Shown: piece after piece, positions 1 to 64,000 of the stretch
How the letters are laid out: every line of letters starts with the position of its first letter
Position numbering within the stretch: position 1 is the stretch's first letter
Assembly (NCBI GenBank): GCA_944325545.1
Contig: CALVAM010000014.1
Coordinates: 1 to 64,000 of the forward strand
Direction of reading: 5' to 3'
Origin: Candidatus Gastranaerophilales bacterium
Lineage (GTDB): Bacteria > Cyanobacteriota > Vampirovibrionia > Gastranaerophilales > Gastranaerophilaceae
Length of the DNA: 64,000 nucleotides
Translations under genes and position numbers: made by a program
The notes under the pieces: model-generated
Told to the model about the DNA's origin: nothing
Seen by the model: only the letters and a program-made list of their open reading frames with translations
Databases searched by the model: none

Positions 1-252
1 TCATTAAATAGAGCCGGAATTGATAAAATAAGATTCCACGATTTAAGACACACGTATGCAAGTCTTCTTCTTGCAAATGGTGTGCCAATGAAATATGTTC
101 AATATCAATTAGGACATTCGTCCATAACTATGACAATGGATTTATACACTCATTTGCTACCAGAAGTTAATGATAAGTGCGTAAATTTGTTGAACAGTAT
201 TGTAAATAATGCTGTTGAAACGAAAGAAGAATTAAGGAAATTTGGAACATAA
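1..252 (+). CDS. Tyrosine recombinase (phage-type integrase), C-terminal fragment
   Basis: Open from the window edge to a TAA stop, giving 83 residues of the catalytic domain of a tyrosine recombinase. Visible motifs are FHDLRHTYAS (the H-x-x-R pair), QLGHSS (second His) and the nucleophile Tyr in MDLYTHLLPEV, in the order and spacing of the family. These enzymes integrate or excise phages and genomic islands. The 5' part lies outside the window. It stands upstream of a membrane-protein gene and the 3' end of tRNA-fMet, the usual arrangement at the edge of a tRNA-integrated element. The active-site residues present look intact, so this end shows no decay. Confidence 0.9.
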   Translation, partial: SLNRAGIDKIRFHDLRHTYASLLLANGVPMKYVQYQLGHSSITMTMDLYTHLLPEVNDKCVNLLNSIVNNAVETKEELRKFGT

Positions 253-273
253 GATAAGTATTTATGTCTATAG

Positions 274-279
274 TATAAT
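274..279 (+). promoter_or_regulatory. -10 element abutting the next start codon
   Basis: A perfect TATAAT ends 6 nt before the ATG at 286, so a start point at normal distance would fall on or beside the ATG. No ribosome binding site lies between them. No good -35 is visible. This suggests a leaderless transcript. Confidence 0.45.
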
Positions 280-285
280 GCTCTT

Positions 286-921
286 ATGATAAAAGCATTT
301 TTTATAATTTTATTTCTTGTTATTCCAACTGCAAGCTTGTTTAATGGTATGCCATTATCCAATATTCATTTAATGTTTTATTTAATTGCTTTAACTTTAT
401 TCATATTCAATAAAAACAATTTATCTGTTCTAATAGAGCAGATAAATAATATTAAAACATTAAAAGTAGGTAATTTTTTGTTGTTAGAAAAACAAGTAAA
501 AGAGTTCAAAGAAATGTCAAAAAATATTGAAGTTCAAAAAACAGGAAATCTATTAAATATTTCTTTAACTGAAAAATACTCAGATGAGCTTTTATTATCA
601 AAGTTAAATTACAATTATAATTTGATAAATTCACACATAAGACAAATTTACAGTCTTGTGTATAATGATGATGTTTCAGATATTGATACTATCTTGATAT
701 TTGATTACTTGAGACAAAAAGAAATTTTAAATAACAATTTCTGTACATATTTATATAATGTTTGTTTAACAGTAGCAGAATATTTAAAAACTCCTCATCG
801 CAAGGAAATAACAAATGATTTAATTGCCATTAGTGCTGATATTATCGACAACCTTATTTATGTAGAAAATTATATTAATACAAATTTAAAAAAAATCTCT
901 ACTAATATCCCTCAAATTTAA
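286..921 (+). CDS. Two-helix membrane protein of unknown function, possible element cargo
   Basis: 211 residues. Two hydrophobic segments lie at the N-terminus (about 3-20 and 28-45), separated by a short loop, followed by a roughly 160-residue hydrophilic, mostly helical domain. I do not recognise a family. It is preceded by TATAAT with almost no leader and no Shine-Dalgarno sequence. It sits between the integrase end and tRNA-fMet, so it may be cargo of the same integrated element or a host gene beside it. The sequence does not decide between these. Confidence 0.6.
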   Translation: MIKAFFIILFLVIPTASLFNGMPLSNIHLMFYLIALTLFIFNKNNLSVLIEQINNIKTLKVGNFLLLEKQVKEFKEMSKNIEVQKTGNLLNISLTEKYSDELLLSKLNYNYNLINSHIRQIYSLVYNDDVSDIDTILIFDYLRQKEILNNNFCTYLYNVCLTVAEYLKTPHRKEITNDLIAISADIIDNLIYVENYINTNLKKISTNIPQI

Positions 922-1003
922 AATTTTGCAACTTTTTTGCAACTTTTGCTCATTTTATCATAAAAAAAGACTCTCAGAAATCTCTAAAAGCCTTTATTTT
1001 AAT

Positions 1004-1080
<77 letters not shown>

Positions 1081-1133
1081 ATATTTTCGCTTACATCTCA
1101 TTATGAAACGCTAAAAATCAAAAATCAACCCCC

Positions 1134-1907
1134 TTATTTATTTTTTATTGTGGGAGAAGATTTCAATAATATTTTTGTGTACTCTTCTGATGGATATTTA
1201 TATATTGTATGGGTTTCGCCTTCTTCTATTTTTTCTCCATAGTACATTATACCTACTCTATCAGCTATATATCGTATTACATTTAAATCATGAGATATAA
1301 ATAATATTGTTAAATTTCGTTTGTTTTTTAAGTCTTTTAATAAATTTATTATTTGAGCTTGAATACTAGCATCTAATGCACTTACCGGCTCATCTGCGAT
1401 TAAAAATTCAGGTTCTAATATTAATGCTCGGGCAATTGCTATTCGCTGTCTCTGGCCTCCTGAAAATTGGTGGGGGTATAATTTTAAACAGCCCTCTTCT
1501 AATCCCACATCCTCTATAATTTCTTTTATCAATGTTTTGTTTTTTTCTTTACTATTTTTTGTATTTATTATCAAAGGCTCTTCTAATAAGTCCATTATTT
1601 TCATTTTAGGATTTAAACTAGAATATGGATTTTGAAAAACCATTTGAACTTTATTGGCATATCCTCTTTTAATATCCTGTATATTTTTACCCCTAAATAT
1701 TATTTCTCCTTGACTTGGTCTTATTAATTTCATTATAGATTTTGCAATAGTTGATTTCCCGCATCCGGACTCTCCTGCTAATGAGTAAATTTCTCCTTGG
1801 TTTATATGAAATGATATATTATTTACTGCAGGACGTATTGTTTCTGTATTTTTTTTTAAATTCTTATAACTAACAATTAAATTTTTAATTTCTATTATTT
1901 TTTCCAT
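1134..1907 (-). CDS. Orphan oligopeptide/dipeptide ABC transporter ATPase, OppF/DppF type
   Basis: 257 residues, a full nucleotide-binding domain. Walker A is GESGCGKST (about 45-53), followed by a Q-loop (QNPYSSLNP), the signature FSGGQRQR, Walker B FLIADEP, the D-loop SALDAS and the switch histidine in FISHDLNV. The SSLNP and ALDASIQAQI wording is typical of the peptide/nickel OppD/F-DppD/F group, which powers uptake of short peptides at the inner membrane. Most OppF proteins are somewhat longer at the C-terminus. No permease or binding-protein gene is adjacent, so its partners must be elsewhere. The start is the ATG at 1907; an AAGGAG lies upstream but at long spacing. Confidence 0.85.
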   Translation of the reverse strand: MEKIIEIKNLIVSYKNLKKNTETIRPAVNNISFHINQGEIYSLAGESGCGKSTIAKSIMKLIRPSQGEIIFRGKNIQDIKRGYANKVQMVFQNPYSSLNPKMKIMDLLEEPLIINTKNSKEKNKTLIKEIIEDVGLEEGCLKLYPHQFSGGQRQRIAIARALILEPEFLIADEPVSALDASIQAQIINLLKDLKNKRNLTILFISHDLNVIRYIADRVGIMYYGEKIEEGETHTIYKYPSEEYTKILLKSSPTIKNK

Positions 1908-1994
1908 AAATTTATTCTATCATCTCCTTTAAGGTAATTGAATACATAAATGGATGATTTTATGATAAAATTGGGAAAAATATAGGAGAATAAC

Positions 1995-3020
1995 ATGTTT
2001 GATGTTTTTGTAAGAAAGTATATTACTGTGAAAAATATTATATTTTTTATCATTGCAATTCTTTTTCTTGTTTTTATTACAAAGATTAAGGATATTGCAA
2101 TTTTATTTTTTGCATCATATGTTATTGCTTGTTCTTTAAATCCTTTAGTTGATATATTAGAAAAAAAATTTAATCGTTCTCTTGCTTCTACAATTGTTTT
2201 AACTGTTATTCTTGGTATATCTTCTGTAATTTTAGCTCCGATTTTTATTATTGGCGGACAACAAATAAAATCTTTTATTAATATGATTCCTGATTCTATA
2301 AATAATTTTAAAGTTTTTATTGCTCAAAACCCTTTATTAAGTAAAACTAATTTAAGTGATATTGATGTCGGGAATTTGATTTCTTCTACTTCTGATTTTA
2401 CAACTAAATTTGTTAATGGTTCTATAAATGTGGGAATGGAATTTGCTTCTGCTATTGTGTATTTTTTAGCGGCTTGTATTATTATTTATTATTTTTTGGC
2501 AGACAAAGATATTGTTAAAAAAACTTATTTAAAACTTTTCCCAAGACAAATGAAAAAACGTGCTGAAGAAATAATTGATTCTATTTCTCAAAAAATTGGG
2601 GGTTATGTTGTCGCTCAAATTGCAACTATTGCAAGCGTTGGAATTATTATGACCGTTGGGTTATTACTTTTAAAAGTTGATTATGCTATTTTATTAGGTA
2701 TATTAAATGCTATTTTAGATATTATACCCGTTGTAGGACCTGCTATCGGATTATTAATAACTCTTCTTGTCGGTTATAAAATGGGACCTATTGCAATATT
2801 ATTAATAATACTTGTTTTTATTATTGCACAGTGGGCTGAAAATAATTTAGTTAGACCTTATATTTTTAGCAAATTTTTAGATTTACATCCGCTTATTATT
2901 TATTTCTTTCTATTTATAACTGCTCAATATTTAGGAGTAATTGGTGTTATTTTCGCTCCTGCAATTGCAGCAACTGTTTGTGTTTTAATTGAAGAATTAT
3001 ACATTAAGAATATAAATTGA
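1995..3020 (+). CDS. AI-2E family transporter (PerM/TqsA-like permease)
   Basis: 341 residues with about eight hydrophobic segments: a pair near the N-terminus (15-55), one at 65-90, then a cluster from about 145 to the C-terminus. The pattern matches the AI-2E/UPF0118 family, including the DIIPVVGPAIG-like segment and a C-terminal region of tight helices. Members have been linked to export of signalling molecules or to Na+/H+ exchange, so the substrate cannot be told from sequence. AGGAG lies just before the ATG. Its TGA stop overlaps the next ATG (TGATG), indicating translational coupling. Confidence 0.8.
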   Translation: MFDVFVRKYITVKNIIFFIIAILFLVFITKIKDIAILFFASYVIACSLNPLVDILEKKFNRSLASTIVLTVILGISSVILAPIFIIGGQQIKSFINMIPDSINNFKVFIAQNPLLSKTNLSDIDVGNLISSTSDFTTKFVNGSINVGMEFASAIVYFLAACIIIYYFLADKDIVKKTYLKLFPRQMKKRAEEIIDSISQKIGGYVVAQIATIASVGIIMTVGLLLLKVDYAILLGILNAILDIIPVVGPAIGLLITLLVGYKMGPIAILLIILVFIIAQWAENNLVRPYIFSKFLDLHPLIIYFFLFITAQYLGVIGVIFAPAIAATVCVLIEELYIKNIN

Positions 3021-4522
3021 TGGAAAAATTTTTATACAAAAGAAAAACTGGAAATTATAATTTAGTTATGGCATATCCAGCTATAGAAGCTTTTGCGATG
3101 GCTTCTTTAGGATATTTATGGCTTTATAAAATTGCAAGTTCTATTGATGGAATAAATGCTGTTAGATTATATACTGATTCTAGCAAAACTCTTTTAAATA
3201 GTATTGATTCAATGGCTTTTTCAATGTCTTTCGATTTCGATTTTTTAGGTGTTTTTAAAATTTTAGAAAGTCTAAATATACCATTTTATTCTAAAGAAAG
3301 AAATGATGATTTTCCATTGATTTTTGCAGGAGGACCTGTCTTAACTACAAATCCAAGACCGTATGAAAAATTTTTTGATTTTATGATTATAGGTGATGGG
3401 GAAAAAAGTTTTGTTCAAGTGCTTGATATTTTAAGACAGAAAAAAAATAAAAATGAGACTTTAGAGTTACTTAAAAATATAGAAGGAGTGTATATCCCGG
3501 GAAATAGAGTGAAAAAAGCTACTGTAGCTTTACAAGATGTAATTTATACTCCAATTTTGTCTGATAAAAGTTATTTTAAAGATACTTTTATTATTGAATT
3601 GGCAAGAGGGTGTATGAATAGATGTGCTTTTTGTACTGCATCTTATACTAATTTACCTTTCAGACATAATGAGTTTTCTAAAATTATTGATGCTATTGAT
3701 TTAGGTTTAAATTATACGAATAAAATTGCTCTTTTAGGGGCTCAAATAGCTTCTCATCCTAAATTTGAAGATATTATGTATTATTTAAGGTGTAAAATTG
3801 AGAACGGTTTAAATCTTGATTTAGGGATTTCTTCTTTAAGAACAGATGCAATTAAGCCGGAGATAATAAAAACTTTAGTCTTAGGAGGACAAAAGCATTC
3901 TACAATTGCAATCGAATCAGCTAGTGATCGTTTAAGAAAATTTATCAATAAAAATCTAAAAGAAGACCAAATTTTAAATGCCATAAAAATTTCCAGGGAG
4001 AATGGTTTAAAGGGCGTGAAAATTTATTCTATGATTGGTATTCCAAATGAACAACAGGAAGATATTCAAGAGTTTATTAGGCTTGGAGAAAATATAAAAA
4101 ATGAAAATAAAGGGTTTAATATAGAATTTTCGTTTTCAACTTTTGTTCCAAAACCACAAACCCCTCTACAGTGGGCTCAAAGAGAAGATACTAAATCTTT
4201 AGAAAAGAAACAAAAATTTCTTCAAAAGGAACTAGCTAAAAAAGGAATTCAATCTAAATTTTCCAGTCCTAAATGGGATTATTGGCAAACTATTTTGTCT
4301 AGAGCTGATCATAATATTGCTCCTTATTTAGTAGAAGTTTATAAATTGGGTGGAAACCTAGCCGCATTTAAAAATGCTCAAAAAGTTTTAAATATGGATT
4401 TTTCAAAAGAAATAAACGGTTTTTCTTTTGAGGAAACTTTACCTTGGGATATTATTCAATATTACCCTAATAAGCAATTACTTATAAATGAAGAAAGAAG
4501 ACTAAATAAAAAATTGATTTAA
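3020..4522 (+). CDS. Radical SAM protein with B12-binding-like N-terminal region
   Basis: 500 residues. The N-terminal 170 residues resemble a cobalamin-binding-type Rossmann domain (FAGGPVLTTNPRPYEKFFD and IIGDGEKSF). The radical SAM core follows, with the 4Fe-4S motif CMNRCAFC (Cys at about 198, 202 and 205). Later strands (SIAIESASDRLR-like, GVKIYSMIGIP) and the C-terminal FSTFVPKPQTPLQWA segment are typical of B12-binding radical SAM enzymes. The substrate is unknown. I chose the ATG at 3020, which overlaps the upstream stop, over the TTG three bases earlier. Probably co-transcribed with the permease. Confidence 0.8.
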   Translation: MEKFLYKRKTGNYNLVMAYPAIEAFAMASLGYLWLYKIASSIDGINAVRLYTDSSKTLLNSIDSMAFSMSFDFDFLGVFKILESLNIPFYSKERNDDFPLIFAGGPVLTTNPRPYEKFFDFMIIGDGEKSFVQVLDILRQKKNKNETLELLKNIEGVYIPGNRVKKATVALQDVIYTPILSDKSYFKDTFIIELARGCMNRCAFCTASYTNLPFRHNEFSKIIDAIDLGLNYTNKIALLGAQIASHPKFEDIMYYLRCKIENGLNLDLGISSLRTDAIKPEIIKTLVLGGQKHSTIAIESASDRLRKFINKNLKEDQILNAIKISRENGLKGVKIYSMIGIPNEQQEDIQEFIRLGENIKNENKGFNIEFSFSTFVPKPQTPLQWAQREDTKSLEKKQKFLQKELAKKGIQSKFSSPKWDYWQTILSRADHNIAPYLVEVYKLGGNLAAFKNAQKVLNMDFSKEINGFSFEETLPWDIIQYYPNKQLLINEERRLNKKLI

Positions 4523-4672
4523 ATGTAAAGATTTGTAACAAAAAGAATAAATGGTGAAATTAGGGTTTTATTATATACTTTATATATATGTAAGATGTAA
4601 ATAACAGATTTTAATCCCTAAATCCCTTCCTAACTAATTTTCCTAGCTTCTCATTTTGAGAAGTTTTTTTTT
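4523..4672 (+). ncRNA. Candidate small RNA locus A, with shared upstream boxes
   Basis: This intergenic stretch carries ATGTAAAGATTTGTAA (4523-4538), a 36-nt gap, ATACTTTATATATATGTAA (4575-4593), then about 55 nt rich in CCCT/CCTT and a Rho-independent terminator (4647-4672). The same two boxes with the same 36-nt gap, also followed by a terminator hairpin, occur at 38675-38831. A short non-coding transcript starting just after the TATA-like box is the simplest reading. The boxes could instead be a repeated promoter or other element. Confidence 0.4.
4647..4672 (+). terminator. Rho-independent terminator
   Basis: CTTCTCA / TGAGAAG stem with a TTT loop, followed by nine T residues. It ends the radical SAM transcript or the putative small RNA. 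Confidence 0.8.
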
Positions 4673-5075
4673 ATATGATTTTTGCTAAAATGTTATAAAA
4701 TTTTCGTTTTATATTCTTTTTAATAGGATTTATTTTATCTAATTCAATATTTTTGTGATTAATTAAAATTTTTCTAATTCGTCCAGTCTTGTTATATAAA
4801 TTTTTATATTTCTTTTCAAATATATCTTCGGCATATTTTATATCAAAATTACTGTATAAGTCTTCATGATTTTCTTTATAACTAATAAAGGGGTATCTAT
4901 GAGTTTCAAATTTTTTTCTGGCTAAAAGTCCTATTGTAGGATTTTCGGTACAATCATTTAAGTGGTTTAGAGAGTATTTAATATTTTTTTTAGATATTCC
5001 AAATGGATTATCTAAAGTTTTATTATACATCTTTGCATTATATTTTTGAGTTTGAAACTTTTCTATTTTTAACAT
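4671..5075 (-). CDS. Hypothetical protein, 134 residues
   Basis: A Lys/Asn/Ile-rich basic protein without signal peptide or membrane segment; I recognise no family. The N-terminus MLKIEKFQTQKYNAKMYNK resembles, weakly, the short Asn/Phe-rich leader seen in several other proteins here. It lies 11 nt downstream of the GNAT-like gene on the same strand, so the two are probably one transcript. Its stop lies within the T-tract of the opposing terminator. Confidence 0.6.
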   Translation of the reverse strand: MLKIEKFQTQKYNAKMYNKTLDNPFGISKKNIKYSLNHLNDCTENPTIGLLARKKFETHRYPFISYKENHEDLYSNFDIKYAEDIFEKKYKNLYNKTGRIRKILINHKNIELDKINPIKKNIKRKFYNILAKII

Positions 5076-5086
5076 ATTTTTATCCT

Positions 5087-5758
5087 TTATATTCCCAGCA
5101 TATTAACTAAATCGTGTTCTTTAGAAGTTGATTTATTATTTATTAATTTGATATCGTTTTTTAGTTTTTCGATTGTTTTATCAATATTTTCATTGTCAAT
5201 AAAAATATCTTTTGATTTAAAAATTTTATCTTTTTTGAAACCTAATTTAGAATAAAAATTTTTTGATTTATCATTTAGATTTTCTGAATTAATACATAAA
5301 GCAAAATCTTTTTGTTTAGATATATTTTTTAGTATTTGTAATATTAAAGATTTCCTCACAACATTTTGTAAGTCATTTCGAAATAAGTGTAATAAATTAA
5401 TGTTTATATCAGCTTTTTTTATATATTCTGCTATTCCGATTATATTTCTTGAATTTTTTATTGCTAATATTATTCCATTTTCTTTAATATTTTGAGATTC
5501 TGTTATTGTTTTTTTTAAAGAATCAATAATATTGGCATTCAAGTTTGTATTTTTTATTGCAAGATTATCTTCATTAAGTTTTGTATTTTTTAGAACAGAA
5601 AAGAATTTATTTAAAAAATTTAAGTCTGTTTTATTCAAGGAGTACAATTCAATTTTTTCTTTAGAATTTATATTTGCGTACGATAAAAATTTTGCCTTGA
5701 AATCAATATAATTTCTTTTTTGGTTTAAATGTTGATAATTATAATTTTCTATCTTCAT
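5087..5758 (-). CDS. GNAT-like acetyltransferase with N-terminal DFKA leader
   Basis: 223 residues. The C-terminal half has the GNAT layout: a strand IILAIKNSRNIIGIAEY, a central helix, a strand with FALCINSEN, then the diagnostic NFYSKLGFKK near residue 165. GNATs transfer an acyl group from a CoA thioester to an amine. The acetyl-CoA P-loop is not clearly conserved, so the fold is better supported than the activity. The first 24 residues end in DFKAKF and match the leader motif shared with 7570, 15366, 23775 and others. A second GNAT-like protein with the same kind of leader lies at 6944-7570, across rpsG-rpsL. Confidence 0.65.
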   Translation of the reverse strand: MKIENYNYQHLNQKRNYIDFKAKFLSYANINSKEKIELYSLNKTDLNFLNKFFSVLKNTKLNEDNLAIKNTNLNANIIDSLKKTITESQNIKENGIILAIKNSRNIIGIAEYIKKADININLLHLFRNDLQNVVRKSLILQILKNISKQKDFALCINSENLNDKSKNFYSKLGFKKDKIFKSKDIFIDNENIDKTIEKLKNDIKLINNKSTSKEHDLVNMLGI

Positions 5759-5837
5759 AATAATACCTATGTATTTATATCAAATACTGTAAAAAAATAA
5801 ATTGCTACTTATTAAACTTACTTAATTCATCAGAAAC

Positions 5838-5872
5838 AAAAAAGGAATCAGACTTCTGATTCCTTTTTCTTT
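5838..5872 (-). terminator. Terminator after rpsG
   Basis: A perfect stem of about 13 bp (AAAAGGAATCAG / CTGATTCCTTTT) with U-tracts on both sides. Placed directly after rpsG, it shows that the ribosomal transcript ends here without fusA or tuf. Confidence 0.85.
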
Positions 5873-5886
5873 AATATTAAACTAAA

Positions 5887-6357
5887 TTAATATCTATAAT
5901 GAGCAAAAGCTTTATTAGCTTCAGCCATTCTATGCGTATCTTCTCTTTTCTTGCAAGCTGCACCGTTTCCGTTTGAAGCATCGATAATTTCATTTGTTAA
6001 TTTTTCAACAAAAGATTTACCACTTCTATTTTTAGCCGCTGCAATAATGTTTGTAGAAGCTAAAGCAAAACCTCTATCTGGTTTTACATCAATAGGAACT
6101 TGATAAGTAGAACCACCAATTCTTCTTGCCTTTACTTCTAACAATGGAGTTGCATTAGTAATACCCTTTTGGAATACTTCAAGCCCTTTTTCTCCAGTTC
6201 TTTCTTCAATCTTTGCAATTGCAGAATAGAATATTTTTTCTGCTAAAGATTTTTTACCACGTCTCATAACTCTGTTGATGAACTTAGATACATCTACACT
6301 GTTATAAATAGGGTCAGCTACAGGAATTCTTTTTTCCGGTTTAGATCTTCTAGACAT
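5887..6357 (-). CDS. rpsG: 30S ribosomal protein S7 (uS7)
   Basis: 156 residues, full length for the family. It opens with [10 protein letters not shown] and contains VSKFINRVMRRGKKSLAEKI, the RRIGGSTYQVP segment that contacts the 16S 3' major domain, and the C-terminal KREDTHRMAEANKAFAHYR. S7 nucleates assembly of the 30S head. Its ATG overlaps the rpsL stop (TAATG), so translation is coupled. The usual downstream neighbours fusA and tuf are absent. Confidence 0.98.
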   Translation of the reverse strand: MSRRSKPEKRIPVADPIYNSVDVSKFINRVMRRGKKSLAEKIFYSAIAKIEERTGEKGLEVFQKGITNATPLLEVKARRIGGSTYQVPIDVKPDRGFALASTNIIAAAKNRSGKSFVEKLTNEIIDASNGNGAACKKREDTHRMAEANKAFAHYRY

Positions 6358-6740
6358 TATTTCTTACCTCCTTTAGCTCTCTTTGCACCATATTTAGAAC
6401 GGCTTTGTGTTCTATTTGCAACACCTGCTGTATCTAAAGTACCACGTACAATGTGATATCTTACACCTGGAAGGTCTTTAACTCTTCCGCCTCTTATAAG
6501 AACAACACTGTGTTCTTGCAAGTTGTGACCGATACCTGGGATATAAGAAGTTACTTCAAATCCATTAGTAAGTCTGACTCTGGCAACCTTTCTCAATGCT
6601 GAGTTTGGTTTTTTAGGGGTTGTTGTATAAACCCTTGTACATACGCCGCGTCTTTGTGGACATTCCATTAAAGCCGGCGATTTGGTTTTGTCTTTTAGCT
6701 TTTTACGTTCTGAACGCACAAGCTGATTCATTGTAGGCAT
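6357..6740 (-). CDS. rpsL: 30S ribosomal protein S12 (uS12)
   Basis: 127 residues from the ATG at 6740, chosen over an upstream in-frame codon because AGGAGA sits just before it and MPTMNQLVR is the normal N-terminus. Family landmarks are [17 protein letters not shown] (with the Lys where streptomycin resistance arises) and [20 protein letters not shown]12 acts in the decoding centre. A promoter and a leader of about 135 nt lie upstream. Confidence 0.98.
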
Positions 6741-6879
6741 ATTTTTTCTCCTTTTACCTATTTTACTAATTATCTTTAGGATAAACACTTTCAGCTAGTA
6801 GTTGTAATACAAACTGGAGTTTATTTACCCCACCCTGAGCCGTCAAATCCGGCAAGAAAATTTCGACTAGGGTAACTTT
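6741..6879 (-). promoter_or_regulatory. rpsL mRNA leader
   Basis: The 5' leader of about 135 nt between the predicted promoter and rpsL. It contains a GCCG...CGGC hairpin (around 6840-6855) next to a GGGTGGGG run. The length and structure would suit autogenous control of the S12/S7 operon, but no known leader motif is recognised. Confidence 0.35.
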
Positions 6880-6908
6880 ATACTATGACGAAAATTTATT
6901 GATGTCAA
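6880..6908 (-). promoter_or_regulatory. rpsL promoter
   Basis: On the minus strand, TTGACA (6903-6908) is followed after 17 nt by TAGTAT (6880-6885). The -35 is perfect and the -10 matches 4 of 6. It lies upstream of rpsL-rpsG. Confidence 0.65.
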
Positions 6909-6943
6909 TTATTTTGGCTAATTTGTTAATTTTTTATAAGAAC

Positions 6944-7570
6944 TTAAATATCTAAATTTTCAGATAAATCTATTTGTTCGGGTTCGATATTTTCATAAGA
7001 TAAATTTTCTGACATTTCTTTTAAACTACTTTTTACCTTTGGATTTGTTATTTCCATTTTTATTTTAGTAGGTAGTGTTTCAAGTTCTTTAAAACCTAAT
7101 TTTTTATATTTATTTACAGTGTCAAATGGTCCATTCGTAATGGCTTCTAATTTAATTTTTTTTCCATTAATTTCTAAAAAATCTAAAAACATTTGATAGA
7201 AAAGTGTTTGACCTGCAAGTTTTACTTTTTTTCCGTGTTCTACAGGCCAAGTACAGATACAGTCTAATTCTGTGATTTTATCTTTTAAAAATGTGATAAT
7301 GCCACAAGGTTTATTATTTTTAACTCCTAAATAAGTTGAATTTTCATAAAATTGTGCGTTGTCGACTGCATATTGTAACATTTCTTTCCATCTGTCGTAT
7401 TCAAATTTATTAAGATTAGGCATTAAATTTTTTAAATTTATTTTTTCAGGTAATTGTTTTATAAATTTTAAATCTTGTTTATTATTTAACTTATAAATTT
7501 TTAAATTATTACAATTTGCTATGTGTAGGGCTTTAAAATTTGTATTACGATTTTGTTGATTTATTAGCAT
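6944..7570 (-). CDS. GNAT-like acetyltransferase with N-terminal NFKA leader
   Basis: 208 residues from the ATG at 7570, which follows AAGGAG with 7-nt spacing; the longer reading from 7588 would start inside the ribosome binding site. The leader MLINQQNRNTNFKALHI opens the protein. The middle and C-terminal parts fit a GNAT fold: YLGVKNNKPCGIITF, a LDCICTWPVEHG strand, a long helix (LFYQMFLDFLE) and VNKYKKLGFKELE as the last conserved strand. The substrate is unknown. The C-terminal 40 residues are acidic and probably disordered. Paralogous in layout to 5087-5758. Confidence 0.65.
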   Translation of the reverse strand: MLINQQNRNTNFKALHIANCNNLKIYKLNNKQDLKFIKQLPEKINLKNLMPNLNKFEYDRWKEMLQYAVDNAQFYENSTYLGVKNNKPCGIITFLKDKITELDCICTWPVEHGKKVKLAGQTLFYQMFLDFLEINGKKIKLEAITNGPFDTVNKYKKLGFKELETLPTKIKMEITNPKVKSSLKEMSENLSYENIEPEQIDLSENLDI

Positions 7571-7629
7571 TTTAGTCTCCTTACTCATATAAAAAGCCTA
7601 AATATTTTTATTGCTAATATTCAAAAATT

Positions 7630-8253
7630 TTATCTTAAATTTAAAATACTATTTACATCTTCTTCTTTTAAAAGTTTAGCCCTGCCCAAAATTTTTGTAT
7701 TCACAACAACTTGAGCATAGGATTCTGCTAATTCTAATTTCATATATGCATCTTTAATAGAGTGAGAACCTATAATAAATCCGTGATTTTCCATTAATAC
7801 CGCATTATAATCATTAAAAAATTTTACTGTATTATGCACTAATTCCATTGAAGAAGGTAAAGCATACTCTGCAAGCGGAATTCCTCCAAAATAAAAAACA
7901 TTCTCTGCCATTATCGCTTCGGTTAAATCTTTACTTGCTGATGCAAAAGAACTTAAATAAGGAGCATGTACGTGAATTATATAATTTATATCAGGTCTTT
8001 TTTTATAAATTTCTATATGTAAAAACTTTTCACTGGATGGCTTCTTATTTTTTTCTAAAGACACACCTTCAAAATTCGTATATACGATATCTTTGGATTT
8101 CAAATATCCGTTTGCAGAACCGGATATTGTTATTAACATACCATCCTTATACCTTGCTGAAATATTACCCGAATATCCGGGAGTAAAGTTTTTATCTCCG
8201 CATAATTTACCATATTTAATTATTTCTTTTACTAATTTATTTCTATAAAACAT
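7630..8253 (-). CDS. Class II aldolase/adducin family protein (fuculose-phosphate aldolase-like)
   Basis: 207 residues, the usual size for L-fuculose-1-phosphate or ribulose-phosphate aldolases and related epimerases. Visible are GNISARY (N-terminal phosphate loop), TISGSANGYL, the catalytic-type Glu in KPSSEKFLH (about 74), the metal-binding HVHAPY (about 92-94) and the third metal His in MENHGFI (about 155). The product is a zinc-dependent retro-aldol enzyme of sugar-phosphate metabolism, or methylthioribulose-phosphate dehydratase, which shares these motifs. Its start overlaps the end of the LptD-like gene by 11 nt, placing it last in the envelope operon. Confidence 0.85.
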   Translation of the reverse strand: MFYRNKLVKEIIKYGKLCGDKNFTPGYSGNISARYKDGMLITISGSANGYLKSKDIVYTNFEGVSLEKNKKPSSEKFLHIEIYKKRPDINYIIHVHAPYLSSFASASKDLTEAIMAENVFYFGGIPLAEYALPSSMELVHNTVKFFNDYNAVLMENHGFIIGSHSIKDAYMKLELAESYAQVVVNTKILGRAKLLKEEDVNSILNLR

Positions 8254-10420
8254 CTTCTACCGTTTTTACATCTTCTACTTGTGCATATTGAAGAACCGGT
8301 GCTGTTGGTGATTTTTCAAAGCTATCCTTTTCTTCATCTTCTTTCAAATTATCATCTTTCTTTTGAGCTTTTTTATCTTGTTTAATTTCTAAACGTTCAT
8401 AATCAACTTTCGTACCTTTGGCATTCATCATCACTTCAAACATAAAATAAGTATTTTCTCTTATGAAATCATATCCTATATGAAACTTAAAATCATCCGG
8501 TCCTACTGATAAATAAAAAGAATTTTCTTGAAAAGCTCTTTCATTAGGAGAATCTCCGGAAAGGTTTATTGAACCAAACCAAGATAAAGCTAAATATCTG
8601 CTAAACCTAAAAGTTTCTCTTATGTATACATTTGATTTCCCATAACGATACGCATCAAAAACAGGTAATGGAGAATTATCATCATACACAGAATGGAAAT
8701 ATCCGACATCTTGCATCCATCTTTTATATTGAGTATGTAATCTTGGACCAATTCTTCCAATTATTTGTGTATCACCGGTACCGTATATAGCGGCAGATAA
8801 TTGTGAAGCTATATCAAAAGAAAAAGCTGTTTGTTTTTCTTCATTCCTATAATTATAGAAATTTTGAGAAGCTTCCGCCATATATCTTGCTCTAAAAGTC
8901 CCTATCTGAGCACCATTTAATGCTTTAAAATTAACATCTTCTTCAATATCATGGTAATAACCTAAATCCAAACGATGAGCGAATGTAGAATTTCTATCTT
9001 TTAATAAAAAATTATTACTTGAATAAGCATTTTGATAGACTAAATCAATACCGTATTTGGGTCTGCGTCTGCCTAAAAACCATTCATTCATATAATCGTT
9101 CATACCATATTGCAGGTATAAATTATCATCTAAACGTTGCTTACCTCTAACAAGAATTTTGCTTCCTGCAGTTCCATAAGCAACCTGAGTTTTATTTGTA
9201 GCACTTTGATAACGACCAATACCACCTATACCAAATCCGCTTTTATAATTTAAAATTGGAATTGCTTTTAAAACAGCCCCCCTTGGCATTTCAAAAACAA
9301 AGCCGGGACCAATATACATACCTAGACCTCTTAAAGATCCTAATTCCCAAGAGTTTGTTTCAGCATAATCATTATTTTTATTTGTATAAACTTTTAATGC
9401 AGGAATTTTTACTACTTTACGTTTACCCTTAAAAATTGTAGCTTTTTTTATCGCAAGAACTTCCAAATCTCCTTTTTGAGTAATTTTCAGGTCTTTCGCT
9501 TCAACCCTTATAAGCCCTTTCTCCATATCATCGGTTAAAGTTTGGTTTTTGGGTAAAATCATATCTTGCATTCTAGGGCCTGCCATACCGGATCTAAAAT
9601 TAACAGGAAAAGACTCATCTACAGTGATTGAGCCGTTCTCTTGTACTATTTTATCTCCATAAACATAACCTTTTTTGGCTTTTATTTCTATTGTTGCAGT
9701 ACTTGTAATTGGATTTTCAATTAAAGCATTCTCTTCATTCATATCAACGAAAATATAATCACCAGTTATAGTTTGCCCATTTTTTAATATTTTGACATTT
9801 CCCTCTGCTTTAATCGTATTATTCATTCTATCATATGTAATTTTATCAGCTTTCACAGAAGTCTGTTGTTTTATAAAATCAACATTAACATTTCCTGTTG
9901 CTATCAAACAATATGAATCAGAATCATAATCCATATTTTCGCAATCCAGAATAATACTCTCCGTATCCTCTTCTTGTTCTACTTGATTTTCTGTCTTTTT
10001 TTTCCTATTCCAAAAACGTTTTGTATTTTTTGAATCTTCTGCTGAAATTTCATCGGCTTCAAAGCCGTCAGACATCATGTCTTCATCAAAATCTTCTTTT
10101 ATATCCTTTGAAACATATTTTGAAGTTTCAGTACCTCCTACAAAAACGTTTTCTTGCGGAGCTACAGGAGCTAATTCCATTTTTTTAGCATTTTTTTCTT
10201 TTAATTTCTTTTTTAAAAGTAAACGAGCTTTTTTTACAGGAGGCATTGTAGCTTCTCTACTTGATGAAACTTCAGAATTTTCTTGTTTTTCTTTTAATGC
10301 CGGAGGAGTAAAAAATGCATCTCCGGTAAAATCTGAAGGATCTACAAAAACAGATTCTGCAAACACAGAATTACCTATAATTAAAAATGCTATTAATGAT
10401 ATTACTACTTTATTTGTCAA
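8243..10420 (-). CDS. LptD/OstA-like outer-membrane protein
   Basis: 725 residues. A Sec signal peptide (MTNKVVISLIAFLIIGNSVFA) is followed by a low-complexity Lys/Glu-rich linker (about 40-145). An OstA/LptA-like beta-jellyroll comes next (about 150-280: ATGNVNVDF, KADKITYDRMNNTIKAEGNVKI, GDYIFVDM), then a C-terminal region of alternating aromatic strands up to about 690 consistent with an LptD beta-barrel. LptD inserts lipopolysaccharide into the outer leaflet. Cyanobacterial-type LptD proteins are smaller and divergent, as here. The tail (690-725) is acidic. The start codon is TTG with GGA upstream, 14 nt after the M23 gene. Confidence 0.75.
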   Translation of the reverse strand: MTNKVVISLIAFLIIGNSVFAESVFVDPSDFTGDAFFTPPALKEKQENSEVSSSREATMPPVKKARLLLKKKLKEKNAKKMELAPVAPQENVFVGGTETSKYVSKDIKEDFDEDMMSDGFEADEISAEDSKNTKRFWNRKKKTENQVEQEEDTESIILDCENMDYDSDSYCLIATGNVNVDFIKQQTSVKADKITYDRMNNTIKAEGNVKILKNGQTITGDYIFVDMNEENALIENPITSTATIEIKAKKGYVYGDKIVQENGSITVDESFPVNFRSGMAGPRMQDMILPKNQTLTDDMEKGLIRVEAKDLKITQKGDLEVLAIKKATIFKGKRKVVKIPALKVYTNKNNDYAETNSWELGSLRGLGMYIGPGFVFEMPRGAVLKAIPILNYKSGFGIGGIGRYQSATNKTQVAYGTAGSKILVRGKQRLDDNLYLQYGMNDYMNEWFLGRRRPKYGIDLVYQNAYSSNNFLLKDRNSTFAHRLDLGYYHDIEEDVNFKALNGAQIGTFRARYMAEASQNFYNYRNEEKQTAFSFDIASQLSAAIYGTGDTQIIGRIGPRLHTQYKRWMQDVGYFHSVYDDNSPLPVFDAYRYGKSNVYIRETFRFSRYLALSWFGSINLSGDSPNERAFQENSFYLSVGPDDFKFHIGYDFIRENTYFMFEVMMNAKGTKVDYERLEIKQDKKAQKKDDNLKEDEEKDSFEKSPTAPVLQYAQVEDVKTVEDVL

Positions 10421-10434
10421 AATATTAATTCCTA

Positions 10435-11541
10435 TTAGATGTAATTTAATGGATTATTTGGTTGCCCGTTAACTCTGACTTCGAAATGACAATGAGGTCC
10501 GGTACTATAACCTGTAGTTCCTTCATAACCTAAAAGTTGACCTTTGTTAACTCTTTGCCCATTAGAAACTGCTATTGAATTCATATGTGCATACAAAGTT
10601 GTTATGGGTTTACCATTTACTATGCCGTGTTCAACAATAACAACCTTCCCATAACCGCCATACCAGCCTGAATAAATAACTTTGCCGGAATTAGATGCTC
10701 TTATCGCACCAAGATTTGGTCCTCCTATATCTATACCGGAATGAAAAGACTTACTATTAAATATCGGATGAGTTCTCCATCCAAAAGGAGAAGTTATCCG
10801 CCCTTGAATAGGCTTTATAAAACCTGAAGCAACTTTTACACTTGAATCTTTCGTTGTTTTATTTATATAAGAGCCAATGCTGGCTGATTGTTTGGCAAGT
10901 TCTTTTTCAGCTTTTTCATAAGCAACTCTATCCGTTCTTAATTTATTAATCATACTTTCATTTTTAGCGATTGCCTTGTCAATGTATGCTTTTTGAGAGT
11001 TTATAGATGCTACAGAACGTTCTAGATTTTGTTTTCTTGCTTGTATATTTAATGTTAAAATTCTTATCTCTTGTGCTTTATTTTTTGCTGCGGCCATTTT
11101 TTCATAATCATTTTTCAAAATTATTTTTTGAAAATAAATTCTATCAACCAGCATATTAATATCTTCTGAAGATATTAACAATTCAAAAAAAGCTTTTCTT
11201 TGTGATTTATAAACTAATCTAATTCTATTTGCTAATGCTATATTAAGTGCAGTATAATCAGCTATAGCTCTATCTAATTTAGCTTGCATACCGTACAACT
11301 CTTTTTGAGTATTTTCCATTTGTGACTTTGATTGAATCAAAGTATTATTTGCATTTTCTAATTTTTGTTGATTTTTATATAATTTATTAGTTTCAAGGTT
11401 TTCAAGCCATTTTAAATGATTAATCTTAGCTCTGGTCTGTTTTTTTTGAGCTTCAATATCTTGAGCAAAACAAGTGTTTAAACTCATAGAATTAACCATA
11501 AGTAATGCGAAAAATATTAATATACTTAATATTCTCTTCAA
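10435..11541 (-). CDS. Periplasmic M23 murein hydrolase (EnvC/NlpD-like)
   Basis: 368 residues from a TTG at 11541, chosen because GGAGG lies 6 nt before it. A signal peptide (about 1-27, ending CFAQ) is followed by a long coiled coil (30-230). The LytM/M23 domain starts at GRITSPFGWRTHP, with metal ligands in FHSGIDIGG (His and Asp, about 267-271) and GPHCHFEV (His about 350); all appear present. It is either an endopeptidase cutting peptidoglycan cross-bridges or an EnvC-type activator of amidases; intact metal ligands favour a true hydrolase. It follows a small membrane peptide and precedes the LptD-like gene. Confidence 0.88.
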   Translation of the reverse strand: MKRILSILIFFALLMVNSMSLNTCFAQDIEAQKKQTRAKINHLKWLENLETNKLYKNQQKLENANNTLIQSKSQMENTQKELYGMQAKLDRAIADYTALNIALANRIRLVYKSQRKAFFELLISSEDINMLVDRIYFQKIILKNDYEKMAAAKNKAQEIRILTLNIQARKQNLERSVASINSQKAYIDKAIAKNESMINKLRTDRVAYEKAEKELAKQSASIGSYINKTTKDSSVKVASGFIKPIQGRITSPFGWRTHPIFNSKSFHSGIDIGGPNLGAIRASNSGKVIYSGWYGGYGKVVIVEHGIVNGKPITTLYAHMNSIAVSNGQRVNKGQLLGYEGTTGYSTGPHCHFEVRVNGQPNNPLNYI

Positions 11542-11554
11542 AAAAACCTCCACA

Positions 11555-11668
11555 TTAATGTCCTAAATTTGGTAACATTAAAAGAATTCCCATTCCAAAA
11601 GTCCATATGACAAATGAAAGAGCTATTATTCCAACAATAATCTTTTTATGAGTTCTAAAAAAATCCAT
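11555..11668 (-). CDS. Single-helix membrane microprotein, 37 residues
   Basis: An ATG at 11668 preceded by AGAGAGG encodes MDFFRTHKKIIVGIIALS and continues to ...MLPNLGH: a short basic N-terminus, one transmembrane helix (about 10-32) and a tiny tail. The charge pattern predicts the N-terminus inside the cell. It is easily missed because of its length. Its stop sits just before the ribosome binding site of the M23 gene (TAATGTGGAGG), so the two are likely coupled. The N-terminus resembles the membrane anchor of SurA/PpiD-type chaperones, but there is no downstream domain. Confidence 0.65.
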   Translation of the reverse strand: MDFFRTHKKIIVGIIALSFVIWTFGMGILLMLPNLGH

Positions 11669-11739
11669 ACATACCTCTCTTATCATATGATATTACAAAT
11701 AACTCTTTAAATCAATTTTGTAATATTATTAAACTGGCT

Positions 11740-12627
11740 TTAATAAAGAATATTGGTAAACCCAGTTGTAATAACTATTATTCCATACTTATTAGCGAGT
11801 TTTATAAGTTCTGAATTTGCTTGCGGGACAATTATTAAAGCAACCCTACCTTGAGCAGCTACATTTAAATCGTGAATTGTAATTTCCATATCAGAAGCAA
11901 GTATTGCATCTTTTGTCATATCACAAGAATAGTCTATCGCAAATTCTACAGATGCAGAATGTAAACTCTGTGAAATTGCCGACGTTTTTAGATCTTTGGC
12001 AACCACTATTGCTTGAGAATTGATGTGTTTTGCGATTTTCCAAGCAAAGACAGCATCCTCTATTTGTTCAACAGTTGGTTTTTGTGCTGAAACTATTTTA
12101 AAAGTTTCCTTATTTAACTCACTTAAATTCGGTTGTTGTTTTAAAGTTCCTAATGTTGTTATTTTTATTTCTTCTGATAAATATTTTTTATAATCTTTTA
12201 ATGGTGTATTTATTTTTATATAACAAATATCGTGAGTTTCTAAAAAATCTATCGCATTTTTAGTAAATTTTGGAGCAACGATTTTATTTGTATTCTTCAA
12301 TTTCTTTACAAACTCGCTATCTATTTCAGAAGAACAAATTACAGTTGAAGAAATAAAATCCATAGGATTACTGTCTATAACTTTTAATAAAGCATCTTCC
12401 TGAGATTTTCCCAATGCAACTGCAGAAACCTTTACTCCGGAAACAGATACAACAGCATTAACATCAAAAAATTCGCTTATTACATTCAACCCCTTTGAAA
12501 TTCCCAAAATATCTACATATGATAAATTTTTACTGGTTTCATAATCAATCATATTTTCATTTTTTTCGATATATGCTCTCTGAGATAAATTTTCTCCCGT
12601 TAAAATATTTAAATCTTCTATTTTCAT
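11740..12627 (-). CDS. PurH-like protein: AICAR transformylase domain only, divergent
   Basis: 295 residues resembling the C-terminal AICAR formyltransferase half of PurH; the N-terminal IMP cyclohydrolase half is missing. Recognisable are TGENLSQRAYI (PurH: RYGENPHQ), AWKIAKHINSQAIVVAKD with the Lys-His pair used in catalysis, and ASDMEITIHDLNVAA near the end. However, the Gly-rich GIGxGQ segment reads SAISQSLHS, and the usual terminal Arg-His is replaced. Either a divergent stand-alone transformylase or a non-catalytic relative. It lies 9 nt after the PBP1A gene, an odd neighbour for purine synthesis. Confidence 0.65.
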   Translation of the reverse strand: MKIEDLNILTGENLSQRAYIEKNENMIDYETSKNLSYVDILGISKGLNVISEFFDVNAVVSVSGVKVSAVALGKSQEDALLKVIDSNPMDFISSTVICSSEIDSEFVKKLKNTNKIVAPKFTKNAIDFLETHDICYIKINTPLKDYKKYLSEEIKITTLGTLKQQPNLSELNKETFKIVSAQKPTVEQIEDAVFAWKIAKHINSQAIVVAKDLKTSAISQSLHSASVEFAIDYSCDMTKDAILASDMEITIHDLNVAAQGRVALIIVPQANSELIKLANKYGIIVITTGFTNILY

Positions 12628-12636
12628 AAAATCTCC

Positions 12637-14796
12637 TTATTGCCCAACTGGGGCTGCTGTCATAGGTATTGGAGCAAATTGCTCTGTTTTATTTTCATTA
12701 ACTCGTTCCTGCTTTACATCTATTGTTTGAATTTCTTTCTTTTTAAATGGTATTACATCTGATGGTTTCGCAGAATCGGGTTTTATAATTGGGAGTGATT
12801 GTTTGTCTTTATCTTTTGTATTTTCATTTAAATCTTGTTCTTGTTCTTTTTCTTGTTCCTCAAAAGATTTTTTTGCTTCATTTTGGGGAATAATTGAAAC
12901 ATTTGATGCTTTAAAAGAATTTAAAATTATCTCAGGATACTCAAAATCCACATTTCCATATGGAGCTGTTGCAACCTGCATAACATCTTTCCATATAAGA
13001 GCAGGGATTGTACCGCCTGTTACTCCTCCCATTTGAGAATTATCATCATTACCGACCCAAACACCTGTTACAACATCCGGAGTAAACCCTATAAAATATG
13101 CATCCCTGCTGTCATCTGTAGTACCTGTTTTCCCTGCTGCTGGTTTTCCTATATTTGCAGCTCTTCCTGTACCATTTGTTATAACTGTTTTCATTATTGC
13201 AGTCATTGTTGCTGCAGTATTTAAATTTAAAACTTTACTTGTTCTTGCTTTTTTTGCCTCATAAAGAATTGTTCCTCTTGATGATTCAACTCTTTCTATC
13301 GCATAAGGCTCTACTCGATAACCACCGTTTGCAAAAACTCCATAAGCTCTTGTCATTTCAAATAATTTTACACTGTTTGAACCTAAAGATATAGTATAAT
13401 CATATGGAATTGGCGTAGTAATACCCATTACCCTTGCAAGTTGTATAACAGGACGCACTCCTACCATTTCCATTAATCTTGCTGTACAAACATTTGAGGA
13501 TACCATTAAAGCTGTATACATTGGAATTGGACCTCTATATTTATTACCATAATTTTTAGGCGTCCAATTTCCTGCCTTAAACGGTAAATCATCTATCATA
13601 TCATTCGGAGAAAAGCCTTTTTCTACTGCTGCAGTATATATAAACGGTTTAAATGCTGAACCTGATGGGCGGACTGACTGTGTAACTCTATCATATTGAC
13701 TTTTTGTATAATCTTTTCCACCTGCATATACCAATATTCTTCCGTCTATTGGACTAAATGAAAAAACTGCTGCTTGATTTTTATCCCGAGTAAAACCCCA
13801 AGCTTTTAAATTTCTTAAAATTGATTCATTAGCTTTTACTTGAGCTTTGTAATCAAGTGTAGTAATTACTTTGAAACCGCCATTTACTATTTCATCTTCA
13901 CTAAAGCCTAACTTTTGTAATTCCTTCATTACATAATCACAAAAATATGGAGCTTTATTTGTTGCATACATTATTGGCATTGTAGAAAGAACTATTGGTG
14001 CTTTTTTAGCTTCTTCATATGTTTTCTTATCAATGTACTTCATTTTATACATTCTAAGCAGTACTTGATTTCTTCTCTGTTCTGCTAATTTTTTATTATT
14101 ATATGGAGAATAAACTGATGGAGCTTGCGGCAGACCTGCAATTAAAGCCATTTCAGGTAATGTTAATTGATTTAAATTCTTATTGAAATAAATTCTTGCT
14201 GCACCTTTTACTCCATAAGCTCCAGAACCTAAATAAACATTATTTAAATACATTTCTAAGATTTTATCTTTAGAAATTGTTTTTTCTATCTGTGCTGCCA
14301 CTTGTAATTCTTTTATTTTTCTTGTGAAGGTTTTTTCATTTGAAAGAAATAAAATTCTGGAAAGTTGCTGAGTTATTGTACTTGCTCCTTGAACAACGTG
14401 CCCTGCTAAAACATTCGCTACCATTGAACGTGCTAAACCTAAAATATCATACCCCGGATGTTTATAAAAATTTTTATCTTCAGTTGCAATTAAAGCTTTT
14501 ATTAAATCTTCAGGAACTTCTTTTAACTCTACATTTGAATACGCATAAGCAGCAAATGTTTTTATAACTTCTCCATCACTTGCACAGAAAGTAGTGACTA
14601 TATTTGGCTTTAACGTATTTAAATTTTTTATTGGAGGCAATGACATTAAATATAACTGTAGAGCAATCATTCCCGCTAAAAACACTCCTAAAACAAAAAC
14701 TAAAATCCCTGAGATTAAACTTAATAAAGGCTTGTCTATTTGAATTCTTTTAGTTTTAGACTTTTTACGGTTTTTTGGTATATTATAATTACTCAT
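12637..14796 (-). CDS. mrcA: Penicillin-binding protein 1A (class A, glycosyltransferase plus transpeptidase)
   Basis: 719 residues. A short basic cytoplasmic tail and one membrane anchor (about 27-50) precede the GT51 domain: ATEDKNFYKHPG with the catalytic Glu near 107, QGASTITQQLSR and KILEMYLNNVYLG. The transpeptidase domain has the active-site Ser in SGSAFKPF (about 380), SSN, and KTGTT (about 557). The C-terminal 80 residues are Lys/Glu/Gln-rich and end in Pro-rich sequence, probably a flexible periplasmic tail. It polymerises and cross-links peptidoglycan. First gene of a leftward envelope operon; AGGGGA precedes the ATG. Confidence 0.95.
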   Translation of the reverse strand: MSNYNIPKNRKKSKTKRIQIDKPLLSLISGILVFVLGVFLAGMIALQLYLMSLPPIKNLNTLKPNIVTTFCASDGEVIKTFAAYAYSNVELKEVPEDLIKALIATEDKNFYKHPGYDILGLARSMVANVLAGHVVQGASTITQQLSRILFLSNEKTFTRKIKELQVAAQIEKTISKDKILEMYLNNVYLGSGAYGVKGAARIYFNKNLNQLTLPEMALIAGLPQAPSVYSPYNNKKLAEQRRNQVLLRMYKMKYIDKKTYEEAKKAPIVLSTMPIMYATNKAPYFCDYVMKELQKLGFSEDEIVNGGFKVITTLDYKAQVKANESILRNLKAWGFTRDKNQAAVFSFSPIDGRILVYAGGKDYTKSQYDRVTQSVRPSGSAFKPFIYTAAVEKGFSPNDMIDDLPFKAGNWTPKNYGNKYRGPIPMYTALMVSSNVCTARLMEMVGVRPVIQLARVMGITTPIPYDYTISLGSNSVKLFEMTRAYGVFANGGYRVEPYAIERVESSRGTILYEAKKARTSKVLNLNTAATMTAIMKTVITNGTGRAANIGKPAAGKTGTTDDSRDAYFIGFTPDVVTGVWVGNDDNSQMGGVTGGTIPALIWKDVMQVATAPYGNVDFEYPEIILNSFKASNVSIIPQNEAKKSFEEQEKEQEQDLNENTKDKDKQSLPIIKPDSAKPSDVIPFKKKEIQTIDVKQERVNENKTEQFAPIPMTAAPVGQ

Positions 14797-14917
14797 TTAA
14801 ATCCCCTCGTATTTTTAAATATTCAAATCTTTATATATATTGAATTTATAAGTTTTTATATATTATTATATTGTTATTCTATCAAATAAAAAAATAGATA
14901 GGGAGTTTTTAACTATA

Positions 14918-15307
14918 ATGTTAAGTTTTTTGACAAATATTAAAAATGAAATTTTATCTTATTTTGTTCCTGAAAAAATGAAATACAAAATAACAGGTAA
15001 GTGTTTAAAATGTGGAAAATGTTGTAGATATATGTATAGTTTTGATACATATACAACTACTGATTTTAAAATTATGCAATTTTTCTTTCCATCTTATCGT
15101 AGGTTTTATATTAGAGGAAAAGATGAACAGGGAAATTTAATTTTTGCTTGTAAATATGTGACTGAAGAGGGCTTGTGCTCTGTATATGATAAGCGTTTGA
15201 AAATGTGTAGAAACTATCCCGCTAGATCGATTTCTTATCCTGGTAAACTTCATAAAGGTTGCGGATATCAAGTTGAAGATAAAAGTTTTAAAAATTATTT
15301 GAAATAA
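14918..15307 (+). CDS. YkgJ-type cysteine-cluster protein
   Basis: 129 residues with the family's cysteine pattern: CLKCGKCC (about 28-35), then CKYVTEEGLCSVYDKRLKMC and a late Cys in HKGCGYQ. The cluster is thought to bind iron or zinc; the biochemical role of the family is not settled. No signal peptide. It diverges from PBP1A across a 120-nt AT-rich gap that should hold both promoters. A GGGAG precedes the ATG at longer than usual spacing. Confidence 0.8.
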   Translation: MLSFLTNIKNEILSYFVPEKMKYKITGKCLKCGKCCRYMYSFDTYTTTDFKIMQFFFPSYRRFYIRGKDEQGNLIFACKYVTEEGLCSVYDKRLKMCRNYPARSISYPGKLHKGCGYQVEDKSFKNYLK

Positions 15308-15365
15308 ATTTTTATTAGCAAAAAATTTATTTATAAGTTTTATTTATTTTGTATTGGAGAATTTT

Positions 15366-16625
15366 ATGCAAATTAATAAGACTAATTTGAACTTTAAAGG
15401 TTATGATGCTAGACCTTTACAAGGACTTATGTTTACTGATAAAAAATATGCAAATGTTGTTAAAAATTTAATAAAAGATTTAAATGTGGATATTTATACT
15501 CCCAATATAGCTTCAAAGTCTATAAAAAAAGATTTTTATCAACTTTCTAATACAAAACAAATTATGTGGGCTCAAGATTATATTACTTTTTTAAAACATG
15601 ATATTAAAGCAGTTTTATTTGATAATACAAGAGAATCTTTAAAAAGATTTTTAAGAGCAACAAGCGATGGGATAAAAAAAGATTTAAATTTTATTCCAAT
15701 AAAATCTGAACCTCATATAAGGGGCGGTAATTTTTTTGTCTGCGATAATAATGGAAAAAAAGAGCTTTTAATAAATGAAAATCGACAACCTTTTTCTTCA
15801 GATATTTTAAAAAAAATTTATAATGTAGATAATATTATTACTATTCCAAGAATTGATTATCATTTAGATTTATTTTTAAGACCTTTAGATAAAGGAAATA
15901 TATTAGTTTCTGATATTAATATGACTAAAAAAGGAATGGCTGATGGAATTTTAAAAATAGAAAATTATATAAAAAATAATAAATTAGCACCTAGTGAAAT
16001 AAATCAATTAGAAGAGATTAAAAATAATATTGATTTAATGATTAAAAAACTTGATATAACATTACAATTTGATAAATATAAACCTCAAGAAAAAATTGAT
16101 GATGTTGTTAATATATTATTTAAAGCTGGTTATAATCCAATAAGAGTTCCTGCTTGTTATCATTATTTAGATCGTATTAAAACAAAACAAACTCTTCAAA
16201 GTGCAATAGATAAATTTAATACTAATGCAGATAAATTAATAGATTTAAGTAAAAATTATTCTCCATTAGTACAAGATAAAATAAAAAAAGTCATAGAAAT
16301 TGAAAATTTTAAAGTTCAAAATGACGAAAATTTTGGTGCAGAGTTTTATAATTTTTATGAAAATAATTTTATAAATGCAATTGTTGGAAAAAAGAAAGAT
16401 GGTTCATTATTTTATATTACTAACTCATCTCTTCTTGATTCAAAATTAGAAATTACACCAGAAATAGAATCAAAAATAGATTTCAGTACAAAGAAAATGT
16501 TTTTAGATAGTATAAAACCATATATCAATGAAAAGAATATTTATTTTATAGATGAAAATTCTACTAAAGAACTTTTTAATAATTTAGGTGGGGTACACTG
16601 TGTTACTTCAGAAATTCCATTATAA
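15366..16625 (+). CDS. Unknown protein with N-terminal NFKG leader
   Basis: 419 residues from the ATG at 15366, which has GGAGA 5 nt upstream; the in-frame TTG 12 nt earlier overlaps that site. The N-terminus MQINKTNLNFKGYDARPL carries the short leader found on several unrelated proteins here. The rest is a soluble alpha/beta-looking protein rich in Lys, Asn and Ile, with no signal peptide, membrane segment or recognisable family. A central helical stretch (about 180-235) may form a coiled coil. It stands alone between opposing neighbours. Confidence 0.75.
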   Translation: MQINKTNLNFKGYDARPLQGLMFTDKKYANVVKNLIKDLNVDIYTPNIASKSIKKDFYQLSNTKQIMWAQDYITFLKHDIKAVLFDNTRESLKRFLRATSDGIKKDLNFIPIKSEPHIRGGNFFVCDNNGKKELLINENRQPFSSDILKKIYNVDNIITIPRIDYHLDLFLRPLDKGNILVSDINMTKKGMADGILKIENYIKNNKLAPSEINQLEEIKNNIDLMIKKLDITLQFDKYKPQEKIDDVVNILFKAGYNPIRVPACYHYLDRIKTKQTLQSAIDKFNTNADKLIDLSKNYSPLVQDKIKKVIEIENFKVQNDENFGAEFYNFYENNFINAIVGKKKDGSLFYITNSSLLDSKLEITPEIESKIDFSTKKMFLDSIKPYINEKNIYFIDENSTKELFNNLGGVHCVTSEIPL

Positions 16626-16634
16626 AAATAGAGA

Positions 16635-17267
16635 TTATTTTATATTAGGAAAAGCGTAAATAGTTCCGTCTTTTTCTCTCCATTTTAGATATCCTGTTTT
16701 TGGGGTTTTATCAATATCAAAAACTGAAACTAAAGCCCAATTTCCTCTAACAGCTGTTAAATTTATTTGCTTTATATAATTTAATGTTGCAATTGTCTGA
16801 GACAAATCTTCACTTTTTGCCTTCAATACATCAATTTCATCAGGAGCATCCTTTAATATTCTTAAACCATACTTTCTTCCATACATATTATAAAAACTTA
16901 TCCATGGCAAAAATTGTAATCTATCCTCTGTTAAAACCCAACCTTTTGCTCCTGTCTTTTTATCATAAATAACTTCAACCCAACCTTCATCACCTATGTC
17001 TGAAACATATAAAAATCCCAATTTTTTTTCATTTAACAATACTGCAAAAACACTGTCAGGCATGGTTTCTGAAGTATATTTAAATTCAAATTTCTTTATT
17101 ATATTAGAATTTGCTTCCGGCTCAGAAAAAATTGTTAAATTATCTCCTGTTTGATACATTCCAATTGCTTTTTTAGGTATTGAATCCAGGTAAAAAGGCA
17201 TTGTATCAGCTAAAACTAAATTCATCATTAATAATGATATAATAATTAACAAAAATATTTTTTTCAT
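16635..17267 (-). CDS. Secreted protein with SH3-like domain
   Basis: 210 residues. A clear Sec signal peptide (about 1-20, ending VLA) is followed by a region resembling bacterial SH3 folds: DNLTIFSEPEANSNIIKKF, then FLYVSDIGDEGWVEVIYDKKTGAKGWV, where the Gly-Trp-V pattern is typical. A second similar unit (LTAVRGNWALVSVFD...TGYLKWRE) follows near the C-terminus. Such domains often bind peptidoglycan or other envelope ligands. It faces the preceding gene tail to tail with a 9-nt gap. AGGAGA precedes the ATG. Confidence 0.6.
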   Translation of the reverse strand: MKKIFLLIIISLLMMNLVLADTMPFYLDSIPKKAIGMYQTGDNLTIFSEPEANSNIIKKFEFKYTSETMPDSVFAVLLNEKKLGFLYVSDIGDEGWVEVIYDKKTGAKGWVLTEDRLQFLPWISFYNMYGRKYGLRILKDAPDEIDVLKAKSEDLSQTIATLNYIKQINLTAVRGNWALVSVFDIDKTPKTGYLKWREKDGTIYAFPNIK

Positions 17268-17383
17268 ATTCTCTCCTGTAAATCAAAGACATTGTAACAT
17301 TTAATTATTTTTTCTACAAACATATATTATACAACTCTCGATTATAAATTTTGTTTTGATACAATTATTTTAGGAGAAATATT

Positions 17384-18313
17384 ATGGATGATTTTAAACA
17401 TTATACAGTAATGCTAAATGAAGCCGTTGATGCTTTGGAGTGTCAAAATGGTAAAATTTATGTTGACTGTACTTTAGGTGGCGGGGGGCATAGCGAATTA
17501 ATATTAAAAAGGATTTCTCCTAATGGCAGGTTAATTGCTTTTGATATTGATGATGAGGCTATTAATCATGCTAAACATCGTTTGAAAGATTATTCAAATT
17601 TGACGATTGTAAAATCTTCATATGTAAACATAAAACAGGAATTAAAAAAATTAGGAATAGATAAAATTACCGGAGGGGTGATTTTAGATTTGGGGGCTTC
17701 GTATCATCAACTTACTAAGGGTGAAAGAGGTTTTTCTTTTTCAAAGGATGCTCCATTAGATATGAGATTTGATATGGATGCTGATTTTTCTGCATATGAT
17801 GTTGTTAATAAATATTCAGAAGATGATTTGGTCAGGATTTTTAGTGAGTATGGAGAAGAAAGATTTTCGAAAAGAATTGCAAAAAAGATTGTGGAAACTA
17901 GAAGGATTAAAGCAATTAGAACAACGAAAGAGTTGGCTAATCTTATTATTGAAGCGACTCCTCGTGTTAAGTCTAATATACACCCTGCTACAAGAGTGTT
18001 TCAGGCTATTAGAATAGAAGTTAATAATGAGTTAAAAAATGTAAATTTTGTATTACATGATATATTGGATTTATTAACAGAAGGTGGTATAATTTCTGTA
18101 ATAAGTTTTCATTCTTTAGAGGATAGGATAGTTAAACAAATCTTCAAGTATGAGAGCAGTAAGTGCAGATGCAATGAGATGATTTGCAAATGCCCGCCGC
18201 CTAAAATCGAGTTGGTAAATAAAAAACCGATTACAGCGAGCGTAGAAGAGATAAAAGAAAATCCGCCATCACGAAGTGCAAAGTTAAGGGTAGTTAGAAA
18301 GATTCGAGATTGA
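17384..18313 (+). CDS. rsmH: 16S rRNA (cytosine1402-N4)-methyltransferase
   Basis: 309 residues, standard length. It begins YTVMLNEAVDAL and shows the SAM-binding DCTLGGGGHSE, then GGVILDLGASYHQL, the family signature DAPLDMRFD, and the C-terminal VISFHSLEDRIVKQ, with a CRCNEMICKCPPP cysteine segment. It methylates C1402 in the ribosomal P site. rsmH normally heads the division/cell-wall cluster; here mraZ is absent upstream and only an ftsL-like gene follows. An extended -10 (TTTTGATACAAT) and AGGAGA precede it. Confidence 0.97.
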   Translation: MDDFKHYTVMLNEAVDALECQNGKIYVDCTLGGGGHSELILKRISPNGRLIAFDIDDEAINHAKHRLKDYSNLTIVKSSYVNIKQELKKLGIDKITGGVILDLGASYHQLTKGERGFSFSKDAPLDMRFDMDADFSAYDVVNKYSEDDLVRIFSEYGEERFSKRIAKKIVETRRIKAIRTTKELANLIIEATPRVKSNIHPATRVFQAIRIEVNNELKNVNFVLHDILDLLTEGGIISVISFHSLEDRIVKQIFKYESSKCRCNEMICKCPPPKIELVNKKPITASVEEIKENPPSRSAKLRVVRKIRD

Positions 18314-18345
18314 CGGCTGCTATTTGGGAGTAGAGGAGTAATCAG

Positions 18346-18879
18346 TTGGTTTCGGCTTTAAAATTGAATAATCACAATGAGAGTGGTTTAGTTTATTTTA
18401 TTAAAAAATTCTCAAAAGAAAACAAAAAAGAGTACATATCTAGTGAACAGAATGGTAAAAAAGATTTTATTGATAAATCTATTCAAAAATTAGCTGTTAA
18501 TAGTATAATAGAAGGGTACTTTCCAAAGGAGAATCTTGTAAGAGATATGGCGATAAAAAGAGTTAATAAAACTTTATGTGTCATTTTGAGTATGCTTATT
18601 GGTATTGTTATCGTAAGTTATTATTTTGTTATTTCTTGTGAGATGAAATTGAATGATCTAAGTAGACAAACTGTTATTTTAAATAATGAAAATGAAGAGT
18701 TGCAAAATAAATTAGACAGTTTAAAATCCTTTAATAATGTAGATAAGACGATGGAAAAAACCAATATGCTTCAAAGAGCAGGACAAGTAATTGAAGCTCC
18801 TGAAGTTATTGTTGATAATTCATTAAGAAATAAAAAAATATTTAAAAAGAAAATTTTTAATTATGCTATAGGGTTTTAA
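18346..18879 (+). CDS. FtsL-like membrane protein with coiled coil
   Basis: 177 residues from a TTG at 18346 with GAGGAG at good spacing. A cytoplasmic part of about 70 residues precedes one transmembrane helix (about 80-102, LCVILSMLIGIVIVSYYFVI) and a periplasmic leucine-zipper-like coil (KLNDLSRQTVILNNENEEL). This layout and its position right after rsmH match FtsL, a divisome scaffold. FtsL sequences are poorly conserved, so the call rests on topology and context. The usual following gene, ftsI, is missing; a strong terminator comes next. Confidence 0.6.
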   Translation: MVSALKLNNHNESGLVYFIKKFSKENKKEYISSEQNGKKDFIDKSIQKLAVNSIIEGYFPKENLVRDMAIKRVNKTLCVILSMLIGIVIVSYYFVISCEMKLNDLSRQTVILNNENEELQNKLDSLKSFNNVDKTMEKTNMLQRAGQVIEAPEVIVDNSLRNKKIFKKKIFNYAIGF

Positions 18880-18887
18880 TTTTTAAA

Positions 18888-18933
18888 GAAAATGCGGACG
18901 ATGTTATTTTAACATCGTCCACATTTTTCTTTT
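18888..18933. terminator. Bidirectional terminator
   Basis: GCGGACGATGTTA / TAACATCGTCCAC stem flanked by A-rich and T-rich tracts. It separates the converging rsmH-ftsL and GH13-like transcripts. Confidence 0.85.
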
Positions 18934-21900
18934 TTATTTTGCAATTATTGATAACTTTTCTCCTTCAACAGAAATTTCTTTTTGTTTATATGGATTAGAT
19001 GCAAAATTGTATTGAGGATTAAAGTATTCTTTATGTTGTTTTCCTTTAAATACAATTTTTTTGATATGTTTTAAAATCATAACTCCATTTTTAGAAGTTA
19101 AACCATCCATAACGATTTTACCGCCACCTTCTTTTACGATACCACGCATACCATTACCTAAATCTTTGACAACATATTTAGCTTTATCTCTTGCATTGGC
19201 ATTCATAAATACTGTTCCTACAGGGATTGAAACTCCTGCTGCAAGTAGAATTGAATCTACTTCTGATTTTGGTTGAATTGGAACGTATTTGTTTTCTGGA
19301 TTAATAGAATCTATATTGTTTTCTTCAAAGAATTTTTTGCGTTTTTCTTCAGTATCTAAACCATATTTTGCGAAGTAATCAACTCTATTTCCGAATTCTA
19401 CATCTCCTGCATTCATTAATGTAACGGTCATATCTCCATTTGCATTTTGCATCATATATGCAATTTTTGCGAGTTCTTTAGATAATTCTCTACGTTCATT
19501 TTCTAAAGATTCTCTGGTTTTAGAATCTAATGATTTGTTACCGCTTAATTCATCATTAATTTGATAAATACGTCCTTGAACGGCATCTCTATTTTTAGAG
19601 TTTGTTAGAACATCTAAAGCATATGGAGTACCATTATTCAAAGCTTGCAATTCGTTATCTGAACGAGTTTTTACAGTTTCGTTCATTCTATTCATAACGG
19701 TTTTTCTATAGTTACCGATTAAGTTATCTTCGTTTAATTGTTCCCAAGGAAGAGCATTTCTGTTTTGAAGATAAATGTTTTTAGCTTTTTCTTCATATCC
19801 GCTCATTGCTAATTCATCGCCTGCAAACATTGTTGGAATACCGAATAAACCTTTTAAATATTCCATTATCATCTCAGCTTTTGCTTCTGCCGGTTCTGTT
19901 GCAGTTTTATAAACATTATCAATTATTGCGTCTTTATTAGTTATTTCATGACCTGATTTATATTCAGCTTGTTTTATTGCCATTGTAATAGCTGTTCTTA
20001 TATCTCTGGCGGCATAACCATTTTTTCTCATTGCATTTACAGGATCTTCAATTTTTGGTAATTCTGATGAATTATTTTTTACTGTATTTTCATCATATTT
20101 TTCTACAAAATCTTTTACTGCAGAAAATATTGCATTTTTTGCTCCTTGAGATTTTCCTGAAGCTACATATGAATCTCTAATTAATGCTGCAAGATTTACT
20201 GTATATAAGTTATAGTTATTATAAATTTCTGAATTACTCACAGTAGAATCTGATATATCTTCAATTTTATCTTTTTTATTAAGAAGCATATTGGCTAGTT
20301 TTCTGTTATGAATACTTTGAGAATCATCGCCTGAGAAATAGCCTTTTACAAGATAATTTCTAAAATTATTATTAGCATTTTCTTGAATTGATTTTAATAA
20401 TTCAGATTTTTCTGCTTCTGTAAGTTTTAATCCGTATTTTTCTTCTGCAATTTTTGTTATTTCATTAAAAGCGTTTTCAATACTTGATAATTCTTTAATA
20501 TTAATAACTTGGAAATTATTAGTAACACCTTCGCCTAGGTAATTACCATTTGTTAAATCGACAATCGCAGAATTGATTAACTTTCTATCATTATCAGATA
20601 CGATGTTTTTAAGATCGTTATTAAGAACATCTTTAAGTAATTTGCTCATTGCGATAGCTTTAGTACTTAAAGTTCTAAAGTATTCTTGATTAGCTGCATT
20701 TAGTTTTAATTCAATAGGCATTTCATCTATTGATTTTGAATCTGATAAAACTTGTAGAGCATCTAATCTATGTTGAACTTTATTTCCATTATCGTGGAAT
20801 AGTTTCATATCTAAGGCCAAACCGTGAATTAATCTTGGTTTATCATGGTTACCCATAAATGTGTACAGATTTCTTAAATAATCCACGCTTCTTGTTTGAA
20901 GTAATAAATCCATACGATTTCTAAATCTGTCGTGGTTAGGAGATTCACCATTTCCTTCATCAAAAGATGGTGCAAAAATTGTTAATAAATCTGTGAAGAA
21001 ATAAGAATATCCTGCTTCTGATGTAATACCTGTTTCATTAAAGAATTTTGCTAAAGCGTCAGGTTCTCCGTTAAATTTAGGATTATTTACGTTTGTATCA
21101 CCATTATATGGACAAGAATTTGGCCCATAAGTACTTTTCATTAAATCAGGAATATCAGTAATTTCAGCAACTATGTATGAATTAGGGTTTTCTGATTTAA
21201 CTCCTTGGACGAATTTTGTCCAGAATTTTATAACATCATTCCAGTTATCGTCAAAATCATTATCACCGTTTCTAATTGCATCCATATCCATTACGTCTTT
21301 TGCAGCATCTAATCTCCAGTCAAGTCCTAGAGCTGATCTTTCATTTAACGCTTCTGCTATTCTGAAGCTTGCTGTATCTGTACCACTGATTCTTTTTGAT
21401 ATAGAGTTTGCGATATACGAAATATCTTCTTTTGATAAGTTTCTTAAACCTTTTTGCATTTTATTTGCTAACATCTCTGCTTCATCTTCAGGATTGTGAG
21501 CATTGATTTTTAAAGATTTTAAAGTTGTATCATTTTTTAGTTTGTCATAATCGTAAGTTATTTCGCCGTTTGATAATATTTTTGTTTGTAATTTATCGCC
21601 TGTAAGAGATTTTAAAAATGCGTATTTTGTAATATCTTGTCCGATTAAATCTATTACATATTCTCCGTATTCAGTATAATCTCCATTAGCATCTAATAAT
21701 TTTTCATTAGAATTTTTGTTAACTTCTTTGATTATTGCATCTGCAAAATCTTTAATTTCATTATTAAATAAGCTATTTACTTTTTTATAATTTTTAGAAT
21801 AAGGTTCTACAAGATGGGGATTATTATTTTTCATTAAATCAAATCTTGAAACTCCGATTGTTTCATCTGTAGTTGCACGATTTGAGAAATAAGAAGTTGA

Positions 21901-23775
21901 TAATACTCCAACAGTGTTTTCTCCAAATTCTAATGCATCTAAAGGCATTTTCATTAATGATTTTACAGTTACATCATCTTTTTGTAAGTTACCTTTTGTT
22001 TTTAATAAGTATTGAGCATTTAAAATGTTATTTAAAACTTTATCAGAAATTTTTGCTTCTTGAGGAAGCTTACCTTCTTCAATAAGTTTATTGATACCGT
22101 CAACTGTTTTTACACCACTTACTGTTTGAGCAATGTACATTTTTTGTATATCATTAACTTTAGCGGTCCAATATTTACCTGCTTGAATTGCCATATCTTG
22201 AACTTCTCTAGCTCCACGTTCAATCATTTGTTGTTCGTGATATCTTTGAGCTCTATCAGGTATTGCTTTTAAAAGTTTTTCATCATAGCCTGAAATATGA
22301 TAATTCATTTTTACCATATCAGTGTTTGCATCCCAAGTTACAAATCCACCTTCTGTTTTCTTATCTATTTTAAAATTAGAAAATTGAGAAGCTAGAATAG
22401 TACCTTCGGCTGTATCCAATTTAATATTTTTACCTTCTTTTTTATTCAGGTTATTAATTAGTTCAATTCTATTATCGTATTCTTTAGGATTAATTTGGAA
22501 TACGTAATTAATGATAGTATCATCGTGATTATTTATTGATAATTCATTACCGGATTTTATATTTTTGTAAGTATCAATTGCTTTATCTAAAGCCTTTACT
22601 TGTTCATCACCAGCTTGTGAAGCATCATATATTTGATACAAAGTTTCTTTGTTTGAATCATAATCATTATTCGCTATTTTTTTGTATGTTCCATCTGCTT
22701 GTAATTCATATTTATAAGGTGCATTAATAATTCTATGTCTTAAATTTTTACTATTTTGAGGAACTGTTCCATACCCTAAATTTGTATCTTTAATACTATT
22801 CATTCTAAACCAGTAATAAGATTGAGGTTTTTTCTCTGCCCATCTTAAAGCATATTGAAAATGAATACCTTCTAGACCTTCAGAAGTAAATGTTCCATCA
22901 TAAACATATTTCATTCCATTAGAATATAAATCTCTAAAAAATGATGCAAAGTTTTCGGTATTTCCCATTCTTGAAGCTATTTGCATATTATTTTTGTTCC
23001 AATAGCTGTGAGATGAAACACTGTCACCGTTTGCAATTGGAGTTGTAAATAAAACTTTATATCCGTTTTGTTTTAAATAAGGAATACCTTTTTGCAATCC
23101 TGCAATAGAACCCTTAAATCTATTGGAAAAAGTTCTAATTACTCCTTCCATTTCTTTTTGGTAATTAGAATCATAATAAATTTCACCTGTATTAGGTTCT
23201 GAAAAACCTCTATACATAACTCCTGGCATGAAAGAATCTGGTATTGCCAAATATCCTGCACCTTGTATCATAGGAGTCGTACCTTTTCTGGTCACTAGGG
23301 TATATTTATAATTTTCTATTGGATCTTGATATCCTTCATAAGCTTTTGTTACTTTCCCATCCTTATCTTTAATTTGATACCAGGTTTTATCATTATGAAT
23401 TCTAAATCCATACTCTCCACCGAGAGATTTCATTTTAACGCCGGTATCTGGACCTTCATATACGACCTCGCCTGTTTCTTTATTTTTTCTTACTATTTTA
23501 TAAGCAAAAGGAGCATCTTTATCTAAGTTAGTAACATCTTGTAAATTAACCTCAACACCCTCTGGTTTTAAGAAAAATGATGTAAGTGGAGTTTCATCTA
23601 TTTTATAATTGTAATTTTCTGTAGGAATAGCCCTAAAAATTTGTACTTCACAAGTTTCTTTATCGCTATCGTATGGATAGTTAAATTTCATAATAGTTTC
23701 ACCAACATTGTTTTTTACATGTTGATATCCTTTAAACCCTAAATTTGATACACCGTTAATTTTATTTACAAACAC
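18934..23775 (-). CDS. Giant GH13-like (alpha-amylase superfamily) protein with N-terminal GFKG leader
   Basis: 1613 residues, two to three times the size of ordinary GH13 enzymes. GH13 landmarks are visible in order: a beta3-like MKYVYDGTF (about 290), the nucleophile strand GLDWRLDAAKD (about 817), the acid/base strand YIVAEITD (about 872), FMGNHDKPR (about 975) and GIPTMFAGDE (about 1318). The catalytic Asp, Glu and Asp all appear present, but the barrel is interrupted by long helical insertions (about 300-800 and 1000-1300). An N-terminal beta-rich region comes first. There is no Sec signal; the protein opens MFVNKINGVSNLGFKGYQHV, the leader shared with other proteins here. GTG start with AAGGAG upstream. 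Alpha-glucan processing is likely; where it acts is unclear. Confidence 0.75.
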   Translation of the reverse strand: MFVNKINGVSNLGFKGYQHVKNNVGETIMKFNYPYDSDKETCEVQIFRAIPTENYNYKIDETPLTSFFLKPEGVEVNLQDVTNLDKDAPFAYKIVRKNKETGEVVYEGPDTGVKMKSLGGEYGFRIHNDKTWYQIKDKDGKVTKAYEGYQDPIENYKYTLVTRKGTTPMIQGAGYLAIPDSFMPGVMYRGFSEPNTGEIYYDSNYQKEMEGVIRTFSNRFKGSIAGLQKGIPYLKQNGYKVLFTTPIANGDSVSSHSYWNKNNMQIASRMGNTENFASFFRDLYSNGMKYVYDGTFTSEGLEGIHFQYALRWAEKKPQSYYWFRMNSIKDTNLGYGTVPQNSKNLRHRIINAPYKYELQADGTYKKIANNDYDSNKETLYQIYDASQAGDEQVKALDKAIDTYKNIKSGNELSINNHDDTIINYVFQINPKEYDNRIELINNLNKKEGKNIKLDTAEGTILASQFSNFKIDKKTEGGFVTWDANTDMVKMNYHISGYDEKLLKAIPDRAQRYHEQQMIERGAREVQDMAIQAGKYWTAKVNDIQKMYIAQTVSGVKTVDGINKLIEEGKLPQEAKISDKVLNNILNAQYLLKTKGNLQKDDVTVKSLMKMPLDALEFGENTVGVLSTSYFSNRATTDETIGVSRFDLMKNNNPHLVEPYSKNYKKVNSLFNNEIKDFADAIIKEVNKNSNEKLLDANGDYTEYGEYVIDLIGQDITKYAFLKSLTGDKLQTKILSNGEITYDYDKLKNDTTLKSLKINAHNPEDEAEMLANKMQKGLRNLSKEDISYIANSISKRISGTDTASFRIAEALNERSALGLDWRLDAAKDVMDMDAIRNGDNDFDDNWNDVIKFWTKFVQGVKSENPNSYIVAEITDIPDLMKSTYGPNSCPYNGDTNVNNPKFNGEPDALAKFFNETGITSEAGYSYFFTDLLTIFAPSFDEGNGESPNHDRFRNRMDLLLQTRSVDYLRNLYTFMGNHDKPRLIHGLALDMKLFHDNGNKVQHRLDALQVLSDSKSIDEMPIELKLNAANQEYFRTLSTKAIAMSKLLKDVLNNDLKNIVSDNDRKLINSAIVDLTNGNYLGEGVTNNFQVINIKELSSIENAFNEITKIAEEKYGLKLTEAEKSELLKSIQENANNNFRNYLVKGYFSGDDSQSIHNRKLANMLLNKKDKIEDISDSTVSNSEIYNNYNLYTVNLAALIRDSYVASGKSQGAKNAIFSAVKDFVEKYDENTVKNNSSELPKIEDPVNAMRKNGYAARDIRTAITMAIKQAEYKSGHEITNKDAIIDNVYKTATEPAEAKAEMIMEYLKGLFGIPTMFAGDELAMSGYEEKAKNIYLQNRNALPWEQLNEDNLIGNYRKTVMNRMNETVKTRSDNELQALNNGTPYALDVLTNSKNRDAVQGRIYQINDELSGNKSLDSKTRESLENERRELSKELAKIAYMMQNANGDMTVTLMNAGDVEFGNRVDYFAKYGLDTEEKRKKFFEENNIDSINPENKYVPIQPKSEVDSILLAAGVSIPVGTVFMNANARDKAKYVVKDLGNGMRGIVKEGGGKIVMDGLTSKNGVMILKHIKKIVFKGKQHKEYFNPQYNFASNPYKQKEISVEGEKLSIIAK

Positions 23776-23895
23776 CTTTCGAAACTCCTTCTATAGATAT
23801 AAAGATTGTAAAAAAATTATTTTTGCCAAATATCAGGCATGTAAATGAAAAATTTTACAAAATTTAATAATATATATAATACACAGTATAGTTGG

Positions 23896-23924
23896 ATTAT
23901 ATAATGAACAAAATCTAAAGTAAA
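23896..23924 (-). promoter_or_regulatory. Promoter of the GH13-like gene
   Basis: On the minus strand, TTTACT (23919-23924), 17 nt, then a perfect TATAAT (23896-23901). It implies a 5' leader of about 110 nt before the GTG at 23775 and separates this gene from the FliI-like gene upstream. Confidence 0.55.
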
Positions 23925-23935
23925 GGATAATAGAA

Positions 23936-25282
23936 TTAGATATCTACGCCAGACATCATATTAATCAATGTATCAATTGTATTTTGCATATTTACACTGT
24001 CGGTAGTTCTTTGTTGTAAAAAAGCATTGATTTTAGGCATCATTTCTATTGCAATATCCAATTTAGGATTTGTTCCGGGCTGATACATCCCAACGTCAAT
24101 CAAATCTTTGTTTTCTCTGTACATTGCCATAATTTTTCTCAATTTAGCTGCAGCTTCTTTGTGAGGTTGAGAAGCAATTGCAGACATAAGCCTTGAGATA
24201 CTTCCCAAAATATCTATTGCAGGATAGTGGTTAGCTTCGGCAACTTTTCTTGATAAAAATATATGACCATCCGTAATCCCCCGAACGGTATCTACAATTG
24301 GGTCATTAATGTCATCACCTTCCATAAGTACTGTATAAAAAGCCGTTATTGAGCCTTTAGGGCTATTACCTGCCCGTTCAAGAACTTTTTGTAGCCAAGA
24401 AAATATTGAAGGAGGATATCCTTTCATTGTTGGGGGTTCGCCAATAGAAAGACCAACTTCACGTCCTGCCATTGCACAACGAGTTACCGTATCGGTCATC
24501 AAAAATACTTTTTTACCCTGATCTCTAAAGTATTCACATACTGCTGTTGCTGTTAAAAGACATTTTTGTCGTATTAAAGGCGGCTGATCCCCTGTTGAAC
24601 ACACAAGAACAGATTTTTTCATACCCTCCGGACCAAGAGCATCTTCAACAAATTCCTTAACTTCTCTTCCACGTTCTCCGATTAGTGCAACTACGTTAAC
24701 ATCTGCATCAGAATTTCTGGCAATCATACCAAGCAATGTACTTTTCCCGACTCCTGACCCCGCAAATAATCCCATACGCTGTCCGCAACCAAATGTTAAA
24801 CAAGCATCTATTGCTCTCACTCCTGTTGAAAACATTTCTGTAATAATTGGTCTCTCAAACGGCCCAGGAGGAGGACCCTCTACAGGACGCCAAGTCGCTC
24901 CATCCAAATCCAAAGGCTTTCCGTCTATCGGTTCTCCCATTGGATTTATTAGTCTTCCTAAAAGAAAATCTCCAACCGGAATAATAATTGGTTTTCCTGT
25001 TGTTTGTACTAAACTCCCTTGACCTATTCCTGCTCCGTCATATAAAAGTAATAATTGTGCTACATCACCTTTGAATGCTACAACTTCAGCAGGTTTTCTT
25101 TCTCCATTTGCAGCTTCTATATAGCATAAATCTCCTATTTTAAGTCCCGGAAGTTTTACTTCTACGGTTAAACCGAGTAATTTAGATACACTACCTTTAA
25201 ATTGATATAAGTCAAGGTTTTCGATTTTTTCTCGAACCTTGACTTTTAGATTATCTAAATACTCTTGATTAACTCCATCCAT
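23936..25282 (-). CDS. fliI: FliI-type ATPase of flagellar or type III secretion export
   Basis: 448 residues. Walker A is GLFAGSGVGKST (about 168-179), Walker B lies in VFLMTDTVTR, and the family signatures GEPPTMKGYPPSIF, SITAFYTVLMEGDD and RKVAEANHYPAIDIL are all present. This hexameric ATPase unfolds and feeds substrates into the flagellar/type III export channel. The N-terminal beta-barrel domain is complete, and the glutamate of the P-loop ATPase mechanism lies in ALIGERGREVKEF. No fliH, fliJ or other flagellar gene is nearby, so it is isolated from any export operon. FliI versus a non-flagellar homologue cannot be decided here. Confidence 0.88.
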   Translation of the reverse strand: MDGVNQEYLDNLKVKVREKIENLDLYQFKGSVSKLLGLTVEVKLPGLKIGDLCYIEAANGERKPAEVVAFKGDVAQLLLLYDGAGIGQGSLVQTTGKPIIIPVGDFLLGRLINPMGEPIDGKPLDLDGATWRPVEGPPPGPFERPIITEMFSTGVRAIDACLTFGCGQRMGLFAGSGVGKSTLLGMIARNSDADVNVVALIGERGREVKEFVEDALGPEGMKKSVLVCSTGDQPPLIRQKCLLTATAVCEYFRDQGKKVFLMTDTVTRCAMAGREVGLSIGEPPTMKGYPPSIFSWLQKVLERAGNSPKGSITAFYTVLMEGDDINDPIVDTVRGITDGHIFLSRKVAEANHYPAIDILGSISRLMSAIASQPHKEAAAKLRKIMAMYRENKDLIDVGMYQPGTNPKLDIAIEMMPKINAFLQQRTTDSVNMQNTIDTLINMMSGVDI

Positions 25283-25323
25283 ATTTTTATTTTATCATAT
25301 TTTTTATGTGTAAGTAAACTAGT

Positions 25324-25372
25324 GTCTGGTCAATAGTCAATAGTGAGTGGTGAATAGTGAATAGTGAATAGA
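25324..25372. repeat. Heptanucleotide tandem repeat (GAATAGT type), array 1
   Basis: Seven successive 7-nt units with consensus (G/C)A(A/G)TAGT: CAATAGT twice, GAGTGGT, GAATAGT twice, GAATAGA, with a degenerate first unit. Similar heptamer arrays lie at 46382 and 47243. They resemble the short tandemly repeated repetitive sequences known from cyanobacteria. Confidence 0.75.
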
Positions 25373-25396
25373 TTGTTAACTACTTCTAACACTAAT

Positions 25397-25640
25397 CCTG
25401 TAATCATACTTGCCAATCCAATACATTTACCCCCTTTTAACGCCAAGCTTGTAATCATACTTACCAGCCCAATACATTTACCCCCCTTTTAACGCCAAGC
25501 TTGTAATCATACTTACCAGCCCAATACATTTACCCCCTTTTAACGCCAAGCTTGTAATCATACTTACCAGCCCAATACATTTACCCCCTTTTAACGCCAA
25601 GCTTGTAATCATACTTACCAATCCAATACATTTACCCCCT
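25397..25640. repeat. 51-bp tandem repeat, about 4.8 copies
   Basis: Units start at 25397, 25448, 25500, 25551 and 25602. Each has the cores GTAATCATACTTACC, CCAATACATTTACCCCC and TTTTAACGCCAAGC; three middle units are near-identical and one carries an extra C (52 nt). The array runs up to the stop codon of the FAD-enzyme gene and, with the heptamers, fills the intergenic gap 25283-25640. 51 nt equals 17 codons, and one minus-strand frame is open through several units, but no ribosome binding site or independent start supports a gene. Confidence 0.85.
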
Positions 25641-27017
25641 CTATCCTCTTTCACAGATAGTTTGAGCCACATAAACTCCTGATGCTGAAGCTTGGATTAA
25701 CCCTCTTGTTACACCAGCTCCATCTCCTATTGTGAACAAGTTCTTAACACCTTCTGTTTCCAGTTCGTTTGTTAATTTAACTCTAGCTGAATAAAATTTA
25801 ACTTCGATACCGTAAAGAAGTGTGTATCTGGATGCTGTTCCGGGTGCTATTTTATCAAGAGCGAATAACATCTCTATAATACTTTTCATTTGACGATATG
25901 GGATTACTAAACTTAAATCTCCGGGAGTTGCACAAGTTAATGTTGGAGTTATTATACTTGATTTTATTCTATCCGGAGTAGATCTTCTTCCTTCAAGTAA
26001 ATCACCAAATCTTTGTACTAAAATTCCGCCTGCTAACATATTTGCTAAACTTGCAATGTGTTGACCGTATGCTATTGGTTCTTTAAATGGTTCTGTAAAT
26101 TTTTTACTTACTAATAATGCAAAGTTTGTATTATTGGTTTTTATATTTGCATAACTGTGACCGTTTACTGTTGCAATACCGTTATAATTTTCCTGTACTA
26201 CTTCGCCGTTTGGGTTCATACAAAAAGTTCTTACTTCATCTCCAAATGTTGGTGAATGATAAACTAATTTTGATTCATATAATTTATCTGTTAATGGTGC
26301 AAATACCGGAGCCGGCAACTCAACTCTAACGCCCACATCAACGGCATTGTTTACCATTCCGATTTTATTCTTTGCAAATTCATGCGTTAACCAATCAGCA
26401 CCTTCTCTTCCCGGTGCAATAATTGTATATTCAGCTTTAATTGTTTCTCCATTATCTAAAACAATGCCTTTTACCTGTTCACATTCCACAATTAAATTTT
26501 TTGCAGAAACATTGTTTAGAATAGTGATTTTTTCATCTAAATAATCTTGCATATGTTTGAGAACATCAAGACTTCTTTCTGTACCTAAATGCCTTACCGG
26601 AGAATGAACAAGCTTTAATTCTGCTAAAACAGCCTGTCTTTCGATTTCTCTAAAGACTTCCATATCAGTCCCAAAAACTTCATCTGTCGCACCGTGTTCC
26701 AAATACATGTTATCTGCATATTTGATTAACTCTTCTACTTTTTCACGTGACATATAATCGACTAAATGTCCGCCGACATCAGGAGTAAGAGTTAATTTCC
26801 CATCAGAAAAAGCACCTGCTCCGCCCCAACCGCAAAGCAATCCGCAACGTTTACAGTTTACACATTTTGGAGAGCCTTCTCTTATAGGACATTTTCTGTT
26901 TTCAATTTTTTGTCCTTTTTCTATTAATACAACTTTCCAATCAGGACGACGTTTCATAATTTCTAACGCACTAAAAATTCCGGCAGGTCCTGCTCCGATA
27001 ATTGCAACATTGTACAT
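25641..27017 (-). CDS. FAD-dependent dehydrogenase (COG2509-type oxidoreductase)
   Basis: 458 residues. The N-terminal dinucleotide-binding motif is GAGPAGIFSALE, the Glu of the second strand is in VVLIEKGQ, and a cysteine-rich segment (CPIREGSPKCVNCKRCGLLCGWGGAGAF split around 43-70) precedes the FSDGKL stretch typical of this group of uncharacterised FAD enzymes. A second FAD contact is near the end (LFTIGDGAGVTRGLIQASASG). The cysteines may hold an iron-sulfur cluster or act as redox thiols. The substrate is unknown. AGGAG precedes the ATG. The 51-bp repeats begin immediately after the stop. Confidence 0.8.
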   Translation of the reverse strand: MYNVAIIGAGPAGIFSALEIMKRRPDWKVVLIEKGQKIENRKCPIREGSPKCVNCKRCGLLCGWGGAGAFSDGKLTLTPDVGGHLVDYMSREKVEELIKYADNMYLEHGATDEVFGTDMEVFREIERQAVLAELKLVHSPVRHLGTERSLDVLKHMQDYLDEKITILNNVSAKNLIVECEQVKGIVLDNGETIKAEYTIIAPGREGADWLTHEFAKNKIGMVNNAVDVGVRVELPAPVFAPLTDKLYESKLVYHSPTFGDEVRTFCMNPNGEVVQENYNGIATVNGHSYANIKTNNTNFALLVSKKFTEPFKEPIAYGQHIASLANMLAGGILVQRFGDLLEGRRSTPDRIKSSIITPTLTCATPGDLSLVIPYRQMKSIIEMLFALDKIAPGTASRYTLLYGIEVKFYSARVKLTNELETEGVKNLFTIGDGAGVTRGLIQASASGVYVAQTICERG

Positions 27018-27177
27018 AATTAAAACTCCTAACTACCCTATTACCTATTTAGGATACATGAAAAATAAACTCAAATCAATTTTGTAAATTTATTCTTTAT
27101 GATTATATAACTTTGTATATCAACTAATACTATAGAATGGTTTTTATTGTTTTTGCTTACATTTCTTTACATTGTTA

Positions 27178-27206
27178 TTGTTAGGGCTAAAAAAATATGA
27201 TATAAT
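27178..27206 (+). promoter_or_regulatory. Promoter of the 50-residue protein gene
   Basis: TTGTTA (27178-27183), 17 nt, TATAAT (27201-27206). It gives a leader of about 76 nt and excludes a start codon upstream of it. Confidence 0.65.
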
Positions 27207-27288
27207 TCCTTATATAAAGGATGCGGAAAATAACTTTAAAAAGCCAGATTGGTCATATATGTGTGTTACTAAAATAGGAGATTTAAGG

Positions 27289-27441
27289 ATGAAATTGATT
27301 TCTAAAGAAGTAAAAACAGTTAAGTCCTCATTCAATGAAGATTTCGAAGATTATTTAAAAAGACAACAATTAAGAACAACTTTTAATGGTATGGAATTAA
27401 AATCTTTCTCTTGGTATAGAAAGGCTTTAGGTTTGGTTTAG
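27289..27441 (+). CDS. Small hypothetical protein, 50 residues
   Basis: ATG at 27289 with GGAG about 9 nt upstream. The first residues are MKLISKEVKTVKSSFNEDFE, then YLKRQQLRTTFNGMELKSF, ending in a basic, aromatic tail. An upstream open frame from 27172 overlaps the promoter and is not used. No known family. Its own promoter and a strong terminator 35 nt after the stop make it a self-contained unit, which supports it being real. Confidence 0.6.
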   Translation: MKLISKEVKTVKSSFNEDFEDYLKRQQLRTTFNGMELKSFSWYRKALGLV

Positions 27442-27475
27442 TGTTTAAAGGGAGTATTTAAAAGATTTAAGATTT

Positions 27476-27507
27476 GTCGTAAAAATAATTTTTACGACTT
27501 TTTTTTA
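27476..27507. terminator. Rho-independent terminator
   Basis: GTCGTAAAAA / TTTTTACGAC perfect 10-bp stem with loop TAA and nine T residues. It ends the 50-residue gene and may also serve the opposing gene. Confidence 0.85.
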
Positions 27508-28230
27508 TGCTTGTTTATTTCCAATTTCATTTCCGGCAGTCATTAATGCAAACGGAATTGTCATTGATATTAAATTTATTAAAGGATGTGAGCCGAATTG
27601 CCTTGCAGCAAGACACATATCATCAACGTGTGCAGAAAAATCACTTAATTTTACAGGACGCCCTTTCCCTTGTTTAAAAACTATTTCATTAACTTTATTT
27701 GCTACAATATTACTAAAATATACTCCAGTCATTAGACCCAACATTGCTGCCGTAGATTTTGCAATTGTTGTTCTGTATGTTTTTTTGTATGGATTTTTTT
27801 CCAAAAATTTCTTAGAAATACTCGTTCCTGCTTTTGCAAAACGCACTGTAAAAAATGCAGGCAATGAAATATTTGCTATTTGTAATAAAGTTTCTTGGAG
27901 TTTAGCTTTTCTATTCTTTTTATTTTTATCTATGGCATACCCTCCAATTAAGCCTCCTAAACAAGAACCAGCACCAATTGTAATAATATCTTTTTCCTCT
28001 TCATATGGAGCTTTTGCCAAATAACTATTTTTTATATTTTTAAACATTTTTTTAGGATTTAATGAATACCCCTTTGATTTTGATAAATATGCTAAACTTC
28101 CAACAACTCCTAATGCAGTTGTAGTTGCAATTAAATGCTTTTCAGCCTTGTTATAATTACTATCATTCCAAGAACCGCCATGCCCGAAATTAATATTTCT
28201 ATTATAATTACCGTTAACTGAGTTCAACAT
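27505..28230 (-). CDS. Multi-helix membrane protein with N-terminal NFG leader
   Basis: 241 residues. The opening MLNSVNGNYNRNINFGHGG carries the shared leader (NFG at 14-16). Hydrophobic, glycine-rich stretches follow at about 32-50, 84-103, 118-132, 155-177 and 218-237, suggesting four or five membrane helices connected by basic loops. I recognise no family. It is not a typical transporter. AAAGG lies upstream of the ATG. Confidence 0.7.
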   Translation of the reverse strand: MLNSVNGNYNRNINFGHGGSWNDSNYNKAEKHLIATTTALGVVGSLAYLSKSKGYSLNPKKMFKNIKNSYLAKAPYEEEKDIITIGAGSCLGGLIGGYAIDKNKKNRKAKLQETLLQIANISLPAFFTVRFAKAGTSISKKFLEKNPYKKTYRTTIAKSTAAMLGLMTGVYFSNIVANKVNEIVFKQGKGRPVKLSDFSAHVDDMCLAARQFGSHPLINLISMTIPFALMTAGNEIGNKQA

Positions 28231-28293
28231 AACACGACCTTTCGGTTATTATAAAACTCTAAAAAATAAAAATTGACATTGTATTAAGAAATT

Positions 28294-28770
28294 TTAACAA
28301 ACAGGCGAATAAAATTTTGAAATTTCTTCAAAATATTTCTCTAAAGCTTTATATCCGTTATAAATTTCATTAGTAACAGTTGTATATTTACTGGCTACAA
28401 TATATTTTAATTCTTTACATCTTATCTGTAAGATATTATCAGCATCTTTTCTTAATAATTCATTATTAGAAGTTGACCATTTTTTTAAATAAGATAATTC
28501 TTCATTAATTTGTTTTATAGTTGAAAATTCTAATGTATTGAAATCATATTTTTTCAATAGTTGAATTTCAGAATTACTAATTCTGCTCTGAACAGCTTGG
28601 AAGCGATAAATTCTTTTTATAATAACATAATTATCAGCAACTCTTCTATGTGAATAAGGAACAGCACTTTTTGCTAACAAAGCCGACGTCGACAAAGCCG
28701 TAAAAGCATCATCATTATTAGATAAGCTGCTTTGAACAGGATTAACTACTTCTATCTTCTTATTAATCAA
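28294..28770 (-). CDS. Hypothetical helical protein, 158 residues
   Basis: TTG start at 28770 preceded by AAAAGGAG at 9 nt. It has no signal or membrane segment and is mostly helical, with Leu/Lys/Glu-rich stretches from about residue 55 on. The N-terminal 40 residues are Ser/Ala/Asn-rich (VQSSLSNNDDAF), suggesting a flexible start. It lies upstream of the leader-bearing membrane protein on the same strand (63-nt gap). Function unknown. Confidence 0.55.
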   Translation of the reverse strand: MINKKIEVVNPVQSSLSNNDDAFTALSTSALLAKSAVPYSHRRVADNYVIIKRIYRFQAVQSRISNSEIQLLKKYDFNTLEFSTIKQINEELSYLKKWSTSNNELLRKDADNILQIRCKELKYIVASKYTTVTNEIYNGYKALEKYFEEISKFYSPVC

Positions 28771-28914
28771 TTACCCAAACTCCTTTTCCCTTTTTTATAA
28801 ATTTAATAATATATTAATGAACGAATATTGTCACTAATAAAAAAAATAATTTTTACATTAAGAAACATTCTTTGACTTGAGAAATGCAAATTAGATTTTT
28901 TTCTTTTTAGAATA

Positions 28915-28920
28915 TATAAT
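28915..28920 (+). promoter_or_regulatory. -10 element abutting the kinase start codon
   Basis: TATAAT ends 7 nt before the ATG at 28928, with no Shine-Dalgarno sequence between. It suggests a leaderless transcript. No clear -35 is seen. Confidence 0.4.
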
Positions 28921-28927
28921 ATTATAT

Positions 28928-30580
28928 ATGGGGAAGTTTGATTTATTTAATAAATTTAATAGTGCTGTTCTCGTCGTAAATGAAAAACAGGAATTTGTTT
29001 TTGCAAATAATGTTTTCAAAAGAGTTTTTCCGGATTTTGAAAATATAAAAAAGTTTTCGCATAAATTAAACTATAGTGTTTGTGCATTAGAAAGCAATGA
29101 TGTAAGTGTTCATTCCCCTATTGTTCAAGCATTAAAATCTCTTCAAGATTTTTCTGCCTACGTAATATATCAAACATCCTCAAATGATTATTTTTACTAT
29201 GATATGAACACAACTAAAAAAGGCAAATATACAATTATTGTTTTCACAGATGTTACAGCAAAAATAAAATTAGAAAATAATTGTGTACTACTGCAAAATA
29301 CTCAAAAAAAGCTAAATTTACTAGAAAATGAAAATAAAAATTTATCAAAAATAAAATTAAAAGCTCAATCACAAGCAATGAAATTATTGTTATTAAATAA
29401 TATTGCAAATATTATTAGAGAATCAATGGATTCTTCTGTTATCTTAAAATCAGCACTAAAGGAACTTTCTCAAATGTTTGGGGCCTTTAAAGCTTATTAT
29501 GCTCAAAAAGAAGAAAAAATTTCCGAATTCAAAATTATAGAAGCTACAGATGAAATTGATTTAAATAATATTATTATGTTTGATAAACCGGTAAATATTG
29601 AAATCGCAAACGGAAAAATTTCACATCTTTCTTGCATAAAAGAACATAAAAATGCAAAACCTTTTAAAGAACTTGTACAAAGAATTATTTTACCGGTTAA
29701 TCATTATAATAAAATACTGGGAATTATTGTTTTACTAACGAAACAAAAAATAAAACTTGATGACACTTTAGAAGTCTTAAAAGGTGTTTCGGGACAACTT
29801 GGGAATGCAATTGTTCAAGCAGAATTATACAAAAATAACGAACAAATGGTTAAAGATTTAACAAAAACATTAGAAGAATTAAAAGACACTCAATTAAAGT
29901 TAATTAATTCTGAAAAAATGGCATCTTTAGGACAACTTATAGCAGGTGTTGCACATGAAATTAATACTCCAATTGCTTCTATAAAATCTAACAATGAAAT
30001 AATTAAAAAAATTATTTCTCAAATAAAAAATGAAGAAGTTTTCGAATTATTAGAAGAAATAAATAAAATAGATTCGGAAGCAATTGCAAGAATTAACAGA
30101 CTTGTTGTTTCACTGAGAAAATTTGTAAGGTTAGATGAAGCCGAATTACAAGAGGCTGATATTAATAAAGAAATTGATTTAACATTGGACTTGATAAGGC
30201 ATGAAACTAAAAATAAAATAACAATAATCAAAAAATATGGAAATCTACCTCCTATTAAATGCTATCCAAATATGTTAAATCAAGTCTTCATGAACATATT
30301 AGTCAATGCAGCACACGCAATAACAGAAAAAGGCACAATAACGATAGAAACTTTATTTAAAAATAATAACTTAACGGTCAAAATAAAAGATAACGGCTGC
30401 GGAATTAAAGAGCCGGAAAAAATATTCTTTGCGGGATATACAACTAAGGGAGTCGGTGTTGGAACAGGTTTAGGACTTGCAATCTCAAAAAAAATAATTG
30501 AAAAACACAAGGGGAGTATAGAAGTAAAATCAGAGGTAAATAAGGGTAGTGAATTCTTTATTACTATCCCCGGTAAGTAG
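28928..30580 (+). CDS. Sensor histidine kinase (PAS-GAF-HisKA-HATPase), cytoplasmic
   Basis: 550 residues without membrane helices. An N-terminal PAS-like domain (about 10-115) is followed by a coiled coil, a GAF-like domain (about 155-295), and a HisKA helix with the phosphorylated His in GVAHEINTPIAS (about 342). The ATP-binding domain has the N box NILVNAAHAI, the G1 box DNGCGI, an F-box-like FFAGYTTK and the G2 box GTGLGLAISKKI. All kinase motifs look functional. It senses an internal signal, since it has no extracellular part. No response regulator gene is adjacent, making it an orphan kinase. Confidence 0.93.
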   Translation: MGKFDLFNKFNSAVLVVNEKQEFVFANNVFKRVFPDFENIKKFSHKLNYSVCALESNDVSVHSPIVQALKSLQDFSAYVIYQTSSNDYFYYDMNTTKKGKYTIIVFTDVTAKIKLENNCVLLQNTQKKLNLLENENKNLSKIKLKAQSQAMKLLLLNNIANIIRESMDSSVILKSALKELSQMFGAFKAYYAQKEEKISEFKIIEATDEIDLNNIIMFDKPVNIEIANGKISHLSCIKEHKNAKPFKELVQRIILPVNHYNKILGIIVLLTKQKIKLDDTLEVLKGVSGQLGNAIVQAELYKNNEQMVKDLTKTLEELKDTQLKLINSEKMASLGQLIAGVAHEINTPIASIKSNNEIIKKIISQIKNEEVFELLEEINKIDSEAIARINRLVVSLRKFVRLDEAELQEADINKEIDLTLDLIRHETKNKITIIKKYGNLPPIKCYPNMLNQVFMNILVNAAHAITEKGTITIETLFKNNNLTVKIKDNGCGIKEPEKIFFAGYTTKGVGVGTGLGLAISKKIIEKHKGSIEVKSEVNKGSEFFITIPGK

Positions 30581-30870
30581 GAAATGTAAAGTTTTATAAA
30601 TCGGTTATACGCTAATATTGATAATATATTAAGCCAAGTCGTATTTATAATTTGAATTAAATTTTGTAAAATAATCTAGTGGAGTAGTAAAAAAAATGTA
30701 AAAATATGGTATATTAATACTACCGAGATTAAGTGTAAATTTTACCCTTAAAAAGGGATTGTAACAAAAAATTTACAAAAAAATAGATAAAGGCAATTTT
30801 AAAAAATACAAAAACTTTATATTACTGTGTAGAAGTTAAATGATATGTTTACATATTGGAGGTAAAGTGT
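30581..30870 (+). promoter_or_regulatory. Long AT-rich upstream region of the HEAT-repeat gene
   Basis: 290 nt without a gene. It contains a GTAGTA...TACTAC inverted repeat around a TATATT box (about 30684-30724), a short CCCTT/AAGGG hairpin (30744-30757), and a perfect TTGTAA-N8-TTACAA inverted repeat (30759-30778) about 110 nt before the ATG. The last could be an operator. The TTGTAACAAA core recurs upstream of the genes at 31866 and 37139 and in sRNA locus A. Confidence 0.4.
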
Positions 30871-31728
30871 ATGGCAATTACAGTAAACGGAAAGAAAAAA
30901 CAGGTAAAGAAAACTTTTCAAGAACTTATTAATGATTTAATGACATCAAGTTCTGAAAAGGTTAGATATAATGCCGCTCGTGTTTTAGGTGAAATGGGCG
31001 ACTCAAAAGCTGTAGAACCATTAATCAATGTACTAAAAAATGATAAAAATGGTTCAGTTCGTTTATATGCTGCTCGTGCTTTAGGTGAATTAGGTGATAC
31101 AAAGGCTACTGAGCATTTGATTGAATCTTTAAGAGAAGATAGAAATGTTGATGTTAGAGTTCGTGCTGCCAGAGCATTAGGACGTTTGGGCGGAAAGATA
31201 GTTGTAGAACCTCTTGTTGAAGCTTTAAACGATGAAAATTCTCAAGTTTGTATAACTGCAACAGATGCTTTAATTGAAATCGGTGATGTTGCAACAGATG
31301 CTTTGATGAACTCATTAGATCATGAAAAAGTTAATGTACGTTGTGATGCAACTCGTGCATTGGGTGAAATCGGTAATAAAAAATGCGTTGATAAAATTAT
31401 CAATATGTTATATGACGAATGGGTAAATGTTAGAATTTATGCAGTAACTTCTTTAGGTAAGTTAAATGATAAGAAAGCTGTTCCTGCTTTAATCGACGTT
31501 ATGAAAAATCGTTCAGAAAATGATTTGGTTAGAGCTGGTGCTGCGGCAGCATTAGGTGTTTTAAGAGATCAAAGAGCTTTATTACCTCTAAGAGAATTAA
31601 TTATGGAAGCAGAAGAATTAGGTGAATTAGAAGATACTGCTTTAAAATCATTCAAGAAGATTATGGCTGCTAACTGGCAAGCTATTCCTGGTGCTACTCA
31701 ACAAAAGAAACCAACTGCATCATTTTAA
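30871..31728 (+). CDS. HEAT-repeat protein (PBS-lyase-like repeats)
   Basis: 285 residues from the ATG at 30871, which has GGAGG 8 nt upstream. After a basic N-terminus it consists of about seven tandem 31-residue HEAT units with the pattern R-x-x-A-A-R-A-L-G-E-L-G-D-x-x-A-V-x-P-L, e.g. VRYNAARVLGEMGDSKAVEP. This repeat type (E-Z type or PBS lyase HEAT) is widespread in cyanobacteria, where some members attach bilins and many are general scaffolds. No cysteine or catalytic residues suggest an enzyme, so a protein-binding scaffold is most likely. The leader is unusually long. Confidence 0.9.
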   Translation: MAITVNGKKKQVKKTFQELINDLMTSSSEKVRYNAARVLGEMGDSKAVEPLINVLKNDKNGSVRLYAARALGELGDTKATEHLIESLREDRNVDVRVRAARALGRLGGKIVVEPLVEALNDENSQVCITATDALIEIGDVATDALMNSLDHEKVNVRCDATRALGEIGNKKCVDKIINMLYDEWVNVRIYAVTSLGKLNDKKAVPALIDVMKNRSENDLVRAGAAAALGVLRDQRALLPLRELIMEAEELGELEDTALKSFKKIMAANWQAIPGATQQKKPTASF

Positions 31729-31744
31729 TATAATTTAAGAACTT

Positions 31745-31780
31745 AAAAGGGCGACTGATTTTAATCAGTCGCCCTTTTTT
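31745..31780 (+). terminator. Rho-independent terminator
   Basis: AAAAGGGCGACTGA / TCAGTCGCCCTTTT stem followed by T residues, after the HEAT-repeat gene. Confidence 0.88.
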
Positions 31781-31865
31781 GTATATCTTTGTAACAAATA
31801 AGCAATTTTTTTTATTTGATTTACTTAATAAATATATAGGGGAATATTAGATAGGAGTTTTTAAT

Positions 31866-33203
31866 TTGAGTTTATTAAATTCTGCAAAAGTAATTGCGAA
31901 ATATTTTACAAAACCTGAACAGTATATTTTAGTTAATAAAACGAGATTTAATTTAGGTGATACTAATGTAAGTTTAGTTTTTAATAAAGACTTAGATATA
32001 ATAAACGGGAAATTGGCAGATGATAAATTGGCTGAAATTGGGACAACGGCATTGCAGTTAGAAAAAGATTTTGTACAAAAGTTTCCTGATGCTAAAAAGG
32101 AAGTTAAAGATATATTTGAGAAACTCGATACAGTTGAAAGTTTTTCTTTTCGTCCAAAAAGTGCCGGGTCTATGGAAACTAAACTAGAGCGAGAATTTAT
32201 TGCAGGAAAACCTTTTAATTCGTTTAGTGATGCTAAAGAATTGGTTAGAGATGGTATTGGAAGTAGAATATTCATGAAATCTTTACCGGAATTGTCATCT
32301 AAAGAATTAAAGAAAATGTTAAATGGATTTAGGTTAAATGGTGATGAATTATCTAAGCAGGATAAAAAAATTTTGTATAAATGTGTTTATGATTATCCTA
32401 TGAGTTTAGATGAGAAGAAAAAAGGTTTTCCAATTTTTGAAAAATTTGTTGAGCCTTTAATACAAAAACAGTCTCAACAGGTTGTTGATGAAATTACCTT
32501 GTCTATTGTTAAAAATTCAATGGTTAAAAAAGGGTTATCAATAGAAGATGTGAGAGCAAAAGGTATGCTTTCAGATGTTTTAATAGAAAGATTACAAAAA
32601 GAAGACATTAAACCTTTAGAATTTGATTTGGTAAATAATTATAGAGGTGAATTTGGGCTTCCGGTTTTTACTAATGCTCAATTGCAACAAATAGAAAAAG
32701 CTTCGGGGGGCAAATTAAAGATAATTTCACGACCTGATTTGTTGGATTATGATAAATATCCTAAAGAATATATAGAAAAAATGCAAAAATCTATTAGGCA
32801 AAGCGGGTATCGTACTGCTCAAGGTAATGTTATTCATAAAAATGGAGTTAGAGGAGAATTTCAATTTAGAGATCTTTTTACTAATGATTTTGCCGAATAT
32901 GAACATATTGCATATGATTTAAGAATGGGTAAAAATACTTTAGGAGAATTGTTTAATGATTATAAACGAGAAATTTCTAAATTAAGTGATAATAAATATA
33001 ATAAATATACACAATATTTGGGTGAATGTTATAATTACTATAATAGAAAGTCTTTAGGTTTGCCGATCCATAAACCTAAATTACCAAAAGGATTTAATAA
33101 AATATTAAGTGAAGAAAATATGAAAAATTTGCATGATGTAAATGAAAAAAGAATGAATGAATTAAAGAAAAATTTTGTTCCGTCATTTGTCCAAGTAGCT
33201 TAG
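31866..33203 (+). CDS. RelA/SpoT-like nucleotidyltransferase-domain protein
   Basis: 445 residues; TTG start with AGGAG at 8 nt. Motifs of the (p)ppGpp synthetase fold are visible: FRPKSAGSMETK (about 94-105; compare R-x-K-S-x-x-S-x-x-x-K), then DGIGSRI (about 127; D-x-x-G-x-R-I, metal-binding Asp), GYRTAQ (about 313) and GEFQFRD (about 330; E-x-Q-x-R with the catalytic-type Glu). No HD hydrolase, TGS or ACT domain is present. The gap between the second and third motifs is about 185 residues, far more than usual, so a helical insertion splits the domain. Downstream after 11 nt comes a small partner gene. Synthetase activity is plausible but unproven; it could be a toxin- or effector-type member. 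Confidence 0.6.
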   Translation: MSLLNSAKVIAKYFTKPEQYILVNKTRFNLGDTNVSLVFNKDLDIINGKLADDKLAEIGTTALQLEKDFVQKFPDAKKEVKDIFEKLDTVESFSFRPKSAGSMETKLEREFIAGKPFNSFSDAKELVRDGIGSRIFMKSLPELSSKELKKMLNGFRLNGDELSKQDKKILYKCVYDYPMSLDEKKKGFPIFEKFVEPLIQKQSQQVVDEITLSIVKNSMVKKGLSIEDVRAKGMLSDVLIERLQKEDIKPLEFDLVNNYRGEFGLPVFTNAQLQQIEKASGGKLKIISRPDLLDYDKYPKEYIEKMQKSIRQSGYRTAQGNVIHKNGVRGEFQFRDLFTNDFAEYEHIAYDLRMGKNTLGELFNDYKREISKLSDNKYNKYTQYLGECYNYYNRKSLGLPIHKPKLPKGFNKILSEENMKNLHDVNEKRMNELKKNFVPSFVQVA

Positions 33204-33214
33204 AGGTTTTTAGT

Positions 33215-33634
33215 ATGATAAAATATGATATAAATAAAATTAGAACCAATAAAAATATAAATTTCCGTCCGAGGTTAAAAATGGATATAGTCAAAAATAT
33301 TGAAAATATGATATCAACTATGAAAGCTCGTGTAGAAAGAGAAATCCCCGATACAGGTTATTTTAGAAATTTTGCTGAAAATTTTGAGAATAAAGATAAT
33401 AAAATTTTTGGCAAATATATAGCTTTATCAATTGAAAAAGATGAAATGATTGACGGAGAAGCTTTATTGAAAATATCTGTTCTACATCCTAATTTACCTG
33501 TTGATGCTTCAAGTTTGTTGGTCGCAGGAAATAGAAAAAAAATTCTTGATTATATGAATAATGATAAATTTCTTGATGAAGTTAAAAATTCCATATTAGA
33601 ATTATCGAAAAGTTTAAAAGAATCAAATTTATAA
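33215..33634 (+). CDS. Hypothetical partner of the RelA-like gene, with NFRP leader
   Basis: 139 residues, 11 nt downstream of the RelA-like gene with AGAGGT before the ATG, so clearly co-transcribed. The N-terminus MIKYDINKIRTNKNINFRPR matches the leader pattern (Asn-x-Asn-Phe). The body is one alpha/beta domain (FGKYIALSIEKDEMI, LLKISVLHPNLPVDASSLL) and a C-terminal helix. No known family. By position it could be an antitoxin, immunity or regulatory partner, which is only inference from gene order. Confidence 0.6.
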   Translation: MIKYDINKIRTNKNINFRPRLKMDIVKNIENMISTMKARVEREIPDTGYFRNFAENFENKDNKIFGKYIALSIEKDEMIDGEALLKISVLHPNLPVDASSLLVAGNRKKILDYMNNDKFLDEVKNSILELSKSLKESNL

Positions 33635-33635
33635 C

Positions 33636-33674
33636 AAAAGAGGTTTCTGAATAAAATTCAGAAACCTCTTTTTA
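33636..33674. terminator. Bidirectional terminator
   Basis: AAAAGAGGTTTCTGAA / TTCAGAAACCTCTTTT stem flanked by A and T tracts, between converging genes. Confidence 0.88.
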
Positions 33675-33680
33675 TTACTT

Positions 33681-33872
33681 TCAAAAATCTTCGTCAGCTT
33701 CTTTTGCCAAAACATCTTCTTTATCATCAGATTTAAAAACATCTAATTTCATATTTTCAAAATCTAAATCTACATTAACACAATCACCTTTTTCCCATTC
33801 CAGTTGATTTAAAAAATCTTTAGGAATTTTTATGTATAATTCATTATCCCAATAAACAAGTTTTGTTTTCAT
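33681..33872 (-). CDS. AbrB/MazE-type DNA-binding protein
   Basis: 63 residues from the ATG at 33872, which follows GGAGGG; an earlier in-frame ATG at 33905 overlaps that site. The sequence KLVYWDNELYIKIPKDFLNQ, then WEKGDCVNVDL, fits the SpoVT/AbrB swapped-hairpin fold used by MazE-like antitoxins and transition-state regulators. The C-terminal 20 residues are strongly acidic, as in antitoxins that bind a toxin. No MazF-like toxin gene is adjacent. Confidence 0.65.
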   Translation of the reverse strand: MKTKLVYWDNELYIKIPKDFLNQLEWEKGDCVNVDLDFENMKLDVFKSDDKEDVLAKEADEDF

Positions 33873-34019
33873 TATATGCCCTCCTTTTCTATAAAATTTT
33901 TCCATTTATAGAGAAAAAGAGCAATTAAACGGTTTACTAATTTATTTGGTTAAAAAAATGTTAAAAAAAGTTACAAAATTTTTTAATGTAAAAACATAGG
34001 CTTGCGAAAAAAAAGCTTT

Positions 34020-34168
34020 TATAATAGAATTTTCATGTCAGAAAGTAACCCACATTTGAATATTTATTAGATGCCGAAAACGGGCGTTCTTATAATATTT
34101 TGATATTCAAATGTTTCATAATAAAACAAAAATAGTATACAACTGTTAAAAAATAGGAAAGGTATAAC
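34020..34168 (+). promoter_or_regulatory. rpsE leader: -10 box and large inverted repeat
   Basis: TATAAT at 34020-34025 starts a leader of about 140 nt. A perfect 12-bp inverted repeat (ACATTTGAATAT at 34052-34063, ATATTCAAATGT at 34103-34114) encloses an inner CCG-AAAA-CGG hairpin. A folded leader just before a ribosomal-protein operon suggests autogenous control. It does not match a leader I know. Confidence 0.45.
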
Positions 34169-34804
34169 ATGACAGAAGAAATTAAACAAGTTGAAGAAGT
34201 TGTTGCAGAATCTACCGAAGAAGTAGTAGAAGAAACATCTGTAGCTGAAGAAGCAGCTGTAGAAGCACCTGCAAAAAAACAACGTAGCAGAAAGAAAAGA
34301 GTAGAAACACAAGAAGTAAAACCGGAATCAGAATGGAAAGAACAAGTAGTTCAAATCCGTCGTGTAACAAAGGTTGTAAAAGGTGGTAAAAAATTAAGTT
34401 TCAGAGCGATTGTAATTGTAGGTAACAAAAAAGGCCAAGTAGGTGTTGGTTGTGCAAAAGCATCAGAAGTTATCGTAGCAATACAAAAAGCTATCGCAGA
34501 CGGAAGAAAAAATTTAATAACAGTGCCTATCTTTAAAACAACAATTCCTCACCCAATAACAGGTCGCTCAGGTGCTGGAGCTGTTATGTTAAGACCGGCA
34601 TCACAAGGTACAGGTATTATTGCAGGTGGAGCTGTTCGTTCAGTATTAGAACTTGCGGGTATTGAAAATATTCTTTCAAAATCATTAGGTTCAAAATCAC
34701 CTTTAAATGCTGCTAATGCTACATTAGAAGCATTAAAATCATTAAGACCATTCTCAGAAGTTGCAAAAAAACGTGGTCTTACAATGGCTGAATTATTAAA
34801 CTAG
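34169..34804 (+). CDS. rpsE: 30S ribosomal protein S5 (uS5) with acidic N-terminal extension
   Basis: 211 residues. The core begins near [20 protein letters not shown] and shows [37 protein letters not shown] and [19 protein letters not shown], all standard for S5. The first 35 residues are a Glu/Val/Ala-rich acidic extension followed by a basic KKQRSRKKR stretch, longer than in most bacteria. Opens an operon with rpmD, rplO and secY, but rplF and rplR, its usual upstream partners, are absent. Confidence 0.97.
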
Positions 34805-34866
34805 TAGGCTATTTTCAGTTGAAATTTAGATGAAATAATAAGACTAATAGTAAAAGGAATATAAAA

Positions 34867-35052
34867 ATGGCAGAAACAAAACAAATAAAAATAAAACTTG
34901 TCAAAAGTTTAATCGGATGTTCTGAAGCACAACGTAAAGTTGCAAAAGCTTTAGGATTAAGCAAAACAAACCAAGTTGTTGAACATCACAACAGTGCAAC
35001 AATTATGGGAATGGTAAATAAAATTTCACATTTATTGGAAGTACAAGAATAG
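34867..35052 (+). CDS. rpmD: 50S ribosomal protein L30 (uL30)
   Basis: 61 residues, full length for bacterial L30. IKLVKSLIGCSEAQRKVAKALGL fits the family's KS-x-IG...Q...LGL pattern and is followed by HNSATIMGMVNKISHLLEV. It lies 62 nt after rpsE with an AAGGAAT ribosome binding site. Confidence 0.95.
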   Translation: MAETKQIKIKLVKSLIGCSEAQRKVAKALGLSKTNQVVEHHNSATIMGMVNKISHLLEVQE

Positions 35053-35076
35053 TAAAAGAAAAGAGGAATATAAATT

Positions 35077-35529
35077 ATGGCAGATAAAATTTTGTTAGAA
35101 GATTTGAGACCTGCAGAAGGCTCAACTTCAAAATCAAAAAGAGTAGGACGTGGACGTTCATCAGGACATGGTAAAACATCTTGCCGCGGACATAATGGTG
35201 AAGGACAACGTTCAGGCAGAACTTCAAAAAGAGGTTTTGAAGGCGGACAAATGCCAGCATACAGAAGATTACCAAAACTAAAAGGTTTCCAATTAATTAA
35301 TCCACGTAATTATGCAGAAATCAATGTTGGTAGACTTGCTGAATTAAAAATTACGGAAATTTCTTTAGAAACATTAAAAGAAATCAGAAAAGCTCACCCA
35401 TCTTGTGATGGTTTAAGAATTTTAGGTAATGGTGAAATTAAAAAAGCTATTAATGTAAAAGCTAACTATGTAACACCATCAGCAAAAGAAAAAATCGAAG
35501 CAGCAGGCGGAAAGGTTGAATTAGTATAA
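35077..35529 (+). CDS. rplO: 50S ribosomal protein L15 (uL15)
   Basis: 150 residues. The glycine/arginine-rich N-terminal tail (KRVGRGRSSGHGKTSCRGH, then GFEGGQMPAYRRLPK) threads into 23S rRNA, followed by the globular domain ending EKIEAAGGKVELV. It is followed directly by secY, whose ATG overlaps its stop (TAATG). Confidence 0.97.
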   Translation: MADKILLEDLRPAEGSTSKSKRVGRGRSSGHGKTSCRGHNGEGQRSGRTSKRGFEGGQMPAYRRLPKLKGFQLINPRNYAEINVGRLAELKITEISLETLKEIRKAHPSCDGLRILGNGEIKKAINVKANYVTPSAKEKIEAAGGKVELV

Positions 35530-36878
35530 TGGCAGGAGCAAATCATAACGGAATGAGAATACCTACAACGGCAGATTTAATGTCTATGTGGAATGCATCA
35601 GGCTTAAAAGAAAAATTAATTTTTACTTTTTTAATGCTTGTTCTTTTCAGATTTGGTATTCATTTACCGATTTATGGTATAAATAATGAAGCTTTTGCTA
35701 ATTTAGCAGCCGGAAATAATTTGCTAGGCTTCTTAGATTTATTTACCGGTGGAGCTTTAGGAAAAGTTTCTATATTTGCACTTGGTATAGGGCCTTATAT
35801 TACTTCTTCAATTATAATGCAGTTAATGGCAGTTATTATTCCTGCTTTAGAAAAATTGCAAAAAGAAGAAGGTGAGGCTGGCAGAAGAAAGTTATCGCAA
35901 TATACAAGATTGTTTACTGTTGTTTTAGCAGCATTTCAAGGTTGTATATTTATGAGCTTTTTAGCACATATGCAAACAGGAATATTACCAGGTTTGAATC
36001 ATGCAATGTTCTATGTATCATCAGTTATAACATTGACTGCAGGTTCAGTGCTTGTAATGTGGATTTCAGAATTAATCACAGAAAAAGGCATTGGAAATGG
36101 CGGTTCATTGATAATTTTTGTAGGTATTTTATCAGGAATACCTCTTTATTCTTCAAGAACTGCACAAATGGTTTCTAATGATTCTGCTTTAATGTGGGGT
36201 TTAGTTCTTTTATTAGTAATTTTCTTTGCAACAATGGTTTTCATTGTAATAATGCAAGAAGCTATTAGAAAGGTCATAATTGTAAATCCTAAAAGACAAG
36301 TCGGTAATAAAGTTTACGGAGGAGTAAATACTTTTATTCCTTTCAAACTTAATCCTGGTGGGGTAATGCCGATAATCTTTGCAGTAGCAATTTTATTGTT
36401 CCCTTCAACTGTATTGAGTGTAGTAGGTCAAGCAAGTATACAAGCAGGTTGGGCACAAAGTTTAATTCTTACTTTGAATAAAATCTTTAATCCAAGCGGT
36501 GCTGTATACTATGTAATATATTTTGTATTGATTGTTGCATTGACGTTCTTCTATGCTTCAATTATGCCAAATATGCAACCTAAAGAAATTGCCGATAATT
36601 TGAAAAAATATGGATCTTCAATTCCTGGTATAAAGCCTGGTAGACCAACTGCAGAAGCTCTTGATAAAATACTTTCTAAGACAACTTTTATTGGAGCTTT
36701 GGCTTTGGGAATAATTGCATTAGTTCCGTCTTTTGCAAGTTATATTACTAAGATTACTACTCTTCAAGGAATTGGAGCAACTTCTTTGATAATTATGGTT
36801 GGTGTTGCTTTAGATTTAATTAATCAAGTAAAAACACATTTATTGGCAAGAAATTACGAATCTTTCTTGAAGGATTAA
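35529..36878 (+). CDS. secY: Protein translocase subunit SecY
   Basis: 449 residues with ten transmembrane helices. Family landmarks are FRFGIHLPIYGIN after TM1, GGALGKVSIFALGIGPYITSSIIMQ split across the plug and TM2, and EAIRKVIIVNPKRQVG in the cytosolic loop that docks SecA and the ribosome. SecY forms the Sec channel used by the signal-peptide proteins in this window. Last gene of the operon; adk, map and infA do not follow. Confidence 0.98.
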   Translation: MAGANHNGMRIPTTADLMSMWNASGLKEKLIFTFLMLVLFRFGIHLPIYGINNEAFANLAAGNNLLGFLDLFTGGALGKVSIFALGIGPYITSSIIMQLMAVIIPALEKLQKEEGEAGRRKLSQYTRLFTVVLAAFQGCIFMSFLAHMQTGILPGLNHAMFYVSSVITLTAGSVLVMWISELITEKGIGNGGSLIIFVGILSGIPLYSSRTAQMVSNDSALMWGLVLLLVIFFATMVFIVIMQEAIRKVIIVNPKRQVGNKVYGGVNTFIPFKLNPGGVMPIIFAVAILLFPSTVLSVVGQASIQAGWAQSLILTLNKIFNPSGAVYYVIYFVLIVALTFFYASIMPNMQPKEIADNLKKYGSSIPGIKPGRPTAEALDKILSKTTFIGALALGIIALVPSFASYITKITTLQGIGATSLIIMVGVALDLINQVKTHLLARNYESFLKD

Positions 36879-36892
36879 GTAAGTAAAATAAG

Positions 36893-36929
36893 AAAAGCTG
36901 CATCGATTTAAATCGATGCAGCTTTTTTT
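36893..36929 (+). terminator. Terminator after secY
   Basis: AAAAGCTGCATCGATT / AATCGATGCAGCTTTT stem with a T run, 15 nt after the secY stop. Confidence 0.88.
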
Positions 36930-37034
36930 ATTAGTTAAATATTTTAAGCAATGTTTATTGATAAAATATCTTTTTTAAATAAATGTTTAGTATGTATATG
37001 CCTAAAATAGCCTTATAATTTAAAAATTTTTATC

Positions 37035-37057
37035 TTTTGTTAATTTTTGTAACAAAA
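37035..37057. promoter_or_regulatory. Inverted repeat upstream of the Asn-rich gene
   Basis: TTTTGTTA-N7-TAACAAAA, a perfect 8-bp inverted repeat about 80 nt before the ATG, overlapping the recurrent TTGTAACAAA word. A possible operator. The rest of the 36930-37138 gap is AT-rich with a TATAAT near 37014. Confidence 0.35.
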
Positions 37058-37138
37058 TTTTTAAAAAAGCTAAAGTTTTAAAAAAAAATTCCGTATGTAC
37101 ATCTTGGAAGCATCTTACAAAAAAAGGAATATTTTGTT

Positions 37139-37912
37139 ATGGTAAGTTTTAATTTTGGATTTAATCGTAATTCTCAAAAAAGTACAAGTTTTACAAAAAA
37201 CAATAGTACTTTAAATCGAAATAATAGTAGAAAAAATAATAATACATTAAATATTACTAATAATAAATCACAAAGTAATACGCCTACCAAAAATAAAGGT
37301 GTTAATACGAATAAAACGAATAATAATACTTTGAATACTCTTAATAATAAATCACAAAGTAATACGCCTGCTCAAAACAAAGATGTTAATACAAATAACA
37401 AGAATAATAATATATTGAGTACAACAAATAATAAGGTACAAAATAATATTCCTGAGAAAAATCAAAAAGATAATAGTGTTTTGAATAATAAAACTAATAA
37501 TAAACCAAGTATAAATCCTCCAAAAACTAATAGTGGATCATTGAATAGCAATTTTCTGTTATCGTATAATGGTATAAATATTAATAGAGGTAGTAATAAA
37601 AATAAAGGACTTATTAATACTGGATTGAATAATACAAAAAGTGTTGCATCAAAATATGATAATTTCAATATAAATAAAAATAACAATAAAAATATTGTTA
37701 ATAAAAATGGGGGGTTTAATAAAACTCAACAAATTTCAGCAAGTAAATATGGTTTTTGGGGTAAAGCTTTAGAGTTTGGAGTCTTGGTTGTGTCTATAGC
37801 GATAAGCCCTTTTATGCCAGTTGGAGCACCTACATTGTATGATCATATTTATAATGGACCAGCTAGTAATCAGTATGATGGACGTGATAAACAAAATGGA
37901 CGCTGGGCATAA
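37139..37912 (+). CDS. Asparagine-rich repeat protein with C-terminal hydrophobic segment
   Basis: 257 residues, about a third Asn plus Lys, Thr and Ser. The opening MVSFNFGFNRNS fits the NFG leader. Three imperfect repeats of about 33 residues follow (e.g. NNNTLNTLNNKSQSNTP), then a low-complexity stretch to about 205. A hydrophobic segment (WGKALEFGVLVVSIAISPFM, about 208-228) precedes a short hydrophilic tail with QYDGRD. The body is probably disordered and prion-like in composition. No Sec signal. It is followed after 14 nt by another membrane-active-looking protein, so the two form a pair. Function unknown. Confidence 0.65.
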   Translation: MVSFNFGFNRNSQKSTSFTKNNSTLNRNNSRKNNNTLNITNNKSQSNTPTKNKGVNTNKTNNNTLNTLNNKSQSNTPAQNKDVNTNNKNNNILSTTNNKVQNNIPEKNQKDNSVLNNKTNNKPSINPPKTNSGSLNSNFLLSYNGININRGSNKNKGLINTGLNNTKSVASKYDNFNINKNNNKNIVNKNGGFNKTQQISASKYGFWGKALEFGVLVVSIAISPFMPVGAPTLYDHIYNGPASNQYDGRDKQNGRWA

Positions 37913-37926
37913 GATAGGAGATATTA

Positions 37927-38472
37927 ATGTCAAAAATAAATAACATCGTAAATGATACAGTATTGATAACTCAAAATAGTAGTATTGATAATAAAAAAAT
38001 TGATAAAAAGTCTGAACTTATTTTTGATTTTTCTGAAAAAACAGAAGTAAAAAGTGGTTTAAAAGATTTAAGTACAGAAGAATTACAGTCACAAAAAATA
38101 AAAGCATATGAAAGATTGGAAGCTTTAGAGAAAAAAAGGGCTTTGGTTAATGGTGATAAAGATTTAAGAAAGAATGAGTTAAAAAAATATTTAGCTATAG
38201 GTGTAGCCGTAGGGGCTGGTATTGCGGCAACAGTCTGTATTGTTGGTGGAATTGGAGTGGCAACTGTTGGAATGGCTGTAGCACCTGTGGCTAAAGGAAT
38301 AACTATTTTGGGTGGTGTTATAGGTGGCGTTTCTTCGTTTATTGCTAACAAAATAGTTAATTCAAATCGTGAAAAAAATAATATAGAACTTGTTAAAGAA
38401 TTAGATTTGTTAATACAAAATACTAAACAAGAAATTAACGCTCTTGAACAAGAATTAGAAAGAAGAAGTTAA
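37927..38472 (+). CDS. Coiled-coil protein with glycine-rich membrane hairpin
   Basis: 181 residues. An N-terminal coiled coil (about 50-90) precedes two adjacent hydrophobic glycine-rich helices (about 95-145: AIGVAVGAGIAATVCIVGG, then GITILGGVIGGVSSFIA) and a C-terminal coiled coil (150-180). This coil-hairpin-coil layout resembles pore-forming translocators and some phage or colicin hairpins, but I see no sequence match. No signal peptide. 14 nt after the Asn-rich gene, with AGGAG upstream, so co-transcribed. Confidence 0.65.
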   Translation: MSKINNIVNDTVLITQNSSIDNKKIDKKSELIFDFSEKTEVKSGLKDLSTEELQSQKIKAYERLEALEKKRALVNGDKDLRKNELKKYLAIGVAVGAGIAATVCIVGGIGVATVGMAVAPVAKGITILGGVIGGVSSFIANKIVNSNREKNNIELVKELDLLIQNTKQEINALEQELERRS

Positions 38473-38525
38473 TTTTAATAAATTATGTATTGTAGAAATA
38501 GATAAAATTTTTAATAATACTTTAT

Positions 38526-38624
38526 ACTAACTTCCTTCTATTATAAGAGGGAAGTTAGTAGGTTGGGTGAAACCCAACAAAAACTATTCATCCAGCATAA
38601 GATTTTGGTGCAAAAATTTGCACC
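38526..38624. repeat. Cluster of three palindromic repeat elements
   Basis: The 38473-38674 gap holds three successive hairpins: ACTAACTTCC / GGAAGTTAGT (38526-38559), GTTGGGT-GAA-ACCCAAC (38562-38578) and GGTGCAAAAATTTGCACC (38607-38624). The last recurs almost exactly at 47389-47406, in both cases followed by CTAC. They look like dispersed REP-type elements. None is followed by a T-run on the plus strand, so they are not ordinary terminators. Confidence 0.7.
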
Positions 38625-38674
38625 CTACTCTTTTCATAGTGTTGCGATTGCTTTTTGAATTTACCAAATTTTAT

Positions 38675-38831
38675 ATGTAAAGATTTGTAAAAGAATAATT
38701 CTTTTATGAAATCGTATAAATTTTAAATACTTTATATATATGTAAATCGGTCATAACAAAAATGTTATATAAATGATAAAAGAGCGAGAGAAAGAGAATT
38801 TAATAGCTTCCCTTAAAAGGGAAGTTTTTAT
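38675..38831 (+). ncRNA. Candidate small RNA locus B, with shared upstream boxes
   Basis: ATGTAAAGATTTGTAA (38675-38690, last base included), a 36-nt gap, then ATACTTTATATATATGTAA (38727-38745), exactly as at 4523-4593; the gap also keeps TGAAAT in register. About 60 nt follow, including a purine-rich GAGCGAGAGAAAGAG stretch, then a CTTCCCTT / AAGGGAAG hairpin with a short T tract (38807-38831). The sequence downstream of the boxes differs from locus A, as expected for two RNAs under related promoters. Confidence 0.4.
38807..38831. terminator. Terminator between sRNA locus B and aroQ
   Basis: CTTCCCTT / AAGGGAAG stem followed by TTTTTA on the plus strand and flanked by AT-rich sequence on the other side. 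It may serve both converging transcripts. Confidence 0.6.
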
Positions 38832-39259
38832 TTAAGATAATTAATAAGTCCTTCTAAGGCAAAAATATAACTTTGTTCCTTGAAACCTACAACTTGTCCA
38901 ATACAAACTCCTGAAATAAGGGATGTATGTCTAAATTCTTCTCTGGCGTGAATATTAGTCATATGGATTTCAACAGTCGGAATATTAACAGCAGCTATTG
39001 CATCTCTAATTACAACACTAGTATGAGTGTATCCGCCTGCGTTAATTAGAATTCCATCATAAATATTTTTTGCCTGTTGAATTTTATCAACAATATCTCC
39101 TTCGTGATTGCTTTGAAAAGTTTCGACTTCGCAATTAAGATTTTTTCCTTTTTCAATAACAAGAGTTTCTATATCTTTAAGAGTTGTAGAACCGTATTTT
39201 TCAGGTTCTCTTTGACCTAACATATTTAAATTAGCACCATTAATGAGTAAAATTTTCAT
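38828..39259 (-). CDS. aroQ: 3-dehydroquinate dehydratase, type II
   Basis: 143 residues from the ATG at 39259, giving the standard N-terminus MKILLINGANLNMLGQREPE. The catalytic Tyr in KYGSTTL, the active-site Asn/Ala loop NAGGYTHTSVVIRDA, the His in VEIHMTNIHAREEFR and the Arg of that loop are all present. It converts 3-dehydroquinate to 3-dehydroshikimate in the shikimate pathway. Together with the prephenate-dehydratase-like gene at 55319 it points to aromatic amino-acid synthesis. No other aro gene is adjacent. Confidence 0.96.
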   Translation of the reverse strand: MKILLINGANLNMLGQREPEKYGSTTLKDIETLVIEKGKNLNCEVETFQSNHEGDIVDKIQQAKNIYDGILINAGGYTHTSVVIRDAIAAVNIPTVEIHMTNIHAREEFRHTSLISGVCIGQVVGFKEQSYIFALEGLINYLK

Positions 39260-39328
39260 AATAATTAAATACCTTTCAATATCATACTTTTTATAATACA
39301 ATAATAATTAAAAGAATGCGAGGAAAAA

Positions 39329-39652
39329 ATGGTTAACAAACGCTGGTATGACAAAGATCCTATTTTAAAAGAAGCTTTGGAATTATTAAGATTATCTCCT
39401 GATGAAACTAAAAGTGAAGCTGCAGAATTTATGTTACAGCTTCAAGAACAAGTAGCCGGAGAAGTTATTGAGCATGTTTATGACATAATAAATACATATC
39501 AGGGGAAGGGTAATCGTTGGTATGATAATGACCCTGTGATGTTAAAAGCTGTAGAACTATTGAGGAATGCTCCTCCAAAAGTTCAGAGAGTTGCAGCTTT
39601 AAAACTTTTAATCGCATTAGAACAAAAAAGTTTTGAAGGAATTGATATATAA
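39329..39652 (+). CDS. Hypothetical protein with internal duplication (RWYDxDP repeats)
   Basis: 107 residues built of two similar halves: NKRWYDKDPILKEALELLR (about 2-20) and NRWYDNDPVMLKAVELLR (about 60-77), each followed by a helical stretch with a conserved AA-x-x-L-x-L pattern. It is soluble and probably all-helical. The stop is directly followed by the folE2 ATG (TAAATG), so the two are coupled. I do not recognise a family. Confidence 0.7.
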   Translation: MVNKRWYDKDPILKEALELLRLSPDETKSEAAEFMLQLQEQVAGEVIEHVYDIINTYQGKGNRWYDNDPVMLKAVELLRNAPPKVQRVAALKLLIALEQKSFEGIDI

Positions 39653-40444
39653 ATGAAAGATGTTCAAAATCAATCTGATACAAGAGGTATAGATATTCAA
39701 AAAGTTGGTATTAAGGGTATAGAATTACCTTTAAAAATTCAACGTAAAGATGCGGATGATATTGTTGTGTATTCAAATGCAACTGCCGGAGTTTCTTTAC
39801 CCGCTCATTATAAAGGAACTCATATGTCACGTTTTGTTGAGGTGTTAAATGAGTGGCGAACAAAAAAAACTCTTGGGATTGATATCAAAGGTTGTGTGGA
39901 AGCTATTGTCAAAAAGCTTGAGGCAAAGAGCGGTTATTTAAAGTTAGATTTTAAATATTTTATAAATAAGACATCTCCTGTTACAGGAATATCGGCTCCT
40001 ATGTGTTATGATTGCTTTTTTGAAGGAATTTTAGATAATTATAATGAAGAAGATGAAGAGTATCGTTTCTTTTTAGGAGTAAAAGTTCCGGTAACAACTT
40101 TATGTCCTTGTTCAAAAGAAATTTCAGATTATGGTGCTCATAATCAGAGAGCAATTGTTTCTGTAAAGGTTACTTATCCGGAGGAGGAACATATTTGGTT
40201 AGAGGATTTAGTTAGGGATATTGAGAAATCTGCATCTTGTGAACTTTATCCTTTACTAAAACGTGAAGATGAAAAGTTTGTGACAGAAAAAGCCTATGAT
40301 AATCCTAAATTTGTTGAGGATGTTTTAAGAGATGTTGTTGTTTTATTGAGAAATAACGATATTGTTGATTCTTTTGAAGTAGAATGTGAATCGTTAGAAA
40401 GTATTCATAACCATTCAGCGTGGGCTTATCAGGCAGAAGGATAA
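39653..40444 (+). CDS. folE2: GTP cyclohydrolase FolE2 (type IB)
   Basis: 263 residues, the usual length. VSLPAHYKGTHMSRFVEVLN (N-terminal catalytic His region) and TTLCPCSKEISDYGAHNQRA, with the metal-binding Cys, are characteristic of FolE2, which differs from classical FolE and can use metals other than zinc. It makes 7,8-dihydroneopterin triphosphate for folate or queuosine. folK lies at 50965. Confidence 0.95.
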   Translation: MKDVQNQSDTRGIDIQKVGIKGIELPLKIQRKDADDIVVYSNATAGVSLPAHYKGTHMSRFVEVLNEWRTKKTLGIDIKGCVEAIVKKLEAKSGYLKLDFKYFINKTSPVTGISAPMCYDCFFEGILDNYNEEDEEYRFFLGVKVPVTTLCPCSKEISDYGAHNQRAIVSVKVTYPEEEHIWLEDLVRDIEKSASCELYPLLKREDEKFVTEKAYDNPKFVEDVLRDVVVLLRNNDIVDSFEVECESLESIHNHSAWAYQAEG

Positions 40445-40510
40445 AAATAAAATATATCCTTGTATTTCTCTTGTTCTGGTTTTATAATATTCAATAAAGG
40501 ACCATTGGGG

Positions 40511-42316
40511 ATGATAAGAAGAGTTTGTTTATTGATAATTTCAATATTTATTCTGTGTGGAGTTGCATCTGCTCAGAGTGTTTACTCTAATTATGTTCCT
40601 AAAGAAAATGAAGTGATTTTTAATCAATCAATGTTTAAAATTGATGTTGTAGATCCTCAATTTTCAACAAATTGGAAAGGAGCCAGCTATCCCGGTTTAA
40701 GAGGGGCTAATCAGCTTGTTATATACACTCCGGCTTTTGGATATAGAACTAATACTAATGAGTTTGGAACCGAGGCTGTTGTTGTAGGAGATACTGTAAC
40801 AGCTTTAAGTGGAGCTGATTCTTTAATTCCTGCAAATGGTATTGTTATTAGTGGACATGGGCAAGCTAAAAAGTGGATTCATGAAAATGTGATGGTCGGA
40901 GCTAAAATTTCTATTGATTTGAATAAAAAAGTTATAACTTCATATATTACATCAGATACGTTTTTATATAGTGCAAGAGAAAAAATAAAAGAAGTTCAAA
41001 ACATGATGCTTTATTATGTTCAAAATTCTTCTGATTATAATCAGAAAAGAACTTCTCAAAATATTGCAAAAGCAAATGATTATATAGAAAAGGCCCAAAA
41101 AGACAGCAATAATTCTCAAAAGTATGCATCCCGTGCTATAGATTATGCAAATTTAGCAATGTCAACGGTTATACCATATGATTCAAATGAATTGAAGGGT
41201 GTTTGGATTCGACCTACTTTTTATTCTGAAAAAGATATTATAAAGGTTTTAGGTCAATTATCAGATTCTGGTATAAATAATATTTTTATAGAAACTTATT
41301 ATCACGGAAAAACGATATTTCCATCTAAAACGATGCAAAAATATGGTTTTATCTCTCAAAATGAAGATTTTGTAGGTTTTGATCCTTTAAAGATATGGAT
41401 TAATGAAGCACACAAACGGGGTATAAAAGTTCATATTTGGTTTGAGACTTTCTATGTAGGAAACAAACCACCGGAAACAAATCCAAACTATATTTTGTCT
41501 AAAAAACCTCAGTGGGCAAATTATCAAAAGAAAAATGCAGATTCTTCAACAATTCCATACTCAATATCTGAACATAACGGATATTTTATAGATCCGGCAA
41601 ATCCTGAAGTTCAAAGATTCTTACAAGAACTTTTGTCTGAAATTATAGTTACATATAGACCTGATGGTATAAATTTAGACTATATAAGATATCCTCAATC
41701 ACTAGATATTAGTTATTCAAATTACGATATGTCGAATTGGGGCTATACTAAGGTTGCAAGAAATGAATTTAGAAATATATATGGGGTTGATCCGATAGCA
41801 TTAAAACCAAATGATTATTTATGGTATAGCTGGAGAGTTTATAGAGCCAATAAGGTAACTGATTTTGTAAAAAAAACGTGTAAATTATGTAGGGCTAATA
41901 ATATTATGTTAACAGCCGTGATTTTCCCTAATAGAGGGTTGGCTTTGACTACAAAAATGCAAGATTGGCGTAATTGGTCTATGAATAATTATGTTGATGG
42001 TTTTACTCCTTTATTTTTAACTTGTAATGATGCTACTGCAATGAATTTGATGGAAGAAATTTTAAGAAATAAATCTAGTAGTACAAAGTTGTATGCGGGT
42101 TTATTTGTGACATTTATGAATGGTGCGACTTCTGATTTAATGAAGCAAATTCATGCTGCAAGACGATTTGGCTTAAACGGTTTGATAATATTCGATTATG
42201 CACATTTGACTGATATGTATATTAATACTCTTACAGAAAGTGTTTTTAGGCCTGTAAGAAAAGAAGTTGTAATAACAGAAAGCTACACAAAATCTTCTGT
42301 TCAAAAAAAGGATTAG
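40511..42316 (+). CDS. Secreted DUF187/GHL10-type glycoside hydrolase-like protein
   Basis: 601 residues from the ATG at 40511, which starts a good Sec signal peptide (MIRRVCLLIISIFILCGVASA). An N-terminal beta-rich region with phosphodiester-glycosidase-like wording (about 60-170) is followed by a short coiled segment and a TIM-barrel glycosidase of the DUF187 type: ELKGVWIRPTFYS, GINNIFIETYYHG, GIKVHIWFETFYVG, PDGINLDYIRYP and GLIIFDYAHL. Relatives act on polysaccharide or peptidoglycan glycans. Probably periplasmic or surface-bound. Substrate not evident. It follows folE2 but is functionally unrelated. Confidence 0.8.
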   Translation: MIRRVCLLIISIFILCGVASAQSVYSNYVPKENEVIFNQSMFKIDVVDPQFSTNWKGASYPGLRGANQLVIYTPAFGYRTNTNEFGTEAVVVGDTVTALSGADSLIPANGIVISGHGQAKKWIHENVMVGAKISIDLNKKVITSYITSDTFLYSAREKIKEVQNMMLYYVQNSSDYNQKRTSQNIAKANDYIEKAQKDSNNSQKYASRAIDYANLAMSTVIPYDSNELKGVWIRPTFYSEKDIIKVLGQLSDSGINNIFIETYYHGKTIFPSKTMQKYGFISQNEDFVGFDPLKIWINEAHKRGIKVHIWFETFYVGNKPPETNPNYILSKKPQWANYQKKNADSSTIPYSISEHNGYFIDPANPEVQRFLQELLSEIIVTYRPDGINLDYIRYPQSLDISYSNYDMSNWGYTKVARNEFRNIYGVDPIALKPNDYLWYSWRVYRANKVTDFVKKTCKLCRANNIMLTAVIFPNRGLALTTKMQDWRNWSMNNYVDGFTPLFLTCNDATAMNLMEEILRNKSSSTKLYAGLFVTFMNGATSDLMKQIHAARRFGLNGLIIFDYAHLTDMYINTLTESVFRPVRKEVVITESYTKSSVQKKD

Positions 42317-42320
42317 TAAG

Positions 42321-42524
42321 ATGGAAGAAGATAAAAAAGACGAAAATGAAAAAACAAAGAGGGCTTTTTTAGGAATTTGGTTTGATTGCTGCCATACTTA
42401 TGGAAGGCTTTATAAAAATAAGGACGGGACTGCTTATGTTGGTAGGTGTCCAAGTTGTTTAAGGCCTGTAAGAGTTAGAATTGGCGGAGAAGGGACTAGT
42501 AGAAGATTTTTTAGAGGCGAGTAA
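42321..42524 (+). CDS. Small zinc-ribbon-like protein, 67 residues
   Basis: After an acidic/basic N-terminus (MEEDKKDENEKTKR) comes FDCCHTYGRLY, then GRCPSCLRPVRVRIGGEG: two Cys plus His and a C-x-x-C pair that would make one zinc site. It ends in a basic RRFFRGE tail. It begins 4 nt after the glycosidase stop, so it is co-transcribed. Function unknown; nucleic-acid or protein binding are the usual roles of such ribbons. Confidence 0.7.
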   Translation: MEEDKKDENEKTKRAFLGIWFDCCHTYGRLYKNKDGTAYVGRCPSCLRPVRVRIGGEGTSRRFFRGE

Positions 42525-42554
42525 GTTTTAATATAGAAAAATAAGAGGTAGTTT

Positions 42555-43790
42555 ATGAATTTAGAAGAAATAAGAAAAGAAAACGAAGTTTTAGATATTT
42601 TTTGTGAATTAGTTCAAATACCATCTCCATCATTAAAAGAAGAGAAGGTTATTGAGTGGATTCTAAATTTTGCTAAGAAAAATGAAATAGATGCGAAGTG
42701 CGATAATTATGGAAATGTTTATATAAATATTCCCGCAGAAGATTCTACTAAGGAACCGATTATGCTATCTTCTCATATGGATGTTGTTGGTGATGATAGT
42801 CCGGTTGAATTAATTTTAGACGGTGATTTTATAAAAGCTAACGGCCGCACACTTGGAGCTGATGATAAAGTCGGAGTTGCGTGTGCTTTAAAATTAGCAA
42901 AAGATATAAAAAATGGACTTGTGAAAGCTGAAGGTGGACTTGAGATAACATTTACCAGAGATGAAGAAACCGGCATGAGTGGTGCTGAACACTTAGAATT
43001 TAATAAGTTTAAATCAAAATATGTTTTAGTATGTGATGCGGATAAGCTTGGACAATTACAGATTTCAGGAGCAAGTTATACAAATGCTAAAATTACTGTA
43101 AAAGGGCTTAAAGGTGGGCATTCTGGTATTGATATTGCAGATACTACAAGGTTGAATGCTGCAAAGTTAATTGCTGAATTAATTGCTGAATTTCCTCAGG
43201 GAGTTTATTATTCTGATAATACAGGTGTTATTACATCTTGTAATATCGGTGCAATTGTAGCAGGTGGAATTCAAAATTCTGTTGCGTCGATTGTTGAAAA
43301 AGGAATAAAATCAAATAATTATATTGAAGAAATTATGAAGAAGTCTTCAACTAATATAATAAATACTTTAGGAATGGCTTCTTATTCAATAAGAAGTGCT
43401 TCTGTAGAAAAGGAAAATGAATTAAAAGAGTTGATGCAATCGATAATTAATAAATTCAATGAAAAATATAAAGGTTTAGCGGAAGCTGAAATAGAATTTG
43501 AAATACATTTACTTCCTTTTGAAAAAGCTGATGATGATAGAATAGAGAAAGTTCATACAAAAGCCTGTGAAATTGTAGGAATAAAAAATGATATTTCATC
43601 TTTTCATGCGGGAGCTGAAACTCATATTTATTGTCATAATAAAAATTCTAAAGGTGAATATTTTATGCCATCTCTGTTAGGATTAGCAGATGTTTATAAT
43701 ATGCACTCAGCAGAAGAAAAGGTTGATTATAAAACTTTGTTAAAAGGCTATGAAGTTATAAAAAATACTTTTATAAATTTTAATAAATAG
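42555..43790 (+). CDS. M20-family metallopeptidase, peptidase T-like
   Basis: 411 residues. Metal ligands and catalytic residues are visible: SSHMDVVGDD (His-Asp), GRTLGADDKVG (bridging Asp), TRDEETGMSGAEHL (catalytic Glu and metal Glu), CDADKLG and, near the end, HAGAETHIY plus MHSAEEKV for the last ligand. A dimerisation domain (about 180-310) is inserted. The wording resembles PepT/PepT-like tripeptidases and related M20 enzymes. It likely cleaves small peptides in the cytoplasm, in line with the peptide-transporter ATPase at 1134. Confidence 0.88.
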   Translation: MNLEEIRKENEVLDIFCELVQIPSPSLKEEKVIEWILNFAKKNEIDAKCDNYGNVYINIPAEDSTKEPIMLSSHMDVVGDDSPVELILDGDFIKANGRTLGADDKVGVACALKLAKDIKNGLVKAEGGLEITFTRDEETGMSGAEHLEFNKFKSKYVLVCDADKLGQLQISGASYTNAKITVKGLKGGHSGIDIADTTRLNAAKLIAELIAEFPQGVYYSDNTGVITSCNIGAIVAGGIQNSVASIVEKGIKSNNYIEEIMKKSSTNIINTLGMASYSIRSASVEKENELKELMQSIINKFNEKYKGLAEAEIEFEIHLLPFEKADDDRIEKVHTKACEIVGIKNDISSFHAGAETHIYCHNKNSKGEYFMPSLLGLADVYNMHSAEEKVDYKTLLKGYEVIKNTFINFNK

Positions 43791-43842
43791 TTAGCAAAAA
43801 ATATTTTTACAGATTTTATAAATAAAAAAAGGAGTCGAAATT

Positions 43843-44178
43843 ATGAATATCAAAGCAATAAGAAACATCAAAATGCCACAAGCAAAAGCTTATGAACCAA
43901 GAGTAAAAGTTTCAGGAAAAGTTGATGGTTATGTAGAAGCAATGTTAGATAGTTATAATGCAAAACTTGAAAATCTTGCAAGTTTATACGATAGAAATAT
44001 TAAACTTGCACAAAAAGATAAAACTGTTTTGGTAAATTCCGGCATGATAACTTCTAAAATAGATTTAAAAAAATTAACACATGCTAATGATTTTTACAAA
44101 GGTATTGTAGATAATGTAAAAGCAAATAGCGAAGCCGGAACTAAAGGACTTGATAAAGCGTTTACCAGATTAGCATAA
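43843..44178 (+). CDS. Hypothetical helical protein, 111 residues
   Basis: AAAGGAG precedes the ATG. A basic N-terminus (MNIKAIRNIKMPQAKAYEPR), weakly like the leader family but without the Phe, is followed by helices (VEAMLDSYNAKLENLASLYD) and a Lys-rich C-terminal half. No signal or membrane segment. Stands alone with its own terminator. Not recognised. Confidence 0.6.
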   Translation: MNIKAIRNIKMPQAKAYEPRVKVSGKVDGYVEAMLDSYNAKLENLASLYDRNIKLAQKDKTVLVNSGMITSKIDLKKLTHANDFYKGIVDNVKANSEAGTKGLDKAFTRLA

Positions 44179-44193
44179 ATAAAAAAGTAAAAT

Positions 44194-44227
44194 AAAAAAC
44201 TCCTCAAATTTAATTTGAGGAGTTTTT
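44194..44227. terminator. Bidirectional terminator
   Basis: ACTCCTCAAATT / AATTTGAGGAGT stem with A and T tracts on either side, between converging genes. Confidence 0.88.
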
Positions 44228-44246
44228 ATTATGAAATTAATTATTA

Positions 44247-45248
44247 TTATTTCATAGCATTTTCAACAGCAACTGCTACAGCAACAGTAGCACCAACCAT
44301 AGGGTTGTTACCCATACCGATAACACCCATCATTTCTACGTGAGCAGGAACAGAAGAAGAACCTGCAAATTGAGCATCGCCGTGCATTCTACCCATAGTA
44401 TCTGTCATACCGTAAGAAGCTGGACCAGCTGCAACGTTATCTGGGTGAAGAGTTCTTCCAGTACCACCGCCTGATGCTACTGAGAAGTATTTTCTACCGT
44501 TTTCCCAGCACCATTTTTTGTAAGTACCAGCTACTGGGTGTTGGAAACGAGTTGGGTTAGTTGAATTACCGGTAATTGATACATCAACACCTTCTTTAAT
44601 CATAATTGCAACGCCTTCGTTTACATCATCTGCACCGTAGCATCTTACTTTTGCTCTTTCTCCTTCAGAGAATGGAGTTTCTTTAACGATTTTTAATTCG
44701 CCAGTTTTGTAATCATATTCAGTTTCAACAGATGTAAAACCGTTGATTCTTGCAATGATATGAGCAGCATCTTTACCAAGACCGTTTAAGATAACTCTTA
44801 AAGGATTTTTTCTTACTTTATTAGCATTTCTAGCAATACCAATAGCACCTTCAGCAGCTGCGAAAGATTCGTGACCAGCTAAGAAGCAGAAACAATCTGT
44901 TTCTTCTCTTAATAACATAGCTGCTAAGTTACCGTGTCCGATACCTACTTGTCTTCTGTCACCAACTGAACCAGGTACTGCAAATGCTTGTAAACCTAAG
45001 CCGATAGCTTCAGCTGCTTCTGCTGCAGTTTTAAGACCTTTTTTAATTGCAATTGCACAACCTAAAGTATAAGCCCAAGAAGCGTTATCAAATGCGATAG
45101 GCTGAATACCTTTAACAATAGCATCTACGTCGATGCCTTTTGATAAACATAGTTCGCGAGCATCTTCTAAAGATTTGAAACCATATTCAGGTAAAACTTT
45201 TTTAAGAGTAGCTTCACGTCTATCTTGTCCTTCAAATTTTACTGTCAT
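44247..45248 (-). CDS. GGGtGRT family protein (conserved, uncharacterised)
   Basis: 333 residues with the name-giving motif SGGGTGRTLHPDNVAAGP (about 255-272). The remainder is highly conserved-looking: VPGSVGDRRQVGIGHGNLAA, FCFLAGHESFAAAEGAIGIARNANK and GMGNNPMVGATVAVAVAVENAMK. The family (GGGtGRT protein) occurs in many anaerobes next to a NifU-like iron-sulfur scaffold, as here at 45557. Its function is not established. Glycine-rich loops suggest nucleotide or cofactor binding. AGGGAAAT precedes the ATG. It is separated from the NifU-like gene by three tandem hairpin repeats. Confidence 0.88.
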   Translation of the reverse strand: MTVKFEGQDRREATLKKVLPEYGFKSLEDARELCLSKGIDVDAIVKGIQPIAFDNASWAYTLGCAIAIKKGLKTAAEAAEAIGLGLQAFAVPGSVGDRRQVGIGHGNLAAMLLREETDCFCFLAGHESFAAAEGAIGIARNANKVRKNPLRVILNGLGKDAAHIIARINGFTSVETEYDYKTGELKIVKETPFSEGERAKVRCYGADDVNEGVAIMIKEGVDVSITGNSTNPTRFQHPVAGTYKKWCWENGRKYFSVASGGGTGRTLHPDNVAAGPASYGMTDTMGRMHGDAQFAGSSSVPAHVEMMGVIGMGNNPMVGATVAVAVAVENAMK

Positions 45249-45304
45249 AATTTATTTCCCTTTTTTATTTTAATTCTTACTTTATTAATTGTAGTTTTAT
45301 CATT

Positions 45305-45555
45305 GAGGGGAATTTGCAAGTTTAAATTTTTATTTGTAGTTTATATCTTGTTCCCCGATAATGTGTCTACGTGTGTTTTGTCGTTTTGCATACGAGGGGA
45401 ATTTGTAGGTTTAATTTTTATTTGTAGTTTATACCTTGTTCCCCGATAATATGTCTACGTGCGTTTTGTCGTTTTGCATACGAGGGGAATTTGTAGGTTT
45501 AATTTTTATTTGTAGTTTATACCTTGTTCCCCGACAATATGTCTACGTGCGTAGC
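45305..45555. repeat. 88-nt tandem hairpin repeat, about 2.8 copies
   Basis: Copies begin at 45305, 45394 and 45482 (period 89 then 88), the last truncated near the NifU-like stop codon. Copies 2 and 3 are almost identical; copy 1 is more diverged. Each begins GAGGGGAATTTG and has TTCCCCGA about 45 nt later, so it can fold as GGGGAA / TTCCCC, and has a second imperfect palindrome around GTGCGTTTTG and TTTGCATACG. The array fills the 308-nt gap 45249-45556 between two genes on the same strand. Confidence 0.85.
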
Positions 45556-45556
45556 A

Positions 45557-46258
45557 CTATTCTTCACGTGGATCGATGTACTTAACAGCGTCAGCAAATC
45601 TGCCGTAAGTACCGATATTTTTTTCGTAAGCTTCTTTTGGATCAACTCCTTTTTTGATTGCATCCATAACTTTTCCTAAGTTTACGAATTGGTATCCGAT
45701 AACTTCATCATTCTTATCAAGACCCATTTTTAAGATGTAACCTTCAGTAAGTGAAAGATATCTAACACCTTTTTGTTTAGTAGAGTGGATAGTACCACAC
45801 ATAGAGCAAAGTCCTTTACCTAAATCTTCAAGACCAGCACCAACAGGAAGTCCGTTTTCAGAGAATGCTGATTGAGTTCTTCCGTAAACGATTTGTAAGA
45901 ATAATTCTCTCATTGCAACGTTGATAGCATCACAAACTAAGTCTGTATTTAAAGCTTCAAGGATAGTTTTTCCAGGAAGGATTTCAGCAGCCATAGCAGC
46001 TGAGTGAGTCATACCTGAACATCCGATTGTTTCAACTAAAGCTTCTTGAATGATACCTTCTTTAACGTTAAGAGTTAGTTTACATGTACCTTGTTGAGGA
46101 GCACAGCAACCGCATCCGTGAGTTAAACCAGAAATATCTTTGATTTCTTTGCATTTTGTCCATTCACCTTCTTGAGGGATTGGAGCTGGTGAACCTTTAA
46201 TACCACGATGTACGCAGCATTTTTCTTCGATTTCGTGTGTAATTTCTATTTTGCCCAT
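45557..46258 (-). CDS. NifU-like iron-sulfur scaffold protein paired with GGGtGRT
   Basis: 233 residues. Cysteines occur in EEKCCVHRG, LTHGCGCCAPQQGTCKL, ETIGCSGMTHSAAMAAEIL (NifU/IscU-like G-C-x-x-x) and LCSMCGTIH. The central part follows the NifU N-terminal scaffold fold (KEGIIQEALVETIGCSG, then AAEILPGKTILEAL). It probably assembles or donates an iron-sulfur cluster to the adjacent GGGtGRT protein; the pairing is a known genomic association, the biochemistry is not. It lies upstream on the same strand, separated by the hairpin repeats. AGGAGG precedes the ATG. Confidence 0.85.
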   Translation of the reverse strand: MGKIEITHEIEEKCCVHRGIKGSPAPIPQEGEWTKCKEIKDISGLTHGCGCCAPQQGTCKLTLNVKEGIIQEALVETIGCSGMTHSAAMAAEILPGKTILEALNTDLVCDAINVAMRELFLQIVYGRTQSAFSENGLPVGAGLEDLGKGLCSMCGTIHSTKQKGVRYLSLTEGYILKMGLDKNDEVIGYQFVNLGKVMDAIKKGVDPKEAYEKNIGTYGRFADAVKYIDPREE

Positions 46259-46381
46259 TTGACCTCCTTATTAATCAAAATTCTTAGCATTTACTATATA
46301 TTTCTACACATTTTTATACTAAAAAAGCTATCTTTTTCCGCTAGTTTTATTATATTACAAACAAGGGGTAAATCAATTAGG

Positions 46382-46416
46382 GGGTAGTGAGGAGTGAATA
46401 GTGAGGAGTGAATAGA
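46382..46416. repeat. Heptanucleotide tandem repeat, array 2
   Basis: Five 7-nt units: GGGTAGT, GAGGAGT, GAATAGT, GAGGAGT, GAATAGA, followed by AATTTAATATT. Same consensus as the arrays at 25324 and 47243. The rest of the 46259-46463 gap shows no gene. Confidence 0.75.
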
Positions 46417-46463
46417 AATTTAATATTTGTAAATTGTGTAGGTCGGAGATTAACATGTAATAG

Positions 46464-46697
46464 CTAAAATTCAAATAATTTTGCAAGTTCTGTATTTAAA
46501 GCTTTTGCAAATCTTTTTGCTGTTGAAATTGTGGTATCTGTAATTCCACGCTCAATAGCACTAAGATAACTTGTTGAAATGTTTACTTTAAAAGCAAGCT
46601 CTTCTTGTGTAAAATTAGCGTTTTTTCTAAGCTGTACAATCTTTTGCCCAAATTTTCTAGCTAAGACCTTATCATATTTATAAATTTTTCTTCCCAT
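46464..46697 (-). CDS. XRE-family HTH regulator
   Basis: 77 residues, a lone Cro/C1-type helix-turn-helix: GQKIVQLRKNANFTQEELAFKVNISTSYLSAIERG split over helices 1-4, ending in NTELAKLFEF. A typical single-domain DNA-binding repressor. It diverges from the HAD-like gene at 46839 across 140 nt that should carry both promoters, so it may control itself and that gene. Confidence 0.9.
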   Translation of the reverse strand: MGRKIYKYDKVLARKFGQKIVQLRKNANFTQEELAFKVNISTSYLSAIERGITDTTISTAKRFAKALNTELAKLFEF

Positions 46698-46838
46698 TAA
46701 TAAAATTCTAAGTTACTGTTTGACAAAATAAAAACTACGGGATAGTATTTATATATTCAAAATGTAATAATATAAGTATTTTCAGTTTATAATATTTTTT
46801 ACATTCTGATTGTAATATTTAAAAAGAAAGAAGGTTTT

Positions 46839-47177
46839 ATGCCAAAAACATTACTAATAGATTTGGATGGTGGGTTAAACACATATTGTGGAAATTTTAG
46901 TGAAAGTCAAATTCCAGCTCCAAGAAATGGGGTAAAAGAATTTTTACAAACTCTTGCCAAAACTTATAAAATTGAAATATTTACAGTAAGGAATAAAAAA
47001 CTTACATATGAATGGTTAAAAAAATATCAATTAGATGAATTTATACACGATATAACCAATGTAAAAAATCCTTATGCCAGTGTAATTTTAGATGATAGAG
47101 CTTTGAGATTTGATGGAGATTTTGACAAAGCTTTGTCAGAAATTTTAAACTTTACTCCATATTGGAAAAATCTCTAA
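46839..47177 (+). CDS. Small HAD-like phosphatase
   Basis: 112 residues, a minimal HAD fold without a cap. LLIDLDGGLNTY (motif I, with Asp-x-Asp), IEIFTVRNKK (motif II, Thr) and NPYASVILDDRALRFDGD (motif IV acidic pair). Motif III Lys could be in LKKYQL. Such small members dephosphorylate small molecules or nucleic-acid ends; the substrate is unknown. AGAAGG precedes the ATG. Confidence 0.75.
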   Translation: MPKTLLIDLDGGLNTYCGNFSESQIPAPRNGVKEFLQTLAKTYKIEIFTVRNKKLTYEWLKKYQLDEFIHDITNVKNPYASVILDDRALRFDGDFDKALSEILNFTPYWKNL

Positions 47178-47525
47178 TTAAGAAATACTCTTGATATCTT
47201 CAACAAAATTTTTTACGTAATGTGTAGGGTGCAATTTTTGTAAATTAGTGAATAGTGAGTAGTGAGTAGAAATTTATTATTAATTTCTTCTAAACTTCTA
47301 AATTTATCTCCTTATCATTTTTACAATACCCTCCACTTGAGGGAGGGTCGAAATCTTTGATTTCGGGGTGGGGTTGTACAACTTAAAAGGTGCAAAAAAT
47401 TGCACCCTACATACTAATAAGTAAGGTATGGAAATGTATTAGAATAATAAAGCATCCTAGCTTTCCACTATTGGTAAGTTAGGATGAATGAGAATTGAAT
47501 AGTAATAAATGTGATTAAAAAAGTA
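47178..47525. other. Gene-free, repeat-rich interval
   Basis: 348 nt without a credible gene. It holds GTAGGGTGCAATTTTTG (47224-47240), heptamer array 3 (47243-47270), hairpins CCCTCC-ACTTGA-GGGAGG (47329-47346) and CGAAATC-TTT-GATTTCG (47349-47365), a GGTGCAAAAAATTGCACC palindrome (47389-47406), and a CATCCTA...TAGGATG stem (47453-47486) that could terminate the leftward coiled-coil gene. Several of these recur at 38.5 kb. Confidence 0.75.
47243..47270. repeat. Heptanucleotide tandem repeat, array 3
   Basis: AATTAGT, GAATAGT, GAGTAGT, GAGTAGA, followed by AATTTATTATT as in array 2. Confidence 0.7.
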
Positions 47526-48500
47526 TTATCTAATCTTTTCTAGTATATTTGTAATTTCTCTTTGTAAACTACATAGTTCTTTTTGTCCTTCAAGAGGAAT
47601 CATTTCTTTAAATTCTATAAACTGATTTACTTTGCTTTCTAATGTGTTTAAGACAGAAGTTATTCGTTTAAGAGTGTCTTCTGTGTCTATAATATTTGTT
47701 AAGTTTTCTTTTTTTAGTTTATCAAGAGTTTCTTGTTGTTCAAATAATTTAGAAAGTTCGTACTTAACTTTTCTTTGATAATTATCAATAGTCTTTGTAA
47801 ATCCTTCGGCATATTCTGTAAATGATTGATTATTGGACTTTAAATTATCTATGTGTTTAGATAATAAATCTTTTTTTAAGTATTCACCCCAATAGAAATC
47901 AGTTTTGGTTTTTAAGTTAACCTGGATATCATTAATTTGTTTTTGGAGAGTACTAAATTCCTCTAATTGTTTTGTTAGAGAAGATTTTTCTTGTTCAATA
48001 AATTTATATTTATCAATTATTGTTTCTTTTTTTTTGTTTGCACTAATAATAGTAACTTGTTTTTTTTGCAATTGTTGGATATTATCATTTAGGCTTATAG
48101 ACTTAATACCTGTTAGTGATGTTTCGTTTGGTCTTACTGTATAAATTCTTTGAGAATTTTCTGAAGTAATTTCGTTATTACTAAAAATTGTTGTTTTGGA
48201 GATGGTATTTGTTTTTTTTCTTGTTGCAGCTGTTTTTATACGTTGTGGTTTTTGTCCTTCTTGTAAAAAGCCTATTTGTCGCATAGTTCTGTCATACTCA
48301 TTGCTTTTTAGTCTTTGAGGAATAAAGCCGATACTTTGTCGTGTTTCAGCTTTTTCTACAAATGGGAGTGTTTTGGTTTTTATAGATTTAAGTCTTGTTA
48401 GTACAAGATTTCCGCTTTCATCTAAAATTTGCATGCAACTTTGTTTGCCGAAATATGACAAAACAGCTTTGTAACCATTACTTAAATTTCTTATCCCCAT
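47526..48500 (-). CDS. Coiled-coil protein of unknown function, 324 residues
   Basis: The N-terminal 20 residues (MGIRNLSNGYKAVLSYFGK) and a basic, Thr/Ser/Lys-rich region to about 130 precede a long alpha-helical coiled coil (about 135-320: LTKQLEEFSTLQKQINDIQ, KLFEQQETLDKLKKENL). No signal or membrane segment. It lies downstream of the EF-hand-like gene at 48585 on the same strand (84-nt gap). Possibly structural. Not recognised. Confidence 0.65.
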   Translation of the reverse strand: MGIRNLSNGYKAVLSYFGKQSCMQILDESGNLVLTRLKSIKTKTLPFVEKAETRQSIGFIPQRLKSNEYDRTMRQIGFLQEGQKPQRIKTAATRKKTNTISKTTIFSNNEITSENSQRIYTVRPNETSLTGIKSISLNDNIQQLQKKQVTIISANKKKETIIDKYKFIEQEKSSLTKQLEEFSTLQKQINDIQVNLKTKTDFYWGEYLKKDLLSKHIDNLKSNNQSFTEYAEGFTKTIDNYQRKVKYELSKLFEQQETLDKLKKENLTNIIDTEDTLKRITSVLNTLESKVNQFIEFKEMIPLEGQKELCSLQREITNILEKIR

Positions 48501-48584
48501 AATAAATCTCCATCTTTTCCTATATATTTATAAAGAAAATATGGAGAGTAAAATTGCTAAATTGTTAAGTTTTATTAATAATCT

Positions 48585-49082
48585 TTAATTTATTATAGAC
48601 TTAATGTCTGTTGCAAAGTCCTCAAGATTGTTAACTACAGTTTTAGAATACTTATTATAAAAGTTGGCTGCTTGTTTTTTTGCAAAATCAAATAGCTCAG
48701 AGCGAGCATTATTTCCTTTTGTATCACTATTTAATAGAGAACTGAAAAATGAAATTGCCTCGTGTCCTGTAACATCTCCATTATGATCCATATCAAAAGG
48801 ATTAGAGATATTATTTTCTTCTATATTAATTTTTTCTCCAATTGCTTCCATTTGGTCTTGAGCTGTTTCTGAAAATTCAGTGCCATCAAGATTTTCTATT
48901 TGAAAACCAGCAGGCATGCCCAATCCTGTAATAGTATTATTTTCTTGGCTATCAATTTTGTTCAACAATTGTTTTTCTAATAAATCAGCAAAAGTAGAAT
49001 CGTCCAAATTAAAATCAGGCGTTGCTTTTATTCCACCTAAATTATTTCCTATTCCGTTTATTGCATTAGAAATCAAACTCAT
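48585..49082 (-). CDS. EF-hand-like protein of unknown function
   Basis: 165 residues from the ATG at 49082. MSLISNAINGIGNNLGGIKA, Gly/Asn-rich, opens the protein. A helical stretch DSTFADLLEKQLLNKID follows. Near residue 97 lies DMDHNGDVTGHE, a perfect 12-position EF-hand loop (Asp-x-Asp-x-Asn-Gly ... Glu), so calcium binding is likely. The C-terminus is helical. The only strong ribosome binding site (AAGGAGGG) lies far upstream of this ATG, well placed for an ATA codon 12 residues earlier or used at long range, so the start is uncertain. Confidence 0.6.
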   Translation of the reverse strand: MSLISNAINGIGNNLGGIKATPDFNLDDSTFADLLEKQLLNKIDSQENNTITGLGMPAGFQIENLDGTEFSETAQDQMEAIGEKINIEENNISNPFDMDHNGDVTGHEAISFFSSLLNSDTKGNNARSELFDFAKKQAANFYNKYSKTVVNNLEDFATDIKSIIN

Positions 49083-49181
49083 ATTCGTATAATAGCTTAT
49101 ATTTATAAAATTACCCTCCTTCAAAAAGTTGAAGTATTAGAAATTGTTTAGTATAATCTTTTTATTTAGGAGAGATTGAGT

Positions 49182-49829
49182 ATGAAAAAATTTTTATCAA
49201 TTTTAGCAGTTATATTTTTATCCGCACAAAATGTAAGTGCAGTTGAATATTCTTCTATTAGTTATCCAAATTTAAAAGAAGAATCTAAATTGAAAATTGA
49301 TAATTATACTTGGTCTAGTAAAGTAAAAAGAGCTGATAAAGATTATTACATAAAAATGATTTGTGACGGTACCGGAAGTTATTCTGAATTTTATAAATCC
49401 ACTGGAGAATATGCTTTTACAACAGGTTGTCAGTATGAATTTTTAAAAGATGGTAAATTATTTGGGTATTCTAATCAGGATTTGAAGTTTTATGAATTCA
49501 CATTAGATGATAATATTTTGAATAAGCGTGAGCTTACTCAAGATGAAATACAAGAGCTTTTTCCTGATTTTAAGATTATAAAAATATCAGAATTTAGTTC
49601 AAATACTAATTCTTTGAAAATTAAAAAATCTATAAAAAATTTAAAACTAATTGTATTAAATGATACTGATAGAAATTTTTATCATTACTCTTTTACATCC
49701 GGAAATGCTAAATTTGAGTTATATCCTCTAAGTGGGTTTATAAATATCAAAAAAAGAGGGATGATACAGTTTTCTCATTTTGGGGATAATACAAAAGATA
49801 ATCCGTGGTTTATTATTCTTGTAAGATAG
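49182..49829 (+). CDS. Secreted protein of unknown function
   Basis: 215 residues from the ATG at 49182, chosen for its AGGAGA site and for the clean signal peptide MKKFLSILAVIFLSAQNVSA. The mature part is beta-rich with many Tyr and Phe, with no recognised family. Periplasmic or exported. Its 3' end overlaps the 3' end of the opposing flavoprotein gene by 17 nt. Confidence 0.65.
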   Translation: MKKFLSILAVIFLSAQNVSAVEYSSISYPNLKEESKLKIDNYTWSSKVKRADKDYYIKMICDGTGSYSEFYKSTGEYAFTTGCQYEFLKDGKLFGYSNQDLKFYEFTLDDNILNKRELTQDEIQELFPDFKIIKISEFSSNTNSLKIKKSIKNLKLIVLNDTDRNFYHYSFTSGNAKFELYPLSGFINIKKRGMIQFSHFGDNTKDNPWFIILVR

Positions 49830-50955
49830 CATTAGCTGCAACATAAGCTGTAGACCAAGCATTTTGGAGGTTAAAACCACCACATAATCCGTCGATATTC
49901 AAAATTTCTCCTGTAAAATATAGGTTTGGATACTTCTTAGCCTCCATTGTCTTAGGATTTATTTCATCTAAATCTATTCCACCAGCTGATACTGTCTCTT
50001 CGCCTTTATTTGTTCCTATTATTGTTATTTCAAAATTATGTATTTTTTCTAAAATCAAATCTCTTGTTTTTCCATCAATTTTATGGGCTTGAATTTCAGT
50101 TAAATCTTTTAAAATGAATTTAGCAAAATTAGCAGGTAAAATCTTTGATAGAATGTTTTTAAGTTCTTTATGGGGATTTTTATTTAATAATTCTTGTAAA
50201 TCAAATTCATAAGGGTACAAGTCGAATGTTAGTTTATATGGAATATTATCTTTAGTTTTATAAGAAGAAATTTTATAAGTTAAAGGTCCTGATATTCCAA
50301 AATGAGTAAACAATAAATCATCTGTTATTTTTAAATCTTTTGAATAAACATTTTTTATAACTATACCCGATAATTCTTTAAAATTTTCTTTAGAATTAAG
50401 TCCCACAAGAGCTGGGGTAAATGGAATAGTATTTAAATTTAAATTTTTAAATAAAAGTTCATTCTTAAATTTATCGCCACCAATAGATACTACAACATCA
50501 GTGAAAAAATATTCAGCTTTATTTGTTTTTATTTTATAGCCATTTTCTAATGGTGATATAAGAATAACTCTTTCCTTTATAAAATTTACCCCTTTTATTT
50601 TATTTAAAATCTTTTCTTGAACGTCTTTTGAGGAGTTTGAAGTCGGATAAATTCTTCCGTTTTTTTGACTGTATGTATCGATTCCAAGCTCATCAAAAAG
50701 GGCTAAAGTTTCATATGTCCCAAATTTAGAAAATATAGAATAAAGAAATTTTTCACCTCTAGGGTAATTCTTGGCTAAATTTTTAAAATCATATTCTGCA
50801 TGTGCTAAATTACATCTTCCGCCACCAGTTGGAAGGATTGTTCTTAATAGAGTAGAAAAATCGAATATGCTGACATCCATTTCGGATTTTAAAAGATAAT
50901 AAGCACATATACAACCGGAAGCTCCTGCACCAATAATTGCAATCTGTTTATTCAT
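49813..50955 (-). CDS. HI0933/YhiN-type flavoprotein
   Basis: 380 residues. FAD-binding GAGASGCICAYYL at the N-terminus, the family-specific PTGGGRCNLAHAE (about 42-54), and near the end YFTGEILNIDGLCGGFNLQNAWSTAYVA, all diagnostic for this group of FAD/NAD(P)-dependent oxidoreductases, which includes BaiN of bile-acid metabolism. The physiological substrate of most members is unknown. It starts 9 nt after folK's stop, so the two are co-transcribed. Confidence 0.9.
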   Translation of the reverse strand: MNKQIAIIGAGASGCICAYYLLKSEMDVSIFDFSTLLRTILPTGGGRCNLAHAEYDFKNLAKNYPRGEKFLYSIFSKFGTYETLALFDELGIDTYSQKNGRIYPTSNSSKDVQEKILNKIKGVNFIKERVILISPLENGYKIKTNKAEYFFTDVVVSIGGDKFKNELLFKNLNLNTIPFTPALVGLNSKENFKELSGIVIKNVYSKDLKITDDLLFTHFGISGPLTYKISSYKTKDNIPYKLTFDLYPYEFDLQELLNKNPHKELKNILSKILPANFAKFILKDLTEIQAHKIDGKTRDLILEKIHNFEITIIGTNKGEETVSAGGIDLDEINPKTMEAKKYPNLYFTGEILNIDGLCGGFNLQNAWSTAYVAANAILQE

Positions 50956-50964
50956 TAAAACCCC

Positions 50965-51465
50965 TTAAATTCTTGTCCCATAAAGACAAACCATTTCAGG
51001 GTTTTCTAAATCTTCATAAATTTCGCTTATATTTTTATTAAACAAAGGATGTACAAAATCTTGGGCTATTTCCAACATAGGTACTAATAAAAATGCTCTT
51101 TTGTGGAAGAATTTATGAGGAATAGTAAGTTCCGGGGAATTGAAGATTAAGTTATCGTAAAAAAGAATATCGATATCAATTGTTCTATCTATATATCCTT
51201 TAGCAGAATCTCTTTTTCTACCTAGTTGAAGTTCAATTCTTTGGCATTCTTTTAATAATTCTTCGGGCTTTAGTGTTGTAGAAATCTGAATAATAGCATT
51301 AACAAACCAGTTTTCTGATTCCATACACCAAGGCTCTGATTCATAAAAAGAAGATGTTGATACGATACTAACTTCAGGAATTGCTCCAATCAAGCTTGTT
51401 GCTTGTTGAAGATGTCCTATTCGATCTCCTAAATTTGAACCTAATGATAAATATACTATTGCCAT
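50965..51465 (-). CDS. folK: 6-hydroxymethyl-7,8-dihydropterin pyrophosphokinase
   Basis: 166 residues. YLSLGSNLGDR at the N-terminus, SSFYESEPWCMESENWFVNA, ELQLGRKRDSAKGYIDRTIDIDILFYD (the Arg and the Asp-x-Asp metal site) and TIPHKFFHKRAFLLVPMLEI are the conserved HPPK segments. It transfers pyrophosphate from ATP to the pterin in folate synthesis. folE2 is at 39653; folP and folB are not in the window. Confidence 0.96.
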   Translation of the reverse strand: MAIVYLSLGSNLGDRIGHLQQATSLIGAIPEVSIVSTSSFYESEPWCMESENWFVNAIIQISTTLKPEELLKECQRIELQLGRKRDSAKGYIDRTIDIDILFYDNLIFNSPELTIPHKFFHKRAFLLVPMLEIAQDFVHPLFNKNISEIYEDLENPEMVCLYGTRI

Positions 51466-51496
51466 AAAATAATATTACTTATTTTAGGAGACGTTG

Positions 51497-51841
51497 TCAA
51501 CGAGGTCTTTTTTTTATGCCTTTTTTTATGTCTTTTATAAATTCGTCGGTATTCTTTTCAACTTTTGGGAAATATTCATCTAGAGACTTATTTATATCTT
51601 TTTCATTTTGTTTTGCAATACGCTCTAAATCATCCATCCTTTTATCAAAATCTTTGTTGTTTTTTTTAAAAGTATCTGAAGTATTAAAATCAAAGGGAGC
51701 TAGTTCAGATAAGAAATCCAATGCAGCTATTGTTCCACCTAAGGTTCCGCTACCAATGATAGCAGCTTTTTTTTTATTTTCATTGTCATTTTGGACACTT
51801 TTTGTTCCGAAATTTAGATTATTAATAGCCCCGATTTTCAT
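51497..51841 (-). CDS. Small protein with N-terminal NFG leader
   Basis: 114 residues with AGGAG before the ATG. MKIGAINNLNFGTKSVQND is one of the clearest examples of the shared leader (NFG at 10-12). A short hydrophobic, Gly-rich segment (about 27-45: AAIIGSGTLGGTIAALDFL) follows, then a helical, strongly charged C-terminal part ending in GIKKRPR. No family recognised. Lies between rpmE and folK on the same strand but with its own ribosome binding site. Confidence 0.7.
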   Translation of the reverse strand: MKIGAINNLNFGTKSVQNDNENKKKAAIIGSGTLGGTIAALDFLSELAPFDFNTSDTFKKNNKDFDKRMDDLERIAKQNEKDINKSLDEYFPKVEKNTDEFIKDIKKGIKKRPR

Positions 51842-51892
51842 AAAAACTCCTTTTTACAAGATAATTTTAGAATAATAAGAAGTTATTGTCAA

Positions 51893-51922
51893 TAAAAAAG
51901 AAGCCTAAAGGCTTCTTTTTTA
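51893..51922 (-). terminator. Terminator after rpmE
   Basis: AAAAAAGAAGCC-TAAA-GGCTTCTTTTTT, symmetrical, downstream of rpmE on the minus strand. Confidence 0.85.
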
Positions 51923-51948
51923 TTTGTAAAATCTTAACCAAACCGTTA

Positions 51949-52149
51949 TTATTTATTACCGTAACGTTTGTTAAATCTTTCAACACGTCCTTCAGAGTCA
52001 AGAATTTTTTGTTGACCTGTGTAGAATGGGTGGCAGTTTGAACAAATTTCAACTGTTAGATTATCTACAACAGAACCTGTTTCAATTTCGTTACCGCAAA
52101 CACATTTGATAACAGTTTTTTTATAATCTGGATGGATACCATCTTTCAT
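51949..52149 (-). CDS. rpmE: 50S ribosomal protein L31 (bL31), zinc-binding form
   Basis: 66 residues. [20 protein letters not shown], then [16 protein letters not shown] and [11 protein letters not shown], fit L31. The Cys residues in KCVCGN and CSNCHP make the zinc-binding C+ version. Monocistronic, with GAAGG upstream; the untranslated leader holds a small TCAAG/CTTGA hairpin. Confidence 0.97.
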
Positions 52150-52296
52150 AATGACCTTCTTTCTGTTCTTTCAAGATTCCAAACTTGATTCTTTCGACCA
52201 ATAACATTTTATTTCGCTAAAAATTTTTTTTCAAGTGTATATCATATTTTTAATTGTTTTTATTAATATATTTTAACTTTTTATCAATTTTTATTT

Positions 52297-52305
52297 TGAT
52301 ATAAT
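52297..52305 (+). promoter_or_regulatory. Extended -10 abutting the HgdC-like start codon
   Basis: TGATATAAT (TG-n-TATAAT) ends 6 nt before the ATG at 52312. A start point at the usual distance would be the A of the ATG, so the mRNA is probably leaderless; no Shine-Dalgarno sequence exists. Confidence 0.55.
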
Positions 52306-52311
52306 GTATTT

Positions 52312-52974
52312 ATGATTTATTTAGACGCCGGAACTACATATTCAAAACTAATAACTGATTCTGAAAGTTTTTCAAAAGAATACTTGGTTGAAGAAAAGAA
52401 TAAAAAGTTTTATTATATTCTTCCTTCAAGTATAGTGAAATCAATGAATATAATTCCTGATAGTTGTTGCGGACATATGTCTAATTCTAATGAAAATGAA
52501 ATTGTAGCATTAGCAAAAGGGGCTAAAAAACTTGGTATAGCTCAAAATTCAACAATACTGGATTTAGGTAGTCGAGATGCTAAGTGGATTAAATTTAAGG
52601 AAGGGAAATTCCACGATATGGATTGGAATACTTCTTGTGCAAGTTCTACCGGAGCTACTGTTGAAATGCTGTTAAAATTTTATAATGTAAAAGCGGATGA
52701 ACTTAAATATAATTCTGAAAAATTCGCGGTTACTTGTGGGATTTTTGGTATGGAAAAAATTATGGATTCTATATCATCAGGTGAAAAACCTTCAGATGCT
52801 ATATCTAAATTTGTTCACGGGATTGCTTTTAATGCTTGGAATTTTTGTAAAAAACCTGAAAAAATATATTTGTCCGGTGGGTTTTGTGAAAATAAATGTT
52901 TGGTTGATTCTTTAAAAGAATATTGTGAACTTGAATTATTGGGTAGATTTGTTCTTTGTGAAGGTCTTTTTTAA
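52312..52974 (+). CDS. BadF/HgdC-type ATPase (CoA-dehydratase activator-like), small
   Basis: 220 residues, shorter than the roughly 260 of HgdC. ASKHA-fold segments are visible: MIYLDAGTTYSKLI (phosphate 1), NSTILDLGSRDAKWIK (phosphate 2), NTSCASSTGATVEML, AVTCGIFGMEKIM and YLSGGFCENKCLV (adenosine). The Cys residues in NTSCASSTG and AVTCGIFG correspond to those that hold the bridging 4Fe-4S cluster of the 2-hydroxyacyl-CoA dehydratase activators. Such proteins use ATP to fire electrons into a partner. No dehydratase genes are adjacent. Confidence 0.75.
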   Translation: MIYLDAGTTYSKLITDSESFSKEYLVEEKNKKFYYILPSSIVKSMNIIPDSCCGHMSNSNENEIVALAKGAKKLGIAQNSTILDLGSRDAKWIKFKEGKFHDMDWNTSCASSTGATVEMLLKFYNVKADELKYNSEKFAVTCGIFGMEKIMDSISSGEKPSDAISKFVHGIAFNAWNFCKKPEKIYLSGGFCENKCLVDSLKEYCELELLGRFVLCEGLF

Positions 52975-52981
52975 TATTCTA

Positions 52982-53010
52982 TTGATAAGATTGTAAATTT
53001 TTAGTATCAT
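52982..53010 (+). promoter_or_regulatory. Promoter abutting the GH57 start codon
   Basis: TTGATA (52982-52987), 17 nt, TATCAT (53005-53010), then 7 nt to the ATG at 53018. Spacing is ideal, and transcription would start at the ATG, so a leaderless mRNA is predicted. Confidence 0.6.
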
Positions 53011-53017
53011 AGTTTGT

Positions 53018-55249
53018 ATGGATACGCAAAATTTATCTCTAGCAATATATTGGCATATGCATCAGCCTGTATATGAGCTTGAAGGCACTTACTTAATGCC
53101 TTGGGTGAGATTACATGCGATTAAAGATTATTTGGATATGGCTCTTTTTTTGGAGAAATTTCCTAAACTTAAGCTGAATTTTAATATTGTTCCGGCTCTT
53201 TTGGATGCGATTATTGATTATACGGACAATGGACTTACTGATATTCATGCAGAACTTTCTGTCGTTGATGCGGATACTCTTACGGATGAAGAAAAAGCTT
53301 TTGTTTTAAATAATTTTTTTAGCTCTAAATTCGAAACAATGATTTATAGAAGTGAAAATTATAAAAACCTCTATCAAAAGCGTTTTTCTAAAGATGTTGC
53401 GGTTTTAGAGGATTTTTCTAATCAAGAAATTTCGGATTTGATGGCTTTGTTTAATCTTGTATGGATTGATCCTATTCATTATGAAAGATATCCGAGATTA
53501 AAAGATTTGTGGAATAAACAATATAATTATTCTAAAGAAGATAGAATTGAGATAATTAATATCCATCTTCAAATTATGAAAGAAATTATTCCAACTTATA
53601 AAAAATATATTCAATCAGGAAGAATAGAACTTACAACAAGCCCTTATTATCATGCGATTTTACCAATTCTTGCAGATATGAAAAATTCCGTTAAAAATAC
53701 TTTGACAACAGAAGGTTTGCCTCAATCTTTGGATATGTTAGATGATGCTAAGCTTCAAATTAGAAAAGGTTTGGATAGAATAGAAGAAATTTTCGGCATT
53801 CGTCCAAAGGGAATTTGGCCTCCTGAATTGTGTTTAGGGGCTAAAACTTTAAATCTGTTAGCTAAAGAAGGTATAAAATGGACAATTTCCGATGAAGGGG
53901 TTTTAGCTAATTCAATTAATTTTGATTTTGTACGTGATTTTAAAGGAAATTTGGATGATCCGTATCATTTATTAAAAGTTTATAGTTATAAAACTAAAGA
54001 TTCGGAAATTGATGTAATATTTAGAGATAGATCAATTCCTCATCTTATAAATTTTGAGTATGCAGGTATAAATCCGCAAATGGCTGCAGGTGATTTGTAT
54101 GAAAAAATAAAACTTATTCAAAATAAATTGGTTGTTTCTCCTGATAAAACTCACTTATTAACAATTGCCCTAGATTGTGAAAACTGTTGGGAGAATTATC
54201 AAAATGACGGAATTGATTTTTTAGAGAATGTGTATTCGTATATAGAAAATGATGAATCTCTTTCAACTGTTTTAATAAGTGATTATGTAGAAAAAGATGA
54301 ACACAAAAAAGAATTAAAGAAAATATTTTCCGGATCTTGGATAGACCAAACTTTTCAATTTTGGATAGGGGAGTCTGAAAAAAATAAGGCTTGGGCTTAT
54401 CTTAAAAAAACTAAGGATGATTTAGATAAATATATAAAAGAACATAAACTAAATCAAAAGATAAATTTTGCAAAACGAGAATTATTGATAGCAGAAGGAA
54501 GTGACTGGTTCTGGTGGTATGGAGAACCTAATTATTCAGGACAAGATTTTATTTTTGATTATATGTTTAGAGAACGTTTAAAAAATGTTTATCTGATTTT
54601 GGGTATAGAATATCCGGAATATTTAGATAAAACTCTTATAACAGCAGTAGAAGTTCCTTTTAAACACCCTCAACGTTCTATTACCCCAAGAATGGATGGT
54701 TTGTATAAAAGCGTTGATGACTGGTATAATTCCGGTTCTATCAGTATGTTGGACGGACCAGTCTTTAGAGAAAATAAAATTGTTGATAAAATAAATTTCG
54801 GCTGTGATAAAAATAATATTTATTTCAGACTTCATGTAAATAAAGGCTCCGGAGAAATAAGTTTTATTGATAGAATTAATCAGTTTTATATTTATACAAG
54901 AAACGCAACAAATATAGGATTAAGAGCTTATATTAGGCTTATTAGTAAAACAGATAATCCATATCCAATATTATTAGAACGATTTGAACATGAAATAGCA
55001 TTAACAATCGTGAAAGATACATTATATCCACCTCGTTTAGCAACAGTTTTACATCCTAATTTGTGGACTCTCGATAATCCCGAAGGAATTAGTATTGTAA
55101 ATAATGATGTTATAGATGTTACAATACCTTTTGATAAACTGGGTATAAAAGAAGGCGAAACTGTAGAATTTTTCCTTGCTAATACTGATTCTGGGGTTAA
55201 AAATACTTATATCCCTCAAGAAATTTTGTTAACACTTACTCGAGAATAA
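53018..55249 (+). CDS. GH57-family alpha-glucan enzyme
   Basis: 743 residues. GH57 motifs: LAIYWHMHQPVYELEG (motif 1, HQP), RPKGIWPPELCLG (nucleophile Glu), EGIKWTISDEGVL, and ALDCENCWENY. The catalytic barrel is about 1-420, followed by a helical region and a beta-rich C-terminal domain (about 540-743). GH57 includes amylopullulanase, 4-alpha-glucanotransferase and branching enzymes. No signal peptide, so it is intracellular and would act on storage glucan or imported maltodextrin. The next gene starts 70 nt downstream. Confidence 0.9.
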   Translation: MDTQNLSLAIYWHMHQPVYELEGTYLMPWVRLHAIKDYLDMALFLEKFPKLKLNFNIVPALLDAIIDYTDNGLTDIHAELSVVDADTLTDEEKAFVLNNFFSSKFETMIYRSENYKNLYQKRFSKDVAVLEDFSNQEISDLMALFNLVWIDPIHYERYPRLKDLWNKQYNYSKEDRIEIINIHLQIMKEIIPTYKKYIQSGRIELTTSPYYHAILPILADMKNSVKNTLTTEGLPQSLDMLDDAKLQIRKGLDRIEEIFGIRPKGIWPPELCLGAKTLNLLAKEGIKWTISDEGVLANSINFDFVRDFKGNLDDPYHLLKVYSYKTKDSEIDVIFRDRSIPHLINFEYAGINPQMAAGDLYEKIKLIQNKLVVSPDKTHLLTIALDCENCWENYQNDGIDFLENVYSYIENDESLSTVLISDYVEKDEHKKELKKIFSGSWIDQTFQFWIGESEKNKAWAYLKKTKDDLDKYIKEHKLNQKINFAKRELLIAEGSDWFWWYGEPNYSGQDFIFDYMFRERLKNVYLILGIEYPEYLDKTLITAVEVPFKHPQRSITPRMDGLYKSVDDWYNSGSISMLDGPVFRENKIVDKINFGCDKNNIYFRLHVNKGSGEISFIDRINQFYIYTRNATNIGLRAYIRLISKTDNPYPILLERFEHEIALTIVKDTLYPPRLATVLHPNLWTLDNPEGISIVNNDVIDVTIPFDKLGIKEGETVEFFLANTDSGVKNTYIPQEILLTLTRE

Positions 55250-55318
55250 CTTTACTGTTATTTTAAATGTTTTGATGATAATATAAAATTGTAGTGTTTT
55301 TATATAGATGGGGTTTTT

Positions 55319-56164
55319 ATGTTTAAAGAATTTAATGAAATTGTATGCTTAGGAATTGGTGGTTCTTATTCTGAAATTGCTAAGGATAAATTATTTAAAG
55401 CATATGATTTATATTTGTATCAAAGATCTTTACGTTCAATAAAAGAATGTATAGATTATGTAGATGAAAATTGTAATGCTGTTACTATCATACCTGTTGA
55501 AACAACCTATGAAGGAATTATTAGAGAAACAATTGATAATTTGATTCAGACAAAAAATGAAAATGTAAAGATTTTGGCAGAAACTATTGTTCCTGTAAAT
55601 GATTGCATATTATCTAAAACAACAGAATTTTATTCAATAACGGGTTTAATTTCTAATCCAAATGCCTTAGCAAAAAGTAAAAATTTCGTAAGAGATGAAA
55701 TGCCACGACAGTTAAATATTGTGATTGCAGAAAATATGGATGAATCTGCAAGGCTTTTAAATAATTATAATCTTACATATTCAATAATAGGAACTCCTAA
55801 AACTGCAGAATTATATAATTTGAATATTTTAAAAGAACATATTGAAGATGATAAAAATAATGAGAAAAGATTTATTGTAATAGGCGATGCAGAAACTTAT
55901 TCTACAGGTAAAGATAAAACAAGTATCGTTTTATTTTTAACTGATAGACAAGGAGCTTTGTTAGATATAGTTCAAATTTTTGTTAAGTATAATATAAATA
56001 TTACTCAAATTAATTCTAAAATGATGAATAATCGCTCTGAAGAACAAGCTGTATTTATAGATTTTGATGGACACAAAGATGATGAGGTAATCAAAAATCT
56101 AATTAATGACCTGACACCTCTCGCAAAAGGTATAAGAATTATAGGTTCTTACGCAAAATTTTAA
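55319..56164 (+). CDS. Divergent prephenate dehydratase-like protein with ACT domain
   Basis: 281 residues in PheA P-protein layout without chorismate mutase: prephenate dehydratase domain (about 1-190), then an ACT domain (about 195-281, SIVLFLTDRQGALLDIVQIF). Several key positions differ from the family: PVENS reads PVETTYEG, the catalytic Thr of TRF is replaced (NNEKRFIVIG), and the Phe-binding ESRP of the ACT domain reads NSKMMN. It may be catalytically dead, altered in substrate, or a regulator. GGGG lies 5 nt before the ATG. Confidence 0.75.
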   Translation: MFKEFNEIVCLGIGGSYSEIAKDKLFKAYDLYLYQRSLRSIKECIDYVDENCNAVTIIPVETTYEGIIRETIDNLIQTKNENVKILAETIVPVNDCILSKTTEFYSITGLISNPNALAKSKNFVRDEMPRQLNIVIAENMDESARLLNNYNLTYSIIGTPKTAELYNLNILKEHIEDDKNNEKRFIVIGDAETYSTGKDKTSIVLFLTDRQGALLDIVQIFVKYNINITQINSKMMNNRSEEQAVFIDFDGHKDDEVIKNLINDLTPLAKGIRIIGSYAKF

Positions 56165-56243
56165 CTCGCAATGTTGTAGAAACAACATGTTGCTTTTGCA
56201 ACACAATCGTGTTAATATTTTCTTGTATAAATAAGGGAATATA

Positions 56244-57785
56244 ATGGTAGAAAATGTAGAAGAGAATAAGAATATAAATCCATGGCTTGCTTGTCTTCCG
56301 ACAATGGCGGCGGCTTTTATGTTTGTGCTTGATGAAACAATTGCAAACGTGGCATTACCGCATATGGCAGGAAGTTTTTCCGTAAGCAGGGAAGAATCAA
56401 TGTGGATATTGACATTTTATCTTATAGCCAGTGGTATTGTTATTCCAATGGTAGGTTGGTTTAGTAAAGCCTTGGGACGAAAAAATTTCTTTATATTAAG
56501 TATAATTTTATTTACTGTAGCTTCAGGATTATGTGGTATTTCAGAAAACCTAGAATCAATGATTTTTGCAAGAATTTTGCAAGGTATTGGAGGCGGAGGT
56601 TTACTTCCGATTTCACAAGCAATTTTGCTGGAAAACTTTAAACCTCAAGATAGAGGAAAAGCAATGGCAATGTTCGGTTTGGTAATTGTTATGGCACCTA
56701 TTATTGGTCCTGTGCTTGGGGGATGGATTACTGAAAATTGGTCTTGGCCATTTATTTATTTTATTAATATTCCAATCGGTATAATTGCAGTTATATTATC
56801 AAATGCTTTAATTTATGATCCTCCGTATGCTCAAAAACAAAAAGGGGTAAAGACTGATGGTTTTGGTTTTTTAATGCTTTCAATTTGGCTTTTAACACTT
56901 CAAATAGTTTTAGATAAAGGAAATAATGCAGATTGGTTTAACGCTCCTTGGATTTGTTGGTTATCAGGAATCTCTTGTATCACTGGAATTGCTTTTTTGA
57001 TTTCACAAATTAAAAATAAAGAATCTCTTGTAGATTTAAGCGTTTTTAAAGATAAAAACTTTTTGATAGGCACTCTCGTTCAAATAGTTATGCAAGCAGT
57101 GTTATTAGCATCCTTAGCAATATTACCTCAATTTTTACAATCATTAATGGGCTATGATGCTTATAAAAGCGGGTTATCTATGATGCCAAGAGGCTTAGGA
57201 GCATTACTTGCAATGGTCCTCTGTGCAACTCTCGCAAATTTAATTGATAATAGACTTTTAGTTATGATAGGGCTTGGATGTATTGCAGGAGGAAGCTGGA
57301 TGTTAGGAGAATTAAATCTCCAAATATCGACCATGAATATTGCAATACCGAACTTTTTATTTGGTATTGGGTTAGGTTTGGCAATGATACCAATTATAAC
57401 TTTATCTGTTGCAACCCTAAGAAATGATCAAATGACCAATGCGAGTGGACTTCAAAATTTGTTAAAAAATATTGGTGGTGCTTTTGGAACTTCAATTGTA
57501 GCTACACTTCTTTCAAGAGGGGCTCAAAAACACCAATTTATGCTTATTCAACATTTAACTGATACCGTTAATACATATTCAGAAAGAATACACTCTTACA
57601 GCAGCATGTTTATCTCAACAGTTGACCCGCATACGGCAAAATATATGGGAGAAAGTGTAGCATATAAACTCCTAATGCAACAAGCTAACTTAGCTGCTTT
57701 TATTGATGCTTTTAGAATTTTTGCTATTGCAGCTGCAGTTATTATACCTTTAATATTATTATTGAAAAATCTCAAAGAAGCATAA
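56244..57785 (+). CDS. DHA2-family MFS drug exporter (EmrB/QacA type)
   Basis: 513 residues with 14 predicted membrane helices. FMFVLDETIANVALPHMAG in TM1, the loop motif GWFSKALGRKNFF (MFS motif A) and GPVLGGWITENWSWPFIYFINIP (motif C) are diagnostic for DHA2 exporters. It pumps lipophilic cations or drugs with protons. EmrB normally works with an EmrA membrane-fusion protein, which is absent. AAGGGAAT precedes the ATG. Confidence 0.93.
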   Translation: MVENVEENKNINPWLACLPTMAAAFMFVLDETIANVALPHMAGSFSVSREESMWILTFYLIASGIVIPMVGWFSKALGRKNFFILSIILFTVASGLCGISENLESMIFARILQGIGGGGLLPISQAILLENFKPQDRGKAMAMFGLVIVMAPIIGPVLGGWITENWSWPFIYFINIPIGIIAVILSNALIYDPPYAQKQKGVKTDGFGFLMLSIWLLTLQIVLDKGNNADWFNAPWICWLSGISCITGIAFLISQIKNKESLVDLSVFKDKNFLIGTLVQIVMQAVLLASLAILPQFLQSLMGYDAYKSGLSMMPRGLGALLAMVLCATLANLIDNRLLVMIGLGCIAGGSWMLGELNLQISTMNIAIPNFLFGIGLGLAMIPIITLSVATLRNDQMTNASGLQNLLKNIGGAFGTSIVATLLSRGAQKHQFMLIQHLTDTVNTYSERIHSYSSMFISTVDPHTAKYMGESVAYKLLMQQANLAAFIDAFRIFAIAAAVIIPLILLLKNLKEA

Positions 57786-57830
57786 AAAAGACTTTAAGAT
57801 AAAAATTACCTCAAAGTCATTTTTATAATA
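57786..57830. terminator. Bidirectional terminator
   Basis: GACTTTAAG / CTCAAAGTC imperfect stem with A-tract and T-tract sides, between the MFS gene and minE. Confidence 0.6.
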
Positions 57831-57844
57831 AACAAAAAATCTGC

Positions 57845-58357
57845 TTACTGTTCAGTATGACATTCTTCAAAAGAAATTTCTTGTTCATTATTCTTAGAAG
57901 AATTCATTTCATCAGGAGTTGAAGTTAAATTAGTAGAATTTTCCTCAGAATTATTTTCTTCAATATTATCATCAGAAATAACATCTGAATTATCAATTTC
58001 TTCTTCTAATTCTTCAATTTTTTCTTCTAATTTTTCAGCCTCAGCTTTAAGAGCCGCTTCAATTTCTTCTTCATCTTTAGCTCTTATTACAGGAATAGAA
58101 AGCATTAAAGCAACTTGATCTCCTTCTTGCTCAAAATTTAGCTCAAGAAGTTCTTTATCCAATTCAACATAACGTGATAATAAATCTATCAATTCTCCTC
58201 TCATTTGTTCCAAAATTTTAGGAGTAAGATTTGTTCTATCCTGCATTAAAACAAGTTTCAATCTGTTTGTTGCAACAGATTTGGAAGCGTCGCCCTGTTC
58301 TTCTTGTGGGCGGAAGAACTTAGCCACTGTATTATAAATATCAGAGAAAAGCCCCAT
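57845..58357 (-). CDS. minE: Cell division topological specificity factor MinE with acidic C-terminal tail
   Basis: 170 residues, almost twice the usual 85-95. The MinE part covers residues 1-95: the membrane-binding MGLFSDIYNTVAKFF, the MinD-contact helix/strand RLKLVLMQDRTNLTPKILEQMRG split around 33-55, and the dimer core. The remaining 75 residues are a Glu/Asn/Ser-rich, highly acidic tail without known domain. MinE drives the pole-to-pole oscillation of MinD. Last of minC-minD-minE, 1 nt after the minD stop. Confidence 0.9.
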   Translation of the reverse strand: MGLFSDIYNTVAKFFRPQEEQGDASKSVATNRLKLVLMQDRTNLTPKILEQMRGELIDLLSRYVELDKELLELNFEQEGDQVALMLSIPVIRAKDEEEIEAALKAEAEKLEEKIEELEEEIDNSDVISDDNIEENNSEENSTNLTSTPDEMNSSKNNEQEISFEECHTEQ

Positions 58358-58358
58358 T

Positions 58359-59171
58359 CTACACCTTCGCTTTCAATTTTGCAAATGCATTTTTAATTTT
58401 AGCCATAAAGCCTTTAGGTTCATCTAAATCCAAGAAAGGAACTTCTTCGCCTAAAATTCTTTGTGCTACATTTCTATAAGCTTTACCTGCAAGAGCGTTT
58501 TCATCATTTACTATCGGCTCACCTTTATTTGTAGAAGTAATTATACCTGTATCTTCAGGAATTATACCTACCAAAGGACAAGAAAGAATTTCAACGACAT
58601 CATCCACGCTCATCATCTCATTAGATTTGATAAGATTCGGACGAACTCTATTTAATAAAAGTTTATAACTTTTTATCTCTTCTTTTGCTTCCAACAAACC
58701 AATTATTCTATCTGCGTCACGAATAGCAGACATTTCCGGAGTTGTAACAACAATTGCTTCACTAGCTCCTGCTACCGCATTTTGAAATCCTTGTTCAATA
58801 CCTGCCGGGCAATCTACTAAAACAAAATCATTTTCTTCTTTTAACGTATCACATATTTCTTTTAACTGTTCTGCGTTAACCGCTGTTTTATCACGTGTTT
58901 GTGCAGCCGCCAATAGTGATAAATTTGGATTTTTCTTATCTTTTACTAAAGCTTGTTTTAATTTACAACGCTCTTCAATAACATCAACTATTGTATAAAC
59001 AATTCTATTTTCAAGCCCTAAAAGTAAATCTAAATTTCTAAGACCCAAATCAGTGTCAATTAATACGACTTTATTCCCAGCTTTCGCTAGTGCTGTACCA
59101 ATATTCGCACTGGTAGTAGTTTTTCCAACACCACCTTTTCCAGATGTAATTACTATTACTCGACCAGTCAT
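58359..59171 (-). CDS. minD: Septum site-determining ATPase MinD
   Basis: 270 residues. Deviant Walker A GKGGVGKTTTSANIG (about 11-25), switch I region (LIDTDLGLRNLDLLLG), switch II (LVDCPAGIE) and the C-terminal amphipathic helix FMAKIKNAFAKLKAKV for membrane binding. It recruits MinC and is displaced by MinE. Its ATG overlaps the minC stop (TAATGA). Confidence 0.98.
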   Translation of the reverse strand: MTGRVIVITSGKGGVGKTTTSANIGTALAKAGNKVVLIDTDLGLRNLDLLLGLENRIVYTIVDVIEERCKLKQALVKDKKNPNLSLLAAAQTRDKTAVNAEQLKEICDTLKEENDFVLVDCPAGIEQGFQNAVAGASEAIVVTTPEMSAIRDADRIIGLLEAKEEIKSYKLLLNRVRPNLIKSNEMMSVDDVVEILSCPLVGIIPEDTGIITSTNKGEPIVNDENALAGKAYRNVAQRILGEEVPFLDLDEPKGFMAKIKNAFAKLKAKV

Positions 59172-60175
59172 TAATCTCTCCTTAATTTTTTATAAATAAC
59201 TATTTTTCCGTCTTCGATATGAGCTTCCTCTGGAGTAAACTCGTTTGTTTTTTGTACATAAGGAACATTTAAAGTATCATTACGTCTTGCATATAAACCT
59301 GCTATTCTTAACTGTATTGCATTTAATTTTAAAGCTCTAACTTTTGATGTTATATTCCCCTGAGAACCGGCATGAGCGATGCCACCTAAGATTCCCCAAA
59401 CTGTTATATCACCAGTTGCTACAATCTCACTTCCAGGATGAGCATCTCCAATTATTAAGATGTTTCCTTCATAAGTTACTGTTTGTCCGGAACGCAAAGT
59501 TTGATTTATATACAATGTAGGTAAGGCCTCTGTATTTATAGAATTTTCTTCTACTCCAGCAGGTAAAACATCTCCTGTGTCCAAAAGAATATATTTGCTC
59601 ATTTCTTCTTTCGGAACAAGACCTTCGTTTAAAGCTATAGTTTCAAAATTTGTCTCAAAATGTTCCGTAGGAATAATTTCTGATATTTCTTGAGTTGTTT
59701 CTTCTTCATAAATATCTTCAATATCTTCTGCTGTTTCTATAGGGCTATTTTGGTTTTGTTCTATATCAGCATGAACTTCTATAGTTTTATTTAAATCATC
59801 TTTTTTTACATTTTCATCTTCAATTTTTATTTCAACAGGTTCTTCTTTAATATTACTTTCTCCAGAAACTGTTATCGACGGTACTTCTTTGTCGTTAAGT
59901 TCTGAAATTATTATACCTAAGCTTATCGCAGAAGCTTCTGTTTGTTCTGAATTAGTATCTATAAAAGCAATATCTGCATCCATTGATTCTATTAGAGCTT
60001 TTATACTTAATAATTGAGATTGTTTTAAGTCTAAATCTCCTAATTTTAAACAAATTTTCTTACCTTTAACATCAGGATGTTCCATTATAGAACTTAATTC
60101 AAAAACTAATTGAGTAGTGTTTTTAGCATCGCTTAAGTCTATAATAAAACCATTTTCAACAAAACCTTTTTCCAT
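59171..60175 (-). CDS. minC: Septum site-determining protein MinC with long acidic linker
   Basis: 334 residues, about 100 more than usual. The N-terminal FtsZ-inhibiting domain (about 1-95) and the C-terminal beta-helix (about 215-320: GQTVTYEGNILIIGDAHPGSEIVATGDITVWG split, then GGIAHAG and LNAIQLRIAG, the MinD-binding face) are intact. Between them lies an extra acidic, Glu/Ile-rich linker of about 110 residues, probably disordered. First gene of minCDE; AGGAAT precedes the ATG. Confidence 0.93.
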   Translation of the reverse strand: MEKGFVENGFIIDLSDAKNTTQLVFELSSIMEHPDVKGKKICLKLGDLDLKQSQLLSIKALIESMDADIAFIDTNSEQTEASAISLGIIISELNDKEVPSITVSGESNIKEEPVEIKIEDENVKKDDLNKTIEVHADIEQNQNSPIETAEDIEDIYEEETTQEISEIIPTEHFETNFETIALNEGLVPKEEMSKYILLDTGDVLPAGVEENSINTEALPTLYINQTLRSGQTVTYEGNILIIGDAHPGSEIVATGDITVWGILGGIAHAGSQGNITSKVRALKLNAIQLRIAGLYARRNDTLNVPYVQKTNEFTPEEAHIEDGKIVIYKKLRRD

Positions 60176-60290
60176 GAATAATTCCTAAATAATTTTACTA
60201 CTTTACTATAGAATTAGGATATATTAAATATTCTTCTAATTCAATAAAGTATGACGCAATGTAAAGATATTATTTAAAAATATTATTATA

Positions 60291-60326
60291 AAAAAATGGA
60301 GTTCTTAAAAAGAACTCCATTTTTTT
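60291..60326 (-). terminator. Terminator after pfp
   Basis: AAAATGGAGTTCTT / AAGAACTCCATTTT stem flanked by A- and T-tracts, just downstream of pfp on the minus strand. Confidence 0.88.
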
Positions 60327-60340
60327 AGTTGTTTATTTTA

Positions 60341-62020
60341 TTAAACTTTAGCTAATTTTGCTTCGCTTTCTAGTTGTAATGTCACAGTAGTAATATCACA
60401 AACAGAACTTGGACCAAAGTATTGGATAGCCCCTGGGAATAAATATCTATCATTCATAGCCCAGTCTTCTCTGTTAGCTTCCAGTTTTTTGAATACAGGT
60501 CCATCTAATTCAACTAAAGCTTTTTTAATAACAGGTTTCATTTCACCGTGTCTTCTTTCCATATTCATCATCATAGTAAGAGGAACACCTCCTGCAATCC
60601 AATCATTAGCAGGTTCTGTTAAATTTCTTACAGAAGATAAGTAGCCAGTTAAACCAAAATTGATTAATGCAAAAGCATTAAATCCTAATGCATAACAATA
60701 ATCAGCATCAAAATTGGAAGGGAATGCACATCTTCCTTCATAACCAAAGAAGTGTGATTGTGTAGAGAATTTACCTGAGAATTTGCCTTCTTTTTTCAAT
60801 TTAGCTAATTTTTCTTCTACCATAGAAATTAATAACTTTTCAGTTTCAATTTTAGAAACTTGAACATTACCATGAGGATCTCTGTCCATTAATAATTGAG
60901 ATTTAATCAATGATGGTAAAGATTTGAATACAGATGCATTTTCGCTTGATAAAGTATTTTCAATAATAGCAATTTTTTCAGCATCACTACCGTTTGAATA
61001 TGCAGAATCTTTTTCAAGAGTTGGCATTACATCATTTAAATTAGCAATCATTGATTTTAATTCAGGTATAAATTCAATTAAACCTTCAGGAATAACTGCA
61101 ATTCCGAAATTTTTACCATTTTCAGAACGTCTTACTACAATATCAGAAATATAATCAATAATTGAAGCTAATGACATTTTCTTTTGTTCAACTTCTTCTG
61201 AAATTAATGTAATATTTGGTTGTGTTTGAAGAGCAGCTTCCAAAGCAACGTGAGAAGCACTTCTTCCCATAATCTTAACAAAGTGCCAATATTTTTTAGC
61301 AGAGTTAGCATCTCTTTCAATATTACCTATTAATTCTCCATAAGTCTTAGTAGCTGTATCAAAACCAAAAGAAATTTCAATTTGTTCATTTTTTAAGTCA
61401 CCATCAATAGTTTTTGGGCAACCAATTACTTGAATATTTGCATTATTTGCTACAAACCATTCTGCTAATAATGCGGCGTTTGTATTAGAATCATCTCCAC
61501 CAATTATTACAACGGCAGAAATATTTAATTTTTTACATACCTCAAGAGCGGATTTAAATTGTTCTTCAGTTTCAAGTTTTGTTCTTCCAGAGCCGATAAT
61601 ATCAAAACCGCCTGTATTTCTGTAATCGTTAATAAAGCTATCATTGAATTCAACATATTTGCCTTCAATAATACCACTAGGTCCACCCAAGAAACCGTAT
61701 AAATTATTAGCAGGATTAGCTTGTTTTAGGGCATCATAAAGACCTGCAATAACGTTGTGCCCACCAGGAGCTTGTCCACCTGATAAAATAACTCCAACAT
61801 TTCTGATTTCGCTAGGTTTTGAATCGTTAGATGTTTGGAAAGTTATTGTAGGTTTTCCATAAGTGTTTTTAAATAAAGCTTTAATTTCTTCTTGGTTAGC
61901 AACAGATTGAGTAGCTTCACCTTCTAAAGCTGTTAAGTGATTAATACCATTTGCCAATGAAGAAGGCAATTTTGGTTGGTATTTAAGTCTTTCGATTTGT
62001 AATGGTGATAAATTTGTCAT
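60341..62020 (-). CDS. pfp: Pyrophosphate-dependent phosphofructokinase
   Basis: 559 residues, the long form related to the plant beta subunit. [38 protein letters not shown] (the Asp that favours pyrophosphate over ATP), [26 protein letters not shown] and [12 protein letters not shown] are the expected motifs. It interconverts fructose 6-phosphate and fructose 1,6-bisphosphate using pyrophosphate, saving ATP in fermentative glycolysis. Monocistronic with AAGGAAA upstream. Confidence 0.96.
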
Positions 62021-62125
62021 AAAAAGTTTCCTTTCTTTTTGTTGATTATATTATACCTTAAAAATTTTTATCTATAGTAGCAAAATATATTTTTTTGTTT
62101 TTTTATAAACATAGAAAGGAAAATT

Positions 62126-62467
62126 ATGAAAATATTACAAAATTCAAATTATGTAGTTACTAAAGGTTTAAAACCAATTTCAGAATATAAAGGTCCGATT
62201 CTAAAATTAACTGCAAAAGAAAAATCAGAAATAGCAATAATAGAATCTAAAATCAGTGAATTAGAAGTTGAATTAATAAAACTTGATAAATCTTGGAAAA
62301 ATATCAAAAAACCAAGTGACAACCAACAAGATTATTATAGTGATAAGTTTTACAGCATAAATACTTGGATAGAATCTTTACGAAAATCAATAAAGGAAAT
62401 AAAAATGCAAAGATTGGAAAAGCAAAAAGCTGCACTTAAAAAGTCAGGATTAGATACAGAAATTTAA
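62126..62467 (+). CDS. Hypothetical protein, 113 residues
   Basis: AGAAAGGAAA precedes the ATG. The N-terminus MKILQNSNYVVTKGLKPIS is Asn-rich but lacks the Phe of the leader family. From about residue 28 the protein is two basic coiled-coil helices (SEIAIIESKISELEVELIKL, ESLRKSIKEIKMQRLEKQK). No recognised family. It ends 2 nt before the end of the opposing zupT gene. Confidence 0.6.
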   Translation: MKILQNSNYVVTKGLKPISEYKGPILKLTAKEKSEIAIIESKISELEVELIKLDKSWKNIKKPSDNQQDYYSDKFYSINTWIESLRKSIKEIKMQRLEKQKAALKKSGLDTEI

Positions 62468-62469
62468 AC

Positions 62470-63267
62470 TTAATAACCGTTTAAAAATAATAAACTAGCC
62501 CAAATTACCACTATTCCGGACATGATACCTGTAATTGCATAATGCCAATCTCCATATTCGTGAGATAGTGGTAATAGAGTGTCAAATGATATATAGATCA
62601 TAATGCCAACAACCGCAGCCATGGCAAAACCTACAAAGACTTGAGGTAAAAACCAGTGTAATAATGCTAGTCCGATTAAAGCTCCTAAAGGTTCAGTCAT
62701 GCCAGTCCAAAAAGAATACCAAATAGCCATTCTTTTTTTGCCGGTAGCATGGTAAATAGGTAAAGCAACAGCAATTCCTTCGGGAATGTTATGTAAAGCG
62801 ATAGCTAATGCAACCGAAATTCCGATAGTTAAATCTTGCGATGTAACAAGGAATGTTCCAAGACCTTCCGGAAAATTGTGTACAGCAATTGCTATAGCTG
62901 TTAATAAGCCTGCTCTTTTGATTCTGTGTTCTTTTTTAGAGGTATTTTTATTATCAGAACCTAGGTCATCTTCAACGTGATCCGGAAGAAATGTGTCTAT
63001 AAGTTTAGAGATAATAACACCTGCAATAAATCCCCAAAACATAATCCAGTGGTAATCTATCGGATAGTATTGTTTTAGTAATTCTTCAGCTGTATTAAGA
63101 ATTTCTGTAAGAGAAACAAAAATCATGACTCCAGCAGAAAACCCAAGTCCTAAAGATAGGATTTTAAGACTTTTTCTATTGACTAAAAAAGTTATAAAGC
63201 CTCCAATAACAGTAGCAAGTCCCGCAAAAACAGTCATTAAAAGAGGTATTTTCCAATTTATAAACAT
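62470..63267 (-). CDS. zupT: ZIP-family zinc transporter ZupT
   Basis: 265 residues with eight membrane helices. The two metal-site helices read HNFPEGLGTFL and HNIPEGIAVALPIY, the ZIP signature; a His/Asp/Lys-rich loop (about 95-120) lies between TM3 and TM4. It imports divalent zinc or iron. GGAAT precedes the ATG. Nothing adjacent suggests its regulation. Confidence 0.93.
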   Translation of the reverse strand: MFINWKIPLLMTVFAGLATVIGGFITFLVNRKSLKILSLGLGFSAGVMIFVSLTEILNTAEELLKQYYPIDYHWIMFWGFIAGVIISKLIDTFLPDHVEDDLGSDNKNTSKKEHRIKRAGLLTAIAIAVHNFPEGLGTFLVTSQDLTIGISVALAIALHNIPEGIAVALPIYHATGKKRMAIWYSFWTGMTEPLGALIGLALLHWFLPQVFVGFAMAAVVGIMIYISFDTLLPLSHEYGDWHYAITGIMSGIVVIWASLLFLNGY

Positions 63268-63311
63268 AATGATATTCCTTTATTAATTTACGAAAAAATT
63301 ATATCACAATA

Positions 63312-63337
63312 AATAAAAAAAAGAGCCAAATGGCTCT
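63312..63337 (-). terminator. Minus-strand terminator with no visible gene
   Basis: AGAGCC-AAAT-GGCTCT, followed on the minus strand by a run of T residues. It would stop leftward transcription entering from 63340 or beyond, where I see no leftward gene. The plus side has no T-run. Confidence 0.6.
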
Positions 63338-63465
63338 AGGAATTAAGAATAGCTGGAAGTATGAAAAAGATTTAATGATTATATTAAACAGAAATAAGAG
63401 TGTTAAATAAATTCTCGAGTTGATTAATTTAAAATTAACTAATTGGGTAATAAAAAAATAAGTAC

Positions 63466-63494
63466 TTGCAAAAAAAAAATCAGCAAGTTATATT
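63466..63494 (+). promoter_or_regulatory. tRNA-Asp promoter
   Basis: TTGCAA (63466-63471), 17 nt, TATATT (63489-63494), giving a start about 35 nt before the mature tRNA. The rest of the 63338-63465 gap is AT-rich with no gene. Confidence 0.65.
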
Positions 63495-63534
63495 AAAAGA
63501 GTAGCCGAGAGGTTATTAAGTGATAATTAAATAT

Positions 63535-63612
63535 GGGAGCGTAGCTCAGTTTGGTTAGAGCGCATGCCTGTCACGCATGAGGTCGCGAGTTCGAGCCTCG
63601 TCGTTCCCGCCA
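63535..63612 (+). tRNA. tRNA-Asp (GTC)
   Basis: Full cloverleaf: acceptor GGGAGCG / CGTTCCC, D-arm AGCTCAGTTTGGTTAGAGC, anticodon stem CATGC / GCATG around CTGTCAC (anticodon GTC), T-loop TTCGAGC, discriminator G and encoded CCA (63610-63612). The only GTC tRNA seen. Confidence 0.96.
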
Positions 63613-64000
63613 TTTAACAAAAAAATAAGTCCGCTTGTCGGGCTTATTTTTTTGTATTTTGTTCGTGGAATAAAGAGGTGAGAACTCGCCGCAGGTTGTT
63701 TTAAACCTGCCCGAGTTCGAGCGAGGAGCGAGCAGAGGCTGGAGTGCTTTTGACAAGTGATGAAATCACGAAGTCAAAACACGGAATTGCCGTTTAATGC
63801 GAGCGACTCAAGACTGCCTCGTCGTTCCCGCCATTTAACAAAAAAATAAGTCCGCTTGTCGGGCTTATTTTTTTGTATTTTGTTCGTGGAATAAAGAGGT
63901 GAGAACTCGCCGCAGGTTGTTTTAAACCTGCCCGAGTTCGAGCGAGGAGCGAGCAGAGGCTGGAGTGCTTTTGACAAGTGATGAAATCACGAAGTCAAAA
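63595..64000. repeat. 221-nt tandem repeat that includes the tRNA-Asp 3' end
   Basis: Copy 1 is 63595-63815; copy 2 begins at 63816 and runs to the window edge (185 nt, near-identical). Each copy starts with the last 18 nt of the tRNA (GCCTCGTCGTTCCCGCCA), then the tRNA terminator, a GCAGGTT / AACCTGC hairpin, a GC-richer stretch (GAGCGAGGAGCGAGC) and a nested hairpin (TTTTGAC ... GTCAAAA enclosing GTGAT / ATCAC, 63748-63779). No protein gene is credible in it. Confidence 0.85.
63619..63653 (+). terminator. Terminator after tRNA-Asp (repeated at 63840-63874)
   Basis: AATAAGTCCG-CTTG-TCGGGCTTATT with a T-run (one G-U pair in the stem). The second copy of the tandem repeat carries it again, 221 nt downstream. 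Confidence 0.85.

What the first reader, a model, noticed from the sequence alone, without database searches (positions are those of the whole stretch)
18934..23775. 1613-residue GH13-like enzyme with barrel split by very long insertions and no Sec signal
Conserved GH13 strands appear in order, but about 500 residues separate the beta3- and beta4-like motifs and about 340 separate FMGNHD from GIPTMFAGDE. Ordinary GH13 proteins have far shorter gaps. The inserts are helical and Lys/Asn-rich. It also bears the GFKG leader, so it might be a non-classically delivered glucan enzyme.
Basis: partly seen in the sequence, partly recalled or inferred. Interest (0 to 1): 0.58.

Follow-up and report, generated by a model that had tools for sequence, protein, structure and literature searches.

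The report
Giant leader-tagged GH13 glucan enzyme
A gut relative of cyanobacteria carries a starch- or glycogen-acting enzyme swollen by large helical inserts, one with no similar solved fold found, and bearing a short tag shared with unrelated proteins that may mark it for export.

Summary
The ORF (18934-23775, minus strand, 1613 aa, GTG start) is a highly divergent but genuine GH13-type protein from Candidatus Gastranaerophilales. AlphaFold closes the barrel: residues 180-1379 give pLDDT 86.4 and pTM 0.85, and VIA gives Z 16.0 over 362 residues at 2.8 A to GH13 enzymes. The putative Asp823/Glu871/Asp978 triad and Arg821 are invariant in 40 of 40 aligned sequences. The long gaps are folded inserts. 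The largest (residues 500-818) models alone at pLDDT 92.3 and found no solved structure above Z 2.8. All 125 matches to it among 291 genomes of the phylum lie in the same order.

The protein has no Sec signal. Its N-terminal FK[G/A] leader recurs on unrelated folds; looser versions sit on other alpha-glucan enzymes. In 21 of 40 loci the gene lies downstream of a FliI-type ATPase whose close counterpart occurs in all 17 genomes tested, 12 of them without flagellar FlhA and FliI.

My reading is an active alpha-glucan enzyme tagged for delivery by a flagellum-independent type III export apparatus, as Chlamydia secretes its glycogen enzymes. Fold and active site are well supported; export is inference.

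The parts
18934..23775 (-). Whole gene, 1613 aa GH13-type protein
23722..23775 (-). N-terminal leader, residues 1-18 (MFVNKINGVSNLGFKGYQ); FKG at residues 14-16; Phe14 invariant in 40 of 40
23239..23700 (-). N-terminal region, residues 26-179, probably a beta-sandwich (sequence impression; not modelled)
   Evidence: inference
22786..23238 (-). Barrel beta1-beta3, residues 180-330; conserved YWNKNN; region I DGTFTSEG at 293-300 (22876-22899)
22303..22317 (-). Region V-like MVKMN, residues 487-491 (Lys489 and Asn491 invariant)
   Evidence: motif name recalled
21322..22278 (-). Conserved helical insert domain between region V and beta4, residues 500-818; no similar solved fold found
21292..21321 (-). 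Region II DWRLDAAKDV, residues 819-828: Arg821, putative nucleophile Asp823
21154..21177 (-). Region III YIVAEITD, residues 867-874: putative acid/base Glu871
20833..20859 (-). beta7 FMGNHDKPR, residues 973-981: putative transition-state stabiliser Asp978
19906..20808 (-). Third, length-variable helical insert between beta7 and beta8, about residues 990-1290 (beta7-beta8 gap 325-365 residues in long forms, 189-205 in short forms)
19798..19842 (-). beta8 GIPTMFAGDELAMSG, residues 1312-1326
18937..19743 (-). C-terminal region, residues 1345-1613 (probably C-domain; only to residue 1379 modelled)
   Evidence: inference
23936..25282 (-). FliI/SctN-family ATPase directly upstream, same strand; second, flagellum-independent type

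Best explanation
It is an active, divergent GH13-type alpha-glucan enzyme (hydrolase or transglycosidase, closest in fold to cyclomaltodextrinases, neopullulanases and alpha-glucosidases). Its barrel is interrupted by lineage-specific helical inserts that fold as separate domains, probably to bind a partner or a large branched glucan. It is not a Sec substrate. Its FK[G/A] leader is an appended N-terminal tag shared by unrelated proteins, and looser forms of it sit on several other alpha-glucan enzymes of this genome. The most likely role of the tag is delivery by the flagellum-independent, flagellar-type export apparatus (FliE, FliF, FliH, FlhA, FliI) that nearly all sampled relatives keep, so that the enzyme remodels alpha-glucan outside the cytoplasm. 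Shown by computation: fold, conserved triad, inserts, leader class, gene order and distribution of the apparatus. Inferred: catalytic activity, substrate, that the leader is an export signal, and which machine reads it.
For: Fold: model pLDDT 86.4, pTM 0.85; VIA Z 16.0, 362 residues, 2.8 A to 7d9b and Z 15.8 to 2z1k. Active site: R821, D823, E871, D978 in 40 of 40; Glu871 and Asp978 align with catalytic positions of solved enzymes. Appended tag: FKG in residues 5-24 of 8 of 412 ORFs against 0-3 in the seven other 20-residue bins; [NSTGA]FKG near the N-terminus in 8 of 412 against shuffled mean 1.15, maximum 5 in 300 shuffles. The tag precedes an epimerase fold in 5 of 5 loci, with F[KR]xG on the neighbouring GT5 starch-synthase-like protein, and sits on a tyrosine-phosphatase-like protein. 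Other enzymes with looser versions: two GH77, a GlgB-like GH13, a 599-aa GH13 and a GlgA-like protein. Apparatus: 121 of the 123 order genomes without a flagellar-type FlhA have the second FlhA as best hit (my count); FliE-FliF-FliH-FlhA cluster in this genome; the window's ATPase is 78-96% conserved in 17 of 17 genomes while the other FliI type appears in 5 of 17, exactly those with flagellar-type FlhA. The ATPase lies upstream of the enzyme in 21 of 40 loci. Precedent: five of six tested C. trachomatis glycogen enzymes were type III substrates in a Shigella assay (PMC4829429, passages).
Against: Region I lost its usual Asn-His (DGTFTSEG). The whole-protein Pfam scan lists no amylase domain at E<=1, although the six-frame search gives PF00128 at 36.3 bits over a cut-off of 22. 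Foldseek alone gives nothing below E 0.0046. The ATPase is not upstream in 19 of 40 loci, including all nine of the shorter clade, so the adjacency may be a genus-level accident. Glycogen phosphorylase (563 aa) and a 486-aa GlgA carry no leader: my prediction for the phosphorylase failed. Two other GH13 enzymes use ordinary Sec-like signals. Leader bearers include an epimerase, a cytosolic-looking enzyme. Seven of 192 order genomes have no GH13 match and six of those have a full-length FlhA. The genome also encodes a flagellin-like protein and a flagellar FlhA, so a flagellar apparatus is available too.
Confidence: 0.42

Rival explanations
1. An active GH13 alpha-glucan enzyme that stays in the cytoplasm. 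The inserts and the FK[G/A] leader dock it to glycogen granules, a membrane or partner proteins (for example the AAA ATPase encoded next door in relatives) rather than exporting it.
For: Leader bearers include an epimerase; an AAA ATPase gene (PF00004) of a cluster seen in 15 loci follows the enzyme in relatives; some leader bearers look membrane-anchored at their C-terminus, e.g. the 594-aa GH77-like and the 900-aa GlgA-like proteins; the big conserved insert suits a docking role.
Against: Position near the N-terminus and absence of a Sec signal resemble secretion leaders; a tyrosine-phosphatase-like protein bears it; in one genus the gene often follows the export ATPase.
Confidence: 0.4
2. 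A catalytically dead GH13 relative that works as a glucan-binding or scaffold protein.
For: Region I Asn-His replaced by Ser-Glu; very low identity to any characterised enzyme; one family member (L035) lost the His before Asp978.
Against: R821, D823, E871 and D978 are kept in 40 of 40 sequences down to about 35% identity.
Confidence: 0.1
3. The gaps are not inserts in one protein but an artefact (fused genes, frameshift or assembly error).
For: Unusual length only.
Against: Same order of parts and similar lengths in 39 independent loci; one confident model with a closed barrel.
Confidence: 0.01

Closest known systems
GH13 cyclomaltodextrinase / neopullulanase / maltogenic amylase group (2z1k, 1sma, 1j0h, TVA II)
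   Same: Closed (beta/alpha)8 barrel with beta3, beta5, beta7 and beta8 motifs aligned; region V-like MVKMN resembles the MPKLN of this group (motif recalled).
   Different: Below every NCBIfam equivalog cut-off (e.g. 42 against 540 bits); region I Asn-His lost; about 460 extra residues between beta3 and beta5 and 330 between beta5 and beta8 relative to 2z1k (counted).
Maltooligosyltrehalose synthase TreY and eukaryotic glycogen debranching enzyme
   Same: GH13 barrels with large extra domains (recalled); they rank 1 and 8 in Foldseek (5zcr, 5d0f).
   Different: TM-scores 0.20 or below with rmsd above 25 A: no shared insert architecture shown.
Type III-secreted glycogen enzymes of Chlamydia trachomatis (GlgA, GlgB, GlgX, GlgP, MalQ)
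   Same: A set of alpha-glucan enzymes delivered without Sec by a bacterium with a type III apparatus (PMC4829429, passages).
   Different: There secretion was tested; here it was not. No common leader of the FK[G/A] kind was mentioned in the passages I read. Phosphorylase lacks the leader here.
Flagellar export ATPase FliI / injectisome SctN (the neighbour)
   Same: FliI/YscN subfamily, 553.9 bits against a cut-off of 379.5.
   Different: Below both equivalog cut-offs (FliI clade 2 566.2 of 629.8; SctN 544.3 of 604.75); present in genomes without flagellar FlhA or the other FliI.

Membership tests
GH13 (alpha-amylase family) | (beta/alpha)8 barrel | tested here: met
   Z 16.0 over 362 residues, model range 1-1199
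GH13 (alpha-amylase family) | Catalytic Asp (beta4), Glu (beta5), Asp (beta7) and the region II Arg | tested here: met
   40 of 40 sequences; searches align E871 and D978 with solved enzymes; D823 and R821 by motif only
GH13 (alpha-amylase family) | Region I Asn-His (common but, as recalled, not universal, so not taken as defining) | tested here: not met
   DGTFTSEG, DGVFTSEG or DGAFVNEG in the rows shown
GH13 (alpha-amylase family) | Pfam PF00128 over curated cut-off | tested here: inconclusive
   36.3 bits over cut-off 22; not listed at E<=1 for the whole protein
GH13 (alpha-amylase family) | Retaining alpha-glucanase or transglycosidase activity | not testable with these tools
   Needs enzyme assay
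Cyclomaltodextrinase / maltodextrin glucosidase (NCBIfam equivalogs) | Score over the equivalog cut-off | tested here: not met
   42.2 of 540 and 52.3 of 568 bits; over 37 members best E 3.8e-15 and 1.4e-17
Type III secretion substrate | Secretion dependent on a type III apparatus | not testable with these tools
   Only leader and gene context:
Sec substrate | N-terminal hydrophobic signal | tested here: not met
   maximum 0.44 in residues 1-60 across 55 of 55 sequences
Known solved fold for the insert 500-818 | Structural match well above background | tested here: inconclusive
   best Foldseek E 1.8, best Z 2.8 among 775 chains; absence of a match does not prove a new fold

The most novel reading that the evidence does not exclude
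Gut Gastranaerophilales keep a flagellum-independent type III export apparatus that reads an FK[G/A] N-terminal signal and secretes a parallel, insertion-enlarged set of alpha-glucan enzymes. This GH13, with a helical insert of possibly new fold, would be its flagship, making an extracellular or host-side glucan economy like that of Chlamydia in a non-chlamydial gut bacterium.
Probability: 0.27. Interest if true: 0.87.

Novelty: new variant of a known kind. Interest (0 to 1): 0.6.

Why it matters
GH13 is among the best-sampled enzyme families, yet this member, found across nearly the whole order, has a confident 319-residue helical insert with no similar solved structure found. If the FK[G/A] leader is an export signal, it gives a simple sequence handle on what a group of gut bacteria known mainly from metagenomes (recalled) sends out of the cell, and on why so many members keep a flagellar-type export apparatus without the flagellar-type FlhA. 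That question becomes testable by a reporter fusion of about 20 residues.

Tried and rejected
Phage origin: no PHROGs family at E<=1. Gene fusion or frameshift: rejected, same architecture in 39 loci. TreY or glycogen debranching enzyme as closest kind: they rank high in Foldseek but with rmsd above 25 A, while VIA favours the cyclomaltodextrinase and alpha-glucosidase group. C-terminal membrane anchor for this enzyme: a hydrophobic stretch at 1506 (mean 1.76) exists in long forms but lies inside the probable C-domain and is absent from the short clade; rejected. Prediction that glycogen phosphorylase carries the leader: failed. Presence/absence correlation of the GH13 with FlhA across the order: uninformative because both are near universal (185 and 192 of 192). 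The relaxed motif [NSTGP]F[KRQS] alone is only weakly enriched (64 against 50.7, s.d. 6.2), so the looser leaders on GH77, GlgA-like and GlgB-like proteins are suggestive, not proven. A plain F-x-G motif preceded by [NSTPGA] is hardly enriched in the first 45 residues (21 ORFs against 18 and 11 in the next two stretches). Literature: in the library searched, no paper on a non-flagellar type III apparatus or on this enzyme in the group was recognised in the listings; one search returned 6,984 papers, mostly generic, with 15 listed. No claim is made beyond those listings. Families not listed by VIA are not excluded.

Full report
What is there. The window is contig 14 of a 1.82 Mb genome. Titles of the closest records name Candidatus Gastranaerophilales and Melainabacteria; some MAG titles are odd, e.g. 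L018 'uncultured Acinetobacter'. The ORF at 18934-23775(-) encodes 1613 aa. It is single-copy in this genome at full length.

Is it GH13? Sequence says yes, remotely: NCBIfam maltodextrin glucosidase 2.6e-14 and cyclomaltodextrinase 4.5e-11, both far below equivalog cut-offs. A profile of 37 sequences finds 2z1k at 4e-16 and other neopullulanase-type enzymes. A whole-protein Pfam scan missed the amylase domain, while the six-frame search found it over its cut-off. The beta3, beta5, beta7 and beta8 segments align with solved enzymes. R821, D823, E871, D978 and E299 are the same in 40 of 40 sequences (39 loci plus the window; the partial L040 was left out), and H977 is Gln in one. Region I has lost its Asn-His.

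Does the barrel close? AlphaFold2 on residues 180-1379 with 37 sequences gave mean pLDDT 86.4 and pTM 0.85. Foldseek gave weak E-values (best 0.0046). VIA aligned 317-372 residues at 2.6-3.4 A in the 50 rows shown, along the whole model, with Z up to 16.0. So the barrel is assembled from pieces up to several hundred residues apart. I could not see coordinates, so I did not superpose the catalytic residues.

The inserts. Relative to 2z1k, beta3 to beta5 grows from 116 to 578 residues and beta5 to beta8 from 117 to 448 (counted). The stretch from residue 486 to the beta4 Asp is nearly constant in length (322-344 residues in 40 of 40), while the beta7-beta8 stretch varies from 189 to 365. Residues 500-818 modelled alone gave pLDDT 92.3 and pTM 0.89, and 33 columns are invariant. 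No solved structure came close (Foldseek best E 1.8; VIA best Z 2.8 of 775 chains). This is possibly a new fold, not proven.

Distribution. 185 of 192 genomes of the order have a match at E<=1e-3 and 181 at E<=1e-20, by my count of the table. The weakest could be other GH13 proteins. Searching the insert alone in 291 genomes of the phylum gave 125 matches, 124 in the family (of 132 family genomes shown) and 1 in another family of the order. Of the 166 without a match, 20 were listed, 12 of them outside the order; 146 were not listed.

The leader. Phe14 of GFKG is invariant in 40 of 40, and 15 of 15 more distant relatives have F-x-G near the N-terminus. In 464 kb of this genome, FKG starts within residues 5-24 in 8 of 412 ORFs and in 0-3 in the seven other bins. 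Shuffling N-termini gives mean 1.15 and maximum 5 in 300 shuffles against 8 observed. A six-residue pattern N-hydrophobic-x-FKG occurs 21 times in the whole genome against 10 for the reversed control and 5 for a swapped motif; about six of the 21 sit near a plausible start. It is an extension: in five loci it precedes an epimerase fold whose nucleotide-binding strand starts within about ten residues of it. Leader bearers include a tyrosine-phosphatase-like protein encoded beside glycogen phosphorylase. Looser forms stand on two GH77 proteins, a GlgB-like GH13, a 599-aa GH13 and a GlgA-like protein. Phosphorylase and the ordinary 486-aa GlgA lack it, and two GH13 enzymes have Sec-like signals.

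The export apparatus. This genome has two full FlhA proteins and one truncated form, and two FliI-type ATPases. One FlhA is flagellar by its cut-off; the other is below both FlhA and SctV cut-offs and lies with FliE, FliF and FliH. By my count, 69 of 192 order genomes have a flagellar-type FlhA (best E<=1e-240); of the other 123, 121 still have the second type. The ATPase beside the GH13 is 78-96% conserved in 17 of 17 genomes tested, whereas the other FliI type (48-50% identity) appears in 5 of 17, exactly those with flagellar FlhA. So the neighbour belongs to the second, flagellum-independent set. It lies upstream of the GH13 on the same strand in 21 of 40 loci (16 adjacent, 5 with three genes between), downstream and opposite in one, and is not seen nearby in 18, some of which are cut by contig ends. 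A 2013 genome paper describes flagella in the group and one genome lacking filament, cap and L/P-ring genes (PMC3787301, passages).

Mechanism. Shown: GH13 fold, conserved triad, folded inserts, no Sec signal, an appended leader class, and a conserved second export apparatus. Inferred: it cuts or rearranges alpha-glucans, and the leader sends it through that apparatus. The precedent is Chlamydia trachomatis, where five of six glycogen enzymes tested were type III substrates (PMC4829429, passages). The main rival is a cytoplasmic enzyme for which the leader is a docking tag; I rate the two about equal.

Noticed in passing
L112 (own genome C19:1-20000) 4026-10105: Second flagellar-type export cluster: FliE, FliF, a 346-aa protein with no Pfam hit in the FliG position, FliH, divergent FlhA; the FlhA is nearly universal in the order even without flagellar FlhA.
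   Followed up: partly
L044 1105-2586 (own genome C15): 493-aa protein carrying only the C-terminal, cytoplasmic part of FlhA.
   Followed up: no
L097 3649-4149 (own genome C1): 166-aa dual-specificity/tyrosine-phosphatase-like protein with NFKG leader, next to the glycogen phosphorylase gene; could be a glucan phosphatase or an effector.
   Followed up: no
L108 2140-3924 and 8343-10199 (own genome C8): Two GH77 (MalQ-like) paralogues with MQIN..NFQR and MKIQ..SFRR N-termini; one ends in a likely transmembrane helix.
   Followed up: partly
L100 5616-8318 (own genome C3): 900-aa GlgA-like glycosyltransferase with leader-like N-terminus (ISFRSG), enlarged relative to ordinary GlgA, and a C-terminal hydrophobic segment.
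   Followed up: partly
L003 4162-7838 and same genes in L005, L006, L009, L015: FKG-leader epimerase plus GT5 starch-synthase-like gene between the FliI-type ATPase and the GH13.
   Followed up: partly
L004 8046-9530 (cluster c5, 15 loci): AAA ATPase with a PSFYG N-terminus encoded directly downstream of the GH13 in relatives.
   Followed up: no
15354-16625, 27505-28230 and 6944-7588 in the window: Further window ORFs with NLNFKG, NINFGHG and NTNFKA N-termini; the first has a weak C-terminal match to peptidyl-arginine deiminase (E 0.014, below cut-off).
   Followed up: no
L112 14924-16477: 517-aa protein with GFRA near its N-terminus and hydrophobic segments, encoded near the second FlhA cluster.
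   Followed up: no
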